64,000 bases of DNA, taken from positions 1 to 64,000 of the forward strand of contig NZ_JADEWZ010000022.1 in the NCBI RefSeq assembly GCF_015207425.1, read 5' to 3'. Origin of the DNA: Lusitaniella coriacea LEGE 07157. GTDB lineage: Bacteria; Cyanobacteriota; Cyanobacteriia; Cyanobacteriales; Spirulinaceae. The notes under the pieces are model-generated. The model worked only from the letters and a program-made list of their open reading frames with translations. It had not been told where the DNA came from and ran no database searches. This document shows, one piece after another, positions 1 to 64,000 of this stretch (its first letter is position 1; the number at the start of each line of letters is the position of its first letter). A program made the translations under genes and the position numbers.

Positions 1-81
1 CTTGAGAGTTTGTCGTAATAAGTTAACCTGATTCATAGGGTTTAAGGAATTGTGTGATAACTTTCCATCAAACCCTTAAAG

Positions 82-114
82 GGTGAGGAGTTGCAACCCC
101 TCACCTTATTTTTT
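82..114 (+). terminator. Rho-independent terminator, plus strand
   Basis: A hairpin at 82-105 (GGTGAGG paired with CCTCACC, then an inner GTT/AAC stem) is followed directly by a T-rich run at 106-114. This is a standard intrinsic terminator for a plus-strand transcript that begins before the window. No plus-strand gene is visible upstream inside the window. Confidence 0.6.
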
Positions 115-120
115 GTCCTG

Positions 121-307
121 TACAGAGAATTTTGCCTTACTTAGAGCAAGCCGTTAAGCGCCTGAAATGTTTATAGAGACAGAGCCTCTATAAAAGTTGA
201 AGGGAGACTTTCAACTGAGAGCTAGAGCCAAGTTTTATCTTAAAACCTATCTGAGTTTAGGATAGACCGATAGTATCTGCGGGTAATAGTCCGTGGCTGC
301 GACCTGT
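121..307. other. Non-coding stretch with consecutive hairpins
   Basis: No gene is seen between the terminator and repA. The stretch contains successive short inverted repeats: 171-178 with 186-193 (8 bp), 195-201 with 210-216 (7 bp) and 247-251 with 261-265 (5 bp). It lies just past the 3' end of the repA operon, so it could be a structured RNA, part of a replication origin or simply a 3' region. I do not recognise a known RNA family. Confidence 0.3.
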
Positions 308-1369
308 CTAGCGATTGGAAGAATAAAGGGGATTCCTCTCAGCTACTTTTTTACACCATGCTAAGAACGCAACATCTGGGTTTTGGAGCTTGAGACTGTT
401 CTTTGCTGTGGCTTTTCGCCAATCGTCTTCTAAAGCGTAGATATCATACCCAGGCGCTATTTGTTTTGCCTTCTCATAGGTTGTTGTTTTCAGTGAGAGA
501 AAATTGACTAATCGAGAAGGGGGAACTTCTACTTCGGTCACGACATTTTCTTTCACAAACACTCTTTGAGCATGAAGGAAGTACTCTTTATTTTTAGAGA
601 AAAAGTTTAACTTATAGTCAAGAAGTTGCTGTTTACTCGCAATTTTTCGGATATATCCAACAAAATCAGAATAGCGTTGAAGACTGCCAGAACGTTCGTG
701 AAGAGTTCTCAGTTTCCAAGTCCATCCTGATTTATTATTACCCGCTTGCTTGCGAACAAAACGGTACAGCCAGCGTTCGAGACCTCCTGTCAGCAAAAAA
801 TAGTCTTTGTGAATGGAAAGAATCAGTTTTCGTTCGCAAACTGCCTCAAAGAGCCATTCAGGAAGAATAACAACTACATTTTGAAGATACCCATCTGTAT
901 CTCGGTCAATCTCTACATATTCAATCCAATTGAACATAACTGTTTTCCCTTCAGGCGCTCTAATTGTTGTCGTAACAGTTGTGTTTTTGAGTCGAGCAAT
1001 ACTTTTCTCTAGCCTTCCATACTGAGCGCCTCCCACTTCTCGACGTGCTTCTTTGAGAAAAGCTCGTCGGCTGAAGCGTACTTTTCTGGAGATGGGTTCG
1101 CCGAAATCGAGTGCTTGGCGTATTTGGGAGAGAAGCCACATAATAAGATCCCAATCCCAGATGTTAGCAATTCCATAGGGTTCACCTCCACTAACGATGA
1201 CTTTTACTCCGTTGCTCGTGTAATTTATCGGTGTAAAACGGGGCTTTTTGGACAGACTGAGGAAAGGCACTTCCATCGTTTCTTGCGTGTCGCGAGTCAC
1301 GATATCAGTAAAAATGGCAGAGAACAGCTTGAGCTGTGCGTCGCTGGATGAAGGCTTCTTCTTGCCCAT
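308..1369 (-). CDS. repA: Replication initiator protein A (RPA family)
   Basis: This 353-residue protein carries the hallmarks of the plasmid replication initiator family RPA. An N-terminal stretch reads LFSAIFTDIVTRDTQETME, then PFLSLSKKPR, then a segment around residues 65-85 with YGIANIWDWDLIMWLLSQI. A later segment has the pattern YGRLEKSIARLKNTTVTTTI. The first two motifs match the family consensus closely. Such proteins bind the plasmid origin and start replication; that role is inferred from family membership. The gene is last in a parA-parB-repA operon on the minus strand and starts 21 bases after parB, an order like that of repABC-type replicons. A second, unrelated replication protein lies at 4297-7278, so this initiator may be only one of two on the replicon. 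Confidence 0.85.
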   Translation of the reverse strand: MGKKKPSSSDAQLKLFSAIFTDIVTRDTQETMEVPFLSLSKKPRFTPINYTSNGVKVIVSGGEPYGIANIWDWDLIMWLLSQIRQALDFGEPISRKVRFSRRAFLKEARREVGGAQYGRLEKSIARLKNTTVTTTIRAPEGKTVMFNWIEYVEIDRDTDGYLQNVVVILPEWLFEAVCERKLILSIHKDYFLLTGGLERWLYRFVRKQAGNNKSGWTWKLRTLHERSGSLQRYSDFVGYIRKIASKQQLLDYKLNFFSKNKEYFLHAQRVFVKENVVTEVEVPPSRLVNFLSLKTTTYEKAKQIAPGYDIYALEDDWRKATAKNSLKLQNPDVAFLAWCKKVAERNPLYSSNR

Positions 1370-1390
1370 TATTCACTCATACAGATGTTA

Positions 1391-2326
1391 TTACTCTTTT
1401 TCCAGCAAAGACTCTAAGTGAGTCAGCGCTTTTTCAATCTCTTTCCATTTTTTTGGGTTCTCCCACGCTTTGACTTTTTGAGCTTGGCGAAAGGCGCGAT
1501 CCAACCTTTTCTTCCAACCTTGCTGTCTGTTTTCCACCTCTGAGGAGCTTGAATTGCACTCCTTCACCCGTTTTCTAATCTCTTGCAGCGACAGTTTTTT
1601 GCTAATTGCCTCTTTCAAAAGAGCCTTTCTGCCCTTCTCTTCTTTCATTCGAGAGATCGCCTGGGCTTTGGTGTAAGCGATTTTACCTTCTCTTAGAGCC
1701 TGAAGCAGTTCCTCTGGCAAGTTGAGGAGAGGCAGCCGATTGGTAGCAAAAGACTGCCAAGATATTCCCAATCCCTGGAAAACCTTCTCGACCTGACTTA
1801 ATTCTTTGGTCATAACGTTATGACCAGAAGAGAGAGTACTCTTCTTTGAGTCGCTCTCGACTGAGCTAACGCTATGCCTGAGCCGATAGAGAAGGGGGGA
1901 TACCTCCTGAACCTCAACGTTGAGTTCGATTGCCAAGATGTGCAGAATCCCTTCGACCTCTTCAATGGGATTGAGGTCTTCGCGCTGAAGATTTTCGATG
2001 ACAGCAACTTGTAATGCTTCTTTGTCGTTGAAGTGGCGTACAACAACGGGAACCTCGCCAAAACCTGCCGCTTTAGCGGCTCGATAGCGACGTTCTCCAG
2101 CGACCAGTTCATATCCGCTGGAAGTCCGAGGATGAGGACGAACCAGTAAAGGTTCTAAAATACCGTGTTCTTTAACCGATTGAGTAAGCTGCTCTAGCTT
2201 TTCCGGGTCAAAGTATCGTCGTGGTTGTTGTTCGGGCAGCTCAATTAGTTCTAAGGGAATCAGCGCTCCCGGCTCCGTATCAGCACGAAAGGTAAATTCA
2301 ACAAGAGACCTTCTACTCTTACTCAT
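1391..2326 (-). CDS. parB: ParB-family partition protein
   Basis: The 311-residue protein has a ParB/Noc N-terminal domain at about residues 20-120. It includes EQQPRRYFDPEKLEQLTQSV, the CTP-binding GERRYRAAKAAG motif and AVIENLQREDLNPIEEVEG. A helix-turn-helix region follows around residues 190-250 (KIAYTKAQAISRMKEEKGRK) and the C terminus is basic and charged. Such proteins load on parS and work with ParA to segregate the plasmid. The start codon overlaps the end of parA by 8 bases, so the pair is translationally coupled. A perfect 20-bp palindrome, the likely parS core, lies inside this reading frame at 1807-1826, where it encodes part of a linker that reads SSGHNVMTKELS. Confidence 0.93.
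   Translation of the reverse strand: MSKSRRSLVEFTFRADTEPGALIPLELIELPEQQPRRYFDPEKLEQLTQSVKEHGILEPLLVRPHPRTSSGYELVAGERRYRAAKAAGFGEVPVVVRHFNDKEALQVAVIENLQREDLNPIEEVEGILHILAIELNVEVQEVSPLLYRLRHSVSSVESDSKKSTLSSGHNVMTKELSQVEKVFQGLGISWQSFATNRLPLLNLPEELLQALREGKIAYTKAQAISRMKEEKGRKALLKEAISKKLSLQEIRKRVKECNSSSSEVENRQQGWKKRLDRAFRQAQKVKAWENPKKWKEIEKALTHLESLLEKE
1807..1826. promoter_or_regulatory. Candidate parS site inside parB
   Basis: The sequence TGGTCATAACGTTATGACCA is a perfect 20-bp palindrome. Its 18-bp core GGTCATAACGTTATGACC occurs again, unchanged, upstream of parA at 3029-3046. Two identical perfect palindromes within a parAB locus are best explained as centromere-like ParB sites. The assignment is inferred from position and symmetry. 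Confidence 0.7.
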
Positions 2327-2975
2327 GAGCCAACTCTATAACTTCTTGAAAAAGTGCATCAAAATCCTCGCTGGCAGCTTGCGCCGCTGTCCCCGCCATA
2401 TCCCAGACCGTCGTTCCTTGTCCTGGGGCATCGCAGATGACTTGCCGATTGTAAATAACGCTTTGGAGAGAAGGAAAACCAAAATGTTTGAGCATCTCGA
2501 TCGAGTCGCGCAGCAGAAGAGTTCCCTTGACCGCTTGGTTGAGAAACAGAGCGGATTTAGGTTTGCCAGAGCGGATTTTCTGGGATTGCCGAATCATACG
2601 AATAATTCGGCTACTGCTGTGAGTATCTAAAGCCGAGGGCTTGCAGGGAACTAAAGCGACATCGACTCCGTAGAGGATTGCTTTTGTCACTTCACTCATT
2701 CCTCCCGGTCCATCAACAATGACTGCATCATACTTTTCTGGCAGTATTAACAGTACGTCTAAAAGGTCTTCGGGGTCATTAACAATTTTACAGGGAATTC
2801 CTAAGTCTTTGAGCCAATTCGAGCTGCTTTGCTGTGCATCCGCATCAATGACGATGGCCGATCCCTTTTGGCTGCACCAATAGGCAAAGTGAGCTGCCAG
2901 TGTCGTCTTCCCCACTCCCCCTTTTTGGTTGACAAAGCCGATAATAATGGATTTCGTACTTTCTAAAGAGGTCAT
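2319..2975 (-). CDS. parA: ParA-family partition ATPase
   Basis: This protein of 218 residues has the deviant Walker A motif KGGVGKTT at about residues 18-25, a Walker A' aspartate region (VIDADAQQSS) and a Walker B-like segment (DAVIVDGPGG). It lacks the N-terminal helix-turn-helix of large plasmid ParAs, so it is a short (type Ib-like) ParA. I chose the ATG at 2975 because AAGGAAG sits just before it. The frame extends to a TTG at 3014 but that start has no ribosome binding site and runs towards the palindrome at 3027-3048. The ATPase forms nucleoid-bound gradients that move ParB-parS complexes (family knowledge). First gene of the parA-parB-repA operon. Confidence 0.92.
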   Translation of the reverse strand: MTSLESTKSIIIGFVNQKGGVGKTTLAAHFAYWCSQKGSAIVIDADAQQSSSNWLKDLGIPCKIVNDPEDLLDVLLILPEKYDAVIVDGPGGMSEVTKAILYGVDVALVPCKPSALDTHSSSRIIRMIRQSQKIRSGKPKSALFLNQAVKGTLLLRDSIEMLKHFGFPSLQSVIYNRQVICDAPGQGTTVWDMAGTAAQAASEDFDALFQEVIELAHE

Positions 2976-3026
2976 TTTCTTCCTTTGTGCGAGTGGTAAG
3001 GTGTGATGCGACAACGCTTTTCAAGT

Positions 3027-3048
3027 TTGGTCATAACGTTATGACCAA
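3027..3048. promoter_or_regulatory. Candidate parS site / par operator upstream of parA
   Basis: A perfect 22-bp palindrome whose 18-bp core, GGTCATAACGTTATGACC, is identical to the one inside parB. It lies 52 bases upstream of the chosen parA start, between parA and a DUF1016 gene transcribed the same way. The position fits both a partition site and an operator for autoregulation of the par operon. Confidence 0.7.
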
Positions 3049-3084
3049 GGAGAAAAGATTTCAAGTCGCCTTTAGTCAGATTTA

Positions 3085-4143
3085 CTATTCTTCAGTTGGC
3101 TGGCTTTCAATTTCTGCAACGACGGTATTGAGTTCCATCTCCAACTGCTCAACAGTGGGTAAACTTCCCTGAAGCTGTTCTGGTAGTTCATCGCCTAAAT
3201 GATACGTCGATACGCCGATCGGTTGACTCATTCCTTTGAGGGCATACTCCACAACCGTTTTTTTCTTCGACTGGCACAAAACGATTCCAATCGTAGGTTT
3301 ATCGTCAGGATGCCTTAAGAGGTCGTCCACCACATTGACGTAGAAGTTGATTTGACCGGAGTATTCCGGTTTAAACCCTGTCATTTTCAGCTCAATCACC
3401 ACAAAACAGCGTAATTTCAGGTGATAAAAGAGTAAATCGACGAAAAATTCATCTCCTTCCACCTCTAGGCGATACTGATTTCCCACGAAAGAGAACCCCA
3501 CACCTAACTCCAGGAGGAAGTCGCGCATATGCTTCATCAGCGCCTGCTCTAACTCCCGTTCGCGGACTTCCTCGCGAAAACCCAAAAATTCGAGATTATA
3601 GGGGCTTTTCAGAACTTGATGGGCTAAATCTGACTCGGCTTGCGGTAACGTTCGCTCGAAATTCGTTACGGCACTGCCCTGACGCTGGTAGAGGTTCGTT
3701 TCAATCTGCATTACCAGAATGTCACGACTCCAACCATTTTCCAGGGCTTGTCTTGCATACCAAAGCCGTTGTTCTGGAGATTTCAGCTTTTCGAGCAAGG
3801 CGATATTGTGTCGCCACGGTAATTGTCCAACGCTGCGTTGGATAATTTGTTCGTCGGGATACGCTTCAGCAAAAGCTCTCATATACAGCAGGCTCGTCCG
3901 CGAAAAACCCTTCATATCAGGAAAGGCTTTCTTCAAGTCTTTTGACAGTTTTTGAATAACTTTGGCTCCCCAACCTTGCTGCTTTTGTCGAGCGAGAATA
4001 TCTTTCCCAATTTGCCAATAGAGCAGAGTGAGTTCCTTGTTGACCGCCAGAGCTGCACGAACTTGAGCGCTACGAATGCGCTCTTTCAGGTCACTCAAGA
4101 AAGTATCGTAATCATCAGGAAGGGAAAATAACGTTTTGGACAC
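3085..4143 (-). CDS. YhcG/DUF1016 family PD-(D/E)XK nuclease
   Basis: At 352 residues this is a full-length YhcG-type protein. The N-terminal domain (about 10-150) has the family pattern AALAVNKELTLLYWQIGKDI, then a FSRTSLLYMRAFAEAYPD helix region and LPWRHNIALLEKL. The C-terminal nuclease core (about 215-330) shows FFVDLLFYHLKLRCFVVIEL with the catalytic-type D...E-x-K arrangement (D in VDLLF, ELK). Members are predicted DNA nucleases with unclear biological roles; some are placed near defence or mobile genes. The start is a GTG with a weak ribosome binding site. It is the first of three intact paralogues in this window (others at 7685-8800 and 49773-50786), and a relic lies at 50818-51040. 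The repeated acquisition suggests a mobile or plasmid-linked role. Confidence 0.88.
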   Translation of the reverse strand: MSKTLFSLPDDYDTFLSDLKERIRSAQVRAALAVNKELTLLYWQIGKDILARQKQQGWGAKVIQKLSKDLKKAFPDMKGFSRTSLLYMRAFAEAYPDEQIIQRSVGQLPWRHNIALLEKLKSPEQRLWYARQALENGWSRDILVMQIETNLYQRQGSAVTNFERTLPQAESDLAHQVLKSPYNLEFLGFREEVRERELEQALMKHMRDFLLELGVGFSFVGNQYRLEVEGDEFFVDLLFYHLKLRCFVVIELKMTGFKPEYSGQINFYVNVVDDLLRHPDDKPTIGIVLCQSKKKTVVEYALKGMSQPIGVSTYHLGDELPEQLQGSLPTVEQLEMELNTVVAEIESQPTEE

Positions 4144-4233
4144 GGCAGGCTCTACAGTCGGGAGGAAACCCTAACTGTACGGCTTTAGAAAAGGCGATGC
4201 AAATCTTTTCAAACTAGGAGATAGCCGAAAACG

Positions 4234-4256
4234 TCTGCCCTCTGCCACCTGCCTTC
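4234..4256. repeat. Degenerate heptamer repeat (CTGCC type)
   Basis: A short run built from CTGCCxx heptamers (CTGCCCT, CTGCCAC, CTGCCTT). It is one copy of the cyanobacterial short tandemly repeated repetitive type found at many intergenic sites in this window. Confidence 0.6.
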
Positions 4257-4296
4257 AAAAGCAAAGCTCTTGTTAGAGGGAAGCCTTTTTAGGTAG

Positions 4297-7278
4297 TTAG
4301 CCCTCAGCAATACTCTCCTTATTATTACTGTGGGTGACTACAATTTCCCTTTGAGAAGCTGCTTGTGCTAACGCCTCATCCCGTTTGAACCACCGCTCAA
4401 AAATCTCCTCTCGCCCGTCTTGTGGCACCGCAGCACCATAGACTCGCTGCTGCTTTCCTCGTCCGCCTCGCTTATAAAGAAACGGCATCTTTAAGCCCAA
4501 CTTCGAGAGGAGCAATTGAGCAATAGCGATTGGCGAATCCTTCTGGTTAATAGTGACCCCTAAGATCGCCTTCACCTGCCACGCAATCCCCTTGATCTGC
4601 TCCCCCCATTGACCTAAGCTGTGGCTGGTAAACGTGGCATCTTCCTTCAAAAATTGCCCGATCTCCAACAGCTCTAAGGCATGAACCTGTGCCGAGAGCG
4701 CCTTGGCGTTAAAATCCGGCTTCCAAATCGCCCCCTCACCCTGTTCGAGTTGAGAGCGCAAAACCTTGACATCTCGCACCTTCAAAAAAAGATTGCCCAC
4801 CGTCAGGTAATAGTGCAACTGAAGGTTTCCATACCAACCTTGCCCGTCGCGCTCGACCACCTCCGGCGTAATCTCAACCGGATAGCGTCGAGCGAGAACC
4901 CCTTTGCGCTCCTCAAGGCGTTCCCCCTCAGTCTTACTGCGCTTCTCCTGTAACAGATCCAAACTGCGGTCGTCGGGATTAGGCGCAGCCGCCACCGTTT
5001 GGCAATACTGCTGGTAGTTTTCATCCTTAGTCATCTTTAGCTCCTCCTCAATTTCTTGTTGCTCCTCTTCTCTGCGCTCTTTGGCCGAGACAATCCGGTG
5101 TCCTTCCCCCTGGAGCGCATCCACAATGGTCTGACGATAGCAACTCATGGAGTGGTTAATTGCCACTGCTCGCTTTGCCCAGGTCTTGAGGGTGTCCGGT
5201 TGAAAGCCGAGGTCGATGTCCTCAAACTCCGACTCTCTGAGCAACGCAATATTGGCTCGACATAGCTTGTGCTGGCTCTTGAGTAGTGACTGAATTGAGG
5301 TGCTGCCATTACCAATGCGACTGCCGTTAAAGCCCTGCTCCCTCGCCCAGAGATGCCGGGGAATCGGCTCTCGAACTCGTGCCAGTGCCTGCCTGACTGA
5401 ATCGGCAGTCTGCACCCCCTGAGCAATGCCCCACACGCCGGTGAAATGACCTTGAATATCAATGCTAACTCCCGTTTCAATAGAAGGAGATGCCAGAACA
5501 ATGTCGTAGTGGGGGAGAATCTCATTGAGCTTGTCGATACAACCACACGCTGGATGACTCGGATCGCTCACGGTTTCGCTATCAATGCGGAGAATTTTCT
5601 TGTTGGGAAAAATCTTCTTGAGATAGCACTCAAGATTATAGGTTCCCCAGTTACTCTTCATCTTCTGAGCGCTACAACAAACAAGAGGAACGCCGCCATT
5701 GTGAAGATCGTTGACCAGTGCAGCGACTAGCGATCGCGGTTTGTTAGTCTCATAGGTATAAACATCCCATCCTTCCTCCGGTTTCCAGTCGTTGACAATG
5801 ACGTAGGGCTTCAGGGGAAAACCCGCCAGGGAGCGCACAAAATCAAGGGCAATATCGGATAAGTCAGCATCCGATAAAAAAACCTGACCTTCTTCACTAC
5901 TGAGGACGTTCTGAATCAAGGCTTCAAGGCTGCGCAGAATCGCAACTCGCTCCTTTTGGCAAGTAGAAGAATTGAGCAGATGCCAAAAAACCTGCTCTGC
6001 TTCATCAATAATCACCACCGCATCGTGCCACTCTTCAGGGTCAAACCGCGCTTGGGAGTGGGGGTGTAGCGAATCAACGCACAGCCCATATCCGAGTACC
6101 CCTTGGGTTTGAGAACTTCGCATCGCCGTCACATAATCAATACCAAATCGCTGGCACAACGCCTCTCCCAACTGAACGCGGTGGGTGAGAACCAGCACCT
6201 TTTGTCCGTTGCGAATTGCCTCTTGAGCCTGTTGGCAGAGCCACTCGGTTTTCCCCGTTCCCTTGGGAGACTTAAGAGCAATCAGCCGCGCTGAAGGGGG
6301 GAGGGGAGTATCCAGGTATCGTTGGTTGAGTTTGACATCGGGACGATAAGAGAGCCGCGCATACTGCTGTGCTTGCCAGCTCTCAAAGCGCAGGGCATTG
6401 CGCACGATCTGCTCCAGCACGTTCCGACCAAACGTTGCTACCACATCATCAATACCCTTTGCTGGAAGCTCCCAACGGGTAACGCGAAGAGCGCAGCCTT
6501 GATTTGCCAGCAACTTGCCCGTCTTGGTAATGGCTTTATTAACATTCTCAATCGTCTTGGGCTTCTCATCTTGGTCAAAGCAGAAATAAAACTTACGTTC
6601 TCCCTTCGCTAAAACATCCACCTGGGGGATAAGCCTTGGCAAGCCAACAACCTGACCGCCATCATCCCGGCGCTGCCGATAGCCGTTAAAAACCCCCGGA
6701 AGAGCAATAGCAGCAAACCCAGCACTCAGTAACGCCCCTGCCTTCTTTGCCCCCTCAGTGATAAGGATAGGGATTTCGGGGTTTCTTATAATCCATTCCC
6801 AGAAACTTACAGGCTGCTTTCGATCTTGCAGTCGCAGGGCGAGGGGAGACAGATACCGCTTTACGCCGTACCGCAGTGCGATCTTGTCCCAGATCGTTTG
6901 GGGAACGCGCAGGGCAAACAGTTCGGTGTCGGCTTGAGGAGGATGTTCGTATTTGATGACTTTTCCTTTGCCGCCGCGCCGGGGAAAATCGGGCTTAAAA
7001 CAGCCCCATTCAGCCTCCTCAAACGTCAGTAGGTCAACGCCGCTGCACCACCAACCCCCTTTCTCAACGTGCCTGTACTTTTTGAGCCACTTGTCGCGGA
7101 TGCGTCCGTCATTACGGCGTTCGGAGTGGGGGAGGGCGTAGATTAAAGACTCAATGGCAGCAAAACCATCAAGGGAGCGAACGTTTAGTTCGATCAGTTT
7201 TGGGTCAACGCCACTGTCGAGCCATTCTTGGCGATGGCGTGCTGATAACGAACTATTCTCTTTGTGCTGGTAATACAC
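4297..7278 (-). CDS. CyRepA1-type plasmid replication protein (primase-helicase-like)
   Basis: The 993-residue protein has an N-terminal primase-like region of the DUF3854 type. Residues about 160-300 include IPILITEGAKKAGALLSAGF, then ALPGVFNGYR and a TOPRIM-like FYFCFDQDEKP. A superfamily 2-like helicase module follows, with Walker A SPKGTGKTEW (about residues 344-353), LTHRVQLGEAL, Walker B VVIIDEAEQ and a helicase motif region VLASPSIETGVSIDIQGHF. This arrangement is the signature of cyanobacterial plasmid replication proteins of the CyRepA1 family, which act at the plasmid origin to unwind or prime DNA (inferred). The GTG start has AGAGGA eight bases upstream. It is the second replication protein of the window. 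The upstream region holds a convergent small-RNA candidate that may control its expression. Confidence 0.88.
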   Translation of the reverse strand: MYYQHKENSSLSARHRQEWLDSGVDPKLIELNVRSLDGFAAIESLIYALPHSERRNDGRIRDKWLKKYRHVEKGGWWCSGVDLLTFEEAEWGCFKPDFPRRGGKGKVIKYEHPPQADTELFALRVPQTIWDKIALRYGVKRYLSPLALRLQDRKQPVSFWEWIIRNPEIPILITEGAKKAGALLSAGFAAIALPGVFNGYRQRRDDGGQVVGLPRLIPQVDVLAKGERKFYFCFDQDEKPKTIENVNKAITKTGKLLANQGCALRVTRWELPAKGIDDVVATFGRNVLEQIVRNALRFESWQAQQYARLSYRPDVKLNQRYLDTPLPPSARLIALKSPKGTGKTEWLCQQAQEAIRNGQKVLVLTHRVQLGEALCQRFGIDYVTAMRSSQTQGVLGYGLCVDSLHPHSQARFDPEEWHDAVVIIDEAEQVFWHLLNSSTCQKERVAILRSLEALIQNVLSSEEGQVFLSDADLSDIALDFVRSLAGFPLKPYVIVNDWKPEEGWDVYTYETNKPRSLVAALVNDLHNGGVPLVCCSAQKMKSNWGTYNLECYLKKIFPNKKILRIDSETVSDPSHPACGCIDKLNEILPHYDIVLASPSIETGVSIDIQGHFTGVWGIAQGVQTADSVRQALARVREPIPRHLWAREQGFNGSRIGNGSTSIQSLLKSQHKLCRANIALLRESEFEDIDLGFQPDTLKTWAKRAVAINHSMSCYRQTIVDALQGEGHRIVSAKERREEEQQEIEEELKMTKDENYQQYCQTVAAAPNPDDRSLDLLQEKRSKTEGERLEERKGVLARRYPVEITPEVVERDGQGWYGNLQLHYYLTVGNLFLKVRDVKVLRSQLEQGEGAIWKPDFNAKALSAQVHALELLEIGQFLKEDATFTSHSLGQWGEQIKGIAWQVKAILGVTINQKDSPIAIAQLLLSKLGLKMPFLYKRGGRGKQQRVYGAAVPQDGREEIFERWFKRDEALAQAASQREIVVTHSNNKESIAEG

Positions 7279-7339
7279 CTGATATGTCCTCTCGTACTGT
7301 ATGGGGAATCAGTAGGAAACGAGAGAGTGACACTCAGGC

Positions 7340-7368
7340 TTGAGAAATGGAGATGTCCGCGTTAAAAT
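7340..7368 (+). promoter_or_regulatory. Sigma-70-type promoter, plus strand
   Basis: TTGAGA at 7340-7345 and TAAAAT at 7363-7368 are separated by exactly 17 bases. It points away from the CyRepA1 gene and towards the terminator at 7521-7554, so it would produce an RNA of roughly 180 nucleotides. Confidence 0.5.
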
Positions 7369-7374
7369 ACAAAA

Positions 7375-7554
7375 ACAAGTCGGACAATCAAATCCGATAT
7401 CTATTAGCACATGATGTAACAGAAGTTTTCTGAGGACCCTTGTTCGTCATGTTGGTGCGGTGTTTCTACCCGTTCCTTTTATTCGGTTAAAAAATAACGA
7501 TGGCCAAAATCGCCAGAGAGCAGCTTAGAAACTCGAACTTCTAAGCTGTTTTTT
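7375..7554 (+). ncRNA. Candidate countertranscribed RNA upstream of CyRepA1
   Basis: A good plus-strand promoter (7340-7368) and a good plus-strand terminator (7521-7554) bracket about 180 bases with no convincing ORF. The RNA would be antisense to any CyRepA1 leader that starts upstream, the usual layout of plasmid copy-control RNAs. A weaker minus-strand promoter-like pair (TTGATT, 16 bases, TATTTT) lies near 7366-7393. Function is inferred from layout only. Confidence 0.4.
7521..7554 (+). terminator. Rho-independent terminator
   Basis: A perfect 10-bp stem (CAGCTTAGAA at 7521-7530 with its complement at 7539-7548, 8-base loop) is followed by six T residues at 7549-7554. It terminates plus-strand transcription and would end the candidate antisense RNA. 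Confidence 0.75.
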
Positions 7555-7684
7555 GGTGGTTCTACCTCCTGTTATCGACGATACGTTACAAAATCTTATC
7601 CGCAATTCTACCCCTCCCTGCCGGATCGTTTGGAAAGATCCCCCGGAGTGGGTAACGAAAGTTTACAGGCAACACGACTTTTCA

Positions 7685-8800
7685 TTATTCTTCAGGGCGA
7701 TTTTCAATTCTTTTGCGCGTTTGCTCCAATTCCTGAGCCAACAGCTTTTCATCGGGTAAAGTCATTTGATACTCAGCAGCCATTACCTTATTCGGTAAGC
7801 CTGCTAAAGCGTAATGAGCGACGGCCTCATCTTTTCTATTGCACAGAATTAGCCCAACCGGGGGATTCTCATCAGGATACATCCAGTGTTCTCGCGCATA
7901 GTTGAGATAGAGGTGCATTTGACCGACATCGGCATGGGTGAATTCTCCAAGTTTTAAGTCGATAATGATCAAACACCGCAGGCGGCGATGGAAAAACAAC
8001 AGATCGACGCGAAACCATTGGTCGCCAATCCGCAAGCGACGCTGACGGCCAAGAAAGGCAAAGTCTCGCCCCAACTCCAATAGAAAACTCTCAATATGCT
8101 GGATGAGTGCTTCCTCAAGGTCGCTCTCGGAATACTCGTCCTTGAGCGCGAGAAACTCCAATACAAACGGGTCTTTGATCTCTTCTTCAGGAGCAATCGC
8201 CTCACCATCTCTCCCTTTCTCCAACATCGCTGCCTTGTTGCGAGATAACAACGTTCGCTCGTAGAACTGAGTTGCCATCTGCCGTCGCAGTTGCCGAACT
8301 GACCATCCCCCTTGTAAGGCTTCAGCTTCATAGAAGGAGCGAGCCTCATTGGATTTGACCGAAAGCAATTGAACGTAATGGGACCAGGGTAGGGGGAATT
8401 TTCGGTCGAGGTCGGTCATCTCAGATTCCGCAGACACTGTCTGCGGAATTGACCAAAGTAAGTAAAAACGCCTCATCTGTTCGAGATTACGCTGAGAGAA
8501 ACCTCGACCAAACCGAGCTGTCAGGTCTTGAGACAGTCGCTCGACGAGTTGCTTGCCATATTTAGCCCTGCTTTCTCCTTTTTGCTCGGATTCGACAATT
8601 TGCCGTCCAATTTCCCAATAGGTTGCAGTCATAATGGAGTTGATGGAGCGAGCTGCCCTGCGGCGAGATGTTTCCATCAGCTCGACAACGGTTTTGAGCA
8701 TAATGAGGTAAGCCTCTTCAGTCTCGATTTTTTGGGGAAGGTTGTCTGGGGAATTTTTCGTCACACGCTGCTCCACATATTTGCACCTGTAGCGCCACAC
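7685..8800 (-). CDS. YhcG/DUF1016 family PD-(D/E)XK nuclease (second copy)
   Basis: A 371-residue member of the same family as the gene at 3085-4143, but a clearly different subgroup. The N-terminal domain shows RRRAARSINSIMTATYWEIG, FGRGFSQRNLEQMRRFYL and FPLPWSHYVQLLSV. The nuclease core (about 250-330) has WFRVDLLFFHRRLRCLIIID followed by LKLGEF, so the usual E-x-K is D-x-K here. The frame opens with a GTG at 8800, but an in-frame GTG at 8764 preceded by GGAG gives an N terminus nearer the family norm and is probably the true start. The gene lies between the CyRepA1 leader and a short integrase on the opposite strand. A role in DNA defence or plasmid maintenance is only inferred. Confidence 0.85.
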   Translation of the reverse strand: MWRYRCKYVEQRVTKNSPDNLPQKIETEEAYLIMLKTVVELMETSRRRAARSINSIMTATYWEIGRQIVESEQKGESRAKYGKQLVERLSQDLTARFGRGFSQRNLEQMRRFYLLWSIPQTVSAESEMTDLDRKFPLPWSHYVQLLSVKSNEARSFYEAEALQGGWSVRQLRRQMATQFYERTLLSRNKAAMLEKGRDGEAIAPEEEIKDPFVLEFLALKDEYSESDLEEALIQHIESFLLELGRDFAFLGRQRRLRIGDQWFRVDLLFFHRRLRCLIIIDLKLGEFTHADVGQMHLYLNYAREHWMYPDENPPVGLILCNRKDEAVAHYALAGLPNKVMAAEYQMTLPDEKLLAQELEQTRKRIENRPEE

Positions 8801-8891
8801 TATAGCGCAGTAGCGACAAGGAGCAATGTAATCCTCAATTTCATCGGCTCTCAGTACGCGGTAGACTAAAAGATTGTTGCCAGGGTTGCCC

Positions 8892-9560
8892 GTGAAAATT
8901 GACCGCCACGGTCAGGCAAAGATCTTAACGCTTGAAGAACTCGAACGACTCTTTAACAACGGCTTAACCAACAGTCGAGATCGCGCTCTGTTTGCCATCT
9001 GCCTTTATACTGCTTGCCGGATTCGGGAATGCTGCACGTTGCGAACGACGGACGTTTACGAGCGGAAAGGGGACGTGTTGCCCGAAATTATCTTTCGCAA
9101 AGGCAACACCAAAGGCAAGCTGGCCACTCGTGCCATTCCCGTGATTGAGGAGCTGCGCCGAATGCTGCTCGATTACTACCCTTCCCCTCGCACTTGGTTT
9201 CTCTTCCCTGGTCTCGCGCAAACTGGACACATCCACCCCGACTCGGCAGCAAGAATTTTTCGTCGTGCCTGTCAGCGCGTTAATATAATTGGCGCAAGCA
9301 CCCACAGCTTCAGGCGAACTGCATTGACTCAATTGAGTAACGAGGGGATTCCCCTGCGCGTAATACAAGAGGTATCGGGGCATCGTAATCTAGGAGAACT
9401 ACAGAAATACCTAGAAGTCAAACCCGAACAAGTGCGCGGTGCGGTTTCCGCTCTCTCGATGCTCTCGACTGCCGGAAAATCAAGATATGACGACACCCTG
9501 ACAGGGGAAGAAGAAAAGAGTGAGCAAGCGCGATCGCGCTCCTCGGATATTTCTCCTTAA
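8892..9560 (+). CDS. Short tyrosine recombinase/integrase (catalytic domain only)
   Basis: The protein of about 222 residues is a phage-integrase catalytic domain without the N-terminal SAM-like DNA-binding domain of XerC/D. The catalytic set is visible: arginine in TACRIRECCTL, histidine and arginine in THSFRRTALTQL, the second histidine in EVSGHRNLGEL and the tyrosine in LQKYLEV. I prefer the GTG at 8892, giving a start MKIDRHGQAKILT that fits related short integrases; the frame opens at a TTG at 8874. The C-terminal tail is charged, and its end carries a GCGATCGCGC HIP1 site. Such short integrases are common on cyanobacterial plasmids and may resolve multimers or move gene cassettes (inferred). 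Confidence 0.82.
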   Translation: MKIDRHGQAKILTLEELERLFNNGLTNSRDRALFAICLYTACRIRECCTLRTTDVYERKGDVLPEIIFRKGNTKGKLATRAIPVIEELRRMLLDYYPSPRTWFLFPGLAQTGHIHPDSAARIFRRACQRVNIIGASTHSFRRTALTQLSNEGIPLRVIQEVSGHRNLGELQKYLEVKPEQVRGAVSALSMLSTAGKSRYDDTLTGEEEKSEQARSRSSDISP

Positions 9561-9569
9561 CGGTTGTTC

Positions 9570-10388
9570 TCACACGGCAACCACCCCCAAAATCGCCTCA
9601 CAGGTCCTGTCAGGATGCGCGTTGAACATTTTCCGAATGTTTGAGCGTAACAACTCAAGATTCAAGTCCACTCCCTTGACTTTTTGAGGAATGCCCAGAA
9701 TGGAAGATACTTTCCTTGCAGCTCGCAGTGGCAACGTTCTCAGCAACTGTACTGCTTTGATAGAACTCTCCACTTGATTCCATGCAGGAAGAATATCGGC
9801 GAAGGTCAGTTGCTGGCAGTTGGGCGATTTGAACAGCTCCGCTCCCTTCTCCCACAACACATTCCAACGCTCCCGATACTCGCTGCCGATGCGCTCGCAC
9901 CAGTAGCCGACCCATCGCTTGACTGAGGGAAAAACAGTATTCTGCTTCATTTCGCTCACTTCATACTCCGTCACATCAAACAATTCCAACTGACGGACTT
10001 CAATTTGATGGCTGTGATACTTGAGCAAGCCCTGTTCTGCCATATAAAAAAGTCGCCGTAACTCACACACATCAGATGAGGGCTTTGTTTCAAGACGTTC
10101 CTGCTCGTCGCAGAACCGATTAAACAGGTCTAATCCTTCAAAAATGAGATCTGCAACTTTCCAAGCAATGCGAGCCAGGGCATCGTTTACCCGTTTCTTG
10201 GTCGCAGCATTAGAACCATTCCAAAAAATGCTATGCCAAGTTTGATAATAGTTCTGGGCAAGTTCCGCCCCTCGGCTCACCCGTTCGTGTAGGGTCGTCA
10301 AAATCTGACTGTCATAATCTAAATCTAACTTTTCAATAGTGGTCTTGGCACAAGCCAAAGGCGACCAGATGGGAACTAACATTGTCAT
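9570..10388 (-). CDS. Hypothetical protein with C-terminal SAP/Rho_N-like domain
   Basis: This 272-residue protein is mostly helical with no known enzymatic motif. Its last 60 residues (about 210-272) match the C terminus of the neighbouring gene at 10773-11192. The shared pattern is LxLRxARKVxSxLGIxQKVxG, then D-x-x-L, L-R-x-x-I and a final I-x-x-V. The pattern resembles SAP/Rho_N-like nucleic-acid binding modules, but this is only a visual impression. The start ATG has AGGAG about nine bases upstream. The gene ends 9 bases from the convergent integrase. Function unknown. Confidence 0.7.
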   Translation of the reverse strand: MTMLVPIWSPLACAKTTIEKLDLDYDSQILTTLHERVSRGAELAQNYYQTWHSIFWNGSNAATKKRVNDALARIAWKVADLIFEGLDLFNRFCDEQERLETKPSSDVCELRRLFYMAEQGLLKYHSHQIEVRQLELFDVTEYEVSEMKQNTVFPSVKRWVGYWCERIGSEYRERWNVLWEKGAELFKSPNCQQLTFADILPAWNQVESSIKAVQLLRTLPLRAARKVSSILGIPQKVKGVDLNLELLRSNIRKMFNAHPDRTCEAILGVVAV

Positions 10389-10444
10389 TGTTCTTTGCTC
10401 CTGGGAAATAGAGTGAGATGATTTGGGTCATGAATGTATGGGTC

Positions 10445-10495
<51 letters not shown>

Positions 10496-10547
10496 GAGTT
10501 GGATAACTCGTTGAGTTTTGCGATGGAGTGGATAGAAAACCTTAGAG

Positions 10548-10698
10548 TTGCCCGAATCTCTCAAGCTTTTGATGGCAGGAGGCAGATGGCAGAAGGGGAG
10601 GAGAGTTTGTTTCCCTCTTACTCCATCACACCAAAACTCAATTTTCCCTAATTGCCAATTGTTTGACTGCCCTCTTTTGACCTCAGAGATTCGGGCAA
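10548..10698. repeat. Spaced 14-bp inverted repeat
   Basis: TTGCCCGAATCTCT at 10548-10561 is repeated in inverted orientation as AGAGATTCGGGCAA at 10685-10698. The 123 bases between carry a heptamer repeat and no ORF I can support. The pair could bound a small non-autonomous element; no target-site duplication was evident. Confidence 0.45.
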
Positions 10699-10717
10699 GC
10701 AGAGTAACCGAAAACGG

Positions 10718-10760
10718 GAAAGTCAGGCAGGGTATGAATAATGAATAGTGCCTGACTTTC
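10718..10760 (-). terminator. 12-bp hairpin downstream of the 139-residue protein gene
   Basis: GAAAGTCAGGCA at 10718-10729 pairs perfectly with TGCCTGACTTTC at 10749-10760 across a 19-base loop. It sits 12 bases past the stop of the gene at 10773-11192, as expected for a transcript end, but only a short T run (TTTT) follows on the minus strand. Confidence 0.45.
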
Positions 10761-10772
10761 TCCTCGTGGCGT

Positions 10773-11192
10773 TTAGGCAACGCCCAAAACCTCATAAATA
10801 ACAGGGACAACGTTTTGCGGCTCCTCCTCTAACCGCTTCTTAATTTGTGCGCGTAGCCATGACAATGGCTGGTCTTTACCCCGAACCTTTTGCTTTATCC
10901 CCAACCGAGATGCAACCTTCCTCGCGGGTCGCAGTTGAAGCGTGTCAAGCTCGACTCCCTTGAGAAGTTCTTCAAGGGACGGCTCCTGGGTCGCAACTTG
11001 AACCTTCTGTGCTTCAGCCTCTTCATCTGGGTCGGGTTCGACAGAGAATGTATCTCGCAGAACCGAAAGCGACAACGCAGGGTTGCTGTCCTCTGTAACA
11101 GAACGGCTGACCTGCGTATCGGGAGTGATGAGCCAGCAGAAAAAGCTGAAATAAACCAAAAACAAAAATGTGGCGAGAAAAAAGTCTTCCAT
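10773..11192 (-). CDS. Small membrane-anchored protein with the shared SAP/Rho_N-like C-terminal domain
   Basis: The 139-residue protein starts with a single hydrophobic segment (about residues 5-24, rich in F, L and W), then a variable acidic region. It ends in the same domain as the product of 9570-10388 (LQLRPARKVASRLGIKQKVRGKD...). The product is therefore predicted to sit in the membrane with a C-terminal basic module, perhaps for nucleic acid binding. The function is unknown. It is transcribed away from the RHH gene at 11394, and the space between holds a repeated ATATATATGCTA motif. Confidence 0.65.
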   Translation of the reverse strand: MEDFFLATFLFLVYFSFFCWLITPDTQVSRSVTEDSNPALSLSVLRDTFSVEPDPDEEAEAQKVQVATQEPSLEELLKGVELDTLQLRPARKVASRLGIKQKVRGKDQPLSWLRAQIKKRLEEEPQNVVPVIYEVLGVA

Positions 11193-11262
11193 GATTAAAA
11201 ACCTTGAATGTGTAGCGACTAGAGGGAAGTGAAGTGTTATCCCTTTATAAGGTCATAGTAAC

Positions 11263-11359
11263 ATATATATGCTAATACAGTCACATTTAGCCCATCATCG
11301 TTTCCGATCGGTTCAAAGGGAAAGATTAGTCGATGTTATCTATCTATATATATATGCTA
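11263..11359. promoter_or_regulatory. Duplicated ATATATATGCTA motif in a divergent intergenic region
   Basis: ATATATATGCTA occurs at 11263-11274 and again, with two extra bases, at 11346-11359. The region is AT-rich and lies between genes transcribed outwards (10773-11192 minus, 11394-11762 plus). It is a plausible operator pair for the RHH protein encoded next door. Confidence 0.35.
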
Positions 11360-11393
11360 GGGTTTAGATTTATGGGTTCTCTACTTTTGGTAA

Positions 11394-11762
11394 ATGACTG
11401 ACTACAATCTTGAGAATGTCCCACCTCAACTGCGACCTGCTTCCGCAGCATTGATAGAGAAAAAAGGGAAAGGTTTAGGAATTAAAAACAAACAAAATCC
11501 TGTCTGTGTCATGTTGCCGCCACAGATAGATAAAATCGTAAAAGCACTTCCCAATCGGTCAGAATTTATTCGTGCTGCCATTATCGAAAAGTTAGCAAGG
11601 GAAGAGGGAGAGATAGCATCTCCTGTACTAGCTAATCTTGAGGAGATACGCGATCGCGTCCTAATGACCCAACCGCCGCGAGAACGCAAAAAGCTCAAAG
11701 CCTTGCTGGACGCATTTATTACTGAAATTAAAGAAGAGCAGGGGGGCAAGGAGGGAAAATAG
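11394..11762 (+). CDS. Ribbon-helix-helix-type DNA-binding protein
   Basis: Residues about 35-72 of this 122-residue protein fit a ribbon-helix-helix fold. A short strand (VCVMLPP) is followed by QIDKIVKAL, then PNRSEFIRAAIIEKLAREEG. The C-terminal half is a charged helix (PPRERKKLKALLDAFITEIK). Such proteins usually bind operators as dimers and control copy number or neighbouring genes. The gene lies next to an AT-rich region with duplicated motifs. It contains a HIP1-type CGCGATCGCG. The specific target is unknown. Confidence 0.68.
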   Translation: MTDYNLENVPPQLRPASAALIEKKGKGLGIKNKQNPVCVMLPPQIDKIVKALPNRSEFIRAAIIEKLAREEGEIASPVLANLEEIRDRVLMTQPPRERKKLKALLDAFITEIKEEQGGKEGK

Positions 11763-11813
11763 AATAAGGCTCCCCCTCAATTAAGGTTTGAGACCCTTAC
11801 ATGGAAAACCCTC

Positions 11814-12200
11814 ATGAGAAGTTACCAGAACCTACACATCTACCAACTTGCTTCAGAAGTAGCCAAAGTAATCTTTGAACTCTTCAAGAAATTCCCTGTA
11901 GAAGAGAAAGATTCCTTAACCGCTCCGATTCGCCATGCTTCCCATTCCGTGTGCGCCAACTTAGCAGAAGCTTGGGAAAAGCGCCACGACGAAGCCACGT
12001 TTATCGCTCAACTCAATGATTGCGAAGCGAAAGCGGCTGGAGTGCAAACTTGGATAGATTTTGCGTTCAATTGCAACTACTTGGATAGGGAAACCAGCAG
12101 AGAACTTCAGGCAAAATACAATCAAATCCTGAGTGGATTAGTCAGTATGGCGAACAAACCCGCATCTTGGTTGATGAAGCCGGGAAACGACTCCCACTAG
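11814..12200 (+). CDS. Four-helix bundle protein (23S rRNA intervening-sequence family)
   Basis: The 128-residue protein matches the four-helix bundle family. It opens with YQNLHIYQLASEVAKVIFEL, then FKKFPVEEKDSLTAPIRHAS and HSVCANLAEAWEKR, and later CEAKAAGVQTWIDFAFNCNYLDRE. Members form pentameric bundles; some are encoded in 23S rRNA inserts and others near diversity-generating or mobile elements. The biochemical role is mostly unknown. No rRNA is near it here. It follows the RHH gene by about 50 bases on the same strand and may be cotranscribed. Confidence 0.82.
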   Translation: MRSYQNLHIYQLASEVAKVIFELFKKFPVEEKDSLTAPIRHASHSVCANLAEAWEKRHDEATFIAQLNDCEAKAAGVQTWIDFAFNCNYLDRETSRELQAKYNQILSGLVSMANKPASWLMKPGNDSH

Positions 12201-12445
12201 CACCCCCGCTCAAAAAAAAATATCCTCTCTCGCCGCTACGCTCCAGATTACTCAACCTCTCAGGCTTCACGGTTCCCAGGTGCGAATCCGTAGATTCTTT
12301 AGGGTTTAACCTTAGCTGCTACTTGTCCAGCGGGCAATGAATTTTTCAGCCAGTTGGCGATAGCGAATCGAGTGACCGCTCGGTTCGTTAACGTTTCTTC
12401 GCCAGTCAGTTCTGGAGCGGTCGCTCGACAACTGGTAACTTTATC

Positions 12446-12557
12446 AATTCGCAACAGGTCGATTGGACATGGCGAGGAAAACTGAGGGGCTGTGTTTTGA
12501 GGTTTCCTCAAAACCCTGTACGCCCCGTCGCCGTCCCTCGACCTCAATTCGCAATTA
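12446..12557. repeat. Palindromic repeat element, copy A (interrupted)
   Basis: The sequence starts AATTCGCAACAGGTCGA, continues ATGGCGAGG and ends TCCCTCGACCTCAATTCGCAATTA. The same segments occur in reverse orientation in the perfect hairpin at 20344-20384 and its flanks. Copy A carries about 40 extra bases in the loop. The rest of the 12201-12714 gap holds a heptamer repeat and no gene I can support. Confidence 0.55.
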
Positions 12558-12714
12558 CCAATTGGGATTGAGATGGGCAGATGGGCAGTGGTGAAGAGAG
12601 CGATCTATCTCTACTGCCTACTGCCAATTTCCTACTGCCTGATGATGGGAGTGAGATGGGCAGCGAACAATTACCAAACGGCTTGTCGATTGGGGCATAA
12701 TTGTCTTTTCACAA

Positions 12715-12900
12715 TCAAGGCGATCGCGCGTGGGACTGGCTCTCATCTTTTAGCTGCTTTTTCTGGGCTTCAAGTTGAGCAAGCCGCTCTTTAATCAGAA
12801 CTCTGAGCTTGGCAGATAAAGGAAGTTCGCCCCAAGCCAGATCGTTGCGGCAGTTTTCAACCTGCTCCTCAAGATCGTCGATCTCCAATGAAATTCCCAT
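12715..12900 (-). CDS. Small charged hypothetical protein
   Basis: The 61-residue reading frame from the ATG at 12900 encodes a helical, charged protein (EIDDLEEQVENCRNDLAWGE, then LRVLIKERLAQLEAQKKQLK). The frame extends to a TTG inside an AATTCGCAATT repeat, which is not a credible start. It lies 20 bases past the end of the 195-residue protein gene and on the same strand, so it probably belongs to that operon. I do not recognise the family. Confidence 0.45.
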   Translation of the reverse strand: MGISLEIDDLEEQVENCRNDLAWGELPLSAKLRVLIKERLAQLEAQKKQLKDESQSHARSP

Positions 12901-12920
12901 GACAATTCGCAATTGGAAGG

Positions 12921-13508
12921 TTAGCGAAGAAAATCATCAACAGCTTGACGAGTTTCAGCATCAAGTCCCTTGAATTCTGATGGATTGTTACTCGTTGCAG
13001 GATTGCCAGGAGATCCCACAGAAGTCATCACCAAGCGCTCATTGCCGACAGTGACGCTAGAAGGTGGTTGCTCTTGTCCCTCTGAACGAGACTGCACGTA
13101 AACATTCGCAATCCCCGGTTTCGCCACCTTCCACGTTGCACTCGTCAACCGTCCAGCCGCATTGCCAGCGCGGTTTTGGAGCGGTTCGTCAGCCGCGATG
13201 CGAGTCGGGAAGAAATGAGCGGTGACAGCAGAAACAATGAAGCCCAAAGCCAGAATAGGGGTCATAATTAACCCCACCAGAAAGATCGTTCCTTTCCCTT
13301 TATTCCGCGCCCAAGACTTGCGGCTGATAGTTAATCCGTCAATCACTCCCTCTGGAGAGCCTGACAGAATTTCAGTTGCCTGATGCACTGCTTGACCGTG
13401 GAATTGGCGCATCATCTCCCAATTCATCAGTGCATTGGGGTTATAGGGCTGTCCTGTTTGGTCGTGAGGATGCCCTTGAGATTGAGATGAGGCATATCGG
13501 TTTGCCAT
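12921..13508 (-). CDS. Single-pass membrane hypothetical protein
   Basis: This 195-residue protein has a polar, glutamine-rich N terminus, one strong membrane segment at about residues 74-97 (TIFLVGLIMTPILALGFIVS) and a polar C-terminal domain. AGGAG lies ten bases before the ATG. It shares strand and spacing with the ATPase and membrane genes upstream (13899-16168). The set resembles a membrane-linked DNA-transfer module, and this gene is likely a structural partner (inference). No known domain was recognised. Confidence 0.65.
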   Translation of the reverse strand: MANRYASSQSQGHPHDQTGQPYNPNALMNWEMMRQFHGQAVHQATEILSGSPEGVIDGLTISRKSWARNKGKGTIFLVGLIMTPILALGFIVSAVTAHFFPTRIAADEPLQNRAGNAAGRLTSATWKVAKPGIANVYVQSRSEGQEQPPSSVTVGNERLVMTSVGSPGNPATSNNPSEFKGLDAETRQAVDDFLR

Positions 13509-13619
13509 AACGAAATTACTCCTGATACGAAGAACGGATGGATGGTTGGGGAAACTCCCCAGAGCATTGAGTCGGTACTGCCCCGACTACAGCCGCTTGT
13601 TCGGACGCAATGCTAGAAA

Positions 13620-13735
13620 TTAAGGCAGGTGGCAGAGGGCAGAAGAAGGATGATGGCAAAAGTTCTCTTATTTGGAAAAGGCTTTCCTTCTGCCACCTGC
13701 CCTCTTCCCTCTGCCTTCAAGGGCTTCGTCCTCTT
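13620..13735. repeat. Inverted heptamer-repeat cluster
   Basis: Purine-rich GGCAGGT/GGCAGAG heptamers at about 13624-13645 face pyrimidine-rich CTGCCAC/CTGCCCT heptamers at about 13688-13718. The two could pair into a long imperfect hairpin. Part of the 390-base gap between 13509 and 13898. Confidence 0.6.
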
Positions 13736-13755
13736 GTCACATCAGAAAAGAATTC

Positions 13756-13891
13756 TGTCCCGTCACGCCCTGTGACAACGCGCTAACAAGGTTTTTCACG
13801 AATAAGTCCCGTGGGTCTGTCACGTCTTGGGCAGAATGTCCCGTTGTCCCGTCCCGTCACAAACGCTCTGACAACCATTTCAGGGCGTGAC
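13756..13891. repeat. Clustered TGTCCCGT / GTCACG motifs
   Basis: TGTCCCGT or AGTCCCGT occurs at about 13756, 13805, 13838 and 13845, and GTCCCGTCAC at about 13850. GTCACGCCCTG (13762-13772) is repeated inverted as CAGGGCGTGAC (13881-13891). The density suggests binding sites for a protein, for example an origin, a transfer origin or an operator. It lies between the membrane ATPase gene and the 195-residue membrane protein gene. Confidence 0.45.
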
Positions 13892-13898
13892 AACCCCT

Positions 13899-15425
13899 CT
13901 AAGAGCTTTCTTCTTGAGATGTGACAAACGATAAATTCGACCCTTCTCCCTGGCAGTAACCTTTCCCTAACGCTTCTAACTCCCGAAATGCAGAACGAAT
14001 GGTTTCAGCATCAAGATTGCGAAGAATATTGAGAGATGCCCGTTGCACGTCTCGCGCTTTAATCGGCTCGCTGCGTTCAAAAGCCAGTTTCAAAATGGCT
14101 TGTAAGTGAGTTGAAAGGGATTCAGAATCCATCAGGTTATCGAGTTGCACTGCTAAATCTGCATAGCGAGAGGAAGATGCAGGTGCAGTTGAATAGGGAG
14201 GTGTGGAATAGTGCTGTTCTGGAGAAGTAGGGAAAGGAGACTGATGGATTTCGGGAAAGTATTGATACAGCGCCATTGCCCTGAGCCAAGCAGGAATTTC
14301 GATGGAAAACTGTTCGGGTTTGCCATTAGCGTCTTTCGAGAGTCCCTTCAAAAAGCCTTTGCCTGACGGTATTGCTCGTCCAGTGACACTGCGCTGGGCA
14401 AGGAGATGAATCTGAATACAACCGTTCTCAAACATCTCGTCGGTTCCCGTCGTACCGCCTTTAGCAGTCTTCGTTCTTCCATGCGAGATGAGAATCGGAA
14501 ACTCATCGGTCTTCTGGCTTTCAGCCGTAACAGACTTGATAAAGTCAAATTCTTTCGTTTTCTGGCAAGTACAGTTTTCTTCGTATTGGGTAAACTCGTC
14601 CCAAATAGTCGTAATGGGTTGTTTTTGGTAAGGATTGGATTTAAGCCGTTTTCTATAGGCAACAAGACGAGCATCAATCGCTTCATAATCAAAGTCACTA
14701 CCAAAGACGGAAAAACAGGGAAGCCAGCTATTGAGATGTTCGTGGGGGTCAGAGACTTCCACGGAGTGAAACAAAAAGAGCATTCGGAGCAGAGCAATAA
14801 TCTGTGCCAGCTCGGTTTTACCCGATTGTTGTTCGCCCCAAATCAGAACGGGGGTGGCTTCTAACAGTTGTAGAATCCAGGCGCTAGGGGAGTTGGCAAG
14901 GTATTGGAACAGTTGCAATCGGCGTTGCTCAAAATCTCCAGACCCTGACGGGTAACAATTCGCAATTGGGAAGACTTGAGCAGGAGAGTAAGGAAGTCCG
15001 CTTTGTGAGGAAGCAGGGGGAGAATTGGAACCCATCTGCCATCTGCCATCTGCCGCCTGCCCTACTCTCGGAAGGGCTGATGCAGAAGCGTTAGAAGCCG
15101 GTGCAAGAAGGAACGGTGGAACGGCGGTAGACGGTTGTTCCTCTTGACCGAAAAAGCTCCAGACCACGCCCCCCGTACCGATGACGGCAAACCACACAGA
15201 AGCGCGAACCAGCAAACCTGCAAGGGGATGTCGTGCGGATTTGGTCGCGATCTCAATCTCAGCAGGCGCACTGGGGTCGTTGAGAGCGCGGTCTACAGAT
15301 TCAAGAGTTTGTCCGATAGTCTCTTCGGTCTGTGATTTATATTGTGGAAATGCTAAAAGGCAGCAGATTAGGGCAAGTCCGTAGCCGCCACCGATGGTAA
15401 GTTTTTTGATGAGTACGGTATTCAT
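13899..15425 (-). CDS. Membrane-anchored P-loop ATPase
   Basis: The 508-residue protein has two N-terminal membrane segments (about 8-27 and 72-92), a low-complexity linker, then a P-loop domain. Walker A is GEQQSGKTE near residues 197-205 and a Walker B-like TTIWDEFTQYE lies about 90 residues later. A RSVTGRAIPSG segment resembles a sensor or finger region. The last 80 residues look like a winged helix. The order (two membrane segments, then ATPase) resembles coupling or FtsK/VirD4-like pumps, but it is shorter, so I call it only a membrane ATPase. Its start overlaps the stop of the upstream gene by four bases (ATGA). The linker at about residues 122-160 is encoded by a CTGCC heptamer repeat and an AATTCGCAATTG repeat, an in-frame invasion of the gene. 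Confidence 0.7.
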   Translation of the reverse strand: MNTVLIKKLTIGGGYGLALICCLLAFPQYKSQTEETIGQTLESVDRALNDPSAPAEIEIATKSARHPLAGLLVRASVWFAVIGTGGVVWSFFGQEEQPSTAVPPFLLAPASNASASALPRVGQAADGRWQMGSNSPPASSQSGLPYSPAQVFPIANCYPSGSGDFEQRRLQLFQYLANSPSAWILQLLEATPVLIWGEQQSGKTELAQIIALLRMLFLFHSVEVSDPHEHLNSWLPCFSVFGSDFDYEAIDARLVAYRKRLKSNPYQKQPITTIWDEFTQYEENCTCQKTKEFDFIKSVTAESQKTDEFPILISHGRTKTAKGGTTGTDEMFENGCIQIHLLAQRSVTGRAIPSGKGFLKGLSKDANGKPEQFSIEIPAWLRAMALYQYFPEIHQSPFPTSPEQHYSTPPYSTAPASSSRYADLAVQLDNLMDSESLSTHLQAILKLAFERSEPIKARDVQRASLNILRNLDAETIRSAFRELEALGKGYCQGEGSNLSFVTSQEESS

Positions 15426-16168
15426 CGTCTTTTGGGATGGGGTTCATTGGAACGATTAGGAAGCTCGCTGTCATACTCATAGAATTCGCCCAAGTTATCC
15501 AGTGCGGTATTACTGGTGCGGTCGGTTCCCAGGTACAGCGCAATGTCACTTTCTGCTTTCTCGAAAATCCGCAGAATGATCCCCCGACTCGGTACTGGTG
15601 CAGTTTTTGGAGAACCGAGCCGCGCATCAACTAAGGCTTGGTACTGGCTAATTGCACCGATAATGGCAGCATTGCGCTGGCTTTCTGGGAGTGCGTAGGC
15701 TTTTTCCAAGTCGCGGTTAATGTTTCGCGCAAAACTTCCCAAACAGACCAGTTGAGGTTTCTGGTTGCAAGTTTCAACCTGGGAATTGCTCATGTATTCT
15801 GAAGCCTTGGCGCGGTAGCGCAACGCTTCTTCACCCGTGACAATCTCTTCGGCGTAGTCGAGCCAGAGGCGAACTTGAGTCAGGCAATCTTGGATGGTGC
15901 GTCCACTGTCGGTAGCGCAGTAGTTGAGATCGGCAAGCCAAGTGAGATCGCGCTCTGGGGCTTTGGGACGAGAAATGGGAATGGTTAAGAGTTCCGATGT
16001 CTGGGTATCGCTCACAATCAGCGTGGCAGCAATGGTACCGCCAATGGTGATTGCACCCAAACTGAGACTCGCAGCAAGTTTCCATGTCCAGGGGCGTTTT
16101 TTGCAGAAGTTCCAAATTATGGAGTACCAAGAACGCTGCTCTTTTGGCGTTTGAGGCAGAGAGGTCAT
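15422..16168 (-). CDS. Membrane-anchored hypothetical protein, partner of the ATPase
   Basis: The 248-residue protein has one membrane segment at about residues 32-53 and a helical domain outside it with four cysteines (NYCATDSG, IQDCLTQ, ETCNQ, LVCLGSF). The cysteines could form disulfides if that domain is periplasmic. Translation is coupled to the ATPase by the ATGA overlap, so the two probably act together. No domain family was recognised. Confidence 0.65.
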   Translation of the reverse strand: MTSLPQTPKEQRSWYSIIWNFCKKRPWTWKLAASLSLGAITIGGTIAATLIVSDTQTSELLTIPISRPKAPERDLTWLADLNYCATDSGRTIQDCLTQVRLWLDYAEEIVTGEEALRYRAKASEYMSNSQVETCNQKPQLVCLGSFARNINRDLEKAYALPESQRNAAIIGAISQYQALVDARLGSPKTAPVPSRGIILRIFEKAESDIALYLGTDRTSNTALDNLGEFYEYDSELPNRSNEPHPKRR

Positions 16169-16173
16169 TTTTC

Positions 16174-16310
16174 AATTCGCAATTAACAATTCGCAATTGA
16201 AGAGGCAATTGGCAGGTAGGCAGTGGGCAGTAGGAAGCTCGCTTCGCTGGGGAGCGGGGGAGGTCGTTAAACCTTCTGCCATCTGCCGTCTGCCTCCTGC
16301 CTTATAAAGC
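16174..16310. repeat. AATTCGCAATT and heptamer repeats
   Basis: Two AATTCGCAATT units near 16174-16200 are followed by GGCAGGTAGGCAGTGGGCAG-type heptamers and, near 16277-16305, by CTGCCATCTGCCGTCTGCCT heptamers in the other orientation. This fills the gap between two minus-strand genes. Confidence 0.65.
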
Positions 16311-16712
16311 GGTTACATCAACCACAGCATCAAACGGGTCGGGCTTTTTCCCCGATTGGCTTGCCGGGTCTTCACTCCAACATCCTTCGTGAATTTGTTC
16401 GGTCATTGCCAGAATCAGGCTTTCAAGGCTCTTGGTTGGCAATTCAGCACAGGCGATGATGGCATCGAATACATCCTCGTCGTCGTTTTCAAGGGCGCTA
16501 TCGACAGTATCGATGGCTTGTACCATCAATCCTTCGCCTGTTCGGGAATGTTGCCACTGCGACCAAACCGCATAGAGGCTTAATGCGCCACGAAATGCGA
16601 GTTTGGAGAATTTGTACATCTTTTCCAGTCGCGAGCCGTAGGTTTGGCACAAGGTTTGAGTGAGATGGTTATCGAGGTAATAAGTAACAGGGTGAGAGGC
16701 GAAACTTTTCAT
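16302..16712 (-). CDS. Hypothetical helical protein
   Basis: Using the ATG at 16712 gives a protein of about 136 residues; the frame opens at a TTG at 16751 that lacks a ribosome binding site. The protein is helical with an acidic patch (SALENDDEDVFDAIIACAE) and no recognised motif. It lies in the same minus-strand set as the membrane ATPase. The C-terminal codons run into a heptamer repeat. Confidence 0.55.
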   Translation of the reverse strand: MKSFASHPVTYYLDNHLTQTLCQTYGSRLEKMYKFSKLAFRGALSLYAVWSQWQHSRTGEGLMVQAIDTVDSALENDDEDVFDAIIACAELPTKSLESLILAMTEQIHEGCWSEDPASQSGKKPDPFDAVVDVTAL

Positions 16713-16822
16713 AATGGTTTGAACTCTTTTTGGCAGGGAAAACTCAGGCAACAGGAGGGGTAGAGTCCCATTGCCGCTCGTTGTGTGGCATATTGGTGGG
16801 TGAAGTTTTTTTTGAAAACTGG

Positions 16823-16858
16823 AGCAGAGTTAAGGGGCAAACTTAACTTTGCTTTTTT
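16823..16858 (+). terminator. Rho-independent terminator on the strand opposite the operon
   Basis: A 12-bp stem (AGCAGAGTTAAG at 16823-16834 with 16842-16853, one G-U pair, 7-base loop) runs into six T residues. It points along the plus strand, while all genes nearby are on the minus strand. It may end an antisense RNA; no plus-strand promoter was found with confidence. Confidence 0.6.
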
Positions 16859-16975
16859 GTCATGCAATTCTCATCAGGAGAGCCATTTCGCAGTTCGGGT
16901 CGCTGCTTGCAACCATCTGTGCGTTGACGCAATCGAATGTGGCTTCGAGGAACCAACGAATCATAATTCTCCCTT

Positions 16976-17419
16976 TTAAGCTGTGGGACAAGCTGCGACC
17001 TGTTCCGGTTCGTTGCTGGACAAGGAGCCAGAGGCAGAATGCAACAACAAAGGGTCGCTCTCTTCTGTTCCCTCCAGAGTTAATCCTTCTTCAAAGGCGC
17101 TCTGGAAGCCTTCGAGCATTAGGTCGAGTTCATTGAGAGTTTTTCCCATGAATGTGCCGTCCACGTAGTCCTGGACGATAAAAGAAGCAGTCTGTTTAGC
17201 ATTAAGTGCGGTGATTTTGTTAGCAACCTGACGATTGCGTTCGGCAAGTTGCCCAATCTGGGCTTCCCCAGCGCTTTGTCCTCGATCTTTGGTGGATTTG
17301 CTCCTCGCGCGTTCCCTTGCGCTTTTCGGCGGCGCGGGGTCGCTCGTCTTTTTCTTCGGCTTTGAGCCGTTGCTGTCATTCAAGATGTCGTCGAGTCGGT
17401 CGCTATTGGTAGTAGCCAT
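16976..17419 (-). CDS. Hypothetical protein with a basic, disordered N terminus
   Basis: The 147-residue protein starts with a lysine- and arginine-rich low-complexity region (residues about 15-55, with KPKKKTSDPAPPKSARERAR) and continues as helices. The start overlaps the upstream gene by 17 bases. The basic N terminus could bind nucleic acid. No family was recognised; the role is inferred only from its place in the putative transfer operon. Confidence 0.55.
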   Translation of the reverse strand: MATTNSDRLDDILNDSNGSKPKKKTSDPAPPKSARERARSKSTKDRGQSAGEAQIGQLAERNRQVANKITALNAKQTASFIVQDYVDGTFMGKTLNELDLMLEGFQSAFEEGLTLEGTEESDPLLLHSASGSLSSNEPEQVAACPTA

Positions 17420-17738
17420 TTTTGAGTCTCCGAAATTCGGTATCTAAGTCGATTTGGAACCGCGTCAAGGCGGCATCGAGCAGTCCTTCGCGGAAGATGC
17501 GAGAGAACTGGTAAACGGAATGTACGCCGTTTCTGGCTTGTAGAAAGAGTTGCAGGGCGAGCAGGTGTTTGATGTCGCTCCAGGTGAGTGTGGGATTATC
17601 ATCGGGGTTGATGCCCACTGCTTGGAGGTGGGAACGCCAGGTACGGCGGTGATGGACTTTGAGAACTTTTTGGGCGCTCAGCCTTGAAAACAAGGCTTTG
17701 CCGTTTTTTTCATAGGTTTGAATAGGGATTGTGTGCAT
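17403..17738 (-). CDS. Hypothetical protein, first gene of the minus-strand operon
   Basis: This 111-residue protein has a pattern that may be a MerR- or Rep-like helix-turn-helix (KVLKVHHRRTWRSHLQAVGI, then PTLTWSDIKHLLALQLFLQA). It is the first gene of the operon running down to 12715. The divergent region upstream holds a palindrome and promoter-like sequences. A regulatory role is possible but unproven. Confidence 0.5.
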   Translation of the reverse strand: MHTIPIQTYEKNGKALFSRLSAQKVLKVHHRRTWRSHLQAVGINPDDNPTLTWSDIKHLLALQLFLQARNGVHSVYQFSRIFREGLLDAALTRFQIDLDTEFRRLKNGYYQ

Positions 17739-17917
17739 GGGCGTTGGCGGGTGAACGTTCAGGGGGTCAGCGATTGGCGTGTGCCTCTGAACGGTTGAGG
17801 GATTTGAAAAACCCCGTCAAGGGGAAATCGTTTAACGCAACTGTTTCAGATGGTGCGGGCTTCTTTCGCCGATGGTGGCATCTGAGAGGATGCGTTGCTT
17901 GCCGTCATGATAGCATT

Positions 17918-17929
17918 ACTTCATGAAGT
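17918..17929. promoter_or_regulatory. Palindrome ACTTCATGAAGT in the divergent promoter region
   Basis: A perfect 12-bp palindrome lies between the minus-strand operon (start 17738) and the RHH-like gene at 18003. On the minus strand TTGTTT and TATCAT flank it with an 18-base spacing, so a bound protein would cover the promoter. Confidence 0.4.
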
Positions 17930-18002
17930 CAAACAATATTTATGTCAGGAAATCAGGAAATCACCGATAAAATGAGTGCATGAGATAATGAGGTAAGAAT
18001 CT

Positions 18003-18221
18003 ATGACGAAGACTGTGGTAGCTAAACGCGACGATCCCAAATACGCTCAAGTCAGTGGGTATATACCCAAAAAGTTGGCGCTCAAATTTAAGGCGAACTG
18101 CACAATGCAGGAAACCGATCAAAGTGAAGCTTTGGAACGAGCTATTACTTTGTGGTTAGAGGAGATCAACCAAGAGCGAGAGAAAGAAACCACTTCAACC
18201 AGCAAGAGCAGTGGGAAATGA
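18003..18221 (+). CDS. Small RHH-like protein
   Basis: The 72-residue protein begins with a basic strand (KTVVAKRDDPKYAQVSGYIP) followed by KKLALKFKANCTMQETDQSE and ALERAITLWLEEI. This fits a ribbon-helix-helix regulator of the ParG/ArdK size class. GAGG lies about nine bases upstream of the ATG. It overlaps the next gene by four bases. It may control the divergent operon through the nearby palindrome (inference). Confidence 0.6.
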   Translation: MTKTVVAKRDDPKYAQVSGYIPKKLALKFKANCTMQETDQSEALERAITLWLEEINQEREKETTSTSKSSGK

Positions 18222-18433
18222 CCGAATCCTCTCGCACCCCGAACAATAATGACCCCGATGCTGAAAACGTTCATTCTGCCGTCAGTCCGAAGAAGTGTCG
18301 AGAAATGGAGAAAAAGTATGGATGGCCACTCAAAGATATCCGTCCCAACCCAGACCCAATTCTCAAAGTTGATTGCGTCTTCTATGGCGAACAGACCTCA
18401 TTTCAGGAGATGTGGGGCGATTACCAAGATTAA
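18218..18433 (+). CDS. Small hypothetical protein, coupled to the RHH-like gene
   Basis: Starting at the ATG at 18218, which overlaps the previous stop as ATGA, the frame encodes 71 residues. Conserved-looking features are KKCREMEKKYGWPLKDI and KVDCVFYGEQTSFQ. No family recognised. The overlap implies translational coupling with the RHH-like protein. Confidence 0.5.
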   Translation: MTESSRTPNNNDPDAENVHSAVSPKKCREMEKKYGWPLKDIRPNPDPILKVDCVFYGEQTSFQEMWGDYQD

Positions 18434-18456
18434 CAGAACTGTAGAGGGATTCTGAT

Positions 18457-18825
18457 ATGGCTGAAGTATGGATTGTCTATAAAGCTGAAGATATGGATGC
18501 TCCCGGATGGGAAGCGCGTCAACTCATGCCCAGAGGAAGCTTAACCGATATTCTCTGGGAAAATTGGTCGTCGGAGGAAGTCCCGACATTACCGAAACCG
18601 GGCGATCGTACCCGCGATTACAAGTCGGACGAGAGCGGATTTACGTCCCACGGAAAAGATGGAGATTGGGTGGTGACTCGCGTTAACCAGTTTTCTAGCT
18701 TCGATACGGATTTACGAATCGTGGTGGCGTATTGCCAATATCAGCCGATTGAGGCGCAATGGCAGGAGTTACGACGCGGGAAGCCAATTGAGGAGTTGCT
18801 GGAGACGGAGGGTGCTGCTTTTTGA
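18457..18825 (+). CDS. Hypothetical protein
   Basis: The 122-residue protein is rich in tryptophan (for example DILWENWSSEE and DGDWVVTRVNQFSSF) and ends in a helix (AQWQELRRGKPIEELLE). A GAGGG ribosome binding site lies before the ATG. The third gene of a small plus-strand group. I recall no function for it. Confidence 0.55.
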   Translation: MAEVWIVYKAEDMDAPGWEARQLMPRGSLTDILWENWSSEEVPTLPKPGDRTRDYKSDESGFTSHGKDGDWVVTRVNQFSSFDTDLRIVVAYCQYQPIEAQWQELRRGKPIEELLETEGAAF

Positions 18826-18993
18826 GGGATTGAGAGGGTGCGAACGGAGGTTTTCGGACGACGGTTTTGGGGGTAAAAGGTCATCAAAGCTTTTCTCGGC
18901 GCAGGTTATGCACCCGACGCTTTGGAAGAAACGCGATCAAAAAAATGCACTCTTGCTGTAGGATTGTTGGACGCATTGAACTGATTTGTAATT

Positions 18994-19341
18994 ATGACAA
19001 TTCCTCAAGAACTTGCTGCGCTTATTACTCAACTCGATCGAGAACTCGATCACATAGAGGAGTTAGCAACAGAAGGATTGAACCTTGTCAGACCTTTATT
19101 AGAGCGTTTCCCCGATAACGTTATTTTCATCGGCTTATTAGCAACGCTCAACAATGCTTTGTTTTTCTCCAATAATTGTAAAAACCGCATACAGATAATA
19201 ATAGAGAGCTTCTCAACGGCAAATATCGCCATAGAAGTTATTCAGGAAGCAGGAGAGGATTTAGCTGAGTTGCTCGGTCGAGTTATAGAGGCTAAAATGC
19301 AGGTCAGTAGAATTGTTGCTCGCCTGAAAAATTTTCCATGA
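18994..19341 (+). CDS. Helical hypothetical protein
   Basis: This 115-residue protein is predicted to be helical, with a long amphipathic N terminus (LDRELDHIEELATEGLNLVR) and a hydrophobic middle. It overlaps the next small gene by four bases. The family is unknown. Confidence 0.5.
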   Translation: MTIPQELAALITQLDRELDHIEELATEGLNLVRPLLERFPDNVIFIGLLATLNNALFFSNNCKNRIQIIIESFSTANIAIEVIQEAGEDLAELLGRVIEAKMQVSRIVARLKNFP

Positions 19342-19502
19342 CTCCTTCTCCTTTAACCAAAGCACAAGAGCAAGCTGTTGCTGAGTTAGCGCAACTTACC
19401 CAAAACGCCGAACGGGAATTGAGGAAAATGAACGAACTTGCAGAGGCGATCGCGCTGAAGTATCAAGGAGAAGCGAAAACTAGCCCCTTGACCCCTTCCT
19501 AG
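19338..19502 (+). CDS. Very small helical protein, coupled to the upstream gene
   Basis: ATG at 19338 overlaps the previous stop codon (ATGA), and the frame runs 54 codons to TAG at 19500-19502. The product is a charged helix (KAQEQAVAELAQLTQNAERE) and contains a HIP1 GCGATCGC. Its overlap and composition argue for a real gene, but it is short. Confidence 0.4.
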   Translation: MTPSPLTKAQEQAVAELAQLTQNAERELRKMNELAEAIALKYQGEAKTSPLTPS

Positions 19503-19519
19503 CAATCTGCGATCGAGAC

Positions 19520-19680
19520 AATTCGTAATTGAAGAGGGAGTGGGCATTAACAATTTGCAATTACCAATTCGCAATTACCAATTTGGGGAGACAGTGGGCA
19601 ATTGGCAGGTAGGCAATCTTCAGTCAACAGCGCCTGACGGCAAGGCAGAGGGCAGTAGGCAGATGGGGCAAGCCTATGCC
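19520..19680. repeat. Mixed AATTCGCAATT and heptamer repeats
   Basis: CAATTCGTAATTG-, AATTTGCAATTACC- and AATTCGCAATTACC-type units are followed by GGCAGTAGGCAGATGGGGCA-type heptamers. It fills the start of the 19503-20724 gene-free region. Confidence 0.65.
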
Positions 19681-19785
19681 GAAAAAAAAGTGAGAAACTT
19701 GCTCGATCCAGACTGTACAAGGGTTCGATCTATCGAGCGCAATTTTTAGTTTCTGGAGAGTCATCAGTCAACAGTTATCAGTGAT

Positions 19786-20715
19786 TGACGCGATCGCGCA
19801 CATCCTTTAAAAACCTCTGAAATCTACGCGATCGCGCACTCATTAACAATCTATACAACATACGATCGCGCGACAGGTTTAACAATACGATCGCGCACCT
19901 TCTTGAAACTCCTCTATATCCGCGATCGCGCTTCTTCAGTTATCAGTCATCAGTCATCAGTTATCAGTGTTTCAGAGATCGCGCTTCTTCAGTTATCAGT
20001 CATCAGTCATCAGTCAACAGTTATCAGTGTTTCAGAGATCGAAAAATCGGTGATCGCGCACCGGCTAAATTAATACTCTAAAACCTCGGGATCGCGTGCC
20101 AACTTAAAACTTCCCTAAATTCGCGATCGCGCACCAAAAGAAGAAAAGAATAAATACCGATTGCACACCTTCTTCAAAAACTCCTAAATCCCGCGATCGC
20201 GCGATGGGTTCAATTGAACAATACGATCGCGCACTGAAATTCAATATCCTCAAATCAACGATCGCGCCCAGAGAGGTTGATTAAACTCTGCGATCGCGCG
20301 ATGGGTTCAATCCAACAATACGATTGCGCCTAATTGCGAATTGAGGTCGAGGGATGGCGAGGAAACCTCGCCATCCCTCGACCTGTTGCGAACTGACAAT
20401 TGCGAATTGGATTGATCGCGTGCTGTTTTGAGAAACTCCTGAAAATACGATGCGTGGCGGTTTAACTCCATCGTTGATCGCGAAACCCATCAAAATTCGT
20501 CAGCAATGCTTGCGCCCGAAACCCCAATCGAGGCATTTCCGCGATCGCGCTTTTTCAGTCATCAGTCATCAGTGTTTGACGTGATCGCGCACTGACTCGA
20601 AACTCCCCTGAAACCGCGATCGCATGGCGGCTTCAACAAGATGATCGCGCATCTTCTTCTGTCAATAGTCAACAGTTATCAGTGTTTGAGAGACTTGAAA
20701 ACGATCGCACACCAC
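19786..20715. repeat. Dense HIP1 (GCGATCGC) array
   Basis: More than twenty CGATCGC-type cores, many as full GCGATCGCGC, recur every 25-60 bases. They are followed by similar AT-rich tails such as CACCTTCTTGAAACTCCT and GCGATGGGTTCAA. Some tails contain TCAGTCA/TCAGTTA heptamers. No ORF is supported across this stretch of about 930 bases. HIP1 is normally dispersed, so a tandem array is unusual. It may be an old expanded repeat, a binding platform for a methylase or a structural element. Confidence 0.8.
20344..20384. repeat. Perfect 19-bp hairpin, palindromic repeat copy B
   Basis: AGGTCGAGGGATGGCGAGG (20344-20362) pairs perfectly with 20366-20384 around a 3-base AAA loop. AATTGCGAATT and GTTGCGAACTGACAATTGCG flank it, matching the ends of copy A at 12446-12557 in reverse orientation. 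There is no T run, so it is probably a mobile palindromic repeat rather than a terminator. Confidence 0.65.
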
Positions 20716-20724
20716 CCTATTTCT

Positions 20725-21030
20725 CTATGAAGATTGGTTTTTTTTGAATATATTAATTACCTCCCTGAGCCATTCTTTAGCTTCTTGCGTATCTTCAAAA
20801 TACATATTTGCGGTTTTTGTCAAGTATTTTATAGGAAAAGGATCATGATGCAACAAATTTTCCATTTCGTCCATTAGTGGAGCAAAATCATATTGCTTGA
20901 ATGCTTCATCAATGAATTGATTGACAATTACATGAGTTTCTTCTAACTCATCTTCAATATCTCCTTCTCGATCTGCAAACTCGGCTATCAGAAAAGTTGT
21001 TAGCTCCTGATATTGTTCTTCTAATTCCAT
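20725..21030 (-). CDS. Candidate immunity protein of rhs unit 3 (CdiI-like)
   Basis: A 101-residue acidic helical protein starts 17 bases after the end of the orphan rhs tip and reads the same way. Its acidic N terminus (EEQYQELTTFLIAEFADREG) and C-terminal EAKEWLREVINIFKKN are reminiscent of the small helical immunity proteins paired with RNase A-like CdiA toxins. That pairing is inferred from position and size. It would bind and block the toxin tip in the producing cell. Confidence 0.6.
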   Translation of the reverse strand: MELEEQYQELTTFLIAEFADREGDIEDELEETHVIVNQFIDEAFKQYDFAPLMDEMENLLHHDPFPIKYLTKTANMYFEDTQEAKEWLREVINIFKKNQSS

Positions 21031-21047
21031 TTGCTCTCTTCTCTCTT

Positions 21048-23090
21048 TTATGAAGGATAAGATGTCAAGATAAAAAATCCTTTCCCAGAAGGTTTTTTCT
21101 TGAGAATAATTTTTGCATTGTATCTTGGACTTACTGTTTTGTCACCGTATTTTGCCCCATAACCTATAATGCTACTACTGTTACCTTTATGAGATAAAAC
21201 TAAGTTACGATTGTTCGATGAACTTTTTAACCAAGATTTTACTTGAGTTCGGCTATTTTTAATTGTTTCACCAATAGCTTTTTCAGCAGTAGCTACATCT
21301 TTATATCGACTCGCTCCATTTGGAAATCTTGGTTTGCCAATTTTTTTGCCTTTTCCAAACACTGTTTGAGCGCGTTTTATGATAAAGCTATTGTCTACAT
21401 TTACGTGTCTACTTAAAGTATGTCCTAAACCTTCATGCTTACTTAACCAACCTCCTGCTTTTATCGCTGCTTTTCCTGCTTTACCTAATATGCTAGTAGC
21501 AGCAGCACCAACAATAGGAAGAGAAGCAAAAACTAAATTGCCAACTATTGCATCTTCCGCAGCTTTTTCATTTCCTAATGTTGCATCTATAAGTTGATGT
21601 CCAGTATCAACTTGTATGTTTGAAAGAGTGCTACGAATAGCATTCGCTGCATTTATCTCAGCGATAGTAAACAATCCACTCGGATCGATACCATTAACCG
21701 GGTCAGCATTGGCATAAATATATTTATGCAACGAAACCGGATTTAAATTATTCCCCTCGTAAGTATCCCTCCTAGTAAACCGTCCACTGTTCGGATCGTA
21801 ATACCGTTGCCGTAAATAATACTGCCCCAGCATCCCATCAAACTGCTCCCCAGCAAAGCGATAATCATTCTCCGTATCCCCAACCTCGGAAATCCCTTCA
21901 CCATAAGCATCATAGGTATAGGTATCCGTAACCGTCCCATTCTCATCGGTCAATCCTCGCGTACTCCCCAAGCCATCAACAGAGTAGTACGACTCATTTC
22001 CATCGCGTTCCTGCTCGATTAAATCCAGACCATAGGTATAAGAAGCAACTTCCGTCCCATCCTCATACTCCGCCAGAACCTGAGCATAGGGTCGATTCTT
22101 ATCGAGAACGTAACTCTTGGTGGTTCCACCAACCGTCTCGCTGACGCGAATATTGTCGTCATCGTAAGCGTAGGTGACAATCCCCGCATCGGTTTGTGCC
22201 TGCACCATCCGATTTTGGTCGTCCCAAACGTAAGTGGCAGTTACGACATCATTTTCCTTGCGTTCGGTGAGGTTGCCATTCTTGTCGTACTTGTACTCAA
22301 TGGTATCTCCACCACTAACCTCAACTTCCAGGAGGTCGTTGTCGTCATAGGTATAGGTGTTGGTGATTACCCCATTAACCGTCTTCGACAAACGATTCCC
22401 CACGTCGTCATAGGTGTAGGTGGTGGTATCTCCCCCAACCACTTCCTCAGAAATCAGGCGATACAAATCATCGTACTCGTAGCGTACCGTCCGTTCTGCT
22501 AGGGTTCCATCCGGTTGTCGTACCGATTCGATGACCTCCAGGCGATGTCCCGCGTCGTTTGTTGCGTAATCGAAGCGACTCAACAGCGTGCCACCTTTCA
22601 CCGTTTCCAGCACATCCAAGCGGTTCAACTCGTCGTAGGTGCGCCGTTCGACGGTTCCGTTGGGGAATTGGGTTTCTTTGAGGTTTCCGGCTAAGTCGTA
22701 GAGGTAAGTGGTGGTTTCGTTATCCTCAGTGACGGTCTCTAAGCGGTTTTGTTCGTCGTAAGTGTAATCAACAACTCCCGCCGCCGTGCGAACTTGAGCG
22801 ATATTTCCCGCATCGTCGTAGGAGTACTCAATGCTGTTGCCGTTGACATAGGGTCCAGTGGGGTCTCGGCGAGCAATTAAGCGTCCCTGAGTGTCGTAAT
22901 CGAAGGTGGTGGTTCCCCGTTCGTCGGTAATGCTTGCCACCTGACCGTCAAAACAATTACCAATTCGCAATTCGCAATTCGCAATTGGGGAGGGAGTGGG
23001 CAGTGGGCAGGTGGGCAGTTGGGGGTGAGGAAGTTGATGATTCTCTACTGTTGAATGAAAGTATTGAGAGTCTTTTGGTAGGTTTGCCAA
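21048..23090 (-). pseudogene. Orphan rhs tip with RNase A-like toxin domain (5' truncated)
   Basis: The open frame gives 680 residues, but the first 48 or so are translated heptamer and AATTCGCAATT repeat plus out-of-frame overlap with the next gene, and the start is a TTG. Real rhs homology begins near 22946. YD repeats follow, then the core FAGEQFDGMLGQYYLRQRYY and the DPSGL cleavage-type motif near residue 470. The C-terminal 125 residues contain GHTLSRHV, a YKDVATAEKAIGETIKNSRT segment and a final FILTSYPS. This matches the bacterial CdiA-CT RNase A-like fold, in which a histidine near the start and a Thr/Tyr near the end are catalytic. As an orphan tip it is probably silent, a cassette for recombination into a full rhs gene (inferred). 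Confidence 0.72.
22950..23030. repeat. AATTCGCAATT and heptamer repeats at the rhs3 truncation point
   Basis: Three AATTCGCAATT units and GGCAGTGGGCAGGTGGGCAG heptamers sit exactly where rhs unit 3 loses homology, so the repeat may mark the recombination or insertion point. Confidence 0.65.
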
Positions 23091-23749
23091 TCGGCTTGCC
23101 AGTTGTTGATTCTAGCTTTGAGTTGCTCGAATTTCTCCCCGGCACTGCTGGCGGCGATTTTGTCAGAGAAGTTGCCGGAGAAGAGGATGGCATTTTGAGG
23201 CGGTTTGCCGTCTTGTTGTAGTTTGACTTCGGCGATGTTGAGGTGGAGTTGGCGGTTCTCGAAGGTAAAGGTGAAGTTGAGGTTGGCTTTGACGGGGGTG
23301 GTTCCTAGGGTTTGCCAGGGGGCGGGGGCAAAGAGGTTGGTAATGTAGTTGCAGGCGGCTTCATCTCCAGCTTCAGGGAAGGTGATGAAGGTACGCGGTG
23401 CGAGGGTAATGGCTTGGTAGTTGAGGTGGGGTTGGGTTTGGATGTAGTTGCAGGCGATGTCGGGAATTTTGAGCGTGGGGACGGAGTTAGTTTCTGCGGG
23501 TTTGAAGCTTTCGGTGAAGGCGATGCTGTTGGGTTTGGCGGTAATGTTGATGCTGTTGGTGCTAGACGCGGAGCGGCTTCTCGAAGAGTAGGCGATTTGG
23601 GCGTGTTGGGGGGTCAAATGGGGTTGTCGGGCGAGTTGCCAATCGTTGGGGATGATGCCGCTGCCTTGGAGGAAGGTGGGGGTGAGGAGGATGGGGTTGT
23701 TGTTGGGGGCGATGAGGGTGAGGGTGAGTTCTTGGAGAGTTGGGGTCAT
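23045..23749 (-). CDS. Conserved cyanobacterial hypothetical protein
   Basis: The 234-residue protein has the feel of a widespread cyanobacterial family of unknown function: MTPTLQELTLTLIAPNNNP at the N terminus, PNSIAFTESF, CNYIQTQPHLNYQAITL and ILFSGNFSD further on, and a coiled C terminus ending QTYQKTLNTFIQQ. The protein has no signal peptide. It sits between rhs unit 2's immunity gene and the orphan rhs tip, on the same strand, so the tip was probably separated by insertion of this gene, or this gene preceded the rhs insertion. Its CDS contains a short extra segment rich in serine and arginine near residue 55. Confidence 0.75.
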   Translation of the reverse strand: MTPTLQELTLTLIAPNNNPILLTPTFLQGSGIIPNDWQLARQPHLTPQHAQIAYSSRSRSASSTNSINITAKPNSIAFTESFKPAETNSVPTLKIPDIACNYIQTQPHLNYQAITLAPRTFITFPEAGDEAACNYITNLFAPAPWQTLGTTPVKANLNFTFTFENRQLHLNIAEVKLQQDGKPPQNAILFSGNFSDKIAASSAGEKFEQLKARINNWQADWQTYQKTLNTFIQQ

Positions 23750-23784
23750 AGATTAGTGGACTACCTGTATTTTATTTTCGTTCT

Positions 23785-24747
23785 TCAAAATGGCCACCAA
23801 GAATGTTTCTGTTTTTTGGGCAATAAGTCTTCAATTTTGAATTCTCCTACATTAAATTTGCCCTTTTCTATTTTTAACCAAAATGACGTCCAAGAGTTTT
23901 CTTGAGAAGAAAAAAACTGTCCTTCCAACAAATCGTATTCAAATTTTAAATCACGAACATTTTTCCAGTTTATTTCTGTGTTTCGCCAAAGAAATCCAGA
24001 TGAATCATAACACAAGATATAAGAATCTTCAAAAAATATAATACTACGAAAACATATCACCTCAACCAATTTATATATATTTCCACCAAATAGCTCTAAT
24101 AATTCCTCATTTTCTGGATCTACAATATATATTTTCCCTTGGGAAGCTACAATTAGATCAACTTTATTGGGATGCTGATAAACTCCAGAAACTCCAGAAA
24201 TTCCTGCTTGAAATTGACCTTCCCAGTTTGTATTATTTTCTTTGAATATTTTTACAATTAATCCTTGATTATTAGATAAATTGTTTGAATAATAAAAAAT
24301 TTTAAGATTAGAACCTTTAGAAATATCTGGAATAATCTTAAAATTTTCCAGGATATATCTTTCTTCTATTTCACTCCATTTTAGGTAAAAATACTTTATT
24401 CTGAGCCACTCTCGAAGTTCATTGGGGGTCTTATAACAACTCAGGTTATGAGGCAAAGGTAAAAGTCTGTTTAAAATGCTAGCCAAGTGACTAGCCGGAC
24501 AACTTTTACTAGGAATGTTATCCAAAATATCTTCAGCCACATCCAATTGACCAAATGCAAATAGACCTACACTGAGTAGAAATAATTCAGTGTTCGGAAC
24601 AAATTCATTCGTTAGTCTTTTGTTTTTTATTTGATTGTATTGATGTTTTAGATATTCATAAAAATCATGATCGTCAGAAGTAAAAGCGAATTTCTCGAAA
24701 TGTTCGCAAGAGTGTATTGATTCACGAAACCGTTTAGCTGTTGACAT
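23785..24747 (-). CDS. Candidate immunity protein of rhs unit 2
   Basis: A 320-residue, AT-rich gene starts 9 bases after the stop of rhs unit 2. The N-terminal 100 residues are helical and the rest is strand-rich with repeated segments (VDLIVASQGKIYIVD, DSYILCYDSSGFLW), suggesting a beta-propeller-like or WD-like fold. Tight linkage to a toxin tip and lower GC than the rhs body are typical of immunity genes. The target would be the ADP-ribosyltransferase-like tip. No family recognised. Confidence 0.55.
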   Translation of the reverse strand: MSTAKRFRESIHSCEHFEKFAFTSDDHDFYEYLKHQYNQIKNKRLTNEFVPNTELFLLSVGLFAFGQLDVAEDILDNIPSKSCPASHLASILNRLLPLPHNLSCYKTPNELREWLRIKYFYLKWSEIEERYILENFKIIPDISKGSNLKIFYYSNNLSNNQGLIVKIFKENNTNWEGQFQAGISGVSGVYQHPNKVDLIVASQGKIYIVDPENEELLELFGGNIYKLVEVICFRSIIFFEDSYILCYDSSGFLWRNTEINWKNVRDLKFEYDLLEGQFFSSQENSWTSFWLKIEKGKFNVGEFKIEDLLPKKQKHSWWPF

Positions 24748-24756
24748 TTTTCTTAG

Positions 24757-27700
24757 TTAATCTCTATAGCCAATAACAATTTTGCCAGTCTCATTATTTA
24801 ACCTAATAGGGGCAATTTCTTTGGCAGGTATTACTTTGACTTTATTACTATTTGGTATTTGATGGAGTATGATGTATTCCTCTTCAAATGCTAATTCTGG
24901 CCAAGGTTTTGATGCACGAGTCGGAGTTTCTCGAGGCAAACGAAGAACAAGCGTAGCCCCATCATCAGACTTGGCAAATGCGGTGGCAACTCCCGGATTA
25001 GGAGTTGCTGGGATTCCAGATGCTCCCAAACGAAGGCCTGATAAACTCTCAGGTATGCCAATAGGAGGAACAACTTCGTCATGCCACCTTGCTGTAAAAT
25101 TGGCAATCTGCTCATCTGTTAATCCTTCTGCTCGCATTCGCCTTACTAAATCATGTGATGCTTCGAGGCCTTCTGTGCGAGCTATAGAACTTAGAATTGG
25201 CCGCTTCAGATTACGACTGCTGTTACCCTGACCGCGATAGAAAATCATATAGTCTCTTAACTCAGCCCACCACCGAGCTTTCTTGGTTATCCAATTTTCT
25301 GCTGCTTGTATTTGTTGGCGAAGTTGTATGAATTTATTTGGGTCAAGTCCTGTTGCTGGTACCTGGGCGGCTAACTCACTACTTCCAGCGAGATCTGCAC
25401 CAATAATTCCTCGAGTTGCTATCCAGTCTAAGCCCAACCCACCTGCATAGGTAAACAAAGGCAAATAAGCTAGTAAGTCCCAAGCAGTTCCTTGACCTTC
25501 TTTAAACTTTTTCGTACTAAGGTACGATCCGAGTCCCGAACCAAACAGATCGTAACCTAAAAGAGCTTTCTGACCCCAGGTTGTGCCACCAAGTGCAGTC
25601 GGTGCAGCTAACCCAGCACTAAAGCCTGTGATTCCACCTATAAATCGGCCAAGATTGAAAAATAATCCTCGATGGCTTCTTGTAGCTGTACCTCCATACA
25701 TTTTTTTCCGAAGTTTAGTGCTACCTCCAAAAGACATAATATCGGCAAAACCTGCAAAAAATTGATCGTATTTAGCAGCAGCATCAGATAAGCTCCCACC
25801 GCCAATCAGCGTTCCAGCCGCCCCCAAAGTCGTAATCCCCAAACCCGTGGCAATGCTTGAAATTGCTGTAACAGCAGCAAACTCTTGAAGACTGGTCAGA
25901 TACCCACTGGGATCGGTATTAACCACCGGATTCGCATGAGCATACTGATACTTATGCAAACTCATCGGGTCGTTCAACGTCCCCGAATAAGCATCCGCCG
26001 ACACAAACCGCCCCAACGTCGGGTCGTAATACCTCGCTCGCAAGTAATCTAACCCCGTCTCGATATCCCGTTGCTCTCCCGCAAACAGATAGGGATTCTC
26101 CCCAACAGACCCCGTAATCAAATTCCCATAGGCATCGTAGGAATAGGTCTGGGTTACTCCACCTAACGTATCCGTTAGCGCCCTCGTACTCCCCAACCCA
26201 TCGGTATGGTAGAAGGAAGAAACATCGCCGCGCTGTTGAGAAATTAAATCCAACCCGTAGGAATAGGAAGCAACGGGATTTCCCAGTGCGTCGTACTCCT
26301 CCACAACTTGCGCGTAGGGTCGCAACTCGTCAATGAGGTAGTTTGTCTCGACTCCATTGACCGTCTTGCTCGTGCGAATTCCCTGCTCGTTGTACTCGTA
26401 CTCGATTGTGGTCGTTTCAGAACCATCGTTAATCGTAACTCCCGCCAAACGATTCTCGCCGTCATTCTCCCAATCGTAGACAATTGACGTACTGCCCCCA
26501 TTGCGAGTGATGAGATTGCCATTGTCGTCGTAGCTATAGGTGGTCGTCGTACCGTTGCTTACCGAACTGATGAGTTGATTGCGGTTGTTGTAAGCGTAGT
26601 CCGTATCCCCCTCAACTGAATCGCTCTTGTAATCGAGATTTCCAACGGCATCGTAGGTGTAGGTAATCGTGCGATTGCCATTAACCGGGTCGATAATCCT
26701 CTCTTCCCTGACCCGATTGAGTTCGTCGTAGTCGTACTCCACCCGGCGACCGTCTTCTTCTTGAACTTCCAAGCGATTCCCCGCATTGTCGGTGTCGTAG
26801 TCGAAGCTGGAGATAACTTCTTCTTCTGCTCCTGTATCCGGGTTAATCCGTACCGTCCGAACGAGGTCTAAGCGTCCCAAGGGGTCGTAGGTGCGGGTTT
26901 CGACGACGTTGTTGGGGAACTCGACGCGCTCTAAGTTGCCCTCAGAGTCGTAGGTGTAGGTGGTGGTTCCTTGGGGAGTGGTAACAGAACTCAGGGTTCC
27001 ATCGTCGTTGTAGGCATACCCAACCGTTCGGTTCGGGGTGCTGACAGAAGTAAGGTTGCCTTCTTCGTAGGTGTATTCGATACTCGTGCCACTACTCCCA
27101 TAAGGCCCTTCCGGGTCGGTGCGAGAGATGAGGTTGCCCAACTCGTCGTAGCGATAAACGGTGGTTCCCCGACTGCTGGTAATGGTTTCGGTACGTTCTG
27201 TGTCGTTGTAAGCGTAGGTGACGGATGTACCCTCCGAAAGGAGTTCCTTGCGCTGCAACTCGCCCGACTCGTCGTAAACGTAGCGGATGGAGTCGCCGTT
27301 GAAGTCGGTGACGGTAATGGCGTTGTTGTCATCGTCGTAGGTGGTTGTCGAAACCTTACCGTCGGCAAGGGTGGTTTTGGCGGGACGACCTTGGGGGTCG
27401 TATTCGTATCGCGTCACCTGGTTGAGAGCGTCCTTAATGCTGGTGAGATTGCCATTGCTGTCGTATTGGTACTCGGTGCGTCCGTTGAGGGGGTTGACGA
27501 CTGCTGCAAGCTGTCCGCTGTCGTTGTATTCGTACCGAGTCGTCTGTCCGTTGGGGTCGGTGCTGGCGGTTAATTGACCCAATGCGTCGTAGGTGTTGCT
27601 CCAAGTCGTTCCTTCGGCATAGTAGGTCTCGCTGCGGCGATTTCCGGCAGAGTCGTAGGTGTAGGCGATGGAGTTGTTGTCGTCGTAGCGAATTTCTGTT

Positions 27701-29855
27701 TGGCGACCGATCGCGTCATACTGGTATTCGATGCGATTGCCTTGTTCGTCGATTTCCGCTTTGATGCGACCGTCTTTCGTGTATTCGGTGCTGGCATGGG
27801 GACGGCTGGCTAAGTAGGCGGGGGCAACATCGGGATAGACCACTTGCGTCCAGTCTACTTCTCCCATCTCGGAGGAGGGGGGAACGTAGCCGTTGAGGAA
27901 GGTCATTGCTGAGAGCAACTGTTCGACTTGGTTGGTCGCCTCGTCGGGATAGATGGTTGCCGTCAAGCGTCCCGCTGCATCGTATTCGTAATAGGTCACC
28001 CGTCCGTCGCGGTCGAGGGTCGCCCGTTCCCGTCCGCCTCTGTCGTAGAGGGTAACGGTGCGGGGGTTATCTTGGTCATTATCGGGGGTCTCGTCGGGAT
28101 AGACCGTGGTGACGAGTTGCCCTTTCTCGTTGTAGATGTAGTCGGTACGGCTTTCTCCGGTAATGACGGCGGTTTGGTTGCCGTTGCTGTCGTAGCGGTA
28201 TTCAGTTGTATTGTCCCCTTGAGTGATGGAGGCAATGCGACCTTCGCTGTCGTAAGTCCATTCGGTGACGATTTCCTGCGGCCCGTCGGGGGTTTGAACG
28301 ATGATGGTTTCCCGCTGCAAGTCGCCGTTGGGAGTGTAGGTGTAGTTGCCGGTGTTGCCGTCGGGGTCGGCGATATCTCGAACGTTGCCGTCGCTATAGT
28401 AGTCGAAGTGGGTCGCGTTCTCTCCTGCTGTTAAAATTCGCAAGTTGCCTTGAAAGTCATAACGATACTCGGTCACATTGCCAGCCGCATCGGTACTGGA
28501 GAGGAGATTTCCCCTGGAGTCGTAATCGTAGGTGGTGGTATTCCCCAAGGGGTCGGTTTCGGTCAATAACCGTCCGTACTGGCCGTAGGTATTGATGGTG
28601 ATGCGTCCCAAGGGGTCGGTTTCAGTGAGGAGGTTATTCTCCTCATCGTAGGTGTAGGTGGTCGTCCACCCCTCTGGACCGCTCTCATCGGTAATCATCG
28701 TCTCGGTGCGGACGTTATCCCGGTCGTCATAAGTCCGTTCGGTGCGCAGACCCGCCGGGTCGATTTCCGTTAAAACATTGCCCCGACTGTCGTAGATATA
28801 AGTGGTGTCATTGCCATAGATATCCGACACGGTTTGTATGGAGTTATCCGGGTCGTAGGTCAACTCCACCGCTTCCCCATTGACATCCAGCAATCGTGCC
28901 AAGCGTCCGGTGGTTTCGTCGTACTCGGTGCGGATGCCATTGCGTCCCAAGGGGTCTTCAATGCGGGTGAGGTAATGGGGACGAGTGGGTTCCTCGTAGA
29001 AATATTCCGTGCGGTTCCCCTCCCGGTCAATCACCGCGATTAAATCGCCATTGGTGTGTACTCGTAGGTGATGCGCTCTCCGGCTGGGTCGATGACCGCG
29101 CTGATGCGTCCCTGCGCGTCGCGTTCAAACTTCACTTCCTTACCCGCACTGCTGACAATTCCCCCTTCGGAATAGGTGAGGGTATTGCCATTGAGATCGG
29201 TGACCTTATTGAGATCCCCACTCTTAGCGTTAATCTCATACTCAATCCCCTCCTTGGTGGTGAGGGTATACTTGCCGCCAAAGAGCGTTTGAATGGGATT
29301 GTAATTCAAGCCATTGGGAGAGATATAGTTGCCCGTATTTTTATTACGTAGCAGTACGTTCTCGTCAACTTTCAGAGCTACCTCAGACCCCTCCTCCGAG
29401 ACAAAAAACGGCAGGTAGAAGCGAGCGCTTTCGGGGATAGGAACGCCCGCTCGAAAAGCGGCCAAAGTAATCGGATGGGGTCGGGTTTTGAAAGTAAAAG
29501 TTTCCCGCTTGCCTCCAGGGAGGGTGATATAGACCTTCGTGCCATCGCGGAATGCGGGATACTCATCCAACAGTTCCTGCTGTTCGGTGCGAGGCGGCAA
29601 ACTGGTCTGCAAGTTGGTATCGCGGAACTCCAACCGCCAGCCATAGCCGAAGTTATCCTGCTGTGCCGCCGTGAGGCTGTCGTAGGTACGAGTGACAGAG
29701 ATGGGAATGCCGGTGACCGGAACTTCCAAATCGGTGAAGGAGAGTTGGAAGTTACCCAACTTCAACTCCCCGGTCACATCCACCGTATTCTCCACGGTGG
29801 ACGAGAGTCCCGTGGCATCGGTGGCAATTGCAACCGCTGTAATCGCCCAACGCAA
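24757..29855 (-). pseudogene. rhs unit 2, frameshifted, with ADP-ribosyltransferase-like tip
   Basis: Two reading frames, 29040-29855 (271 residues) and 24757-29034 (1425 residues), form one rhs gene broken near 29055. There the sequence has 14 bases where the matching part of unit 1 has 15, shifting the frame. The upstream part has the SFTDLEVPVTGIPISVTRTYDS module; the downstream part has many YD repeats, a core with YLRARYYDPTLGRFVSADAY and a DPSGY site near residue 1040. The tip (about residues 1260-1400 of the second frame) shows FYRGQG, GIPATPNPGVATAFAK and EEEYII, the R-[S/T]-E-x-E order of ADP-ribosyltransferase toxins. The 5' end stops abruptly at about 29840 next to an unrelated gene fragment. 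The unit is thus probably inactive unless the shift is a sequencing error or is bypassed. Confidence 0.75.
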
Positions 29856-29991
29856 TTTCGAGCGACTGCGGGCCGAGCGAGTGGAAGAGATCGCCTCCCA
29901 GGAACGAGAGCAAAACCAAGCCTTGCAAGAACGCCTCTAGGAGTTACAAGAGCGCCTCCAACAACTCGGTGATTCCGATTCTCTGGCTTGA
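29849..29991 (+). pseudogene. C-terminal remnant of a Uma2/Rpn-like protein
   Basis: On the plus strand the frame reads NFERLRAERVEEIASQERE, QNQALQERL, a TAG stop at 29938-29940, then ELQERLQQLGDSDSLA and a TGA at 29989-29991. Such charged coiled tails ending in an L-G-D/I-D motif close Uma2-type or Rpn-type nucleases of cyanobacteria. The in-frame stop and lack of the body make it a relic. It abuts the truncated 5' end of rhs unit 2. Confidence 0.4.
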
Positions 29992-30126
29992 ATCGCGTTG
30001 CTTTAGTTATCAGTTTTGGGGGGAGTCGGGAGTCGGGGAAATCTCAACGATCTTGAGGCGTTATTGATGATTTGTGAGGAAAAGATTATTGAAGAGCATT
30101 GCTTTTTTATCCAACAATTTGAGAGT

Positions 30127-30144
30127 GGTGGGCAATTGCCCACC
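30127..30144. repeat. Perfect palindrome GGTGGGCAATTGCCCACC
   Basis: This 18-bp palindrome followed by CTAC is a dispersed cyanobacterial repeat type. It lies in the 29992-30268 gene-free stretch between rhs unit 2 and the immunity gene of unit 1, where I see no other feature. Confidence 0.6.
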
Positions 30145-30268
30145 CTACTTCTACACTGTCGCTCATAGGTGATGCAGGTAATAAAGATAATGCTACCGCG
30201 TCGATCTCACAAAAGGCACATAAGACAGCAGGGAGTAGGACATGAAGGAAATTCGCGACGATCGCCCG

Positions 30269-30817
30269 TTACGAAGTTTTTGTATCTACTTGATAGAGAG
30301 AGCCATAGTTTTTTATAGAAGCTTGCAAATCCAACATTAACTTATAGCTTTCCTGCTCAACAATAGAGAGTTCACTTTTTTCGACAGCTATTGAAAGTTG
30401 TTGAAGTAATTTTTTGTACTCACTCAAAAAAATCTCGATTTTTGTCTCTAATTTACTACAATTAGATAAAGCTAAATCAACTAAATTTCCAGCTAAATTG
30501 TTCCACTTAGCCGATATATATATACTCTCATCATACCATGATAAATTCCATTCGGCATTAAACGTGTCTGATCCAAAGAAAACTCGATATGAACCTTTTT
30601 TTTTATTTGTTACGTCAGACAACATGGGTAGAATATCATCAATTATTACACTAATGTCGTACTTGTAGCTAAGCGGTATATAAATGCAATTCCAGACGAT
30701 AAATACTTTTTCCGTTTCCATAGGAAAGATAACTTGTATCGCTTCAGCTAAGTCACTTGCTATTTCATTGGGAGAATACAAAAAAACTGGATTAGAAACT
30801 TGAATACAGAAATTCAT
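30269..30817 (-). CDS. Candidate immunity protein of rhs unit 1
   Basis: A 182-residue, AT-rich gene starts 17 bases after the end of the giant rhs gene. It has a beta-rich N-terminal half (FIVWNCIYIPLSYKYDISV, then WNLSWYDESIYISAKW) and a helical C terminus (SEYKKLLQQLSIAVEKSE). Location and base composition support an immunity role against the Hint-released tip. No family recognised. Confidence 0.55.
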   Translation of the reverse strand: MNFCIQVSNPVFLYSPNEIASDLAEAIQVIFPMETEKVFIVWNCIYIPLSYKYDISVIIDDILPMLSDVTNKKKGSYRVFFGSDTFNAEWNLSWYDESIYISAKWNNLAGNLVDLALSNCSKLETKIEIFLSEYKKLLQQLSIAVEKSELSIVEQESYKLMLDLQASIKNYGSLYQVDTKTS

Positions 30818-30834
30818 TATAAAGACTCCAATTT

Positions 30835-33800
30835 TTAATTTAATGGATAGGCATGAACTTTTCCACTAGGATATACCTTAACAAATACTTTTGTTGCTGG
30901 CACAGTAGTTCCATCAGGCATATGAACAATTGAGGAATTATTCGCTGGCAAGTCGAAAATATCCTGATTTCCTTTTCCTAAACCTCGAGCTTTATCTACT
31001 GCAAAGTCGATATCTTCTTTACTGCGAAACTGTCCTTGGGGAATTCCTTCCTTTTTGGCACGAGCTGGACCCTCAGTCCAGTTCAAACCGTGTTTTCTAG
31101 AACCTAGTAACGCTCTTTCTGCGAAATAATCTGCATTATGAACCAGAATCCCCAACTCCGAAACAAAATAAGTCGGAAATCCTTCAACCTTAAAATTGTA
31201 AACCTCAAACTTACCTTCACGTTTCTCAATCCTATCAACATCAACAAACGTCTCCTCATCCGTTTGCAACAAATCCCCAACAACTAAATCCTTCGCCTCA
31301 ACCCACCCCTTATCCGGAGTCCAGAAAGGATGTTCCCCTGTTGTCGAAATGACCTCCCCATCAACATAGAGATCGTATAACTCCGTTGCCTCTCGCACAA
31401 AAGTATCCAAAACTTGCCGTTTTTCGATACCCCCAGGAGTCGTCGGGTCATCCGCAATCACCCAATCCCCAACCCGAATATCCTCGATATTCTTCATCCC
31501 CTCCGTTGTGAGAACCTTTGTCCCCGCAACGAAGCACTTCGGGCCGCCTCCTGCTGCCACAGTCCGAGTTGATTGAGTCGCTAAAACATCATCCGGCCCC
31601 GGCGTACTCCCCTTAACCTTCCGCGCTGCGCCAATGCCCCGCTTAATCCCGCCAATCATCCCCGCTAACGGCACGTAAGACAATAAATTCCAGGAATCCC
31701 GAATTTCAAACCGACCGTTATCCTGGTAACTCTCGTACAAATTCTTAGTTGCCTTGAGCGCGCCGTAAATATCAAACCCAAGGTCGGCACCGACCCCTGC
31801 CGTCGCGACCCACTTCAGCGGACCAACAGCCGTTGCCGCAACCGACGGTAACTTCATTCCCAACAGAAAAGAGACTCCAATCCCCGTTACAGTCCCCGCA
31901 CCCCACAGCGCTCCATGTGTGGGTTCAACCTTATTCCCGCTGTAGCTCTCGTACACATCAGTCAAATACCCCCCCGATACCCCATTGGCAAAACCCGCAC
32001 CCCAATCTCCAAACATTTGCAGAATTTCATCCGAACTGGCTCCAGAAAGTACGCCTCCGGTAATATAACCCGCACCGACACCGACGCTACCAATCGTAGA
32101 CAGCGAAGCTATCACATTCAGCGTTGCCATCACATCGCCGATGGTGGAGGAGTAGCCCGTCGGGTCAGTAAACCGCACCGGGTTGGCATGGGCATACTGG
32201 TAATCGTGCTGACTCATCGGGTCGCTTAAAAATCCGCTGAAGGGGTCTTTCGAGATAAACCGCCCCAAAGTCGGGTCGTAATATCTTGCCCGCAGGTAAT
32301 CCAACCCCGTAGAACTATCTCGCTGTTCCCCGGCAAATTGGAAAGAATTGCCAAAAGTCCCTGTTTGGTCTAGCAACACCCCAAAGGCATCATAGGTATA
32401 GCGGTCAGTCACCAAACCCACATTATCCGTAATCGCCCGCGTACTTCCCAATCCATCCGTGTGATAGAAGCCTTCGCGACCATTGCGAGTCGCACTAACC
32501 AATCCCAGACCGTGGGTGTAATTAGCCGTAATTTGGTCGTTGGCATCGTACTCCATCAAGACTTCGGGCAAACTTCCAACGGATGTCGTCAAATAGTTAG
32601 TTTGCACGCCATCAGCAACAGTAGCGACCCGATTGCCCAAGGCATCGTAAACAAATTGAGTCTGAGAAGTCCCTGCTGCTGTTGAATTGGTAACTCCCAC
32701 CAAACGGTTTTCCCCGTCATTAATCCAGTCGTAAGTTATGGTTTGGGAGCCATCAGACCGTTGAGTGATTGAGCCGTTGTCATCGTAGCCAAATGCCGTT
32801 GTTTGGCTACCTTGAGTGAGTTGTTGGAGGCGGTTGTTGTCGTCATAGGTATAAGTTGCTAATCCCGATGCCGAGTCGTTGCGAGTCAGGCGATTTCCGA
32901 CTAAATCATAGGTGTAATCAATCGTTCGATTTCCCGTAGCACCGCCAACCATATTTTCTTGAGTCAGGCGATTAAGAGCATCGTAAGTGTAATCGACAGT
33001 GCGACCGCCGTATTCCTCAACTTTAGTTCGGTTGCCAACGCCATCTAGGGTATATTTAAAGTCGTTGAAAATAGTTCCCGTGACATTCCTCGTCGTTAGC
33101 TGTGTCAAGCGGTTGCGAGTATCGTACAGGCGAGATTCAACAGAACCATTAGCTAATTGGGTTTGAGATAGGTTGCCGACAGCATTGTAATCGTAATCCG
33201 CTAGAATTCGGTTGCCCTCCTTAACGGTATCTAAGCGGTTCAGCGGGTCGTAACCGTAGGTTATTGCATTAGCGGGAGTGGTTAGGGAGGTGAGATTATT
33301 TAGCAGGTCGTAACCGTAGCCAACCGTTTTTTGGTCGGGTGTTGTTATGGTTTCTAACCGGTCGTAATTGTCGTAGGTATACTGCATTACCCCACGACTG
33401 TCTGTTACCGTTGACAGTCCCAAAGTTACTGGGTCGTAGGTATAGGAAACTGGAGAGATTCTGGGGTCTGTAAATGTTTTATTCTCTAAGCGTCCGTAGG
33501 AATCGTAAGTGTAATTAATGGTATCTCCATTAAAGTCTGTCGCAGCGGTAACTTGTCCAAATGAGTTGTAATCGGTACGATTCCTTTGACCTAGCGGTAA
33601 GACTGTTTCTGTGGGACGGTTAAATGCGTCGTATTCAAAGGATGTCACGTTTTGATTGGCATCCTCAATCTGCTTCAAGCGAAATAAATTGTCGTAGGTA
33701 TATTGGGTCAAAGTCTCTTCCAATTGACCGTTAGCTGCTAACTGCTTGACTTGTTCGATTTGAACGAGTTGGCTGAGGTTGTCGTAGGTGTATTTAGTTG

Positions 33801-36800
33801 GATTGAGATTTTCATCCGTAGTGCTGGTGAGGCGACTGAACTGGTCGTAAGCCATCGAAACCGTATCGCCGTTGTGGAAAGTTGTTTCCACTTTCTGTCC
33901 GTATTCGTCGTATTTGAAGTGGGTGGATTGACCTAATGCATCAGTGACCCGAATCAAGTTGTGACGTTGGTTGTATTCAAACTCTGTACGTTCATTTAGA
34001 GCATTGATAACGGCTTTGACCTGACCGTAAGCATCGTATTCGTAGGTGGTGGTTTGATTCAGTTCGTTCGTTTCTGTTTTCAGCCGACCTAATTCGTCAT
34101 AGGTCAGCTTGAAGCGAGAATCGTCAAAGAAAATGATTTCCTGAACTCGTGCGTTGTTGTCGTAAATATACCGCGTCTTTCGGTTTCGATGGTCGGTAAC
34201 CGTCTCAATTTGACCGCCTTTCGTATAGGTGTAGGTTGTCGGCTGATTGAATGCATTGATAACTTGTGTTATTTGACCGATGTCATTGTAAAGGTATTGG
34301 GTTTTATTACCCAGGATGTCGGTTTGCGATTTAATCCGACCCCCGTCAGAATATTCCGTCTTGTTCCTGGGGTTATCTGCCCAGTCATTTGGAGTTAAAT
34401 CCGGCAAAACAACCTCGGTTAACCGATTTAAATCATCGTAGACGTAGCGTGTCTCCAGTCCAGTTGGAGAGATTTCTGCTATGAGGTTGTTGGCCGCATC
34501 GTACTTCTGAATAACTTTTGGGTTATCACTGGAGATGTTGGGTGTATTGTCGGGTAAAGTAATTTCGTCAATGCGAGTTACGGTTGTATCGTTGTTTTGT
34601 CCGGCTGTTTGCTGTAAGTCGTAATTGTAGGAAGTAACATTGCCAAATACATCCGTCATCGACTTCACTCGTCCCAAAGCATCGTAGATGGTGGATTGGC
34701 TATTCCCTTGAGACGTTCTGCTAGCAATGATTCGACCCTCTTTATCGTAGTCGTATTCCATTGCTAAGGTGTGAGTTTGACCGTTAAGGTTAAATGTTGT
34801 GGTGGCAACTTCTATATTGCCGTTGGGATTGTAATCAAATCCAACTTCATTACCACGACTGTCAATCGTTCGTTTGATATTTCCTTGCGTGTCGTAGTCG
34901 TAGGTTGTAACTTGACCGTCTGGTGCGGTTTGGGTCAGTAGTTGACCTTGCGGATTGTAGGTATAGGTTGTCCTTAGACCGTTGGTATCGATGCTTTCAA
35001 CTAAGTTCCCGCGACTGTCATATTTTGCCGTGGTTTTTAGACCTGTTGGAGAGACGATAGAGGTCACCTGATTGCGGCCGTTGTAAGTCATGCGGGTGAT
35101 GCTACCGCTTTCGTCTTGGATGGTGAGAAGATTTTGGCGCTCGTCGTAGGTATATTGAGTGGTAACCCCATCTGCGTCGGTTTCAGTCAGTAGATTGTTG
35201 TTGTCATCGTAAGTTCTATCAATTCGCCACCCCTCTGGACCAACTTCTGTTAAAACATTCCCCCGACTGTCGTAGACGTAGGTGGTGGGATTCCCATAAA
35301 CATCCCGCACCGTTTGCACCGAGTTATCCAGGTCGTAGGTCAACTCGACCGCTTCCCCATTCACATCCAGCAATCGTGCCAAGCGTCCGGTGGTTTCGTC
35401 GTACTCGGTGCGGATGCCATTGCGTCCCAAGGGGTCTTCAATGCGGGTCAGGTAGTGGGGACGAGTGGATTCCTCGTAGAAATATTCCGTGCGGTTCTCC
35501 TCTCGGTCGATGACAGCGATTAAATCTCCATTGGCATCGTATTCGTACTCGATGCGCTCTCCCGCTGGGTCGATGACCGCACTAATCCGTCCCTGCGCGT
35601 CTCGCTCGAACTTCACTTCCTTACCCGCACTGCTGACAATTCCGCCTTCGGAATAGGTGAGGGTATTGCCGTTGAGGTCGGTGATTGTGTTCAAATCCCC
35701 GCTCGTGGCATCGATTTCGTACTCAATCCCCTCCTTCGTGGTCAGGGTATAGGCTCCCCCGAAGAACGGGTGTTGGGGATTGTAGGGCAACCCATTGGGA
35801 GAGCGATACTCCCCTGTCGTTTGGTCGCGCAGCAGCGAATCGATTTCGACGCTCAAGGTCATTCCCGACCCGTCATCGGCAACAAACTGCGGTTGATAGA
35901 ACCAAGCACTTTCCGGCCAAGGCGCGCCCATATTTAACACTTCTTCCACTTCTGGATGGAGTTTCGCTTGGAAGGTGAAGGAGGTGCGTTTTCCACCGGG
36001 AAGGGTGATGTAGACCTTCGACCCGTCCTTAAATGCCGGATACTCGCCCAAAATCTTCTCTTCTGGAGTTTGCGGCGGCAAACTGGTCTTCAAATTGGTA
36101 TCCCGGAACTCCAAGCGCCAGCCATACCCAAAGTTATCCTCTTGATTGGCATAAAGGGAGTCGTAGGTGCGGGTCACGGTGATGGGAATTCCGGATACCG
36201 GAACTTCTAAATCCGTGAAGGAGAGTTGGAAATTGCCCAGTTTCAATTCTCCCGTGACATCCACCTGCTCTTCAACAAAGGAGGACGCGCCGGTGCTGTC
36301 GGTAGCCGTGAGGCGCAGGGTATAGGTGTCGTTGGGTAAGAGTGTGGGGTCAAAGGTTCCCAACACCCCATCGGTGACGGGTTCGGTTCCTTCAAAGACC
36401 GTGACCCATTCTCCTCCCCCAACCGGTTGCGCTTCAAGTTTGTAGGAGACGGGATTGCCATTATTGTCGGCAACGGTACCGCGAATTTCTACGGGTTCTG
36501 TGACTTCCCCATTCAGACCGCTCAAATCCAAATTGACAACCAAATCCGTGGTAACGGAGAGGTCGATGAAGTCCAGGTTCAAGGTTTCTTGGGTGGTATT
36601 CCCGGCGGTATCTGTAGCGATGGCTATTGCGCTGAGGGTTGTCCCTACTGCACCCACGGGAACCGTCGCCACGCCATTGGCATCGGTGGCAACCGCAGTG
36701 CCATCAATCAGAAATTGCACGCTATCCACGGCGATATTATCGGTGGCAACGGCGCGAATTGAGACGGTGGATTGGGTACTGATATCCACCTGATAGCCGC

Positions 36801-39555
36801 CGCCATCTACTACAAACACATTGCCCACGGGTTGCAGGAGGAGAGCGGGGGCTTCGGTATCGGCAAAGGCCGTAATGTCGAGGAGTTGCGTCGTTTCTGC
36901 GCCAAAGGTATCGGTGACAATCACCTCGGCAGTATAATTCCCCGTCGCATCCTGGGGAACGTTCCAGGAGATGCGCCCGAATTCGTCAATCTCCATGCCA
37001 TCTGGGGCATTCTCGATGCGGTAGCTCAAATCATCCCCATTGGGGTCGGCAGCCTGCACGTCATAGCGGTAGGTGCGTCCCGGTGCGGCGGTGTTGGGGG
37101 GCGTGGAGGTGATGCTCGGGGCAGCATTCTCTCGCACGGTCAGGGTAAAGGCTTGAGCGGCTCCCGAGTTGCCGTCGTTGGCTCCCACGACCACCGTGTA
37201 GGTTCCCGTTTGGGGATTGTCCCAGGTGAGTTGCCCGCTGCTGTCGATGGCGATGCCTGCGGGGAGGTCGGTGGCATTGAGCAGTTCGTAGCTGGGAGTC
37301 GTCCCTTCGGGGTCGGTGGCGATGACTTGATAGCTGTAAGGCTGAGCGGTACGCGCCACATAAACCGGCGTGGAGGTAATGGTGGGAGGGAGATTGGGGG
37401 CAGTGGTTCCCACCTCAATCGTCCAAGTCTGGGTAGCCGTGCCGCCAGAAGCATCTTGCACTTCCACCTCAACCTCGTAACGTCCCGTCGCTTCGGGAGT
37501 CCATTGGATTTCCCCAGTTTGAGCATTGATGGTCATTCCTTCCGGGCGACGATTTAAGCGGTAGGTCAGCGCTTCTTGTTCGGAGTCGGTCGCCACCACG
37601 TTGTAGCGATACGCACCGTCGATGCCTGCTTCCGTGGGGGGAACCGAGGCGATGAGGGGAGGAATATTGGCTCCGCTCACCTCAAGGGTGAATTCTTGAA
37701 CCGTATAAGCACCTCGCGCGTCCATCGCCCGAACGAGGAAGGTTTGTTCTCCCAACTGTTCTGGGGTGGGCTGCCAGCTCAAGCGACCGGTTTCCGGGTC
37801 GATGACCGCTCCTTCAGGCCCGTCGAGGAGCGCCCAGAGAATCGGGTCGCCATCGGGGTCAATCCCTTCGAGGTCGTAGCGATAGAGGCGGTCGAGGTGA
37901 GTGTTGGGGGTGGGAGTGGAAACAATTTCGGGGGCGCTATTGATATCGCGGTCGGAAATGGTCAGGGTCCAGGTTTGGGTGGCCGTGGCTCCTGAAGGAT
38001 CTCGCACTTCAACGGTGATGGGATGGTCGCCCATTTGTGCCGCATCGGGATTCCAGAAGAGCCGTCCCTCGCCATCGAGGGTCGCTCCTGCGGGGGCATC
38101 GAGGAGCGTATAGGTTAGCAACTCCCCATCGGGGTCAACCGCATCGAGGCGATAGGCATAGGTGGTCCCCACCTGAGAGCGGGTGCGCGGGGTCGAAGCG
38201 ATAGTGGGGGGGCGATTTGCCTGGGGTTCTAGAACCTCCAGGTCGAGGGTTTGCAGGGCTTCTCCTCCATTGCCATCGCTGACTTTCAGGGTGAGGGTGG
38301 TTTCGCCCAGGGATTGGGGAGTCCAGGTCAACAGCCCCGTATTCGGGTCAATCGTTGCTCCTGTGGGTGCGTCAACCAGTTCGTAGGTGAGGGTGTCTCC
38401 ATCGGCATCGAGAGCCGTTGCTTGGTAGGCGAAGGCTTTGCCCAATTGGGGGTTCACCCCATTGGGGAGGGTGGAGGTAAAGCTCGGGATGCGATTGGGT
38501 TCGAGGAGTTCGACGGTAAAGGTTTGCAGTGCCTGTCCCCCCTGACTGTCGCGAGCCACTAGGAAGACGTTGAAGGTGACCGTCTCCGGGGCAAAGTCTC
38601 CCCGTCCGGCGGCTTCTAGGCGATCGCGCGTCTCTTGCAAGCGGGCATACTCCGCTTCAACTTGGGCGGCGGTGGGAGTCCAAACCACCATCCCTGTCTC
38701 TGGGTCTACGCTCATTCCCGCCGGGGCGAGAGCCAGTTCGTAGCTCACCAAATCCGCATCTGGGTCTGTGGCGAGGGCGTTGTAAGTGAAGCGCTCTCCG
38801 GCGTTGAGGGATGCTGTCGGCGCTTCGGTGAGGAAGGTCGGGTTGCCGTTTTGAGTCTCGCCGCTGCCGTCGTGCCAGCCGAAGAGACGGGGGACGGTTT
38901 CTCCATCGGTCACCTGGACGGTATGGGAGCCGCTAGAGGGAGCGGTGGAGGTGTAGCCGTCGGGCAGAATGAACCGCAGGGTGTAGTCGGTATTGGGGTC
39001 GGGAACGAGATTCTCGAAGTGGTAGTGGAAGGGAGCAACGCTCGCGAGGGAGTCGGAACGATTCTCTCGCGTCACTTGCCAGGGTTCTCCCTCATCGAGT
39101 TGACCGTTGTTGTTGGTATCGAGATAGACGGTAGCTCCTTCTACCAAGGGTTCGATGGCGTAGCGGGAGTCCCAACCGCCGAGAATATCGGTTAGCTCTC
39201 GCACGTCGAGCAATTGGCGCACGTCGGGGTCGATGGCGCTGAGGGTTTCAAGGGTGGAGTAGGGACCGATGCCGAAGGCGGTGAGATTGGCTCCTAAATC
39301 TCTCAATTCCTGAGCATCTGCTGCTGCCTGAACCGGGTCGAATCCCTTATCGTAGCCGTCTGAGAGGAAGATGATGTTGGGGGTACTCTCGGCGCTCAAC
39401 ACTTGGGTGAAGGTTTTGAGTTCGTTGAGGGCGTAGTTCAGGTCGGTATTGTACTGTAGACCGATGTAATTCGGCGTTAAGCCCGCTAAATACTCGCGAA
39501 CGTCGGGAATGCCGTTGTTGTCGAGATCTGCAAGGGGCGTGGTGTAATAGTCCAA
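30835..39555 (-). CDS. rhs unit 1: giant VWA/Ig-like/YD-repeat protein with Hint-processed toxin tip
   Basis: The 2906-residue frame begins in the middle of a von Willebrand A domain (SAESTPNIIFLSDGYDKG is its second half) and uses a TTG with no ribosome binding site, so the 5' end is missing. A segment like SdrD-B (DTNNNGQLDEGEPW) follows, then about nine putative Ig-like repeats to about residue 1050, the conserved VDVTGELKLGNFQLSFTDLE module, then YD repeats to about residue 2400. The core has QFAGEQRDSSTGLDYLRARY and ends at DPTGYS. A Hint domain spans about 2672-2806 (CFVAGTKVLTTEG to GILVHN), which should cut after HN and free the last 100 residues. That tip has WTEGPARAKKEGIPQGQF and TVPATKVFVKVYPSGKVHAY; I do not assign a family. 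A large secreted interbacterial toxin is the likely role. Confidence 0.82.
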   Translation of the reverse strand: MDYYTTPLADLDNNGIPDVREYLAGLTPNYIGLQYNTDLNYALNELKTFTQVLSAESTPNIIFLSDGYDKGFDPVQAAADAQELRDLGANLTAFGIGPYSTLETLSAIDPDVRQLLDVRELTDILGGWDSRYAIEPLVEGATVYLDTNNNGQLDEGEPWQVTRENRSDSLASVAPFHYHFENLVPDPNTDYTLRFILPDGYTSTAPSSGSHTVQVTDGETVPRLFGWHDGSGETQNGNPTFLTEAPTASLNAGERFTYNALATDPDADLVSYELALAPAGMSVDPETGMVVWTPTAAQVEAEYARLQETRDRLEAAGRGDFAPETVTFNVFLVARDSQGGQALQTFTVELLEPNRIPSFTSTLPNGVNPQLGKAFAYQATALDADGDTLTYELVDAPTGATIDPNTGLLTWTPQSLGETTLTLKVSDGNGGEALQTLDLEVLEPQANRPPTIASTPRTRSQVGTTYAYRLDAVDPDGELLTYTLLDAPAGATLDGEGRLFWNPDAAQMGDHPITVEVRDPSGATATQTWTLTISDRDINSAPEIVSTPTPNTHLDRLYRYDLEGIDPDGDPILWALLDGPEGAVIDPETGRLSWQPTPEQLGEQTFLVRAMDARGAYTVQEFTLEVSGANIPPLIASVPPTEAGIDGAYRYNVVATDSEQEALTYRLNRRPEGMTINAQTGEIQWTPEATGRYEVEVEVQDASGGTATQTWTIEVGTTAPNLPPTITSTPVYVARTAQPYSYQVIATDPEGTTPSYELLNATDLPAGIAIDSSGQLTWDNPQTGTYTVVVGANDGNSGAAQAFTLTVRENAAPSITSTPPNTAAPGRTYRYDVQAADPNGDDLSYRIENAPDGMEIDEFGRISWNVPQDATGNYTAEVIVTDTFGAETTQLLDITAFADTEAPALLLQPVGNVFVVDGGGYQVDISTQSTVSIRAVATDNIAVDSVQFLIDGTAVATDANGVATVPVGAVGTTLSAIAIATDTAGNTTQETLNLDFIDLSVTTDLVVNLDLSGLNGEVTEPVEIRGTVADNNGNPVSYKLEAQPVGGGEWVTVFEGTEPVTDGVLGTFDPTLLPNDTYTLRLTATDSTGASSFVEEQVDVTGELKLGNFQLSFTDLEVPVSGIPITVTRTYDSLYANQEDNFGYGWRLEFRDTNLKTSLPPQTPEEKILGEYPAFKDGSKVYITLPGGKRTSFTFQAKLHPEVEEVLNMGAPWPESAWFYQPQFVADDGSGMTLSVEIDSLLRDQTTGEYRSPNGLPYNPQHPFFGGAYTLTTKEGIEYEIDATSGDLNTITDLNGNTLTYSEGGIVSSAGKEVKFERDAQGRISAVIDPAGERIEYEYDANGDLIAVIDREENRTEYFYEESTRPHYLTRIEDPLGRNGIRTEYDETTGRLARLLDVNGEAVELTYDLDNSVQTVRDVYGNPTTYVYDSRGNVLTEVGPEGWRIDRTYDDNNNLLTETDADGVTTQYTYDERQNLLTIQDESGSITRMTYNGRNQVTSIVSPTGLKTTAKYDSRGNLVESIDTNGLRTTYTYNPQGQLLTQTAPDGQVTTYDYDTQGNIKRTIDSRGNEVGFDYNPNGNIEVATTTFNLNGQTHTLAMEYDYDKEGRIIASRTSQGNSQSTIYDALGRVKSMTDVFGNVTSYNYDLQQTAGQNNDTTVTRIDEITLPDNTPNISSDNPKVIQKYDAANNLIAEISPTGLETRYVYDDLNRLTEVVLPDLTPNDWADNPRNKTEYSDGGRIKSQTDILGNKTQYLYNDIGQITQVINAFNQPTTYTYTKGGQIETVTDHRNRKTRYIYDNNARVQEIIFFDDSRFKLTYDELGRLKTETNELNQTTTYEYDAYGQVKAVINALNERTEFEYNQRHNLIRVTDALGQSTHFKYDEYGQKVETTFHNGDTVSMAYDQFSRLTSTTDENLNPTKYTYDNLSQLVQIEQVKQLAANGQLEETLTQYTYDNLFRLKQIEDANQNVTSFEYDAFNRPTETVLPLGQRNRTDYNSFGQVTAATDFNGDTINYTYDSYGRLENKTFTDPRISPVSYTYDPVTLGLSTVTDSRGVMQYTYDNYDRLETITTPDQKTVGYGYDLLNNLTSLTTPANAITYGYDPLNRLDTVKEGNRILADYDYNAVGNLSQTQLANGSVESRLYDTRNRLTQLTTRNVTGTIFNDFKYTLDGVGNRTKVEEYGGRTVDYTYDALNRLTQENMVGGATGNRTIDYTYDLVGNRLTRNDSASGLATYTYDDNNRLQQLTQGSQTTAFGYDDNGSITQRSDGSQTITYDWINDGENRLVGVTNSTAAGTSQTQFVYDALGNRVATVADGVQTNYLTTSVGSLPEVLMEYDANDQITANYTHGLGLVSATRNGREGFYHTDGLGSTRAITDNVGLVTDRYTYDAFGVLLDQTGTFGNSFQFAGEQRDSSTGLDYLRARYYDPTLGRFISKDPFSGFLSDPMSQHDYQYAHANPVRFTDPTGYSSTIGDVMATLNVIASLSTIGSVGVGAGYITGGVLSGASSDEILQMFGDWGAGFANGVSGGYLTDVYESYSGNKVEPTHGALWGAGTVTGIGVSFLLGMKLPSVAATAVGPLKWVATAGVGADLGFDIYGALKATKNLYESYQDNGRFEIRDSWNLLSYVPLAGMIGGIKRGIGAARKVKGSTPGPDDVLATQSTRTVAAGGGPKCFVAGTKVLTTEGMKNIEDIRVGDWVIADDPTTPGGIEKRQVLDTFVREATELYDLYVDGEVISTTGEHPFWTPDKGWVEAKDLVVGDLLQTDEETFVDVDRIEKREGKFEVYNFKVEGFPTYFVSELGILVHNADYFAERALLGSRKHGLNWTEGPARAKKEGIPQGQFRSKEDIDFAVDKARGLGKGNQDIFDLPANNSSIVHMPDGTTVPATKVFVKVYPSGKVHAYPLN

Positions 39556-39624
39556 CGTGGGGGTCTGGGACTCTCCTACAATGCGGCAACTCGCCCCAAT
39601 CTCTGGTGGGATTGGCAGCAGAGT

Positions 39625-40512
39625 TTGGTCTGCGATATTCTTCAGGTCATTGCGCTGGGGTCTATCGTTACCTTTTTAGTTGCGAAGTATCTCAAGCCTC
39701 AACCTTGGGTTTATGGATTGCTAGCCAATGGAGTATATCTCCTCTTTTTGGGGGTGAAGGCGCTATCATTGACGGTTCCGTTTCCCCTTTCTCCTTGGTT
39801 GCTCTCTTCGGTAGGACAGTACAATCCCTTTCCCTTACTTCCTTGGCTTTCGGTCTTCTTTTTGGGAGCATTTGCCTATAATGTACGCCAGCAAGCGTTC
39901 TGGTGGGCAATGGCTTATGGGGGATTGCTATTGAGTCAAATCCCTTGGTTTTTCTCTAGTGGATTTTGGGCGAAGATTCCGATGGGGGGAGGCTATTTTT
40001 TCCTGGGGTGCGCTTTGAGCTTGGGAGTATTGAGCCTATTGTGTCGCACTCGTCGGGTTTGGAATGCGTCTCATCCCTTGGTGTATTTGGGACAGCGTTC
40101 GCTATTGTTTCTGTTTGTGCTGGCACTGGTGGGGAAAGGATTGAAGGTGTTGGGCGTTGTCAGTGGGTTCGCTCCCCCTGGGAATGGATTGAGTGGGGTG
40201 TCGATTTGGTTGGTGGCGTTCGCCCTGTCGTTTTGGGGGATGAAGGGGATTGAGAGGATAAATTCTTGGTATTTTGAGCGCGTTTTTGAGCGTGTTTGGG
40301 TTTGGGGGGTGTTGTTGTTGGCGATTGTGCTGTTTCCGTTTGCCGCGCCGAGGGTTCCTTTGTTCGTGCAGTTGGGGGAATGTTTGTTGGGGATTGCTTT
40401 TGCTTGTAACTATCGACAGTTGACGCGCTGGATTAAGGGGCGCGCGATGGGGGAGGGGAGAGAGCTGGCGAGGGAGCGAGAGTCGGTGTTGCGGTCAGGG
40501 AAAGTGAGGTAG
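39625..40512 (+). pseudogene. Multi-pass membrane protein, 5' truncated (acyltransferase-like)
   Basis: From a TTG at 39625 the frame gives 295 residues with about eight hydrophobic segments. The same frame stays open upstream to at least 39565 and reads GLSYNAATRPNLWWDWQQSL just before it, which looks like coding sequence of the same protein. The pattern WWDWQQSLVCDILQVIALG resembles DUF1624 or heparan-glucosaminide N-acetyltransferase-like membrane proteins. The N-terminal quarter is missing and abuts, head to head, the equally truncated rhs unit 1. The last 20 residues run through GAGAG-rich sequence. Probably non-functional. Confidence 0.55.
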
Positions 40513-40623
40513 GCAATTGGCAGTGGGCAGTAGAAAACCATTCGTCCTCTTCACTACTGCCTACCTCGCCATCAATTACTTCAGGAGATAGGTCGGCATA
40601 CCCAATTGGTAATTGGTCATTGC

Positions 40624-41121
40624 TCATTGGGTATTGTTTCTCTCACCACAGACATCAAACGCCTCCAAAGATTGAGCCGTGACTGACTGAACCAGCAGCG
40701 TCCCTAGCACCTCAATCTCCTCTATTTTCCCGACCAGCTCTCTGATTTCATCAGGAATTTCTTCAAAACGAACCTCAAGAATGCGGAGAATATCTTCTTG
40801 CCTTTGTGTTATCTGACCCTCTTGTCGCCCTTCCTGTCGGCCTTTCTCTTGCCAATCCGTTACAAATTGCATCATGCGCTCCTTTGTCGTTAAATCCATC
40901 CGTTCGAGTGCTTGTTTGAACTGTTCTTCTTCGTCTTCAGTTAAACGTAAATACGTGCCAATAAAACCCGATATAAACTCCATCTTCTCCGGATTTAACT
41001 CAAGGGTAGCAAGTAACCGCAAACACTCTGCTTTCACCTGAGCGCGATCGGAAGGAGCTATCCTCATTTTAGCCATGAGCGCCGAAGCAACCGGGTTCTC
41101 CCTCTGAAAGCTGTTACGCAT
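40624..41121 (-). pseudogene. C-terminal half of an Rpn-family putative transposase/nuclease
   Basis: The 165-residue frame begins inside a familiar cyanobacterial sequence: NPVASALMAKMRIAPSDRAQ, then KAECLRLLATLELNPEKMEF, ISGFIGTYLRLTEDEEEQFK and a GRQEGRQEG tail. In full-length members this follows an N-terminal PD-(D/E)XK nuclease domain, which is absent here. It is thus a truncated gene. A ribosome binding site is not evident, and the upstream region holds no nuclease part. The end lies next to heptamer and AATTGGTAATTGG repeats. Confidence 0.65.
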
Positions 41122-41256
41122 TGAAATGGGGAACTAGACTGATGGAGGTGACTGGGAGACGGGGTGAGGAATTTACAGTTTTGGCAAAAATCGCTCGATA
41201 CCCAGTTCAAATGCATCTTAGCTTACACCTCTGCCCCCTGCCGTCTGCCGTCTGCC

Positions 41257-41287
41257 AAAAGAAGGAGTGCAGATTGACCTGCACTCC
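41257..41287 (-). terminator. Rho-independent terminator of the GHKL operon
   Basis: A perfect 9-bp stem (41264-41272 with 41279-41287, 6-base loop) precedes a T-rich run (TTCTTTT) on the minus strand. It lies 10 bases past the stop of the 101-residue protein gene. Confidence 0.7.
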
Positions 41288-41296
41288 AGTCGTTGC

Positions 41297-41602
41297 CTAC
41301 AAATCCTTCTCAACCCGAACCGTCAGATGACTGCGCGTGACCGTCACATCAACGCGCCATCCCTGCGGCACGAGCCAATGAACCTGCTCCCGTTCCAAGA
41401 CCATCTCCATCTGCTGCTTCAGCGCCTCTTCCTTTGACAGCAGAAGCTCTGCGGCACGAGCATAGGCTTCCTCTCGGAAATAGTCTTTCTGCTGGTAAGC
41501 ATCCTCATCGAGAGCGTCCGAACGGATAAAATAGCTCTTCTCCAGCAGCTCGGCTAACCCCTCCGGCGTGACCTCGCTGCCAGAAACAACGCAAATCGTC
41601 AC
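41297..41602 (-). CDS. Small hypothetical protein downstream of the GHKL ATPase
   Basis: A 101-residue protein starting at a GTG, 15 bases after the GHKL ATPase gene. It is mostly helical (YARAAELLLSKEEALKQQME) with a C-terminal strand region (GWRVDVTVTRSHLTVRVEKD). Its tight linkage and shared terminator indicate an operon with the ATPase. No known family. Confidence 0.6.
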   Translation of the reverse strand: MTICVVSGSEVTPEGLAELLEKSYFIRSDALDEDAYQQKDYFREEAYARAAELLLSKEEALKQQMEMVLEREQVHWLVPQGWRVDVTVTRSHLTVRVEKDL

Positions 41603-41617
41603 CCAATCGAGGAGATC

Positions 41618-42949
41618 CTAAAAAGGATCCCTCGCCACATAAACATCTGTTGCCCAGGAAATCACCTCACTACTGCCATCCGACTTCTGGACGGTTGCAC
41701 TAACGGTAATCCCATCCACAACCAAAGAAGTCTCATTGGGATACCGCTGTCGCACCTGCTCTTCATTGAGGTCTTCCCCATCCATATTAATTGTGAAGGA
41801 AAACTCAGAAATGCTCGGTAAGCGGTCGTACCAGGAATAGCCCTTGTATGCCGATTCGGGACAGAGGGCTACATGGGGGAGATTCGCCCTTTTAAAGCTC
41901 CACCAGAAGACCTGTTGTCGGTCGGCATCCAATTCCCAAATATCGAGTAATAACGTATTGTCGCCAACCTCAACCTCTTTGACTGAACAATCGAGGTACA
42001 AGTCAGCAATCTCCGGCACAAACCGATTCAACTTCGCTTCAGCTTCAGGCAGCACGATTCCAAGACGAGCTGCGGTTTGCCACTCGTCAAATTGCAAGCG
42101 ATGAGAAGCTTGAGTCCTCAAATAGCGGTAGATGATGCACCTCACCTCATCGTGTAGCTTTTTGAGAAACTCATTCTGTACGATGTCCTTTCTGGATGGA
42201 AGTACCAATTCCAATTCGGGACAGTCCACCACATCGACCAGCACCGTCAAGTTCTCAAAGCGAAAACTCACTTGAATCGTGTGAGGAAAGACGTGTTCTA
42301 TCGCAATGCCGTAAAAATTCACCTTCAGAGCATAGGACCGACAGTGGGTAACGCCAATACGCAGCCCTCGCCATTCTTCAATGTAGAACGAACGGGCAAG
42401 AAAATCCTCTCGCTTCAACACCTCGCCCTCAAACGTGACGGGTAAGGGGTAGTAGAACGATACCTCCTCTAACACCTTTTGGAGTTCGGAAATTTCGGCT
42501 TCCGTTACGGGAAAAACAATCTCGGTTCCGCGTTCTCTGGTCGAATCAGAGACCTCCGCTTCAGCTTCTCCTTGAAAGTGAGAAGGAGAAAGATTAACGC
42601 ACCAGCCGTTGGAGTGAATTTCAGTTCCTCGGTTGGCAAGGCTAAAAAAGCCCATCCCAGCAGGGTCTTCCCCTTGGGCAATCTCTTCAGACCATTCGCT
42701 CTCGCCCAAGGTGAGGAGAACGGCAGGGTCGTCAAGACCGTGACCGTTATCGCTGAGGCTCAAGCGGTGGCGTTCGTCCGATTGCAACAACACAATGGCA
42801 ACCTCAGTGGCTCCAGAACGACGGGCGTTCTGAAGGAGTTCTTGGAGAATGTCTTTGAGGGAAGCATTAAACAGGCACGTCACTTTCTTGAGCGCCTTTT
42901 GGCTCGCACGAGCGCGGATGCGCTGGGAGCGTTCAAACCTTCTACTCAT
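41618..42949 (-). CDS. GHKL-family ATPase (HSP90/MutL-like ATP-binding domain)
   Basis: The 443-residue protein has a Bergerat ATP-binding fold at its N terminus. The N box is SLKDILQELLQNARRSGATE (about residues 30-50), the G1 box is LSDNGHGLDDP (about 68-78) and the G2 box is DPAGMGFFSLANRG (about 95-108). A MutL-like transducer region follows (residues 140-260) and then a unique C-terminal half with no known catalytic motif. Such proteins act in mismatch repair, chaperoning or, in several phage defence systems, as sensors or effectors. Here it pairs with a small downstream gene and lies 2.5 kb from the Argonaute fusion. The role is unknown. Confidence 0.75.
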   Translation of the reverse strand: MSRRFERSQRIRARASQKALKKVTCLFNASLKDILQELLQNARRSGATEVAIVLLQSDERHRLSLSDNGHGLDDPAVLLTLGESEWSEEIAQGEDPAGMGFFSLANRGTEIHSNGWCVNLSPSHFQGEAEAEVSDSTRERGTEIVFPVTEAEISELQKVLEEVSFYYPLPVTFEGEVLKREDFLARSFYIEEWRGLRIGVTHCRSYALKVNFYGIAIEHVFPHTIQVSFRFENLTVLVDVVDCPELELVLPSRKDIVQNEFLKKLHDEVRCIIYRYLRTQASHRLQFDEWQTAARLGIVLPEAEAKLNRFVPEIADLYLDCSVKEVEVGDNTLLLDIWELDADRQQVFWWSFKRANLPHVALCPESAYKGYSWYDRLPSISEFSFTINMDGEDLNEEQVRQRYPNETSLVVDGITVSATVQKSDGSSEVISWATDVYVARDPF

Positions 42950-43008
42950 TTTTGGTTTTTACCTTTAATTCGGCAAGGAGAGGTTAGTTGAGTTTTGAGG
43001 AGGTTTCA

Positions 43009-43080
43009 ATTCGCAATTCGCAATTTTTTGAGGCAGTGGGCAATTGGCAGGTAGGCAGTGGAATACCAATTCGCAATTGG
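43009..43080. repeat. AATTCGCAATT and heptamer repeats
   Basis: Two AATTCGCAATT units at about 43010-43025, then GGCAGTGGGCAATTGGCAGG-type heptamers and a third AATTCGCAATTGGG unit at about 43070-43080. The repeat lies between divergent genes. Confidence 0.65.
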
Positions 43081-43184
43081 GTGAGATGAGCGGGGACTGG
43101 ATAACAGGTTGTTAATGGGTTTAACTCAATCGCTGCAAAGGCTTACCCGACAAGGTTAGAGCCATTCACGACGGAAGGTTTGTT

Positions 43185-43580
43185 ATGAACGGACAGGAAA
43201 CACTCTACAGTCAATTGCAGCAGCTTTTAGGAGACGATTTAGTCGCGCTCCATCCCGTTCTCATCGGACGGGCTAACGGACAGCCTGAAGTTTGCTGTCG
43301 TCTGGTTTGGATTCTGGGAAATCATTCCCTGTGCTTGAATCTCGAACAGAAAGACGAGCAAGGAAGAGTACTTCACGATCTCATGCTCTGGGTCGTACTG
43401 GAGGAAAGACGTGCTGAGGTGTCGAGCGATCGCGTGGGAAATTCCACCCGAAATGCTCATTTTAGGAATGGGACTCCTAATCCTGATGTGCAGGCAGTTT
43501 TAGGAGAGGAAATTTCTCAATGGTTTGAGAGTTTAATCAGGCAGGGGTTCGTTTTTACGGACAAGATGATTGAGCTATAA
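43185..43580 (+). CDS. Hypothetical protein
   Basis: A 131-residue protein with a good ribosome binding site (GGAAGG before ATG). Sequence features are LGDDLVALHPVLIGRANGQP and ISQWFESLIRQGFVFTDKM. Not recognised. A hairpin just after the stop (43587-43620) may end its transcript. It contains a GCGATCGCG HIP1 site. Confidence 0.55.
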   Translation: MNGQETLYSQLQQLLGDDLVALHPVLIGRANGQPEVCCRLVWILGNHSLCLNLEQKDEQGRVLHDLMLWVVLEERRAEVSSDRVGNSTRNAHFRNGTPNPDVQAVLGEEISQWFESLIRQGFVFTDKMIEL

Positions 43581-43586
43581 CGTAGT

Positions 43587-43620
43587 AGGGGAGAGCTAGA
43601 CGGATGGTTTACTCTCCCCT
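43587..43620 (+). terminator. 9-bp hairpin after the 131-residue protein gene
   Basis: AGGGGAGAG (43587-43595) pairs with CTCTCCCCT (43612-43620). No T run follows, so terminator function is only inferred from position, 7 bases past the stop codon. Confidence 0.35.
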
Positions 43621-43714
43621 CAAGCAATGAAGGTTCAATCGGGTATGCCTTTGCTATTCTACTCACCAAGTTTTTATTCCTCTTCTCCTGTTTCCTCTTC
43701 ATCGAAGATACTCT

Positions 43715-44032
43715 CTATGTCCGTCTTTGCGTAGCTCTCTTTTGACCTCGGCGAATAATGTCTTCCATGTCGAGGGGAGTTGCCTCGCCACTTTCGACTC
43801 CCTTACGGATTTCTGCCTTGAGCGCTTCTTGTTGGACTAACCGAAGTTTCTCCTCCAGCTCCCTAATCTGATTGACAATCTCCTGAAAGCTAGAGGCATC
43901 CTGGACAACCACTGCCGCTTCCCCGTTGATTGTCAGCACCATTGGAGATTTCGTCGTGCGAATCTGCTCCACATAGCCGCTCGCATTTCGCTTAAAGTCG
44001 GTTAATGAATGAATATTTTCTAGGTCGATCAT
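43715..44032 (-). CDS. Phd/YefM-type antitoxin, without a visible toxin
   Basis: The 105-residue protein shows the Phd/YefM fold signature: IHSLTDFKRNASGYVEQIRT, TKSPMVLTINGEAAVVVQDA and SSFQEIVNQIRELEEKLRLV. The C terminus (SGEATPLDMEDIIRRGQKRA) is typical of cyanobacterial antitoxins that precede a ParE/RelE toxin. No such toxin is readable in the 130 bases downstream, so it is an orphan that could still regulate or neutralise toxins elsewhere. Confidence 0.8.
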   Translation of the reverse strand: MIDLENIHSLTDFKRNASGYVEQIRTTKSPMVLTINGEAAVVVQDASSFQEIVNQIRELEEKLRLVQQEALKAEIRKGVESGEATPLDMEDIIRRGQKRATQRRT

Positions 44033-44104
44033 TGTAAAGGTTCTAATTAAGCACTTTATTCAGTTTCTAATTAGAGGTTACAAAATAGAGAAGGGTTCGT
44101 CAAC

Positions 44105-44133
44105 AAAAAAAGCACCTCATATCCATGAGGTGC
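44105..44133 (-). terminator. Rho-independent terminator of the methylase gene
   Basis: GCACCTCAT (44112-44120) pairs perfectly with ATGAGGTGC (44125-44133), 4-base loop. On the minus strand it is followed by seven T residues (44105-44111). It lies 10 bases past the methylase stop codon. Confidence 0.85.
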
Positions 44134-44143
44134 CATGTCGGGC

Positions 44144-45067
44144 TTACAACCTTGGTTCTTCCCCTTCCCCATCTGAAAACAGCTCCAGTTGGTAGGTTTC
44201 GGCAGATTCAACCTTCTTTTCGGGTAAACATAGCTCTTGAGCAACCGTCTCAACCTCTGGCTCCTCCTCCGCCATTCCCTCAGCCATCTCTGCTATCCTC
44301 CGCAACCGAGGATCGATCTCCCCCTTTCTCAAGCGAAGCTGTAAAATCGGGGTTGCCCAGACCTCCCACATCTCATCAGACAAGGTATTTCCGTGTCGCA
44401 CCCGAGCAGGAATGCCTAACAGCGACAGTTGCAGGTATGTGGCGTGAAAGCAGGTACGGCTAATATCCGTTGCCTCCACAAACACCATCTGGGATGGCTC
44501 AAACCCTAACGCTTCAATGTGCTTGCAGGTTTCAATCACCATCCCGCCAAAACCGCAGGCTGGCTCGCAGAGTGAGAGATGGCCTTTCTCCGCAATGGCT
44601 TGTCCGATGAACTCTTTATCAAGAGACATCTTTGCCATCAACGTAGAGAGATGGTGCGGTGTAAAAAACTCTCCTCGCCGTTGCTTCTCGCTGCTCCCCG
44701 TTAGCTCTAACGCTTCGTACAGCTCTCCCAAAAAGTCGCTGTGCGTCTCAGATAAAGCCATCTGCACGATGCCCAGCATCTCAGAGAAAACCGTCAAGCC
44801 TTCTCGCTTGTACTTCAGCACGAATTCCATATACCGGGCTTCAAGCTCCTCGTACTTGGCATCCTTGGGCAAAATGCCCTGATTGCAGGGAGTTTGATGC
44901 AGGCAAATCGCTGCCACTTCAACCCAATCCTGGAACACGGTGGAATCGCTGCGGCGGTGACACAGCTTGTCAAACCGCTGGCGAAAGTCGCGTTGTAACT
45001 TCTCATTCAAAACCTTTTCACCCAACTCAACGTTGAGTCGGATAACTGAGGGGAGAGGAGTAGTCAA
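44144..45067 (-). CDS. N6-adenine DNA methylase-like protein
   Basis: The 307-residue protein has an HsdM-like core. SSEKQRRGEFFTPHHLSTLM matches the X motif that precedes SAM binding, and LCEPACGFGGMVIETCKHIE is motif I. ATDISRTCFHATYLQLSLLG and GNTLS follow. The classical motif IV (N/D/S-P-P-Y/F) is not present; the usual place reads WEVWATP. This pattern occurs in plasmid and conjugative-element methylase-like proteins, whose activity is unclear. A TTG is used as start. No restriction subunit lies nearby. It could modify plasmid DNA for anti-restriction (inference). Confidence 0.75.
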   Translation of the reverse strand: MTTPLPSVIRLNVELGEKVLNEKLQRDFRQRFDKLCHRRSDSTVFQDWVEVAAICLHQTPCNQGILPKDAKYEELEARYMEFVLKYKREGLTVFSEMLGIVQMALSETHSDFLGELYEALELTGSSEKQRRGEFFTPHHLSTLMAKMSLDKEFIGQAIAEKGHLSLCEPACGFGGMVIETCKHIEALGFEPSQMVFVEATDISRTCFHATYLQLSLLGIPARVRHGNTLSDEMWEVWATPILQLRLRKGEIDPRLRRIAEMAEGMAEEEPEVETVAQELCLPEKKVESAETYQLELFSDGEGEEPRL

Positions 45068-45088
45068 ATTGGGAGTTCTAGGGGATGC

Positions 45089-45325
45089 TTGCGCCTTTTA
45101 TTTCGGTTGAAGGTGTTTGATGAGGCTTTAATCGATGGTAAAGAACTCTCTGTGTGGGAAGTGTTCATTCCCACGCGGCGGGGTTGGAAGCGCGCACAGA
45201 CGGGGAAAATCTACGACCGGAAATGGTTGGAAGAGAAAAAAGCAAAAGAAAAAAAAGCGTTCGTCGCCTTAGTTGTTGCTGCTTTCTCGGTGGTTTGTGT
45301 TTATCTCTGGTATCGGGGAACATGA
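45089..45325 (+). CDS. Small protein with a C-terminal membrane anchor
   Basis: A 78-residue frame starts at a TTG with GGGGA upstream. It has a soluble, basic first half (VWEVFIPTRRGWKRAQTGKI), a lysine-rich helix and a C-terminal membrane segment (about 57-75, AFVALVVAAFSVVCVYLWY). It directly precedes the Argonaute fusion on the same strand with 74 bases between, so it could belong to the same system. Family unknown. Confidence 0.5.
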   Translation: MRLLFRLKVFDEALIDGKELSVWEVFIPTRRGWKRAQTGKIYDRKWLEEKKAKEKKAFVALVVAAFSVVCVYLWYRGT

Positions 45326-45399
45326 CGAACTGATAACTGATACAGTTTCCTATAGGGGCTAGTATGGATCGATAGGTACATAGAGAAAAGACTTACAAG

Positions 45400-48300
45400 T
45401 TGATGCCGCGACCATCTCCTCGTCACGTTTTTGATAATCCTCAATCTGAATGGTCTTTCCTAACTCAAGAAAAGGATGATAACTTTGAGGGACAGCATTT
45501 TGATCGCAAAGAAGCTGGGCGTTCACAAGGTAGTACAGCCATTAACAAAAAAACTCTTGATGGCATAAAAGAACACATCATCAAGACAGTTTCTGCATTT
45601 GCTAACAGCAGTATTGAAGGTGGAGTACTCGTTCTTGGAATTTCCTCTTCTGGAGAGGTTCTGGGCATCGATCATCTTACTGAAGCGCAACGCAATTCAA
45701 TTACTGATTTAAACACACTTCTTCGTACTCATGCGGCTGAAGTTAAATGTTACCCCTGCCAAGATGCAAACGATGTAGATAAAACGCTCTGCTTCATTTA
45801 TTCGGCATACCTTCCGAATGCCATATGTGAGACACCAGAAAGCAATCCGAAGGCATGGGTTAGGAATGGCTCTCAATCATTATTAATGAGTCAGGAAGTG
45901 AGAGAGCAGGTTCGGCTTCGGAAGGGACTGCTAGATATTGACAGCAAGCCTTGGTGTCCGTTTGCTGCGGACGATCTTGATGCCGAAGTGATCAAAGAAT
46001 TCAGGCGCGTTTTCTGTCCCGAATCGGCCAGAGAGTTCTCAGACGAGCGACTTCTATATGAAGCAGGAGCAATCGTTAAGAATAACGGAGAATATTGGTT
46101 TACGCTACCGGGACTTCTGTTCTTTGCATCAAATCCACAACGAGTTATCTCGCACGCTTATCTTCGACTTTTGAAGTTTGTCGTTCCATCAAGCCAGTTT
46201 CGGAGTCGTGGCTCACCTTCGTTCGATAGAGACTTTCGAGGCTCAATCACTAAACAAATTCGTGCTGCACGAACCTTTCTCCGAGAGGCTGCTTTTTTTC
46301 ATCGATTACAGTATCGGAAACCAGATGGGGGATTTGCCGAACAGCCAGAACTTCCGGCTATTGCGGTTGATGAGGCTATTGTCAATGCAGTTGCCCACCG
46401 TGACTATCACACAGGAAACCCCATTTGTTGCGAACATTATACTGATGCGTTCGTTGTTAAGAATCCTGGTCGCATTCAACAACAAAATATCGATTTACCA
46501 GACAGGTTTAGTCTTGGCGAAATGCAGCTTGATTCGATGCCCCGCAACCGCAAGTTGATTGAATGGCTTCGCCTCATGAAAGACCCGGAGGGTAAAGCAT
46601 TCGTCCAGGTTCTCAGCGAAGGAACAAAAAGGATGGCAAAGGAGATGACCGTGCTAAATCTACCAGCACCCTCGGTCGTACTCCGTGATAACGAAACAAT
46701 CCTCAAATTAGAAAGCGAGGCTGAAAAGCGCAAGGCTGCTTTCCTTGCCAGCGTCCAGGTTCCGAAGACAGAATTCATGAACGTTTATCCGCTCACCGTG
46801 CTGAAAGGAAACGGTTTTGCAACAAGAGATGAAATTCATCTTCGACTGGGTGAACTTACCAAAGCTTTGCGGGATTCGTTAGTTGCTCATAACTGGTACA
46901 TCGACCGCTCTTCCTTCAGTCGGATAGTTGCCCATCGAAAAGGCATAGACTTGCAAATTCCATCAGCAGTAAGAGAGGTAATCCACTTTTATCCGGCATA
47001 TTGCCTTCAAATTCATGAGATGTTGGGTCAAGTCTATATCTCAGTCGATTACACCTGCCTGGTCTTAAATGTACTCAGAGCCAACGAGGTCAGTCGGCAT
47101 ATCCAGTTGGAAGAATTGAAGGGGCAAGGCTGTGTTGCACAATTGGAATCCTGGCGAACCGGAAGAATTGTGATGGCTGATGCCGAATGGGTGATTGTTC
47201 ACTTTTTCGACAATGAAGAGGAAAAAAAAGTACTGCTGAATCAGGTTATCCCTAGGCTGTCACTTGCACAAATTGAGACTATTCTACAGAACCGAAATAT
47301 TTCTTTCGATCTTCACGGAGTAATAAAGAAAAATAGTCTTGCTGCCGAAACGGGTGCTGCCCGTAAGCGGGCTGAGAAAATTCAGACAACAGCAGCGCAG
47401 TTATCTGATGACATATTTCAGATCGTATTCGGCGAGTTTATTGTCCAAATGGGAAAGAATGCTGTGGCTCTTTCCGAGATTGAGCCAAGGTCGGAATCAA
47501 CCTTTCACGTCGAACGTCTCAGTGAACCAGCCGTAGAATTCAGAGATCGCCACAAACTACCAGATGTACGGGAAGGAATTACGAAATATGGCTCCTACGA
47601 CAACGATCCGCATGACATTGAACTTATCCCCATTTGCCTTGAAACACAACGACAGCCAATGAATTCGCTCATTGCTCGACTAAAGGATGGTAAATACAAA
47701 TATCGTGGAGCAGAGCGAACATTTTCCACTCGCTTCAGCTATCCAACAATTGTTACGACTGATAGCCTTGAAAGTATCGACCGAGAGGTCGAACGTCTTC
47801 TATCGGAACATCCCGACTGGTGTGGAAACCCTCGTTTAAATCGCTTGTTTTTAATTTATACACCAAAAAAAGGCTACTCAACAGATGATGAAACTTCACC
47901 TTACTTTGTCGTGAAAAGGAGGTTATTGGAGGCAGGTATTCCCTGCCAAATGGTCGATACCAAAACTATTAACAACCCAGACTGGAAAGATTTGAACCTT
48001 TCGTTAAATATTATTGCAAAGTGTGGTGTGACTCCCTGGGTTTTGCCTGAGAACATTCCCGATGCTGACTTCTTTGTAGGTCTTTCGTACACGCAATCAA
48101 GGGACGGGCAGAAAATTCTGGGTTTCGCTAACGTCTTCAACAGCTATGGTAAGTGGGAGTTCTACGCTGGCAATACAACAGCATTTGATGCTCGAAAACG
48201 CAGTGAATATCTTTCTAATTTGGCGCACTCTACCCTCCAGCGCCTAAAACATGAGCAATCACTCCCGGCAGGGGCAAACTTAGTGTTCCATCATTCAGTA

Positions 48301-48783
48301 CGCATATCTAAGGAAGACTATAAGGCTATTCTCTCTGGTGTCCGAAACGTAGCATCTGATGCTTCAGTTTCGTTCGTTTGGGTGAATAGTCACAATAATT
48401 TCCGCCTCTTCGATTCAAAGGTGGAAACAGACGGAAGTATCCAACGGGGAAGTTTTGTACCGATCTCCCGTCGTCGATTGCTGTTGTCAACTACTGGTTC
48501 TAACGTCTATCGAAAAGCTTTGGGAACACCTCGACCTCTTGAAGTTTCCGCAGACCATTACCGACCTGATAGCACAGAACCTGTGGGATGCGATTCTAGG
48601 TCTCTGGCGCTTCAGGTACTCAGCTTAACGAAGCTCAATTGGGCATCGACAGATTCTTTTACAGCAGAGCCAATAACGATCAAGTATGCACGTAATATAG
48701 CCTATTTGACTGCGGCATTCCTTCGTCAACATGAACCCTTTCAACTACACCCGGTCTTAGAGAGGACTCCGTGGTTTGTGTAG
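45400..48783 (+). CDS. Schlafen/AlbA_2 - GHKL-like - Argonaute (PIWI) fusion protein
   Basis: One 1127-residue frame joins three modules. (1) Residues about 28-175 form an AlbA_2 (Schlafen-type) domain: EGQHFDRKEAG at 30-40, SAFANSSIEGGVLVLGIS and AWVRNGSQS. (2) Residues about 190-430 match HATPase_c_4: VDEAIVNAVAHRDYHTG at 323-339, VVKNPGRI, MPRNRKLIEWL. (3) About 460-1127 is Argonaute-like: a middle region (YPAYCLQIHEMLGQVYISVD), then MID with Y835, K839, Q850 and K874, the exact i, +4, +11, +24 spacing of the 5'-guide-binding motif, then PIWI. Catalytic aspartates are lost: S896 stands where IGFD-type proteins have D, and S966 (HHS) where RDG is usual. It is thus a likely guide-binding, non-slicing Argonaute whose effector would be the AlbA_2/ATPase part (inference). 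Confidence 0.85.
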   Translation: MMPRPSPRHVFDNPQSEWSFLTQEKDDNFEGQHFDRKEAGRSQGSTAINKKTLDGIKEHIIKTVSAFANSSIEGGVLVLGISSSGEVLGIDHLTEAQRNSITDLNTLLRTHAAEVKCYPCQDANDVDKTLCFIYSAYLPNAICETPESNPKAWVRNGSQSLLMSQEVREQVRLRKGLLDIDSKPWCPFAADDLDAEVIKEFRRVFCPESAREFSDERLLYEAGAIVKNNGEYWFTLPGLLFFASNPQRVISHAYLRLLKFVVPSSQFRSRGSPSFDRDFRGSITKQIRAARTFLREAAFFHRLQYRKPDGGFAEQPELPAIAVDEAIVNAVAHRDYHTGNPICCEHYTDAFVVKNPGRIQQQNIDLPDRFSLGEMQLDSMPRNRKLIEWLRLMKDPEGKAFVQVLSEGTKRMAKEMTVLNLPAPSVVLRDNETILKLESEAEKRKAAFLASVQVPKTEFMNVYPLTVLKGNGFATRDEIHLRLGELTKALRDSLVAHNWYIDRSSFSRIVAHRKGIDLQIPSAVREVIHFYPAYCLQIHEMLGQVYISVDYTCLVLNVLRANEVSRHIQLEELKGQGCVAQLESWRTGRIVMADAEWVIVHFFDNEEEKKVLLNQVIPRLSLAQIETILQNRNISFDLHGVIKKNSLAAETGAARKRAEKIQTTAAQLSDDIFQIVFGEFIVQMGKNAVALSEIEPRSESTFHVERLSEPAVEFRDRHKLPDVREGITKYGSYDNDPHDIELIPICLETQRQPMNSLIARLKDGKYKYRGAERTFSTRFSYPTIVTTDSLESIDREVERLLSEHPDWCGNPRLNRLFLIYTPKKGYSTDDETSPYFVVKRRLLEAGIPCQMVDTKTINNPDWKDLNLSLNIIAKCGVTPWVLPENIPDADFFVGLSYTQSRDGQKILGFANVFNSYGKWEFYAGNTTAFDARKRSEYLSNLAHSTLQRLKHEQSLPAGANLVFHHSVRISKEDYKAILSGVRNVASDASVSFVWVNSHNNFRLFDSKVETDGSIQRGSFVPISRRRLLLSTTGSNVYRKALGTPRPLEVSADHYRPDSTEPVGCDSRSLALQVLSLTKLNWASTDSFTAEPITIKYARNIAYLTAAFLRQHEPFQLHPVLERTPWFV

Positions 48784-48909
48784 TTGAGATATTTGATTCT
48801 TTTCCCTCTCAAACTCCCTCTCTAATTGTCGGTCTTAGTTTAATGTCTGACCATAGCAGAACAGCCTATTCTCCCAATCAGAAAACCCACACTCAAAAAG
48901 AAGGTCATC

Positions 48910-49749
48910 ATGAAGAGCGAAGTGATGGAATACTTTAGACTCGAACAATTTCTCGATGACCTCGGCTATTTTGAAACCCAAGAGAGCCAAAATCTACGCG
49001 AAGAACTCACAAAAGCCATTCATCACGGGCGTTTAATTGCCCTATCCGGGGAGGTCGGTTGTGGGAAAACCACAATCCTCCAACGCCTTCAAAAGGAGTT
49101 ACGCCAAGGGCAAGAGGTTCTCATTGCCCGTTCCTTGGCACTGGAGAAAGACCGCGTAGACTTGGCAACCTTAATTAGTGCGTTGTTCTACGATCTTGCT
49201 CCAGAAAAAGAATGGAAAATTCCCACTCCAGTCGAACAACAAAAACAACAACTTCTCGCTCTGATACAAAAACATCGCAAACCCGCTGCCCTCTTCGTTG
49301 ACGATGCTCATGACTTGCCCCCCTCGACTTTAGTTGCTCTCAAGGGCTTGATTGAGTTTGTTCGTCTCAATGGAGAAACGCTTTCCGTCGTTCTGGCAGG
49401 TCATCCTCAGCTCGAAAACGCTCTGCGTCATCCCCACATCAAAGAATTTGGCACTCCCACCAATATCTTTACTTTGAATGGCAGGGGCAATTCTCAAAAA
49501 CAGTACATTGAGTGGGTTTTAACCGAAGCGACCTGCTCAAAATCCCAACCAACTGACCTTCTGAGTGAGGAAGCCCTGACTCTTCTTGCCGAGAGGCTTT
49601 CAACACCATTGCAAGTTCAATATTATTTGACTCTGGCTTTTGAAGAGGCTTATCGAGTGGGGCAAAAGCCCGTCACTTTAGAGATCGTCTCGGCAATTTT
49701 CAAGTCAGACAACCATCCATTCAACTTAGTTCATTCTCTCCCTATCTGA
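48910..49749 (+). CDS. ExeA/TniB-like AAA ATPase
   Basis: The 279-residue protein has an N-terminal motif MEYFRLEQFLDDLGYFETQE typical of ExeA/TniB-like ATPases, Walker A LSGEVGCGKTT (about residues 47-57), Walker B ALFVDDAHDL and a sensor-like VVLAGHPQLENAL. Such ATPases work with transposases (target choice) or in secretion; none of those partners is present here. It follows the Argonaute fusion by 126 bases on the same strand. It could be a partner or simply a neighbour; no transposase ends are seen. Confidence 0.78.
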   Translation: MKSEVMEYFRLEQFLDDLGYFETQESQNLREELTKAIHHGRLIALSGEVGCGKTTILQRLQKELRQGQEVLIARSLALEKDRVDLATLISALFYDLAPEKEWKIPTPVEQQKQQLLALIQKHRKPAALFVDDAHDLPPSTLVALKGLIEFVRLNGETLSVVLAGHPQLENALRHPHIKEFGTPTNIFTLNGRGNSQKQYIEWVLTEATCSKSQPTDLLSEEALTLLAERLSTPLQVQYYLTLAFEEAYRVGQKPVTLEIVSAIFKSDNHPFNLVHSLPI

Positions 49750-49772
49750 GACAGAAGGTTATGTGGTGCAGA

Positions 49773-50786
49773 TTACTCAACCTCTTCGAGAAGCCGAGCG
49801 ATCTGTTCGGGCGCTGGAAGCTCCCCTTGCAGTTCCTGGGGTAGGGTAGAGACGATCCGGTAGGTTGAAACTCCAATCGGTTTGTCTGAATTGTTGAGCG
49901 CGTATTCGACAATCGTTTTGTCCTTTGACTTACAGAGAATAATCCCAATCGACGGGTTTTCATCTTCTAAGCGAACGTGGTCGTTCAGTACAGCAAGGTA
50001 AAACTGCATCTTGCCCACGTACTCCGGCTGAAACTGACCCACTTTGAGTTCGATGGCAATTAAGCATCTCAATCGCCGATGGTAGAGCATTAGGTCGATG
50101 AAGAATTCTCGATCTCCCACCTCCACCCGATACTGGCTCCCCACGAAGGCAAACATCCCTCCCATCTGCCGCAGGAAGGTATCGACCTTTCCCAACAGAG
50201 CGCGTTCGAGTTCTCGCTCGCTGTGTTCCTCTCCAAGTTCTAGGAAATCGAAGGTGTATTCATCGCGCACCGCCAGCTTCGCCTGGTTTTGAAGATGCTC
50301 TGGGAGCGTTTTGGCAAAGTTGGTTTGGTTGAGCAACGTCTTCTCATAGCTCTGGTTCTCAATCTGGTGAATGAGGACGTTTTTTGTCCACCCGTACTTT
50401 CGGGTCATTCGGATATAGAATTCCCGCTCCAGGTCGTTCTTACACTTGCTCAAAATAACCTGGTTGTGAGTCCAGCCAATTTCTGTCACCAATGGTGACA
50501 GTTTTTCATGAGCGTGATAAGCAAGGTAAAAATCGCGCATTCGCCAGATGTTACGAGCTGAAAACCCTGCAACGCCAGGAAACTCAATTTGAAGATCGCG
50601 GGCAAGTTGCTCGACAATCCCCTTCCCCCAGGTTTTCCCTTCCTGGCGGGAGACAATAATTTTCCCAATATCCCAATAGAGCGCGATTAGCTCGTGGTTG
50701 ACAGCTCGCAGTGCTTCGTACTGTGCTGAGCGGATTCGTTGTTTAATCTCGCCTAGGAGTGTGCTGTATGTCTCAATGTCCTCCAC
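49773..50786 (-). CDS. YhcG/DUF1016 family PD-(D/E)XK nuclease (third copy)
   Basis: I use the GTG at 50786, which has AGGAG five bases upstream; the frame opens 6 bases earlier at another GTG. The product is about 337 residues. The N-terminal domain has ALRAVNHELIALYWDIGKII, GFSARNIWRMRDFYLAYHAH and EIGWTHNQVILSKC; the nuclease core has REFFIDLMLYHRRLRCLIAI followed by ELKVGQF, giving the D...E-x-K motif. It is closest in style to the copy at 3085-4143 but diverges in many positions. It converges on the ExeA-like gene. Confidence 0.87.
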   Translation of the reverse strand: MEDIETYSTLLGEIKQRIRSAQYEALRAVNHELIALYWDIGKIIVSRQEGKTWGKGIVEQLARDLQIEFPGVAGFSARNIWRMRDFYLAYHAHEKLSPLVTEIGWTHNQVILSKCKNDLEREFYIRMTRKYGWTKNVLIHQIENQSYEKTLLNQTNFAKTLPEHLQNQAKLAVRDEYTFDFLELGEEHSERELERALLGKVDTFLRQMGGMFAFVGSQYRVEVGDREFFIDLMLYHRRLRCLIAIELKVGQFQPEYVGKMQFYLAVLNDHVRLEDENPSIGIILCKSKDKTIVEYALNNSDKPIGVSTYRIVSTLPQELQGELPAPEQIARLLEEVE

Positions 50787-50817
50787 CGTCACTCCTTTGA
50801 TAGTCGTGCGTTCCGTC

Positions 50818-51040
50818 AGCTTACAGTATTTAGCTCAACATATAGCAAAAGGCTGGAGCGAAAAACAACTGCGCCATTGCCTCCACTTTTCCAAAACCTT
50901 TCCAGACGAGCAAATTGTCTCCGCACTGCGGAGACAATAAAGCTGGACGCACATCAAAACACTCATCTACATCGACGATTTACTCAAACGAGATTTCTAC
51001 ATTGAAATGTGTTGCCTGGAGCAACGGTTCCCTTTGTCCT
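50818..51040 (+). pseudogene. Relic of a fourth DUF1016 protein
   Basis: On the plus strand the frame reads LQYLAQHIAKGWSEKQLRHC, LHFSKTFPDEQIVSALRRQ, an in-frame TAA (50938-50940), then SWTHIKTLIYIDDLLKRDFY and IEMCCLEQR. Both halves are clear pieces of the N-terminal DUF1016 domain (compare LSWTH and KRDFYIEM patterns), with one point change turning a leucine into a stop. The nuclease half is missing. Confidence 0.75.
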
Positions 51041-51077
51041 GCATGATTTGCTGACCAGAAATCGTTGAGATGAGTCA

Positions 51078-51329
51078 CTAACCCTCAACTCGAACGTAAT
51101 TTCGCTTCTCCCTCCGCTTGGCAACCACTTCAAACAGTGTCTCAGCATCGGCATAACTCTCACAAACCGTCTCTTTCATTCCCCACTTGCCCGATTTGAC
51201 CCCTCGCCAATGCCGCAACACCACCCAACTGCCAAACAAATCTTGCTTCACCTCGCACCAATAAACGCGCTCTCCCCGCCGCCACTCAGCCGACTTCCAC
51301 AGCTTAAACTGATAGGCAATCCTCCCCAT
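51078..51329 (-). CDS. WGR-like small protein
   Basis: An 83-residue protein with the pattern RVYWCEVKQDLFGSWVVLRH, then WRGVKSGKWGMKETVCESYA and a C-terminal helix with KRREKRNYV, which resembles WGR domains that bind nucleic acid in PARPs and in plasmid proteins. Its start codon overlaps the final base of the KfrA-like gene, so the two are co-expressed. Confidence 0.65.
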   Translation of the reverse strand: MGRIAYQFKLWKSAEWRRGERVYWCEVKQDLFGSWVVLRHWRGVKSGKWGMKETVCESYADAETLFEVVAKRREKRNYVRVEG

Positions 51330-52342
51330 TACGAACTCTTCGTCGAACGCTTACTCTGACGTTTCTTCGATTCCTCAGCACGAGAGCGCACCTCCTCTCT
51401 TAACGCCTCCACCTGCACCTCCAACTGCCGCGCTTTCTCCTCCGCCGTCGCAGCCCTTCCTTCCTTCTCCACCAGCCGCCCGTGAAGCGTTCTCACCTCC
51501 TCTTCCAATTTCCCCCGCTGACTGCGCTCGTCATCCCGCTGTACCTTCATCTCCCCAAACTGCACCTTGAGTGCAGCAGATTCCTTGGATAATTGCATTT
51601 CGAGACCGCGCACCCGCTCAAACTCCTTCTGAAGTTCCCCATACTGCCCCTCAAGCGCCCCATACCGCGCCGTTTCTCCCTCCAGTACCCGTTCGAGTTC
51701 TGCCACTTTCGCCTCACTCCGCCCATACTGCTCGGCTTTCTCCGCCACCTTCGCCTCAAGCCGCGCATTCTGCTCTTCTCGCTGTGATAACTGCTTGGCA
51801 AGCTCCCCAGACTGACCGTTTAACGCCTCATGCTCCCCCACCAATGCCTTGTACTTCTGCTCCAGCGCATCGAACTGCTCGCGCACTCCAGAAAATTCCT
51901 CTCTCGCTTGCTTGAGGTCTTCTCCCGCCCGAGTCGCTCGTTCCTGCTCGGCTTTCACCAGTTCTGAAGAGGATTCTGCCAACTCCTGGGTTCTCTCGGC
52001 AACCAACTGCTCCACTAACTCAGAGAGCGAGACTCCTAAAGACCGCACTAACTCCGAAATGGCTTCCTCTACTTGAGGAATAACGGTTTCCTCCTCCTCA
52101 TTTTCAATCGACTCTCCACCCTTCACCGCCTCGTAGACCGTTCGATATCGCTCGAACTTCGCCTCAACGTCTTCACCCCCTTCAAAGGCATTCCACAGCT
52201 CTGCCCATTTCTGTGCCGTGCCACGAGAGCCAATTCCCCCGCACCGCAGCCAGAGGGTATTGGAGTTGACCTCTTGGTTCTCCTGGGAGAGTTCCAGAGC
52301 GGCAGAGAAGGCAATTTTGGCGGTTAATCGTTGTTGAGGCAT
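51329..52342 (-). CDS. kfrA: KfrA-like plasmid DNA-binding coiled-coil protein
   Basis: The 337-residue protein has an N-terminal DNA-binding-type region (residues 1-60, LTAKIAFSAALELSQENQEV, then IGSRGTAQKWAELWNAFEGG) and a coiled coil from about residue 85 to 325, very rich in E, Q and A. This is the KfrA layout: a histone-like plasmid protein that autoregulates and helps stability. A strong inverted repeat (52349-52392) covers the region just upstream of its ATG and is the likely operator. Confidence 0.78.
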   Translation of the reverse strand: MPQQRLTAKIAFSAALELSQENQEVNSNTLWLRCGGIGSRGTAQKWAELWNAFEGGEDVEAKFERYRTVYEAVKGGESIENEEEETVIPQVEEAISELVRSLGVSLSELVEQLVAERTQELAESSSELVKAEQERATRAGEDLKQAREEFSGVREQFDALEQKYKALVGEHEALNGQSGELAKQLSQREEQNARLEAKVAEKAEQYGRSEAKVAELERVLEGETARYGALEGQYGELQKEFERVRGLEMQLSKESAALKVQFGEMKVQRDDERSQRGKLEEEVRTLHGRLVEKEGRAATAEEKARQLEVQVEALREEVRSRAEESKKRQSKRSTKSS

Positions 52343-52348
52343 CAGAAT

Positions 52349-52392
52349 ATACTTATACGATATATTTATTTGTATTTATATCGTATAAGTAT
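52349..52392. promoter_or_regulatory. 16-bp inverted repeat, likely KfrA operator
   Basis: ATACTTATACGATATA (52349-52364) and its exact reverse complement (52377-52392) are separated by 12 bases. The left arm begins seven bases upstream of the KfrA-like start codon and covers the translation start region. Position and symmetry fit autoregulation. The rest of the gap to 52503 holds a heptamer repeat. Confidence 0.7.
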
Positions 52393-52503
52393 CATATTTG
52401 TTGTGTCTTGTACAATTGCCTTATTGTCGATAAATTCTCTTATTTACAATAAGATGGGGATGAGGGCAGGAGGTAGGGGGCAGATGGCAGAAGGAGGGAG
52501 AAA

Positions 52504-53568
52504 GTGTCAAGGATAGAAGTGTTAGCAACGACTACGGAGTTACTGCCGCCGTTGCTCGGTGGTGAGGCTTCGGAGAGGGCGAAGGTAAGGGTTGAGTCGT
52601 TCTATGGCTCGATTGGCGAGATTTTTGAGCGGTGGGTGATGCGTTCGGGGAGCGTTCATACTCAGAAGGCGTATCGGGCTGATGTGATGGCGTTTGTTGC
52701 GTTTCTGGGCTGGATGTGGCCCCAGGAGTCCTGGCGGTTTGTGACGACAACGATTGCTCAGGTGAGTGCGTGGCGAGATTCTATGCTGGCGGAGGAACGA
52801 GCGCCGAAGACGATTAGCAGGCGGATTGCCTCTTTGTCGTCGTTTTATAAGTTTTTGGGGGCCTGTGCGGCTGAGATGCGGCTGCCGATTACGGTGCCGA
52901 ATCCGGCTCACGCTCAGTTTATTCGCCGTGGGGGGAGCGACCCGGTGCGAGAAACAAGGGCGCTGACGGCTTCTTTAGCACGGCGGTTGATGGCGATGCC
53001 GGATGGGGAGGGATTAAGGGATTATCGGGACCGTGCAATTTTGAAGGTGTTGCTCTATACGGGGGTGCGGATTGGGACGCTGAGGCACATGAATGTGGCC
53101 CATTTTCATGGGGATGAGGAGGATTCAACGCTGACGTTGATTGAGAAGGGCAATCGCAGGCGCACGATTGGGATTCATTGGGTGGCGGCGGATGCGCTTG
53201 GGGAGTATATCGAGGTGGCGGGGATTTCGAGCGGTCCGATGTTTCAGGCGCAGGCAGCGCCTCATTCTCCGGGGTTGCTTTCTGGGAAGCGGATTAGTTC
53301 GATGGCGCTGTGGATGGCGGTTCGGGGGTATTTGGAGCGGCTTCCGGGGGCGATGAAGCGGGAGGTTGTGGGGGAGGAGGAGGTGAGTTTTTGCCTCTAT
53401 ACGCCTCATTCGCTGAGGGCGACGACGGCGACGCTGCTACTGGATGCGGGGGTTGAGATTACGAAGGTGCAGCAGTTGTTGGGTCATAAGCATATTACGA
53501 CGACTCAGATTTATGATAAGCGGAGAAGAACGACTAAGCAGAGTGCTTCCCATGATATGCCGCTCTAA
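52504..53568 (+). CDS. Tyrosine recombinase (XerC/D-like)
   Basis: A full-length 354-residue recombinase. The N-terminal SAM-like domain covers about residues 35-125 (SGSVHTQKAYRADVMAFVAF; RRIASLSSFYKFLG). The catalytic domain shows arginine in LYTGVRIGTL, histidine and arginine in TPHSLRATTATLLL, histidine in LLGHKHITTT and the tyrosine in TQIYDKRR. It starts at GTG with AGGAGGG upstream. Its base composition is GC-rich. Role: plasmid dimer resolution or integration; no att site was identified. Confidence 0.9.
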   Translation: MSRIEVLATTTELLPPLLGGEASERAKVRVESFYGSIGEIFERWVMRSGSVHTQKAYRADVMAFVAFLGWMWPQESWRFVTTTIAQVSAWRDSMLAEERAPKTISRRIASLSSFYKFLGACAAEMRLPITVPNPAHAQFIRRGGSDPVRETRALTASLARRLMAMPDGEGLRDYRDRAILKVLLYTGVRIGTLRHMNVAHFHGDEEDSTLTLIEKGNRRRTIGIHWVAADALGEYIEVAGISSGPMFQAQAAPHSPGLLSGKRISSMALWMAVRGYLERLPGAMKREVVGEEEVSFCLYTPHSLRATTATLLLDAGVEITKVQQLLGHKHITTTQIYDKRRRTTKQSASHDMPL

Positions 53569-53712
53569 TCTTTCTCTGTGTCCTAAAGCTTAAATCAGTT
53601 AGTCTTTACAAGCTACACTGGAAGCAAACAATCAGTGATTTAGCCCAACTCAACGTTTTTCGGAGAAAATTCCCAAAACCTCAACAGCCCCCTGCTTTTC
53701 CTCTCCCCAGGA

Positions 53713-55026
53713 ATGACTGATTCTCAACTGAATTCCGCGCTGAGCCATTACAAAGACGCTCTTAACGAGCTAGAGAAGAGAGCGTTCAAGTCACTGCTCT
53801 TCCGTTCTACATTGCGCCCGAGGTCTTTTGCTCTTCTGTGGTGGCTGGTCGTCTTATCTCCTTCCCCAGAAGCCATCTTCAACGTCTTAGTGGCTCGCGA
53901 TTCTGTCAGAACCGCCTTGACGAAACCCGAGGAAATGCCTCGCCAGGAATTACTGCTCGTTGCGGAATTAGACGAACGGCTCAAACAACAAGCGGATATC
54001 ATAACTCAGAGCGTTTCCCTTGATGAATGGCGTACCAGTTTCCATGCCGCCTCAGAAGCCTGGTGGTGGTTTTTGGAGCCTCCCCTCCATCGTTTTGACC
54101 GTTTTGACTGGCTGTGGAATGCCCTAACGGTAACGTCCCTGATGGCTTCCCTCAGCTTTGTAGTGGATATTTCCTCCAAGTTTCTCAGCGTGGAACCGGG
54201 TTTTTTTGGCTCTTTCGCCGTGATTGCTCAGAGCGTTCTAACGTTGTTGACCGCCGGGGGGACGCTTACCGAAGCGGGACAAACGGCTGTCGAAAAGGGA
54301 TTATCGCGGTTGGGAATTCCGACCTATTGGCGGCAAGAAGCCAAACTCGGACTCTCGGTACTGCTCTTACTCGGTTTATTTGGTTTTCGGAGTTATTTGC
54401 CAAAAATCTCTGGATACTACAACCAGAAAGGTTTGAACAACTATGTCGAGGGCGAGTGGTCGAGCGCCATGCCTAACTACGAAAGAGCGCTGAGTCTCGA
54501 CCCAGATAACGTCAAAGCCCATTACAATTTGGGTCGGCTCTACGAAGACCTCCAAGAGTTTGACAAAGCGAGGACGCAGTATCAACTAGCAGCCCAAGGT
54601 AATTTCATTGCAGGCTACAGTGATTTAGCTCGCTTATACATTCAGGAACAAAAGTTGGCGGAAGCCGCGTCGTTGCTACTGTATGGATTAGAAGAGGTCG
54701 AGCAGGACGACGAGCTGCAATACGCCCTGTGGAAAAACTTGGGCTGGGTGAGATTAGAGCAAGAACGCTGGGCTGAAGCGGAAACCTATCTAAGAGAGGC
54801 TATTGCCCTCGAAAGCATTCCTGCATTTCAAGATGATCGCCCTGCGTCTGCACGCTGTTTGTTAGCCCAAGTTCTCGAAGGGAAGCCTGACGAGCAAAAC
54901 GCCCTTCGAGAATGGGAAGCCTGCCTTCGCTATGCGAATCCAACCCGTCGTCCTGAAGAAGATACCTGGATAGATATGGCCCGCCAGCGGATAGATCGTA
55001 AGGAGAAAAGTCGTGCGGTTCAATAG
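53713..55026 (+). CDS. TPR-containing membrane protein
   Basis: The 437-residue protein has an N-terminal soluble part, about three hydrophobic segments between residues 130 and 235 (including LTVTSLMASLSFVVDIS and LGLSVLLLLGLFGF) and a C-terminal tetratricopeptide region from about 240 (YNQKGLNNYVEGEWSSAMPN, YERALSLDPDNVKAHYNLGR). TPRs mediate protein-protein contact. It overlaps the next gene by 14 bases and starts a three-gene operon that ends in a CHAT protease. Confidence 0.75.
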   Translation: MTDSQLNSALSHYKDALNELEKRAFKSLLFRSTLRPRSFALLWWLVVLSPSPEAIFNVLVARDSVRTALTKPEEMPRQELLLVAELDERLKQQADIITQSVSLDEWRTSFHAASEAWWWFLEPPLHRFDRFDWLWNALTVTSLMASLSFVVDISSKFLSVEPGFFGSFAVIAQSVLTLLTAGGTLTEAGQTAVEKGLSRLGIPTYWRQEAKLGLSVLLLLGLFGFRSYLPKISGYYNQKGLNNYVEGEWSSAMPNYERALSLDPDNVKAHYNLGRLYEDLQEFDKARTQYQLAAQGNFIAGYSDLARLYIQEQKLAEAASLLLYGLEEVEQDDELQYALWKNLGWVRLEQERWAEAETYLREAIALESIPAFQDDRPASARCLLAQVLEGKPDEQNALREWEACLRYANPTRRPEEDTWIDMARQRIDRKEKSRAVQ

Positions 55027-56095
55027 AGCAATTTTTTTTGTCTTGACCCTCATTGGGGTAATCCTCGCTTGGGGGCATTCAACCAAGCCGGTTGTGGCGG
55101 CTCCGCGTCTTGTGGAAGTGACGGGAGGAGTCCAACTGAAACGAGAAGGAGCATCCCGCTTTCGCCCTGCACGTCGAAATACAACCCTTCGCCGTGGGGA
55201 CTTGCTCAGACCTGCATCGGGAGCCAGAGTGCGGGTTCTCTGCGATGATGGCAGAACGCGCCCGGTTCCAGCGGGAGTAACAACGGGAGTCAATACCCTT
55301 TGTCCGCCCCCTCGAAGCACGACGCGCAACGGTACGGTTCGACCGCGTACAGGAACTTTGGACATTCCTTACATCATCAGTCCGAGGGCAACCTTCCTCC
55401 TGGTCAAGCAACCCACCCTGCGCTGGAATGCGGCGACGGGAGCTAAGAATTTCACGGTGACGGTAAGAGGCAGGGGCTTCGAGTGGACGGAGCAAGTCGT
55501 CCGCAAGGAAGCGTGTCAGGGTAATACCTGCACGTTGGTTTACTCCGGTTCTCCCTTCCAGCCGGGAGTAAACTACAAGCTCGTTGTCAAGGCCGATACA
55601 AATCGCTCTTCAGCGGAAGAAACAACGCCGGGATTGGGATTTGGGTTAATCGAGTTAGAGCAACGCCAGGAGGTACAAACCATTGCCCAGCGCATCGAGG
55701 AACAGGACTTATCAAAGGAGGTGAAACTCATTGCCTTAGCTGACCTCTATGCGGACTACAACTTGGTGGCTGAAGCCCTAGAAATACTAGAAGAAGGGGT
55801 GAAAACGCAGCCCCTTGCTGCCGCTTATCGCCGATTGGGAGATTTGTATCTGGGCATCGGGTTAGTACGGGAGGCAGAGGTTCGGTATTTAGAAGCCATT
55901 CAGTTGGCAAGCGAGGCGGGAGAGAGCGAAGAAAAAGCCGCCGCCCAAGTGGGATTGAGCCAAGTCAGCGAAGCGCTGAACCGGCGTGAGGAGGCGGTAC
56001 GCTTGTTGGAGGAGGCGATCGCGGGATACGAGAATTTGGGAGATGAACAGCGAGTCAATGAGTTGAAAGAACGATTGGAGAAGTTACAGGGATGA
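55013..56095 (+). CDS. Secreted FecR/TPR protein
   Basis: The 360-residue protein starts at a GTG with AAGGAG upstream. An N-terminal signal peptide (about residues 1-30, FFVLTLIGVILAWGHS...VVAA) precedes a FecR-like beta domain (LVEVTGGVQLKREG, LRRGDLLRPASGARVRVLCD), an Ig-like region and TPRs from about residue 240. It may act in the periplasm as a binding or sensing partner of the CHAT protein. Its stop overlaps the next start by four bases. Confidence 0.75.
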   Translation: MRFNRAIFFVLTLIGVILAWGHSTKPVVAAPRLVEVTGGVQLKREGASRFRPARRNTTLRRGDLLRPASGARVRVLCDDGRTRPVPAGVTTGVNTLCPPPRSTTRNGTVRPRTGTLDIPYIISPRATFLLVKQPTLRWNAATGAKNFTVTVRGRGFEWTEQVVRKEACQGNTCTLVYSGSPFQPGVNYKLVVKADTNRSSAEETTPGLGFGLIELEQRQEVQTIAQRIEEQDLSKEVKLIALADLYADYNLVAEALEILEEGVKTQPLAAAYRRLGDLYLGIGLVREAEVRYLEAIQLASEAGESEEKAAAQVGLSQVSEALNRREEAVRLLEEAIAGYENLGDEQRVNELKERLEKLQG

Positions 56096-59000
56096 AGCAA
56101 TTTTTAGGGGTGCGTTTAATTCAAAGAGGAGTCTCGCTGAAATCGATTCCCCTAACTCGCCTGCGCGGTTTGGGGCTAGCCCTAACAACAATACTCTGGT
56201 TTTGGGCAGAAGCGCCTTTGATGGCGCTAGAGGAAATCACAGAAGGGGAGAGATTGGATAGCCGCAGCAATATTTTGGCTTCCTACAACCAGCAGGATTT
56301 TGGGAGCCATATTTTTTTCGGGAAAGAAGCATCAGCGTCAGATGTCCTTCAGGCAGAGGCTGAGCGATTATTCAAACAAGGAGTAAGGCAGTATCGAGCC
56401 AGTCAATATCGAGAAGCGCTTCAGTTTTTTCAGCAAGCACTCCCTATTTTTAGGCAGGTTAGAGATCGTGTGGGTGAAGCCACTACTCTCAATGGCATTG
56501 GTTTAGTCTACAATACCATCGAGCAGCCGCAGCAGGCTTTAGGATACTTCAACCAGGCTTTAATAGTTGTTCGGCAAGTGGGAGAGCAAGTTTGGGAAGC
56601 GGACACCCTCAATAATCTTGGTGGAGTCTATCAAACCATCGGTCAACCGCAGCAGGCTTTAGGATACTTCAACCAGGCTTTGTCGATCTACAAGGCAGTG
56701 GACAATCGTTCTGGAGAGGCTACTACCCTCAATAACATTGGTGGAGTCTATCAAACCATTGAGCAGCCGCAGCAGGCTTTGAACTACTACAACAAAGCCT
56801 TACCCATCCTTCGCCAAGTAAGAGATCGCTCTGGAGAGGCTACTACCCTCAATAACATTGGTGTAGTCTACCAAGCTATCGGGCAGCCGCAGCAAGCTTT
56901 GAACTACTATAAGCAAGCTTTACCCATCCGTCGGGAAGTGAGAAATCGCACCGGAGAAGCGGATACTCTCAATAACATGGGTGTGGTCTACCAAGCCATC
57001 GGACAACCGCAACAGGCTTTGGATTACTTCAACCAAGCTTTGCCTATATACAGGGAGGTCGGCAATCGTGCCGGAGAAGCAACTTCCTTCAATAACATGG
57101 GTGAAGTCTACCGAGTCATCGGGCAACCGCAGCAGGCTTTGGGCTACTACACCCAAGCTTTGCCCATTCTGCGGGAAGTGGAAAATCGGAGAGGGGAAGC
57201 CGCTACTCTCAATAATCTCGCCTTAATCTACCAAGCCATTGGGCAACCGCAACAGGCTTTGGATTACTTCAACCAAGCTTTGCCTATATACAGGGAGGTC
57301 GGCAATCGTGCCGGAGAAGCAACTTCCTTCAATAACATGGGTGAAGTCTACCGAGTTATCGGGCAACCACAGCAGGCTTTAGACTACTACACTCAAGCTT
57401 TGACTATCTTTCGGCAAGTAGGCGCTCGCACGAGGGAAGCTGCCTCCCTCAATAACACAGGTGCCATCTACGCTGACCTTGGACAACCACAGCAAGCCTT
57501 GAACTACTATAACCAAGCTTTGAACATCAGCAAGCAAGCAGGTATCCGCCTAGGGGAAGCGGCTTCTCTCAATAACATCGGTGAAGTCTACCAAGTCATC
57601 GGTCAACCGCAGCAGGCTTTGGACTACTACACCCAAGCTTTGACCATCAGCCGACAAGTGGGAGAGCGAGGTAGAGAAGCGACCGCCCTCAATAATATTG
57701 GATTCTTGTACGAAAACCAAGGCAACACAACACAAGCAATTGATTTCTATCAGCGATCCATTGAGGGAACTGAATCGATACAAAGCGAAATCCAAATAGA
57801 AGAACTGAAATCGTCCTTTGCCAGCGGGCAGATCAACACCTATGATCGCCTGATTAACCTGCTGTGGAACCAAGGCGACTTTGAAACTGCTTTCAACTAC
57901 GTCGAACGCGCCAAAGCCAGAGCTTTTCTCGACCAATTCGCTAATGCTCAAATCGACATCCGCGCTGGCGCTGACTCTCCACTGTTAGAACGGGAACGAG
58001 ACTTACAAATTCAAATCGCTGCCCTTCGCCAACAACTGCTGGAACTCAGAAACAAGCCTCAAAACCAGTGGGACGAAGAGACAATTGAGGAGGTCACGAC
58101 TCAGATCGAGACGCTTCAAAAGGAGTATGAAAACTTACTGACCCAACTCAAACTCCAAAGCCAGGAGACCGCAGAACTCGTTAGCGTCGATGTCGCTTCT
58201 CTTGCAGAGATTCAAAACTTACTAGACGATGACACCACTTTAGTGGAATATTTTGTCACTGAAGAACGTACCCTGGCTTTCATCATCACCCACAACAGTT
58301 TCCAAACTGTTCCCCTGGAAGTCGGCAAGGAACAATTGACCAAAGAACTCAAATTGTTCTATGACTTTTCCCGCCTCAATAACCCCCATCCGGCAGAACT
58401 CAAACAACTACATCAATGGCTAATTGCTCCCCTTCTGCCTTACCTCAAAACTTCCCAACTCAGCATCGTTCCCCACAGCATTCTTCACTACCTCCCCTTT
58501 GCTGCCCTTACTGACGGTCAAACCTACCTCAGCGATACCTTCATCCTCTCCAAACTTCCCAGTGCCAGCACTTTGCGCTACTTACCTGAAAAACGCAAAC
58601 CCAAGACGGATACCCTCCTCGCGCTAGGTAACCCCACGATTTCCGAACCCTTGGGGATTCTGCATTACGCCAAGCAGGAAGCCGAAACCGTTGCCCGCCT
58701 GTTTAACACAGACGCTTTAACGGACAAAGGAGCTACTGAGAGCGCAGTCCGGCTGCAATCCCAACAAGCCGGAATCCTGCACCTGGCGGCCCACGGTCAA
58801 TATAACCCGCTTGCTCCCTTATTCAGCACTCTCCATCTCGCTAGCGATGCTCAGAACGACGGGCGGCTGGAAGTTCACGAAATTTATGGCTTAGACTTAA
58901 CGGCAGCCACAAATTTAGTTGTCCTCAGCGCTTGCCAGACTAACTTAGGAGAATTAAGCCGAGGCGATGAAGTGGTCGCCTTGAATCGAGCTTTCCTTTA

Positions 59001-59202
59001 TGCCGGAACCCCTACAGTGATGGCAAGTCTGTGGAATGTTGACGACAAAGCAACGGGACTGTTGATGGAACGCTTCTACACCTATCTCAAAGCGGGAATG
59101 GGTAAGGCGGAAGCCTTACAGCAAGCGCAAAAAGATATTAGAAGCCAGTTCCCTCATCCCTACTATTGGGCAGCCTTTTCCATAACCGGCGATGGAGAAT
59201 AA
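56092..59202 (+). CDS. TPR-CHAT domain protein (caspase-like)
   Basis: A 1036-residue protein with a possible N-terminal membrane or signal segment (about 25-45), then about thirteen TPR repeats of exactly 40 residues (LGYFNQAL / LNNIGxVYQxIGQPQQAL pattern) from about residue 95 to 560, a coiled linker and a C-terminal CHAT domain. The caspase-type dyad is visible as HLAAHGQYN and LSACQTNLGE. CHAT proteases are often activated by their sensor arms and some act in defence or cell death. One 120-base unit (57001-57120) is almost exactly repeated at 57241-57360, a recent internal duplication. Co-transcribed with two TPR/FecR genes by an ATGA overlap. Confidence 0.88.
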   Translation: MKQFLGVRLIQRGVSLKSIPLTRLRGLGLALTTILWFWAEAPLMALEEITEGERLDSRSNILASYNQQDFGSHIFFGKEASASDVLQAEAERLFKQGVRQYRASQYREALQFFQQALPIFRQVRDRVGEATTLNGIGLVYNTIEQPQQALGYFNQALIVVRQVGEQVWEADTLNNLGGVYQTIGQPQQALGYFNQALSIYKAVDNRSGEATTLNNIGGVYQTIEQPQQALNYYNKALPILRQVRDRSGEATTLNNIGVVYQAIGQPQQALNYYKQALPIRREVRNRTGEADTLNNMGVVYQAIGQPQQALDYFNQALPIYREVGNRAGEATSFNNMGEVYRVIGQPQQALGYYTQALPILREVENRRGEAATLNNLALIYQAIGQPQQALDYFNQALPIYREVGNRAGEATSFNNMGEVYRVIGQPQQALDYYTQALTIFRQVGARTREAASLNNTGAIYADLGQPQQALNYYNQALNISKQAGIRLGEAASLNNIGEVYQVIGQPQQALDYYTQALTISRQVGERGREATALNNIGFLYENQGNTTQAIDFYQRSIEGTESIQSEIQIEELKSSFASGQINTYDRLINLLWNQGDFETAFNYVERAKARAFLDQFANAQIDIRAGADSPLLERERDLQIQIAALRQQLLELRNKPQNQWDEETIEEVTTQIETLQKEYENLLTQLKLQSQETAELVSVDVASLAEIQNLLDDDTTLVEYFVTEERTLAFIITHNSFQTVPLEVGKEQLTKELKLFYDFSRLNNPHPAELKQLHQWLIAPLLPYLKTSQLSIVPHSILHYLPFAALTDGQTYLSDTFILSKLPSASTLRYLPEKRKPKTDTLLALGNPTISEPLGILHYAKQEAETVARLFNTDALTDKGATESAVRLQSQQAGILHLAAHGQYNPLAPLFSTLHLASDAQNDGRLEVHEIYGLDLTAATNLVVLSACQTNLGELSRGDEVVALNRAFLYAGTPTVMASLWNVDDKATGLLMERFYTYLKAGMGKAEALQQAQKDIRSQFPHPYYWAAFSITGDGE

Positions 59203-59246
59203 TCAATCCAATTCACCATTAGTAGAGTCGTCACTACGCAGGTTCG

Positions 59247-59275
59247 TGCAAAGAGGACACAGACCCCTCTTTGCA
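59247..59275 (+). terminator. 10-bp hairpin after the CHAT operon
   Basis: TGCAAAGAGG (59247-59256) pairs with CCTCTTTGCA (59266-59275). It lies 45 bases past the CHAT stop codon, but no clear T run follows. Possible operon end. Confidence 0.45.
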
Positions 59276-59325
59276 TCTTGCACCATACCAATTTATCCTG
59301 TAACTTCAGTTTTGCTTCGCCCCCT

Positions 59326-59634
59326 CTAAAGATTTCTGGCCATCCAGCCCTTCGCTGCCTCCTCCTCCATCTCAGCCAACTCAACCAGAAACTTATAGAG
59401 AACCACAGAAACATCATGCCGCAGCTCGTCGATTTCAACCCCGACATTCTGCACCTCAGTTCGCAACTCAATGACCTCATCCCGTAACTCCTGTTGGCTC
59501 AAGGCATCCAAAAAAAGTTCTCGGACATATTCATGAAGGCTCAACCGCTGCTCCAAGGCTTGACGATGGAGCTTCGCCGCCAATCGACTATCAATCCGAA
59601 AGCTAATCGTTTTCGAGGAAGGTTTTTTCTTCAT
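59326..59634 (-). CDS. RHH-like small DNA-binding protein
   Basis: A 102-residue protein with SSKTISFRIDSRLAAKLHRQ, then ALEQRLSLHEYVRELFLDAL, matching the strand-helix-helix of RHH/Arc-type regulators. The rest is a coiled coil (RDEVIELRTEVQNVGVEIDE). It is convergent with the CHAT operon. A regulator without known target. Confidence 0.65.
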   Translation of the reverse strand: MKKKPSSKTISFRIDSRLAAKLHRQALEQRLSLHEYVRELFLDALSQQELRDEVIELRTEVQNVGVEIDELRHDVSVVLYKFLVELAEMEEEAAKGWMARNL

Positions 59635-59884
59635 TAAACTTAAGCCAGCACTGCTGACCCCTTCACGATAAAGCGTTCTTGCTACTCTAAAAATGCAAGC
59701 GCTGACAGGATGCAGACATCCTCAAAACCGGGAGCGGTCGGGGACTCAACTGCTGGCACGGGTGGGGTGTGTTTCAGGTGTCAGAATAGCCCCGCAGGGC
59801 ATTCCTCTTGCCGAACCCTCACTCATTCTCAGTCAATGTCCCTCACCGACTCCCTTGTTCAATCCCGCTCAACCCAGACCGCCA

Positions 59885-60715
59885 TCATCCCGATTTCCGT
59901 TGCGGGTAGTCGTTCCTAGGGTAATGCCCCATAAAAATCTCTTTGAGTTTGAGGTTGGCACTCACTCCCCGTTCGCTGGCTCCATGTCGGTCGGCTTCCG
60001 GCAGGTTGGCATTTTGGAAATCGGTATTATGGAGATTGTTCTGCCAAAACTTCGCGTGGGTTAACGCGGTCCCCGATAAATCGGCTTGACTCAGATTTGT
60101 CCAAGCAAGGTCGGCTCGATTGAGGTTGCAATTGTCGAGGCTCGCTTCGCTGAAATTCGTTCCCTCTAGCTTGGCTCGTTCGAGATTCGCGTCGGTGAAA
60201 CAAGATTGAGTACAGTTGGCTCGGTCCATCCGGGCGAAGCTGAGGTTGGAGCCGGAGAGGACGGCTTTTGTCAGGTTAGCCCCCCGTAGGTTGGCGCGAG
60301 TCAAGTTGCTATGGTCGATGAGCGCACCGCTCAAATTCGCGCCGCTCAAGTTGGCATCGGTTAAGTTACTGGCTGCGAGCAAGGCGCGGGTCAGGTTGGT
60401 TGCCTGGAGCTGGGCTTTCCACAGAATGACTCGACTCAGGTTGGTTTCGGTCAGGTCAACGCCCCGTAAGTCCACTTGTCGCAGGTTTGCTCCTTGCCAA
60501 ATCGCACGAGGGAGGTTAAGCGCCAATCGGAGGTCGGCTCCTTGAAGGTCGAGCGTGGCTAGCTCGATGCCTTGCAAGTCTACCCCGATGAGGCGAGTCC
60601 GTCTGAAGTCCCGCTGGTCTGCGTAATATCTCTGCTCGAACTCTTGATGAGTCATGGACTTTTTCGAGAAGGGGTTCCACCGTCGGGTTCTGTCTTTCCT
60701 GTTGTTGTTGTTCAT
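59885..60715 (-). CDS. Pentapeptide-repeat protein
   Basis: From the ATG at 60715 the product is 276 residues. After a polar N terminus (about residues 1-40) there are some 30 A(D/N)Lxx pentapeptides, such as ADLRLALNLPRAIWQGANLR and LTDANLSGANLSGALI. They fold as a right-handed quadrilateral beta helix. Some such proteins mimic DNA and guard gyrase; most have no known role. The frame is open further upstream but the ATG at 60715 overlaps the previous stop (ATGA), which decides the start. Confidence 0.85.
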   Translation of the reverse strand: MNNNNRKDRTRRWNPFSKKSMTHQEFEQRYYADQRDFRRTRLIGVDLQGIELATLDLQGADLRLALNLPRAIWQGANLRQVDLRGVDLTETNLSRVILWKAQLQATNLTRALLAASNLTDANLSGANLSGALIDHSNLTRANLRGANLTKAVLSGSNLSFARMDRANCTQSCFTDANLERAKLEGTNFSEASLDNCNLNRADLAWTNLSQADLSGTALTHAKFWQNNLHNTDFQNANLPEADRHGASERGVSANLKLKEIFMGHYPRNDYPQRKSG

Positions 60716-61308
60716 TGTTGTTCGGTTTCTGAGTATTGTTGAATGTAGAAATTGAGGCATTCGATGACTTCGTTCGTCGCAGCTTGAAGTTGGCTGAGGT
60801 ATTTGTAGATTCGCCGATGCTGCTGAATAAAAATCATCGGCTGCTCGGCTCTTAAGCCTTGAGGCGAGAGGAAATGGGTATCGCTCAGCTTTTGGAGCAG
60901 ATAATCGCGCAGCTCGTCCAATCTTTTGAGGGCTGATGCTCCTGGGGAATCTGCCGGGAAAAGTGGTTGGGCGAGCATCTCCAGGGCTTTTGCTTCTTGA
61001 GCGATAACTTGGACGACCTGCTGAATCTGGGGCGAACAATCCCAAGTTTTGAGATTTTGCAGGTATTGCGCGGCTCCCAGAAGGCGTTTGTGGCTGGAGG
61101 TAATTTGCTGCTGGAGTTTTGGAATATTGACTCCCTCCAGAGGGGATGGAACGGCGGTTTTTTGGGCTTCATACTCTTTAAAAAGCGCGACGAGGGGAGG
61201 ATACGAACATTGACCGGATTCCCGTATGCTTTCAAAGCAAAGAGCCAAAAATCGGTCTCGCTCCCGGCGCTCTTGTTCGGTGGTGGTGAAACGTTTGTTG
61301 TTGGTCAT
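60712..61308 (-). CDS. Hypothetical helical protein, coupled to the pentapeptide-repeat gene
   Basis: The 198-residue protein is helical throughout (KRLLGAAQYLQNLKTWDCSP, QQVVQVIAQEAKALEMLAQP). Its stop overlaps the start of the pentapeptide-repeat gene. No domain recognised. Confidence 0.6.
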   Translation of the reverse strand: MTNNKRFTTTEQERRERDRFLALCFESIRESGQCSYPPLVALFKEYEAQKTAVPSPLEGVNIPKLQQQITSSHKRLLGAAQYLQNLKTWDCSPQIQQVVQVIAQEAKALEMLAQPLFPADSPGASALKRLDELRDYLLQKLSDTHFLSPQGLRAEQPMIFIQQHRRIYKYLSQLQAATNEVIECLNFYIQQYSETEQQ

Positions 61309-61468
61309 GGAAAATGTGGAGTTGTAAGTTGAAATTTGGGAAGCGACCTTCTTAAGCTAAGATGCCTTTAAACTGGGTATCGAGCGATTGTTAACAAAGC
61401 CGTCAATCTCTCACCCTGTCACCCCGTCACCTTCATCAGTCTGATTCCCAATTTAAATGCGTAACAGC

Positions 61469-62731
61469 TTAGTGAGGGACGCGACCATTGTGAGAAGCGC
61501 TCTGCTCTTGCTCGACAGGCTCGTCGGGGGGATGGAGACCATTCAAAACTTGATAGAACAGCTCTTCCCGTAGTTGATACAGCTCTAAATCCCAACTGCG
61601 CCGGACATCTTGGCGTTGGGCGTAGAAAGCTAGCTTCGCTATAGCAATACCGCTGGTTACCAAGCTGACCGTAAAGAAGAACAGGGGAAAGCCCAACTGC
61701 GATACATCTCCAGCGCTCAGCTTTTGAGCAAACCCCTGGAGCGATAGGCGGCTGGCTTCTAGTCCAGACCGAAGCTGTCCGTCCTCGTCAAAGTGGGTGC
61801 GGTAAATGTCGGGGCGAACGGCTTTGAGATAGAGCAACGAACTCCCATAACGCTGAATTTCGGCTTGCTTTGCTTCTCGCTCGCTTTGGATTTGCTCGGC
61901 ATAGAGCTGCGCTTCCTGCTCGATGCGCGCAGCTTTCCGGCACAGGGGAAGGTTGATGAGAGCCACTTGGCTCCAATCGCGATTTCGTTCCCCCCAAGTG
62001 CCATAGGCTTGTTGATAGAGCAGGTCTCGATTCAGGCTATCTGCGGGTAAAGCTTTTAGGTCTTGCAAAATGGCTTGACAGTCAGCTTGGGCAAGATTGG
62101 CTCGCTCCTGACGCTGGGCGAGGTTTTGCTCCTGAAGATGGGTATCGAGGACTTTTTCCCGGATAAGTTCTTGCCCGCGTCGCTCGGCAAGCCCTGGTGG
62201 GTCTAACAACAGCTCGATCCCCGGACCCGAAGTCAAGGTAAGAACCAGGTTGAGCAGAACGACTCCCACCAAACCCGTGAGGGCTTCCCCACGATGGGAG
62301 TTGCGACAGGCGGTTTCTCCCAGGGTGTTGCCCGTTTTGGTCAGCAGTACTCCCATCAATAGAGTCAGCACTGCTCCCAATCCGCCAAGTCCGGCAAAAG
62401 CATAATAGAGATAGGGATAGGCGGTCAGGGTGTTGAGGAGATTGGCGGCACTGAGCGTTGTCGCTGTTGTTTTTGCCTCCTGAATGAGGTTGGGGTTGAC
62501 ATCGCTGCGACCGTACAGCGTACTCCCCTCCGTCCAAACTAGAGTTTTGAGCGATTTGAGAGCGCGTTGCCATTGCGGGGGTTGCGGTTGTTTCAGTTCT
62601 CCCTCTGAGGCGGCAATCTCCCGCAGATGGGCAAATTCCGGTTTCGCTTCGAGCCAGCGAAGCATTTGCTCTGAGGTCTGGTTCTGGCTCTTCAGAATAC
62701 TGTCTGTTAATTTTTTGGGTGATGGTGACAT
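61469..62731 (-). CDS. Membrane protein with a coiled-coil loop
   Basis: The 420-residue protein has two or three membrane segments: about 105-130 (YAFAGLGGLGAVLTLLMGVL), about 150-167 and about 345-365 (FFFTVSLVTSGIAIAKLAF). Between the second and third lies a long charged helical region (residues 180-340, REKVLDTHLQEQNLAQRQER). It lies downstream of the coupling-ATPase gene on the same strand, so a role in conjugation or DNA transfer is possible. Family unknown. Confidence 0.6.
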   Translation of the reverse strand: MSPSPKKLTDSILKSQNQTSEQMLRWLEAKPEFAHLREIAASEGELKQPQPPQWQRALKSLKTLVWTEGSTLYGRSDVNPNLIQEAKTTATTLSAANLLNTLTAYPYLYYAFAGLGGLGAVLTLLMGVLLTKTGNTLGETACRNSHRGEALTGLVGVVLLNLVLTLTSGPGIELLLDPPGLAERRGQELIREKVLDTHLQEQNLAQRQERANLAQADCQAILQDLKALPADSLNRDLLYQQAYGTWGERNRDWSQVALINLPLCRKAARIEQEAQLYAEQIQSEREAKQAEIQRYGSSLLYLKAVRPDIYRTHFDEDGQLRSGLEASRLSLQGFAQKLSAGDVSQLGFPLFFFTVSLVTSGIAIAKLAFYAQRQDVRRSWDLELYQLREELFYQVLNGLHPPDEPVEQEQSASHNGRVPH

Positions 62732-62998
62732 TGTTTCTCTTTCCGTAATGGGTCAGCCGAAGGCAGAAGTTGTAGGGCAGAGGGAAGAAGCGCACCGCCT
62801 GCGCCGAGGAAACCTTGGCGTAAAGACGGAGCAAGAGGAGGAGGCTGGTATCTCAAGGGATAAGTTTGAAGAAAATTCCTTCTGCCCTCTGTCTTCATCA
62901 CTCCCAATTGCGAATTGCGAATTGGTAATTGCGAATTGTCAATGCCCTCTGCCTTCAAGGGCGAAGCCCTGGTCAATGAAAATTGCTATGAGACTGGC
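62732..62998. repeat. Repeat-rich intergenic region
   Basis: Holds AATTGCGAATTGCGAATTGG units at about 62905-62940 and CTGCCCTCTGCC-type heptamers on either side (62880, 62943). No gene is supported. Confidence 0.55.
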
Positions 62999-64000
62999 TT
63001 ACGCTAGCCCCAAAGCTTCGCGCTCTTCGTCGGACCAAGGCAACAGCTTGGTTGTGGGGTCGTCATCGTCGATGCGCTCGTAGGCGGTTACAGAGTCCAC
63101 CCGTTGCACTCTCATCTGTTGGATTTCCTCCCACTCGTATCGATGGAAGTGGATTCCTTCTCCGGGAGCGGTAAAGAATGCTGAGAGACCGTTTTCGGGG
63201 CCGGGAGCCGGGAAATTCATGTCCATAAACTGTTGGGCCGTTACGGTGCGACGAGTGCCACGTTTGTCCTGAGTTCCCTCTGTCGTACTGGTTCCCTGCG
63301 GACCGTAGGAAACTGAAGCGTTATAGGTCGTTTCAACGTATTCGTAATCGGAGAAATACTCGCTCAAGAGTTTGGCCGTTTCCGGGTCAACGCCCATGAT
63401 GGCTTTCCGAGCGCACAAGCCAAAAATTTCAAAGGTTTTTTCCCGTCCTAAAATCCGCACGAGCGCGGGAAGATTTTGGGTGGACAAGACGGTGCCAAGG
63501 GATTTAGAACGTCCGAGGGCTAACAGATTCTCCAGCTCCGGTAATGGGCTAATGGCAGCTAATTCATCGATAAACATCCACACCCGGCGTTCGGGGTCGT
63601 CGGGCAGGCTTTTGAGTCCGCTGGCGATGAACCGGAACAAAAGTTGATTGATGCGCTTGAGGGTTTCGGGAAATTCAAAATCGCTGCCCATCACCAGCAC
63701 GTATTCTCCCCGCAACCAATTGCGAAGCGAAATCTTTTCTGGAGCGCGTTCCCACCGAGCGGCAACGATATTGAGGGGGAGTAGGTTGGCTTGAAGCGTC
63801 GTGAGAACTTCATTTTTACCTTTTTTATCTTTGAAAAACTCCTCGTAGGCTTGATAGCGGGGATGATGGTTTTTCAATAGCAGCAACAGATCGTTTTTGT
63901 TGCTGCAAGCAAGGAGCAAGTCTCGAAGCGTCCATTTCGTCCCTTTCGCTGTTTGAAGGGCGACGATGACGGCGGTGAGGAGCAGTCGGGCTGCATCAAT
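62999..64000 (-). CDS. VirD4/TraD-like coupling ATPase, partial (runs off the window)
   Basis: The frame is open to the window edge; the codons between 63919 and 64000 continue the protein (DAARLLLTAVIVALQTAKGT), so the start lies outside. The visible 330 residues show a Walker B region RRVWMFIDELAAISPLPELE and the arrangement LGRSKSLGTVLSTQNLPALV, both typical of the TraD/TraG coupling-protein core. Later parts have TVTAQQFMDMNFPAPGPENG. Such ATPases bring DNA to a type IV secretion channel. Taken with the membrane ATPase at 13899-15425 it suggests a conjugative or mobilisable plasmid. Walker A would lie outside the window. Confidence 0.85.
   Translation of the reverse strand: MDAARLLLTAVIVALQTAKGTKWTLRDLLLACSNKNDLLLLLKNHHPRYQAYEEFFKDKKGKNEVLTTLQANLLPLNIVAARWERAPEKISLRNWLRGEYVLVMGSDFEFPETLKRINQLLFRFIASGLKSLPDDPERRVWMFIDELAAISPLPELENLLALGRSKSLGTVLSTQNLPALVRILGREKTFEIFGLCARKAIMGVDPETAKLLSEYFSDYEYVETTYNASVSYGPQGTSTTEGTQDKRGTRRTVTAQQFMDMNFPAPGPENGLSAFFTAPGEGIHFHRYEWEEIQQMRVQRVDSVTAYERIDDDDPTTKLLPWSDEEREALGLA

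What the first reader, a model, noticed from the sequence alone, without database searches (positions are those of the whole stretch)
7340..7554. Candidate countertranscribed RNA for CyRepA1
A 17-base-spaced promoter and a perfect terminator bracket about 180 bases that face the CyRepA1 leader. The layout is that of plasmid copy-control RNAs and, to my knowledge, is not described for this family.
Basis: partly seen in the sequence, partly recalled or inferred. Interest (0 to 1): 0.55.

Follow-up and report, generated by a model that had tools for sequence, protein, structure and literature searches.

The report
Antisense RNA gene opposing plasmid rep
Opposite the leader of a cyanobacterial plasmid's replication gene there is a well-formed, partly conserved gene for a small antisense RNA that probably limits plasmid copy number, as has already been reported for a related plasmid, so it is a new example of a known kind of control.

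Summary
TTGAGA-17-TAAAAT lies at 7340-7368(+) and a 10-bp hairpin plus six T at 7521-7554(+). In my scan it is the only promoter (10/12 or better) followed within 60-260 nt by a terminator (-12 kcal/mol or better) in 64 kb; 1000 shuffles of the intergenic region gave no such pair at -14. The gene it faces passes NCBI's CyRepA1 model. Window terminator and pSYSA hairpin lie at nearly the same distance from rep. The one close relative found (L217, 76% identity) keeps the antisense promoter and a hairpin there. Strong antisense terminators are enriched in plasmid-type CyRepA1 leaders (15 of 58; shuffles mean 3.4, max 9), not clearly in chromosomal-type ones (4 of 67; mean 2.8). Best reading: a cis-encoded countertranscript restraining CyRepA1-driven replication. 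Transcription, pairing and copy control are inferred; no sense promoter was found. New member of a known kind.

The parts
4297..7278 (-). CyRepA1-family replication protein gene, 993 aa, GTG start
   Evidence: NCBIfam NF042913 486.9 bits, cut-off 200; DUF3854 159.7 bits; tblastn matches in 220 plasmid records
7340..7368 (+). antisense promoter TTGAGA-17-TAAAAT
   Evidence: L217 has TTGAGG-18-TAGAAT with the -10 ending 2 nt from the matching place; 24 of 2000 shuffles of its leader do as well
7354..7386 (.). inverted repeat TGTCCG (7354-7359) / CGGACA (7381-7386) around the -10 and start point; L217 has CGACCA/TGGTCG there
   Evidence: meaning inferred
7375..7554 (+). predicted countertranscript, about 180 nt (start point inferred from the -10)
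7379..7398 (+). predicted stem-loop 1; the - strand here is a weak terminator-like hairpin in the rep leader (7397-7380 followed by CTTGTTTTTG)
7409..7452 (+). predicted long stem-loop 2
   Evidence: the RNA before the terminator is not clearly better folded than shuffles
7463..7484 (+). 22-nt block TTTCTACCCGTTCCNTTTATTC, identical in L217 but for one base
7508..7561 (+). terminator hairpin, core 7521-7548, T-run 7549-7554
   Evidence: L217 has an 11-bp hairpin at the aligned place (starting 18 nt nearer to rep); 3 of 2000 shuffles give one within 25 nt
7279..7600 (-). CyRepA1 leader opposite the RNA (upstream limit not known)
   Evidence: inference from gene position; no sense start found

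Best explanation
7340-7554(+) is a gene for a cis-encoded antisense (countertranscribed) RNA of about 180 nt. It starts about 97 nt upstream of the CyRepA1 start codon, reads away from rep and ends at an intrinsic terminator. It would pair with the leader of the transcript that runs into CyRepA1 and lower the amount of productive leader (replication primer in the pSYSA model, or rep mRNA), so that initiation falls as copy number, and with it the RNA, rises. Shown here: the sequence elements, their conservation in L217 and the enrichment of antisense terminators in plasmid-type CyRepA1 leaders. Inferred: transcription, pairing and the copy-control role.
For: Only promoter-terminator pair of its quality in 64 kb, 0 of 1000 shuffles. 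Closest relative L217 (76% aa) keeps the antisense promoter as the only >=9/12 site in 420 nt, -10 ending at 149 against 147 (24 of 2000 shuffles), and an 11-bp hairpin at the terminator's aligned place (3 of 2000). pSYSA asRNA1 starts 199 nt upstream of the same rep codon (32,481 from PMC9978351, codon) and has a hairpin with T-run at 304-333; the window's is at 298-328, those of two Stanieria plasmids at 305-341. Plasmid-type leaders (window and pSYSA counted in): antisense terminators <=-14 in 14 of 58, shuffles mean 1.8, max 5 in 12 runs, sense 1 of 58; chromosomal-type 2 of 67, shuffles mean 1.3, max 2 in 6 runs. First version of that test: <=-12 antisense 11 of 37, sense 0 of 37, shuffles mean 2.65; chromosomal-type 5 of 85, shuffles 2.05. 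12 of the 21 plasmid-type loci with an antisense hairpin <=-9 have one ending 327-389 nt upstream (read off). In pSYSA the overlapping RNAs are tied to copy number by experiment (PMC9978351).
Against: No expression data. No promoter-like site on - in 6800-8200, so overlap is assumed. L217's hairpin has a poor T-run and fails my terminator rule. 37 of 58 plasmid-type leaders show no antisense hairpin at -9; at that cut-off the excess is modest (21 against shuffles mean 10.8, max 17). L058, sister of the window in the tree, has only a weak one near rep (61-107). Of the 24 plasmid-type loci with later locus ids, 6 have antisense but 3 have sense terminators <=-12. The promoter rule finds no >=9/12 antisense site for pSYSA, where the start is mapped, and promoter-terminator pairs in only 6 of the 27 loci (two of these the same plasmid). 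No sequence homology to asRNA1: nhmmer finds only the window among 134 leaders, L217 not yet among them. No ssr7036-like ORF. RNA before the terminator not clearly structured.
Confidence: 0.68

Rival explanations
1. The RNA acts by transcription attenuation of rep, as in pT181 or pIP501 (recalled): pairing with the nascent leader favours a short terminator hairpin (- strand 7397-7380, then CTTGTTTTTG) before rep. The segment TGTCCGA can pair either with TCGGA upstream (terminator-like) or with CGGACA downstream, so the two folds exclude each other.
For: Sense terminator-like site listed; downstream pairing; L217 has the same three-segment layout with other letters (TGGTCG, CGACCA, TGGTCG).
Against: The sense hairpin is weak (-7.4 kcal/mol). 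In L217 no T-run follows its counterpart (sequence). Only two sequences, and 6-bp repeats are common. The downstream partner lies beyond the T-run, which does not suit a classical antiterminator.
Confidence: 0.15
2. The hairpin and the 22-nt block are DNA elements of the origin (Rep-binding or unwinding structure) and the promoter match is incidental.
For: The leader is also the likely origin region (pSYSA fragment 32,057-35,622 replicates, PMC9978351); the 22-nt block is the best conserved stretch of the leader and has no known role.
Against: In plasmid-type leaders the excess of terminators is on the antisense strand; the promoter is conserved in L217; the hairpin arms differ between window and L217.
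Confidence: 0.08
3. An independent small RNA or small-protein gene unrelated to rep.
For: Self-contained unit; the best frame-to-frame match between window and L217 leaders exceeds that of 60 shuffles.
Against: That match is the 22-nt block, in a frame without ATG, GTG or TTG in the window; the only ORF of 20 aa or more wholly between 7375 and 7554 on + is 22 aa; same place relative to rep as asRNA1.
Confidence: 0.05
4. Chance promoter and relic hairpin, not transcribed.
For: A promoter of 10/12 arises in 29 of 1000 shuffles.
Against: Pair 0 of 1000; conservation in L217.
Confidence: 0.04

Closest known systems
pSYSA asRNA1 / ssr7036 / slr7037 (CyRepA1), Synechocystis PCC 6803 (PMC9978351)
   Same: CyRepA1-family Rep; antisense unit of about 150-180 nt starting upstream of rep and reading away; hairpin with T-run at nearly the same distance from rep.
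   Different: No detectable sequence homology between the RNAs; no 64-aa ssr7036-like ORF; start nearer to rep (about 154 against 199 nt from the same codon); transcription not shown here.
ColE1 RNA I / RNA II (Rfam RF00106)
   Same: Small antisense RNA over an origin-proximal leader; the model proposed for pSYSA.
   Different: No Rfam match in the window at the gathering cut-off, and RF00106 not among the four matches up to E 5 in 7200-7700; a Rep protein is present; Rop not sought.
pT181 / pIP501 attenuation ctRNAs (recalled, not compared here)
   Same: Antisense RNA facing a rep leader with a terminator-like hairpin before rep.
   Different: Other Rep families (recalled); attenuator weak and without a T-run in L217.
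Antisense sRNAs at CyRepX1/CyRepX2 on pSYSX (PMC10899382, passages)
   Same: Abundant antisense RNA at a cyanobacterial plasmid rep gene.
   Different: They start inside the rep ORF (about 25 nt after the annotated start codon); other Rep families.

Membership tests
CyRepA1 replication proteins (NF042913) | score above the curated cut-off | tested here: met
   486.9 bits against 200
CyRepA1 replication proteins (NF042913) | groups with plasmid rather than chromosomal homologues | tested here: met
   N-terminal tree of 134 rows: window with L058 on the side holding pSYSA (30 of 125 inner branches open, root for drawing only); same in the 221-row tree
pSYSA asRNA1-type countertranscript | antisense unit upstream of rep, reading away from rep | tested here: met
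   promoter 7340-7368, terminator 7521-7554; as sequence only
pSYSA asRNA1-type countertranscript | sequence homology to asRNA1 | tested here: not met
   nhmmer of the window leader against 134 antisense leaders, pSYSA included, finds only itself
pSYSA asRNA1-type countertranscript | sense RNA carrying an ssr7036-like ORF | tested here: not met
   longest sense ORF in 500 nt of window leader 33 aa; ssr7036 matches only L057 and L136 of 228 leaders, so it is not a family-wide trait
pSYSA asRNA1-type countertranscript | stable stem-loops besides the terminator | tested here: inconclusive
   z before the terminator: window -1.7, L217 -1.3, pSYSA itself -1.0
pSYSA asRNA1-type countertranscript | abundant transcript; RNase E cleavage; effect on copy number | not testable with these tools
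   needs RNA and cells
ColE1 RNA I | matches RF00106 | tested here: not met
pT181/pIP501 attenuation control | leader terminator switched by the antisense RNA | tested here: inconclusive
   weak sense terminator in the window, no T-run after its counterpart in L217

The most novel reading that the evidence does not exclude
Countertranscript control is a common trait of plasmid-borne CyRepA1 replicons across cyanobacteria, kept in position (about 300-390 nt upstream of rep) while its sequence turns over, and absent from the chromosomal CyRepA1 clade; in the window lineage it works together with a leader of mutually exclusive hairpins whose letters change together.
Probability: 0.35. Interest if true: 0.5.

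Novelty: new member of a known kind. Interest (0 to 1): 0.38.

Why it matters
CyRepA1 replicons are widespread in cyanobacteria (46 of 59 relatives searched hold a homologue) and are being made into vectors, but in the papers I saw copy control by antisense RNA is described for pSYSA only. A second antisense unit at the same place without sequence likeness, and enrichment of antisense terminators in plasmid-type but not chromosomal-type leaders, suggest the pSYSA mechanism is more general and give defined targets for setting copy number and compatibility.

Tried and rejected
Close relatives: genome contigs with the single protein gave none, with an 11-protein alignment 271 relatives of which the best 80 were kept, best 57%; plasmids at DNA level none; phage records 15 partial matches at 24-28% in the ten rows shown; 388 genomes of the class, none but the window's own at E 1e-300; a second viral scan returned only the contig of L217. 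So conservation rests on one close relative.

Rfam: nothing at gathering cut-offs; four sub-threshold hits on the terminator hairpin, which I take as chance. Homology of the window leader to others: none by nhmmer, blastn only matches with E above 1. A shared GCTTAGA/TCTARGC terminator core in window, L124 and L127 may be convergence; I do not build on it. Repeats: no three-copy family in 700 nt upstream of rep in window or L217; 9 of 58 plasmid-type and 10 of 67 chromosomal-type leaders have one. Without a split by clade antisense terminators show no excess over sense (29 against 30 of 118 loci at -7); I split by tree after seeing that. The first split test used hand-made lists: 37 plasmid-type and 85 chromosomal-type of 134 loci, 10 redundant or short rows and L027 and L030 left out. 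One search repeats it with a tree split chosen to separate 43 loci that I had labelled (43 of 43 separated) and with dereplication: 228 of 236 loci gave an N-terminal match, 221 had enough upstream DNA, 58 plasmid-type and 67 chromosomal-type remained. 'Chromosomal-type' is a tree side; only some of its rows lie on contigs long enough to be chromosomes. One search examined 27 of the 134 loci. The hairpin alignment holds five loci chosen because they show the hairpin; L141 of the same group, which diverges, was left out.

Full report
What is there. On the + strand, TTGAGA (7340-7345), 17 nt, TAAAAT (7363-7368) is followed by a 10-bp hairpin and T6 ending at 7554, 174 nt from the inferred start to the hairpin end by my finder. 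No other promoter of 10/12 or better is followed within 60-260 nt by a terminator of -12 kcal/mol or better on either strand of the 64 kb (cut-offs chosen after seeing the element). The unit lies between the 993-aa rep gene (4297-7278, -) and a DUF1016/YhcG nuclease gene (7685-8800, -). The rep protein passes NCBI's CyRepA1 model. The contig is 88,808 bp; its ends show no exact overlap, so that it is a circular plasmid is not shown.

Prior art. Kaltenbrunner et al. 2023 (PMC9978351; abstract and outline, sections) named CyRepA1 from pSYSA and mapped asRNA1: one start at 32,481 on the reverse strand, 153 nt, complementary to the small gene ssr7036, upstream of slr7037; sense start 32,177. Extra ssr7036 RNA raised copy number; RNase E cuts both RNAs; the ssr7036-slr7037 fragment replicates in two cyanobacteria. 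Among the papers they list, those whose text I saw to treat antisense RNA at a CyRepA1 locus are this one and PMC10899382 (passages). PMC10079941 (passages) and PMC11782128 (passages) did not treat it in what I saw; PMC9964548 and PMC12307069 were seen as listings only. So the idea is known for one CyRepA1 plasmid; I saw no report of this locus or of a family-wide survey.

Position. Measured from the codon of rep residue 20 (window 7221), the window hairpin spans 298-328, pSYSA's 304-333, two Stanieria plasmids' 305-341, Synechocystis B12's 321-356. The antisense start is at about 154 in the window (inferred) and 199 in pSYSA (mapped).

Close relative. L217 (IMGVR_UViG_3300027607_000101; rep 76% identical) has a leader that aligns only in patches. 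Kept are CGAGAGAG before the promoter, the antisense promoter (TTGAGG-18-TAGAAT), a 22-nt block (7463-7484 in the window) and a hairpin where the terminator is (AAGACCAGCTT/AAGCTGGTCTT). In 2000 shuffles of the L217 leader, a promoter with its -10 within 10 nt of the window's place came up 24 times and a perfect 10-bp hairpin within 25 nt of the window's 3 times. L217's T-run is poor and it fails my terminator rule. A hairpin before the rep start and an inverted repeat around the antisense -10 occur in both with different letters; two sequences are too few to prove covariation.

Survey. A tree of rep N-termini (134 rows, 127 columns, many weak forks) separates a side with known plasmids, pSYSA and the window from a side that holds the loci on megabase contigs that I checked. 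In the final test, antisense terminators of -12 or better occur in 15 of 58 plasmid-type leaders (shuffles mean 3.4, max 9 in 12 runs; sense 3 of 58, shuffles 1.4) and 4 of 67 chromosomal-type ones (shuffles mean 2.8, max 5 in 6 runs; sense 7 of 67, shuffles 2.3). At -14: 14 of 58 (mean 1.8, max 5) and 2 of 67 (mean 1.3, max 2). At -9 the excess is modest: 21 of 58 (mean 10.8, max 17) and 8 of 67 (mean 7.2, max 10). Among the 24 plasmid-type loci with ids from L137 on, 6 antisense and 3 sense at -12. 37 of 58 plasmid-type leaders show none even at -9. In five loci of one group (L124, L125, L127, L178, L214) the antisense hairpin aligns; of 13 predicted pairs 11 are kept in all five, one with a change on both sides, and two are broken in one or two sequences. 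pAQ1 has an antisense hairpin with T-run at 142-175 (-12.7), but the only antisense promoter-like site of 9/12 lies farther from rep (469-497), so it would not drive it.

Mechanism. The likeliest reading is a cis-encoded countertranscript that restrains CyRepA1-driven initiation by pairing with its leader. Whether through a primer, attenuation or translation is open; an attenuation layout is visible but weak. The missing piece is a sense promoter: none was found by consensus in 6800-8200; cyanobacterial promoters often lack a good -35 (recalled). The consensus rule also misses the mapped asRNA1 promoter of pSYSA, so it is a blunt tool both ways. The RNA differs from asRNA1 in sequence and in lacking the small ORF, which itself matches only two Synechocystis loci among 228 leaders.

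Noticed in passing
window 308-3014: A second replication initiator (RPA, PF10134) with ParB and ParA genes lies beside the CyRepA1 gene: two Rep systems on one contig.
   Followed up: no
window 3085-4143 and 7685-8800: Two DUF1016/YhcG PDDEXK nuclease genes bracket the rep gene, and a phage-type integrase gene (8874-9560) lies beyond.
   Followed up: no
L119 (G286), G274 and other loci on long contigs: CyRepA1 homologues on megabase contigs, also in single-contig genomes of 1.4-1.5 Mb; those placed in the tree (L119 among them) fall on a separate side. Their role is unclear.
   Followed up: partly
L058, L137, L124, L125, L178, L214, L134: Direct repeats of 21-22 nt spacing (iteron-like) upstream of rep in relatives; not in the window or L217. 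Repeat families occur about as often in chromosomal-type leaders.
   Followed up: partly
window 7463-7484: 22-nt block conserved with L217 in an otherwise diverged leader; one viral contig holds it; role unknown.
   Followed up: partly
window 7289-7325: Hairpin arms CTCTCGT (7289-7295) and ACGAGAG (7319-7325) just before the rep start; L217 has a different hairpin at about the same place.
   Followed up: partly
L241 with L128 (pAQ1): Antisense hairpin with T-run in the leader of the pAQ1 rep, a widely used plasmid; expression could be read from public RNA-seq.
   Followed up: partly
window 10450-10494: Tandem repeat of 7 nt (GGCAGTG).
   Followed up: no
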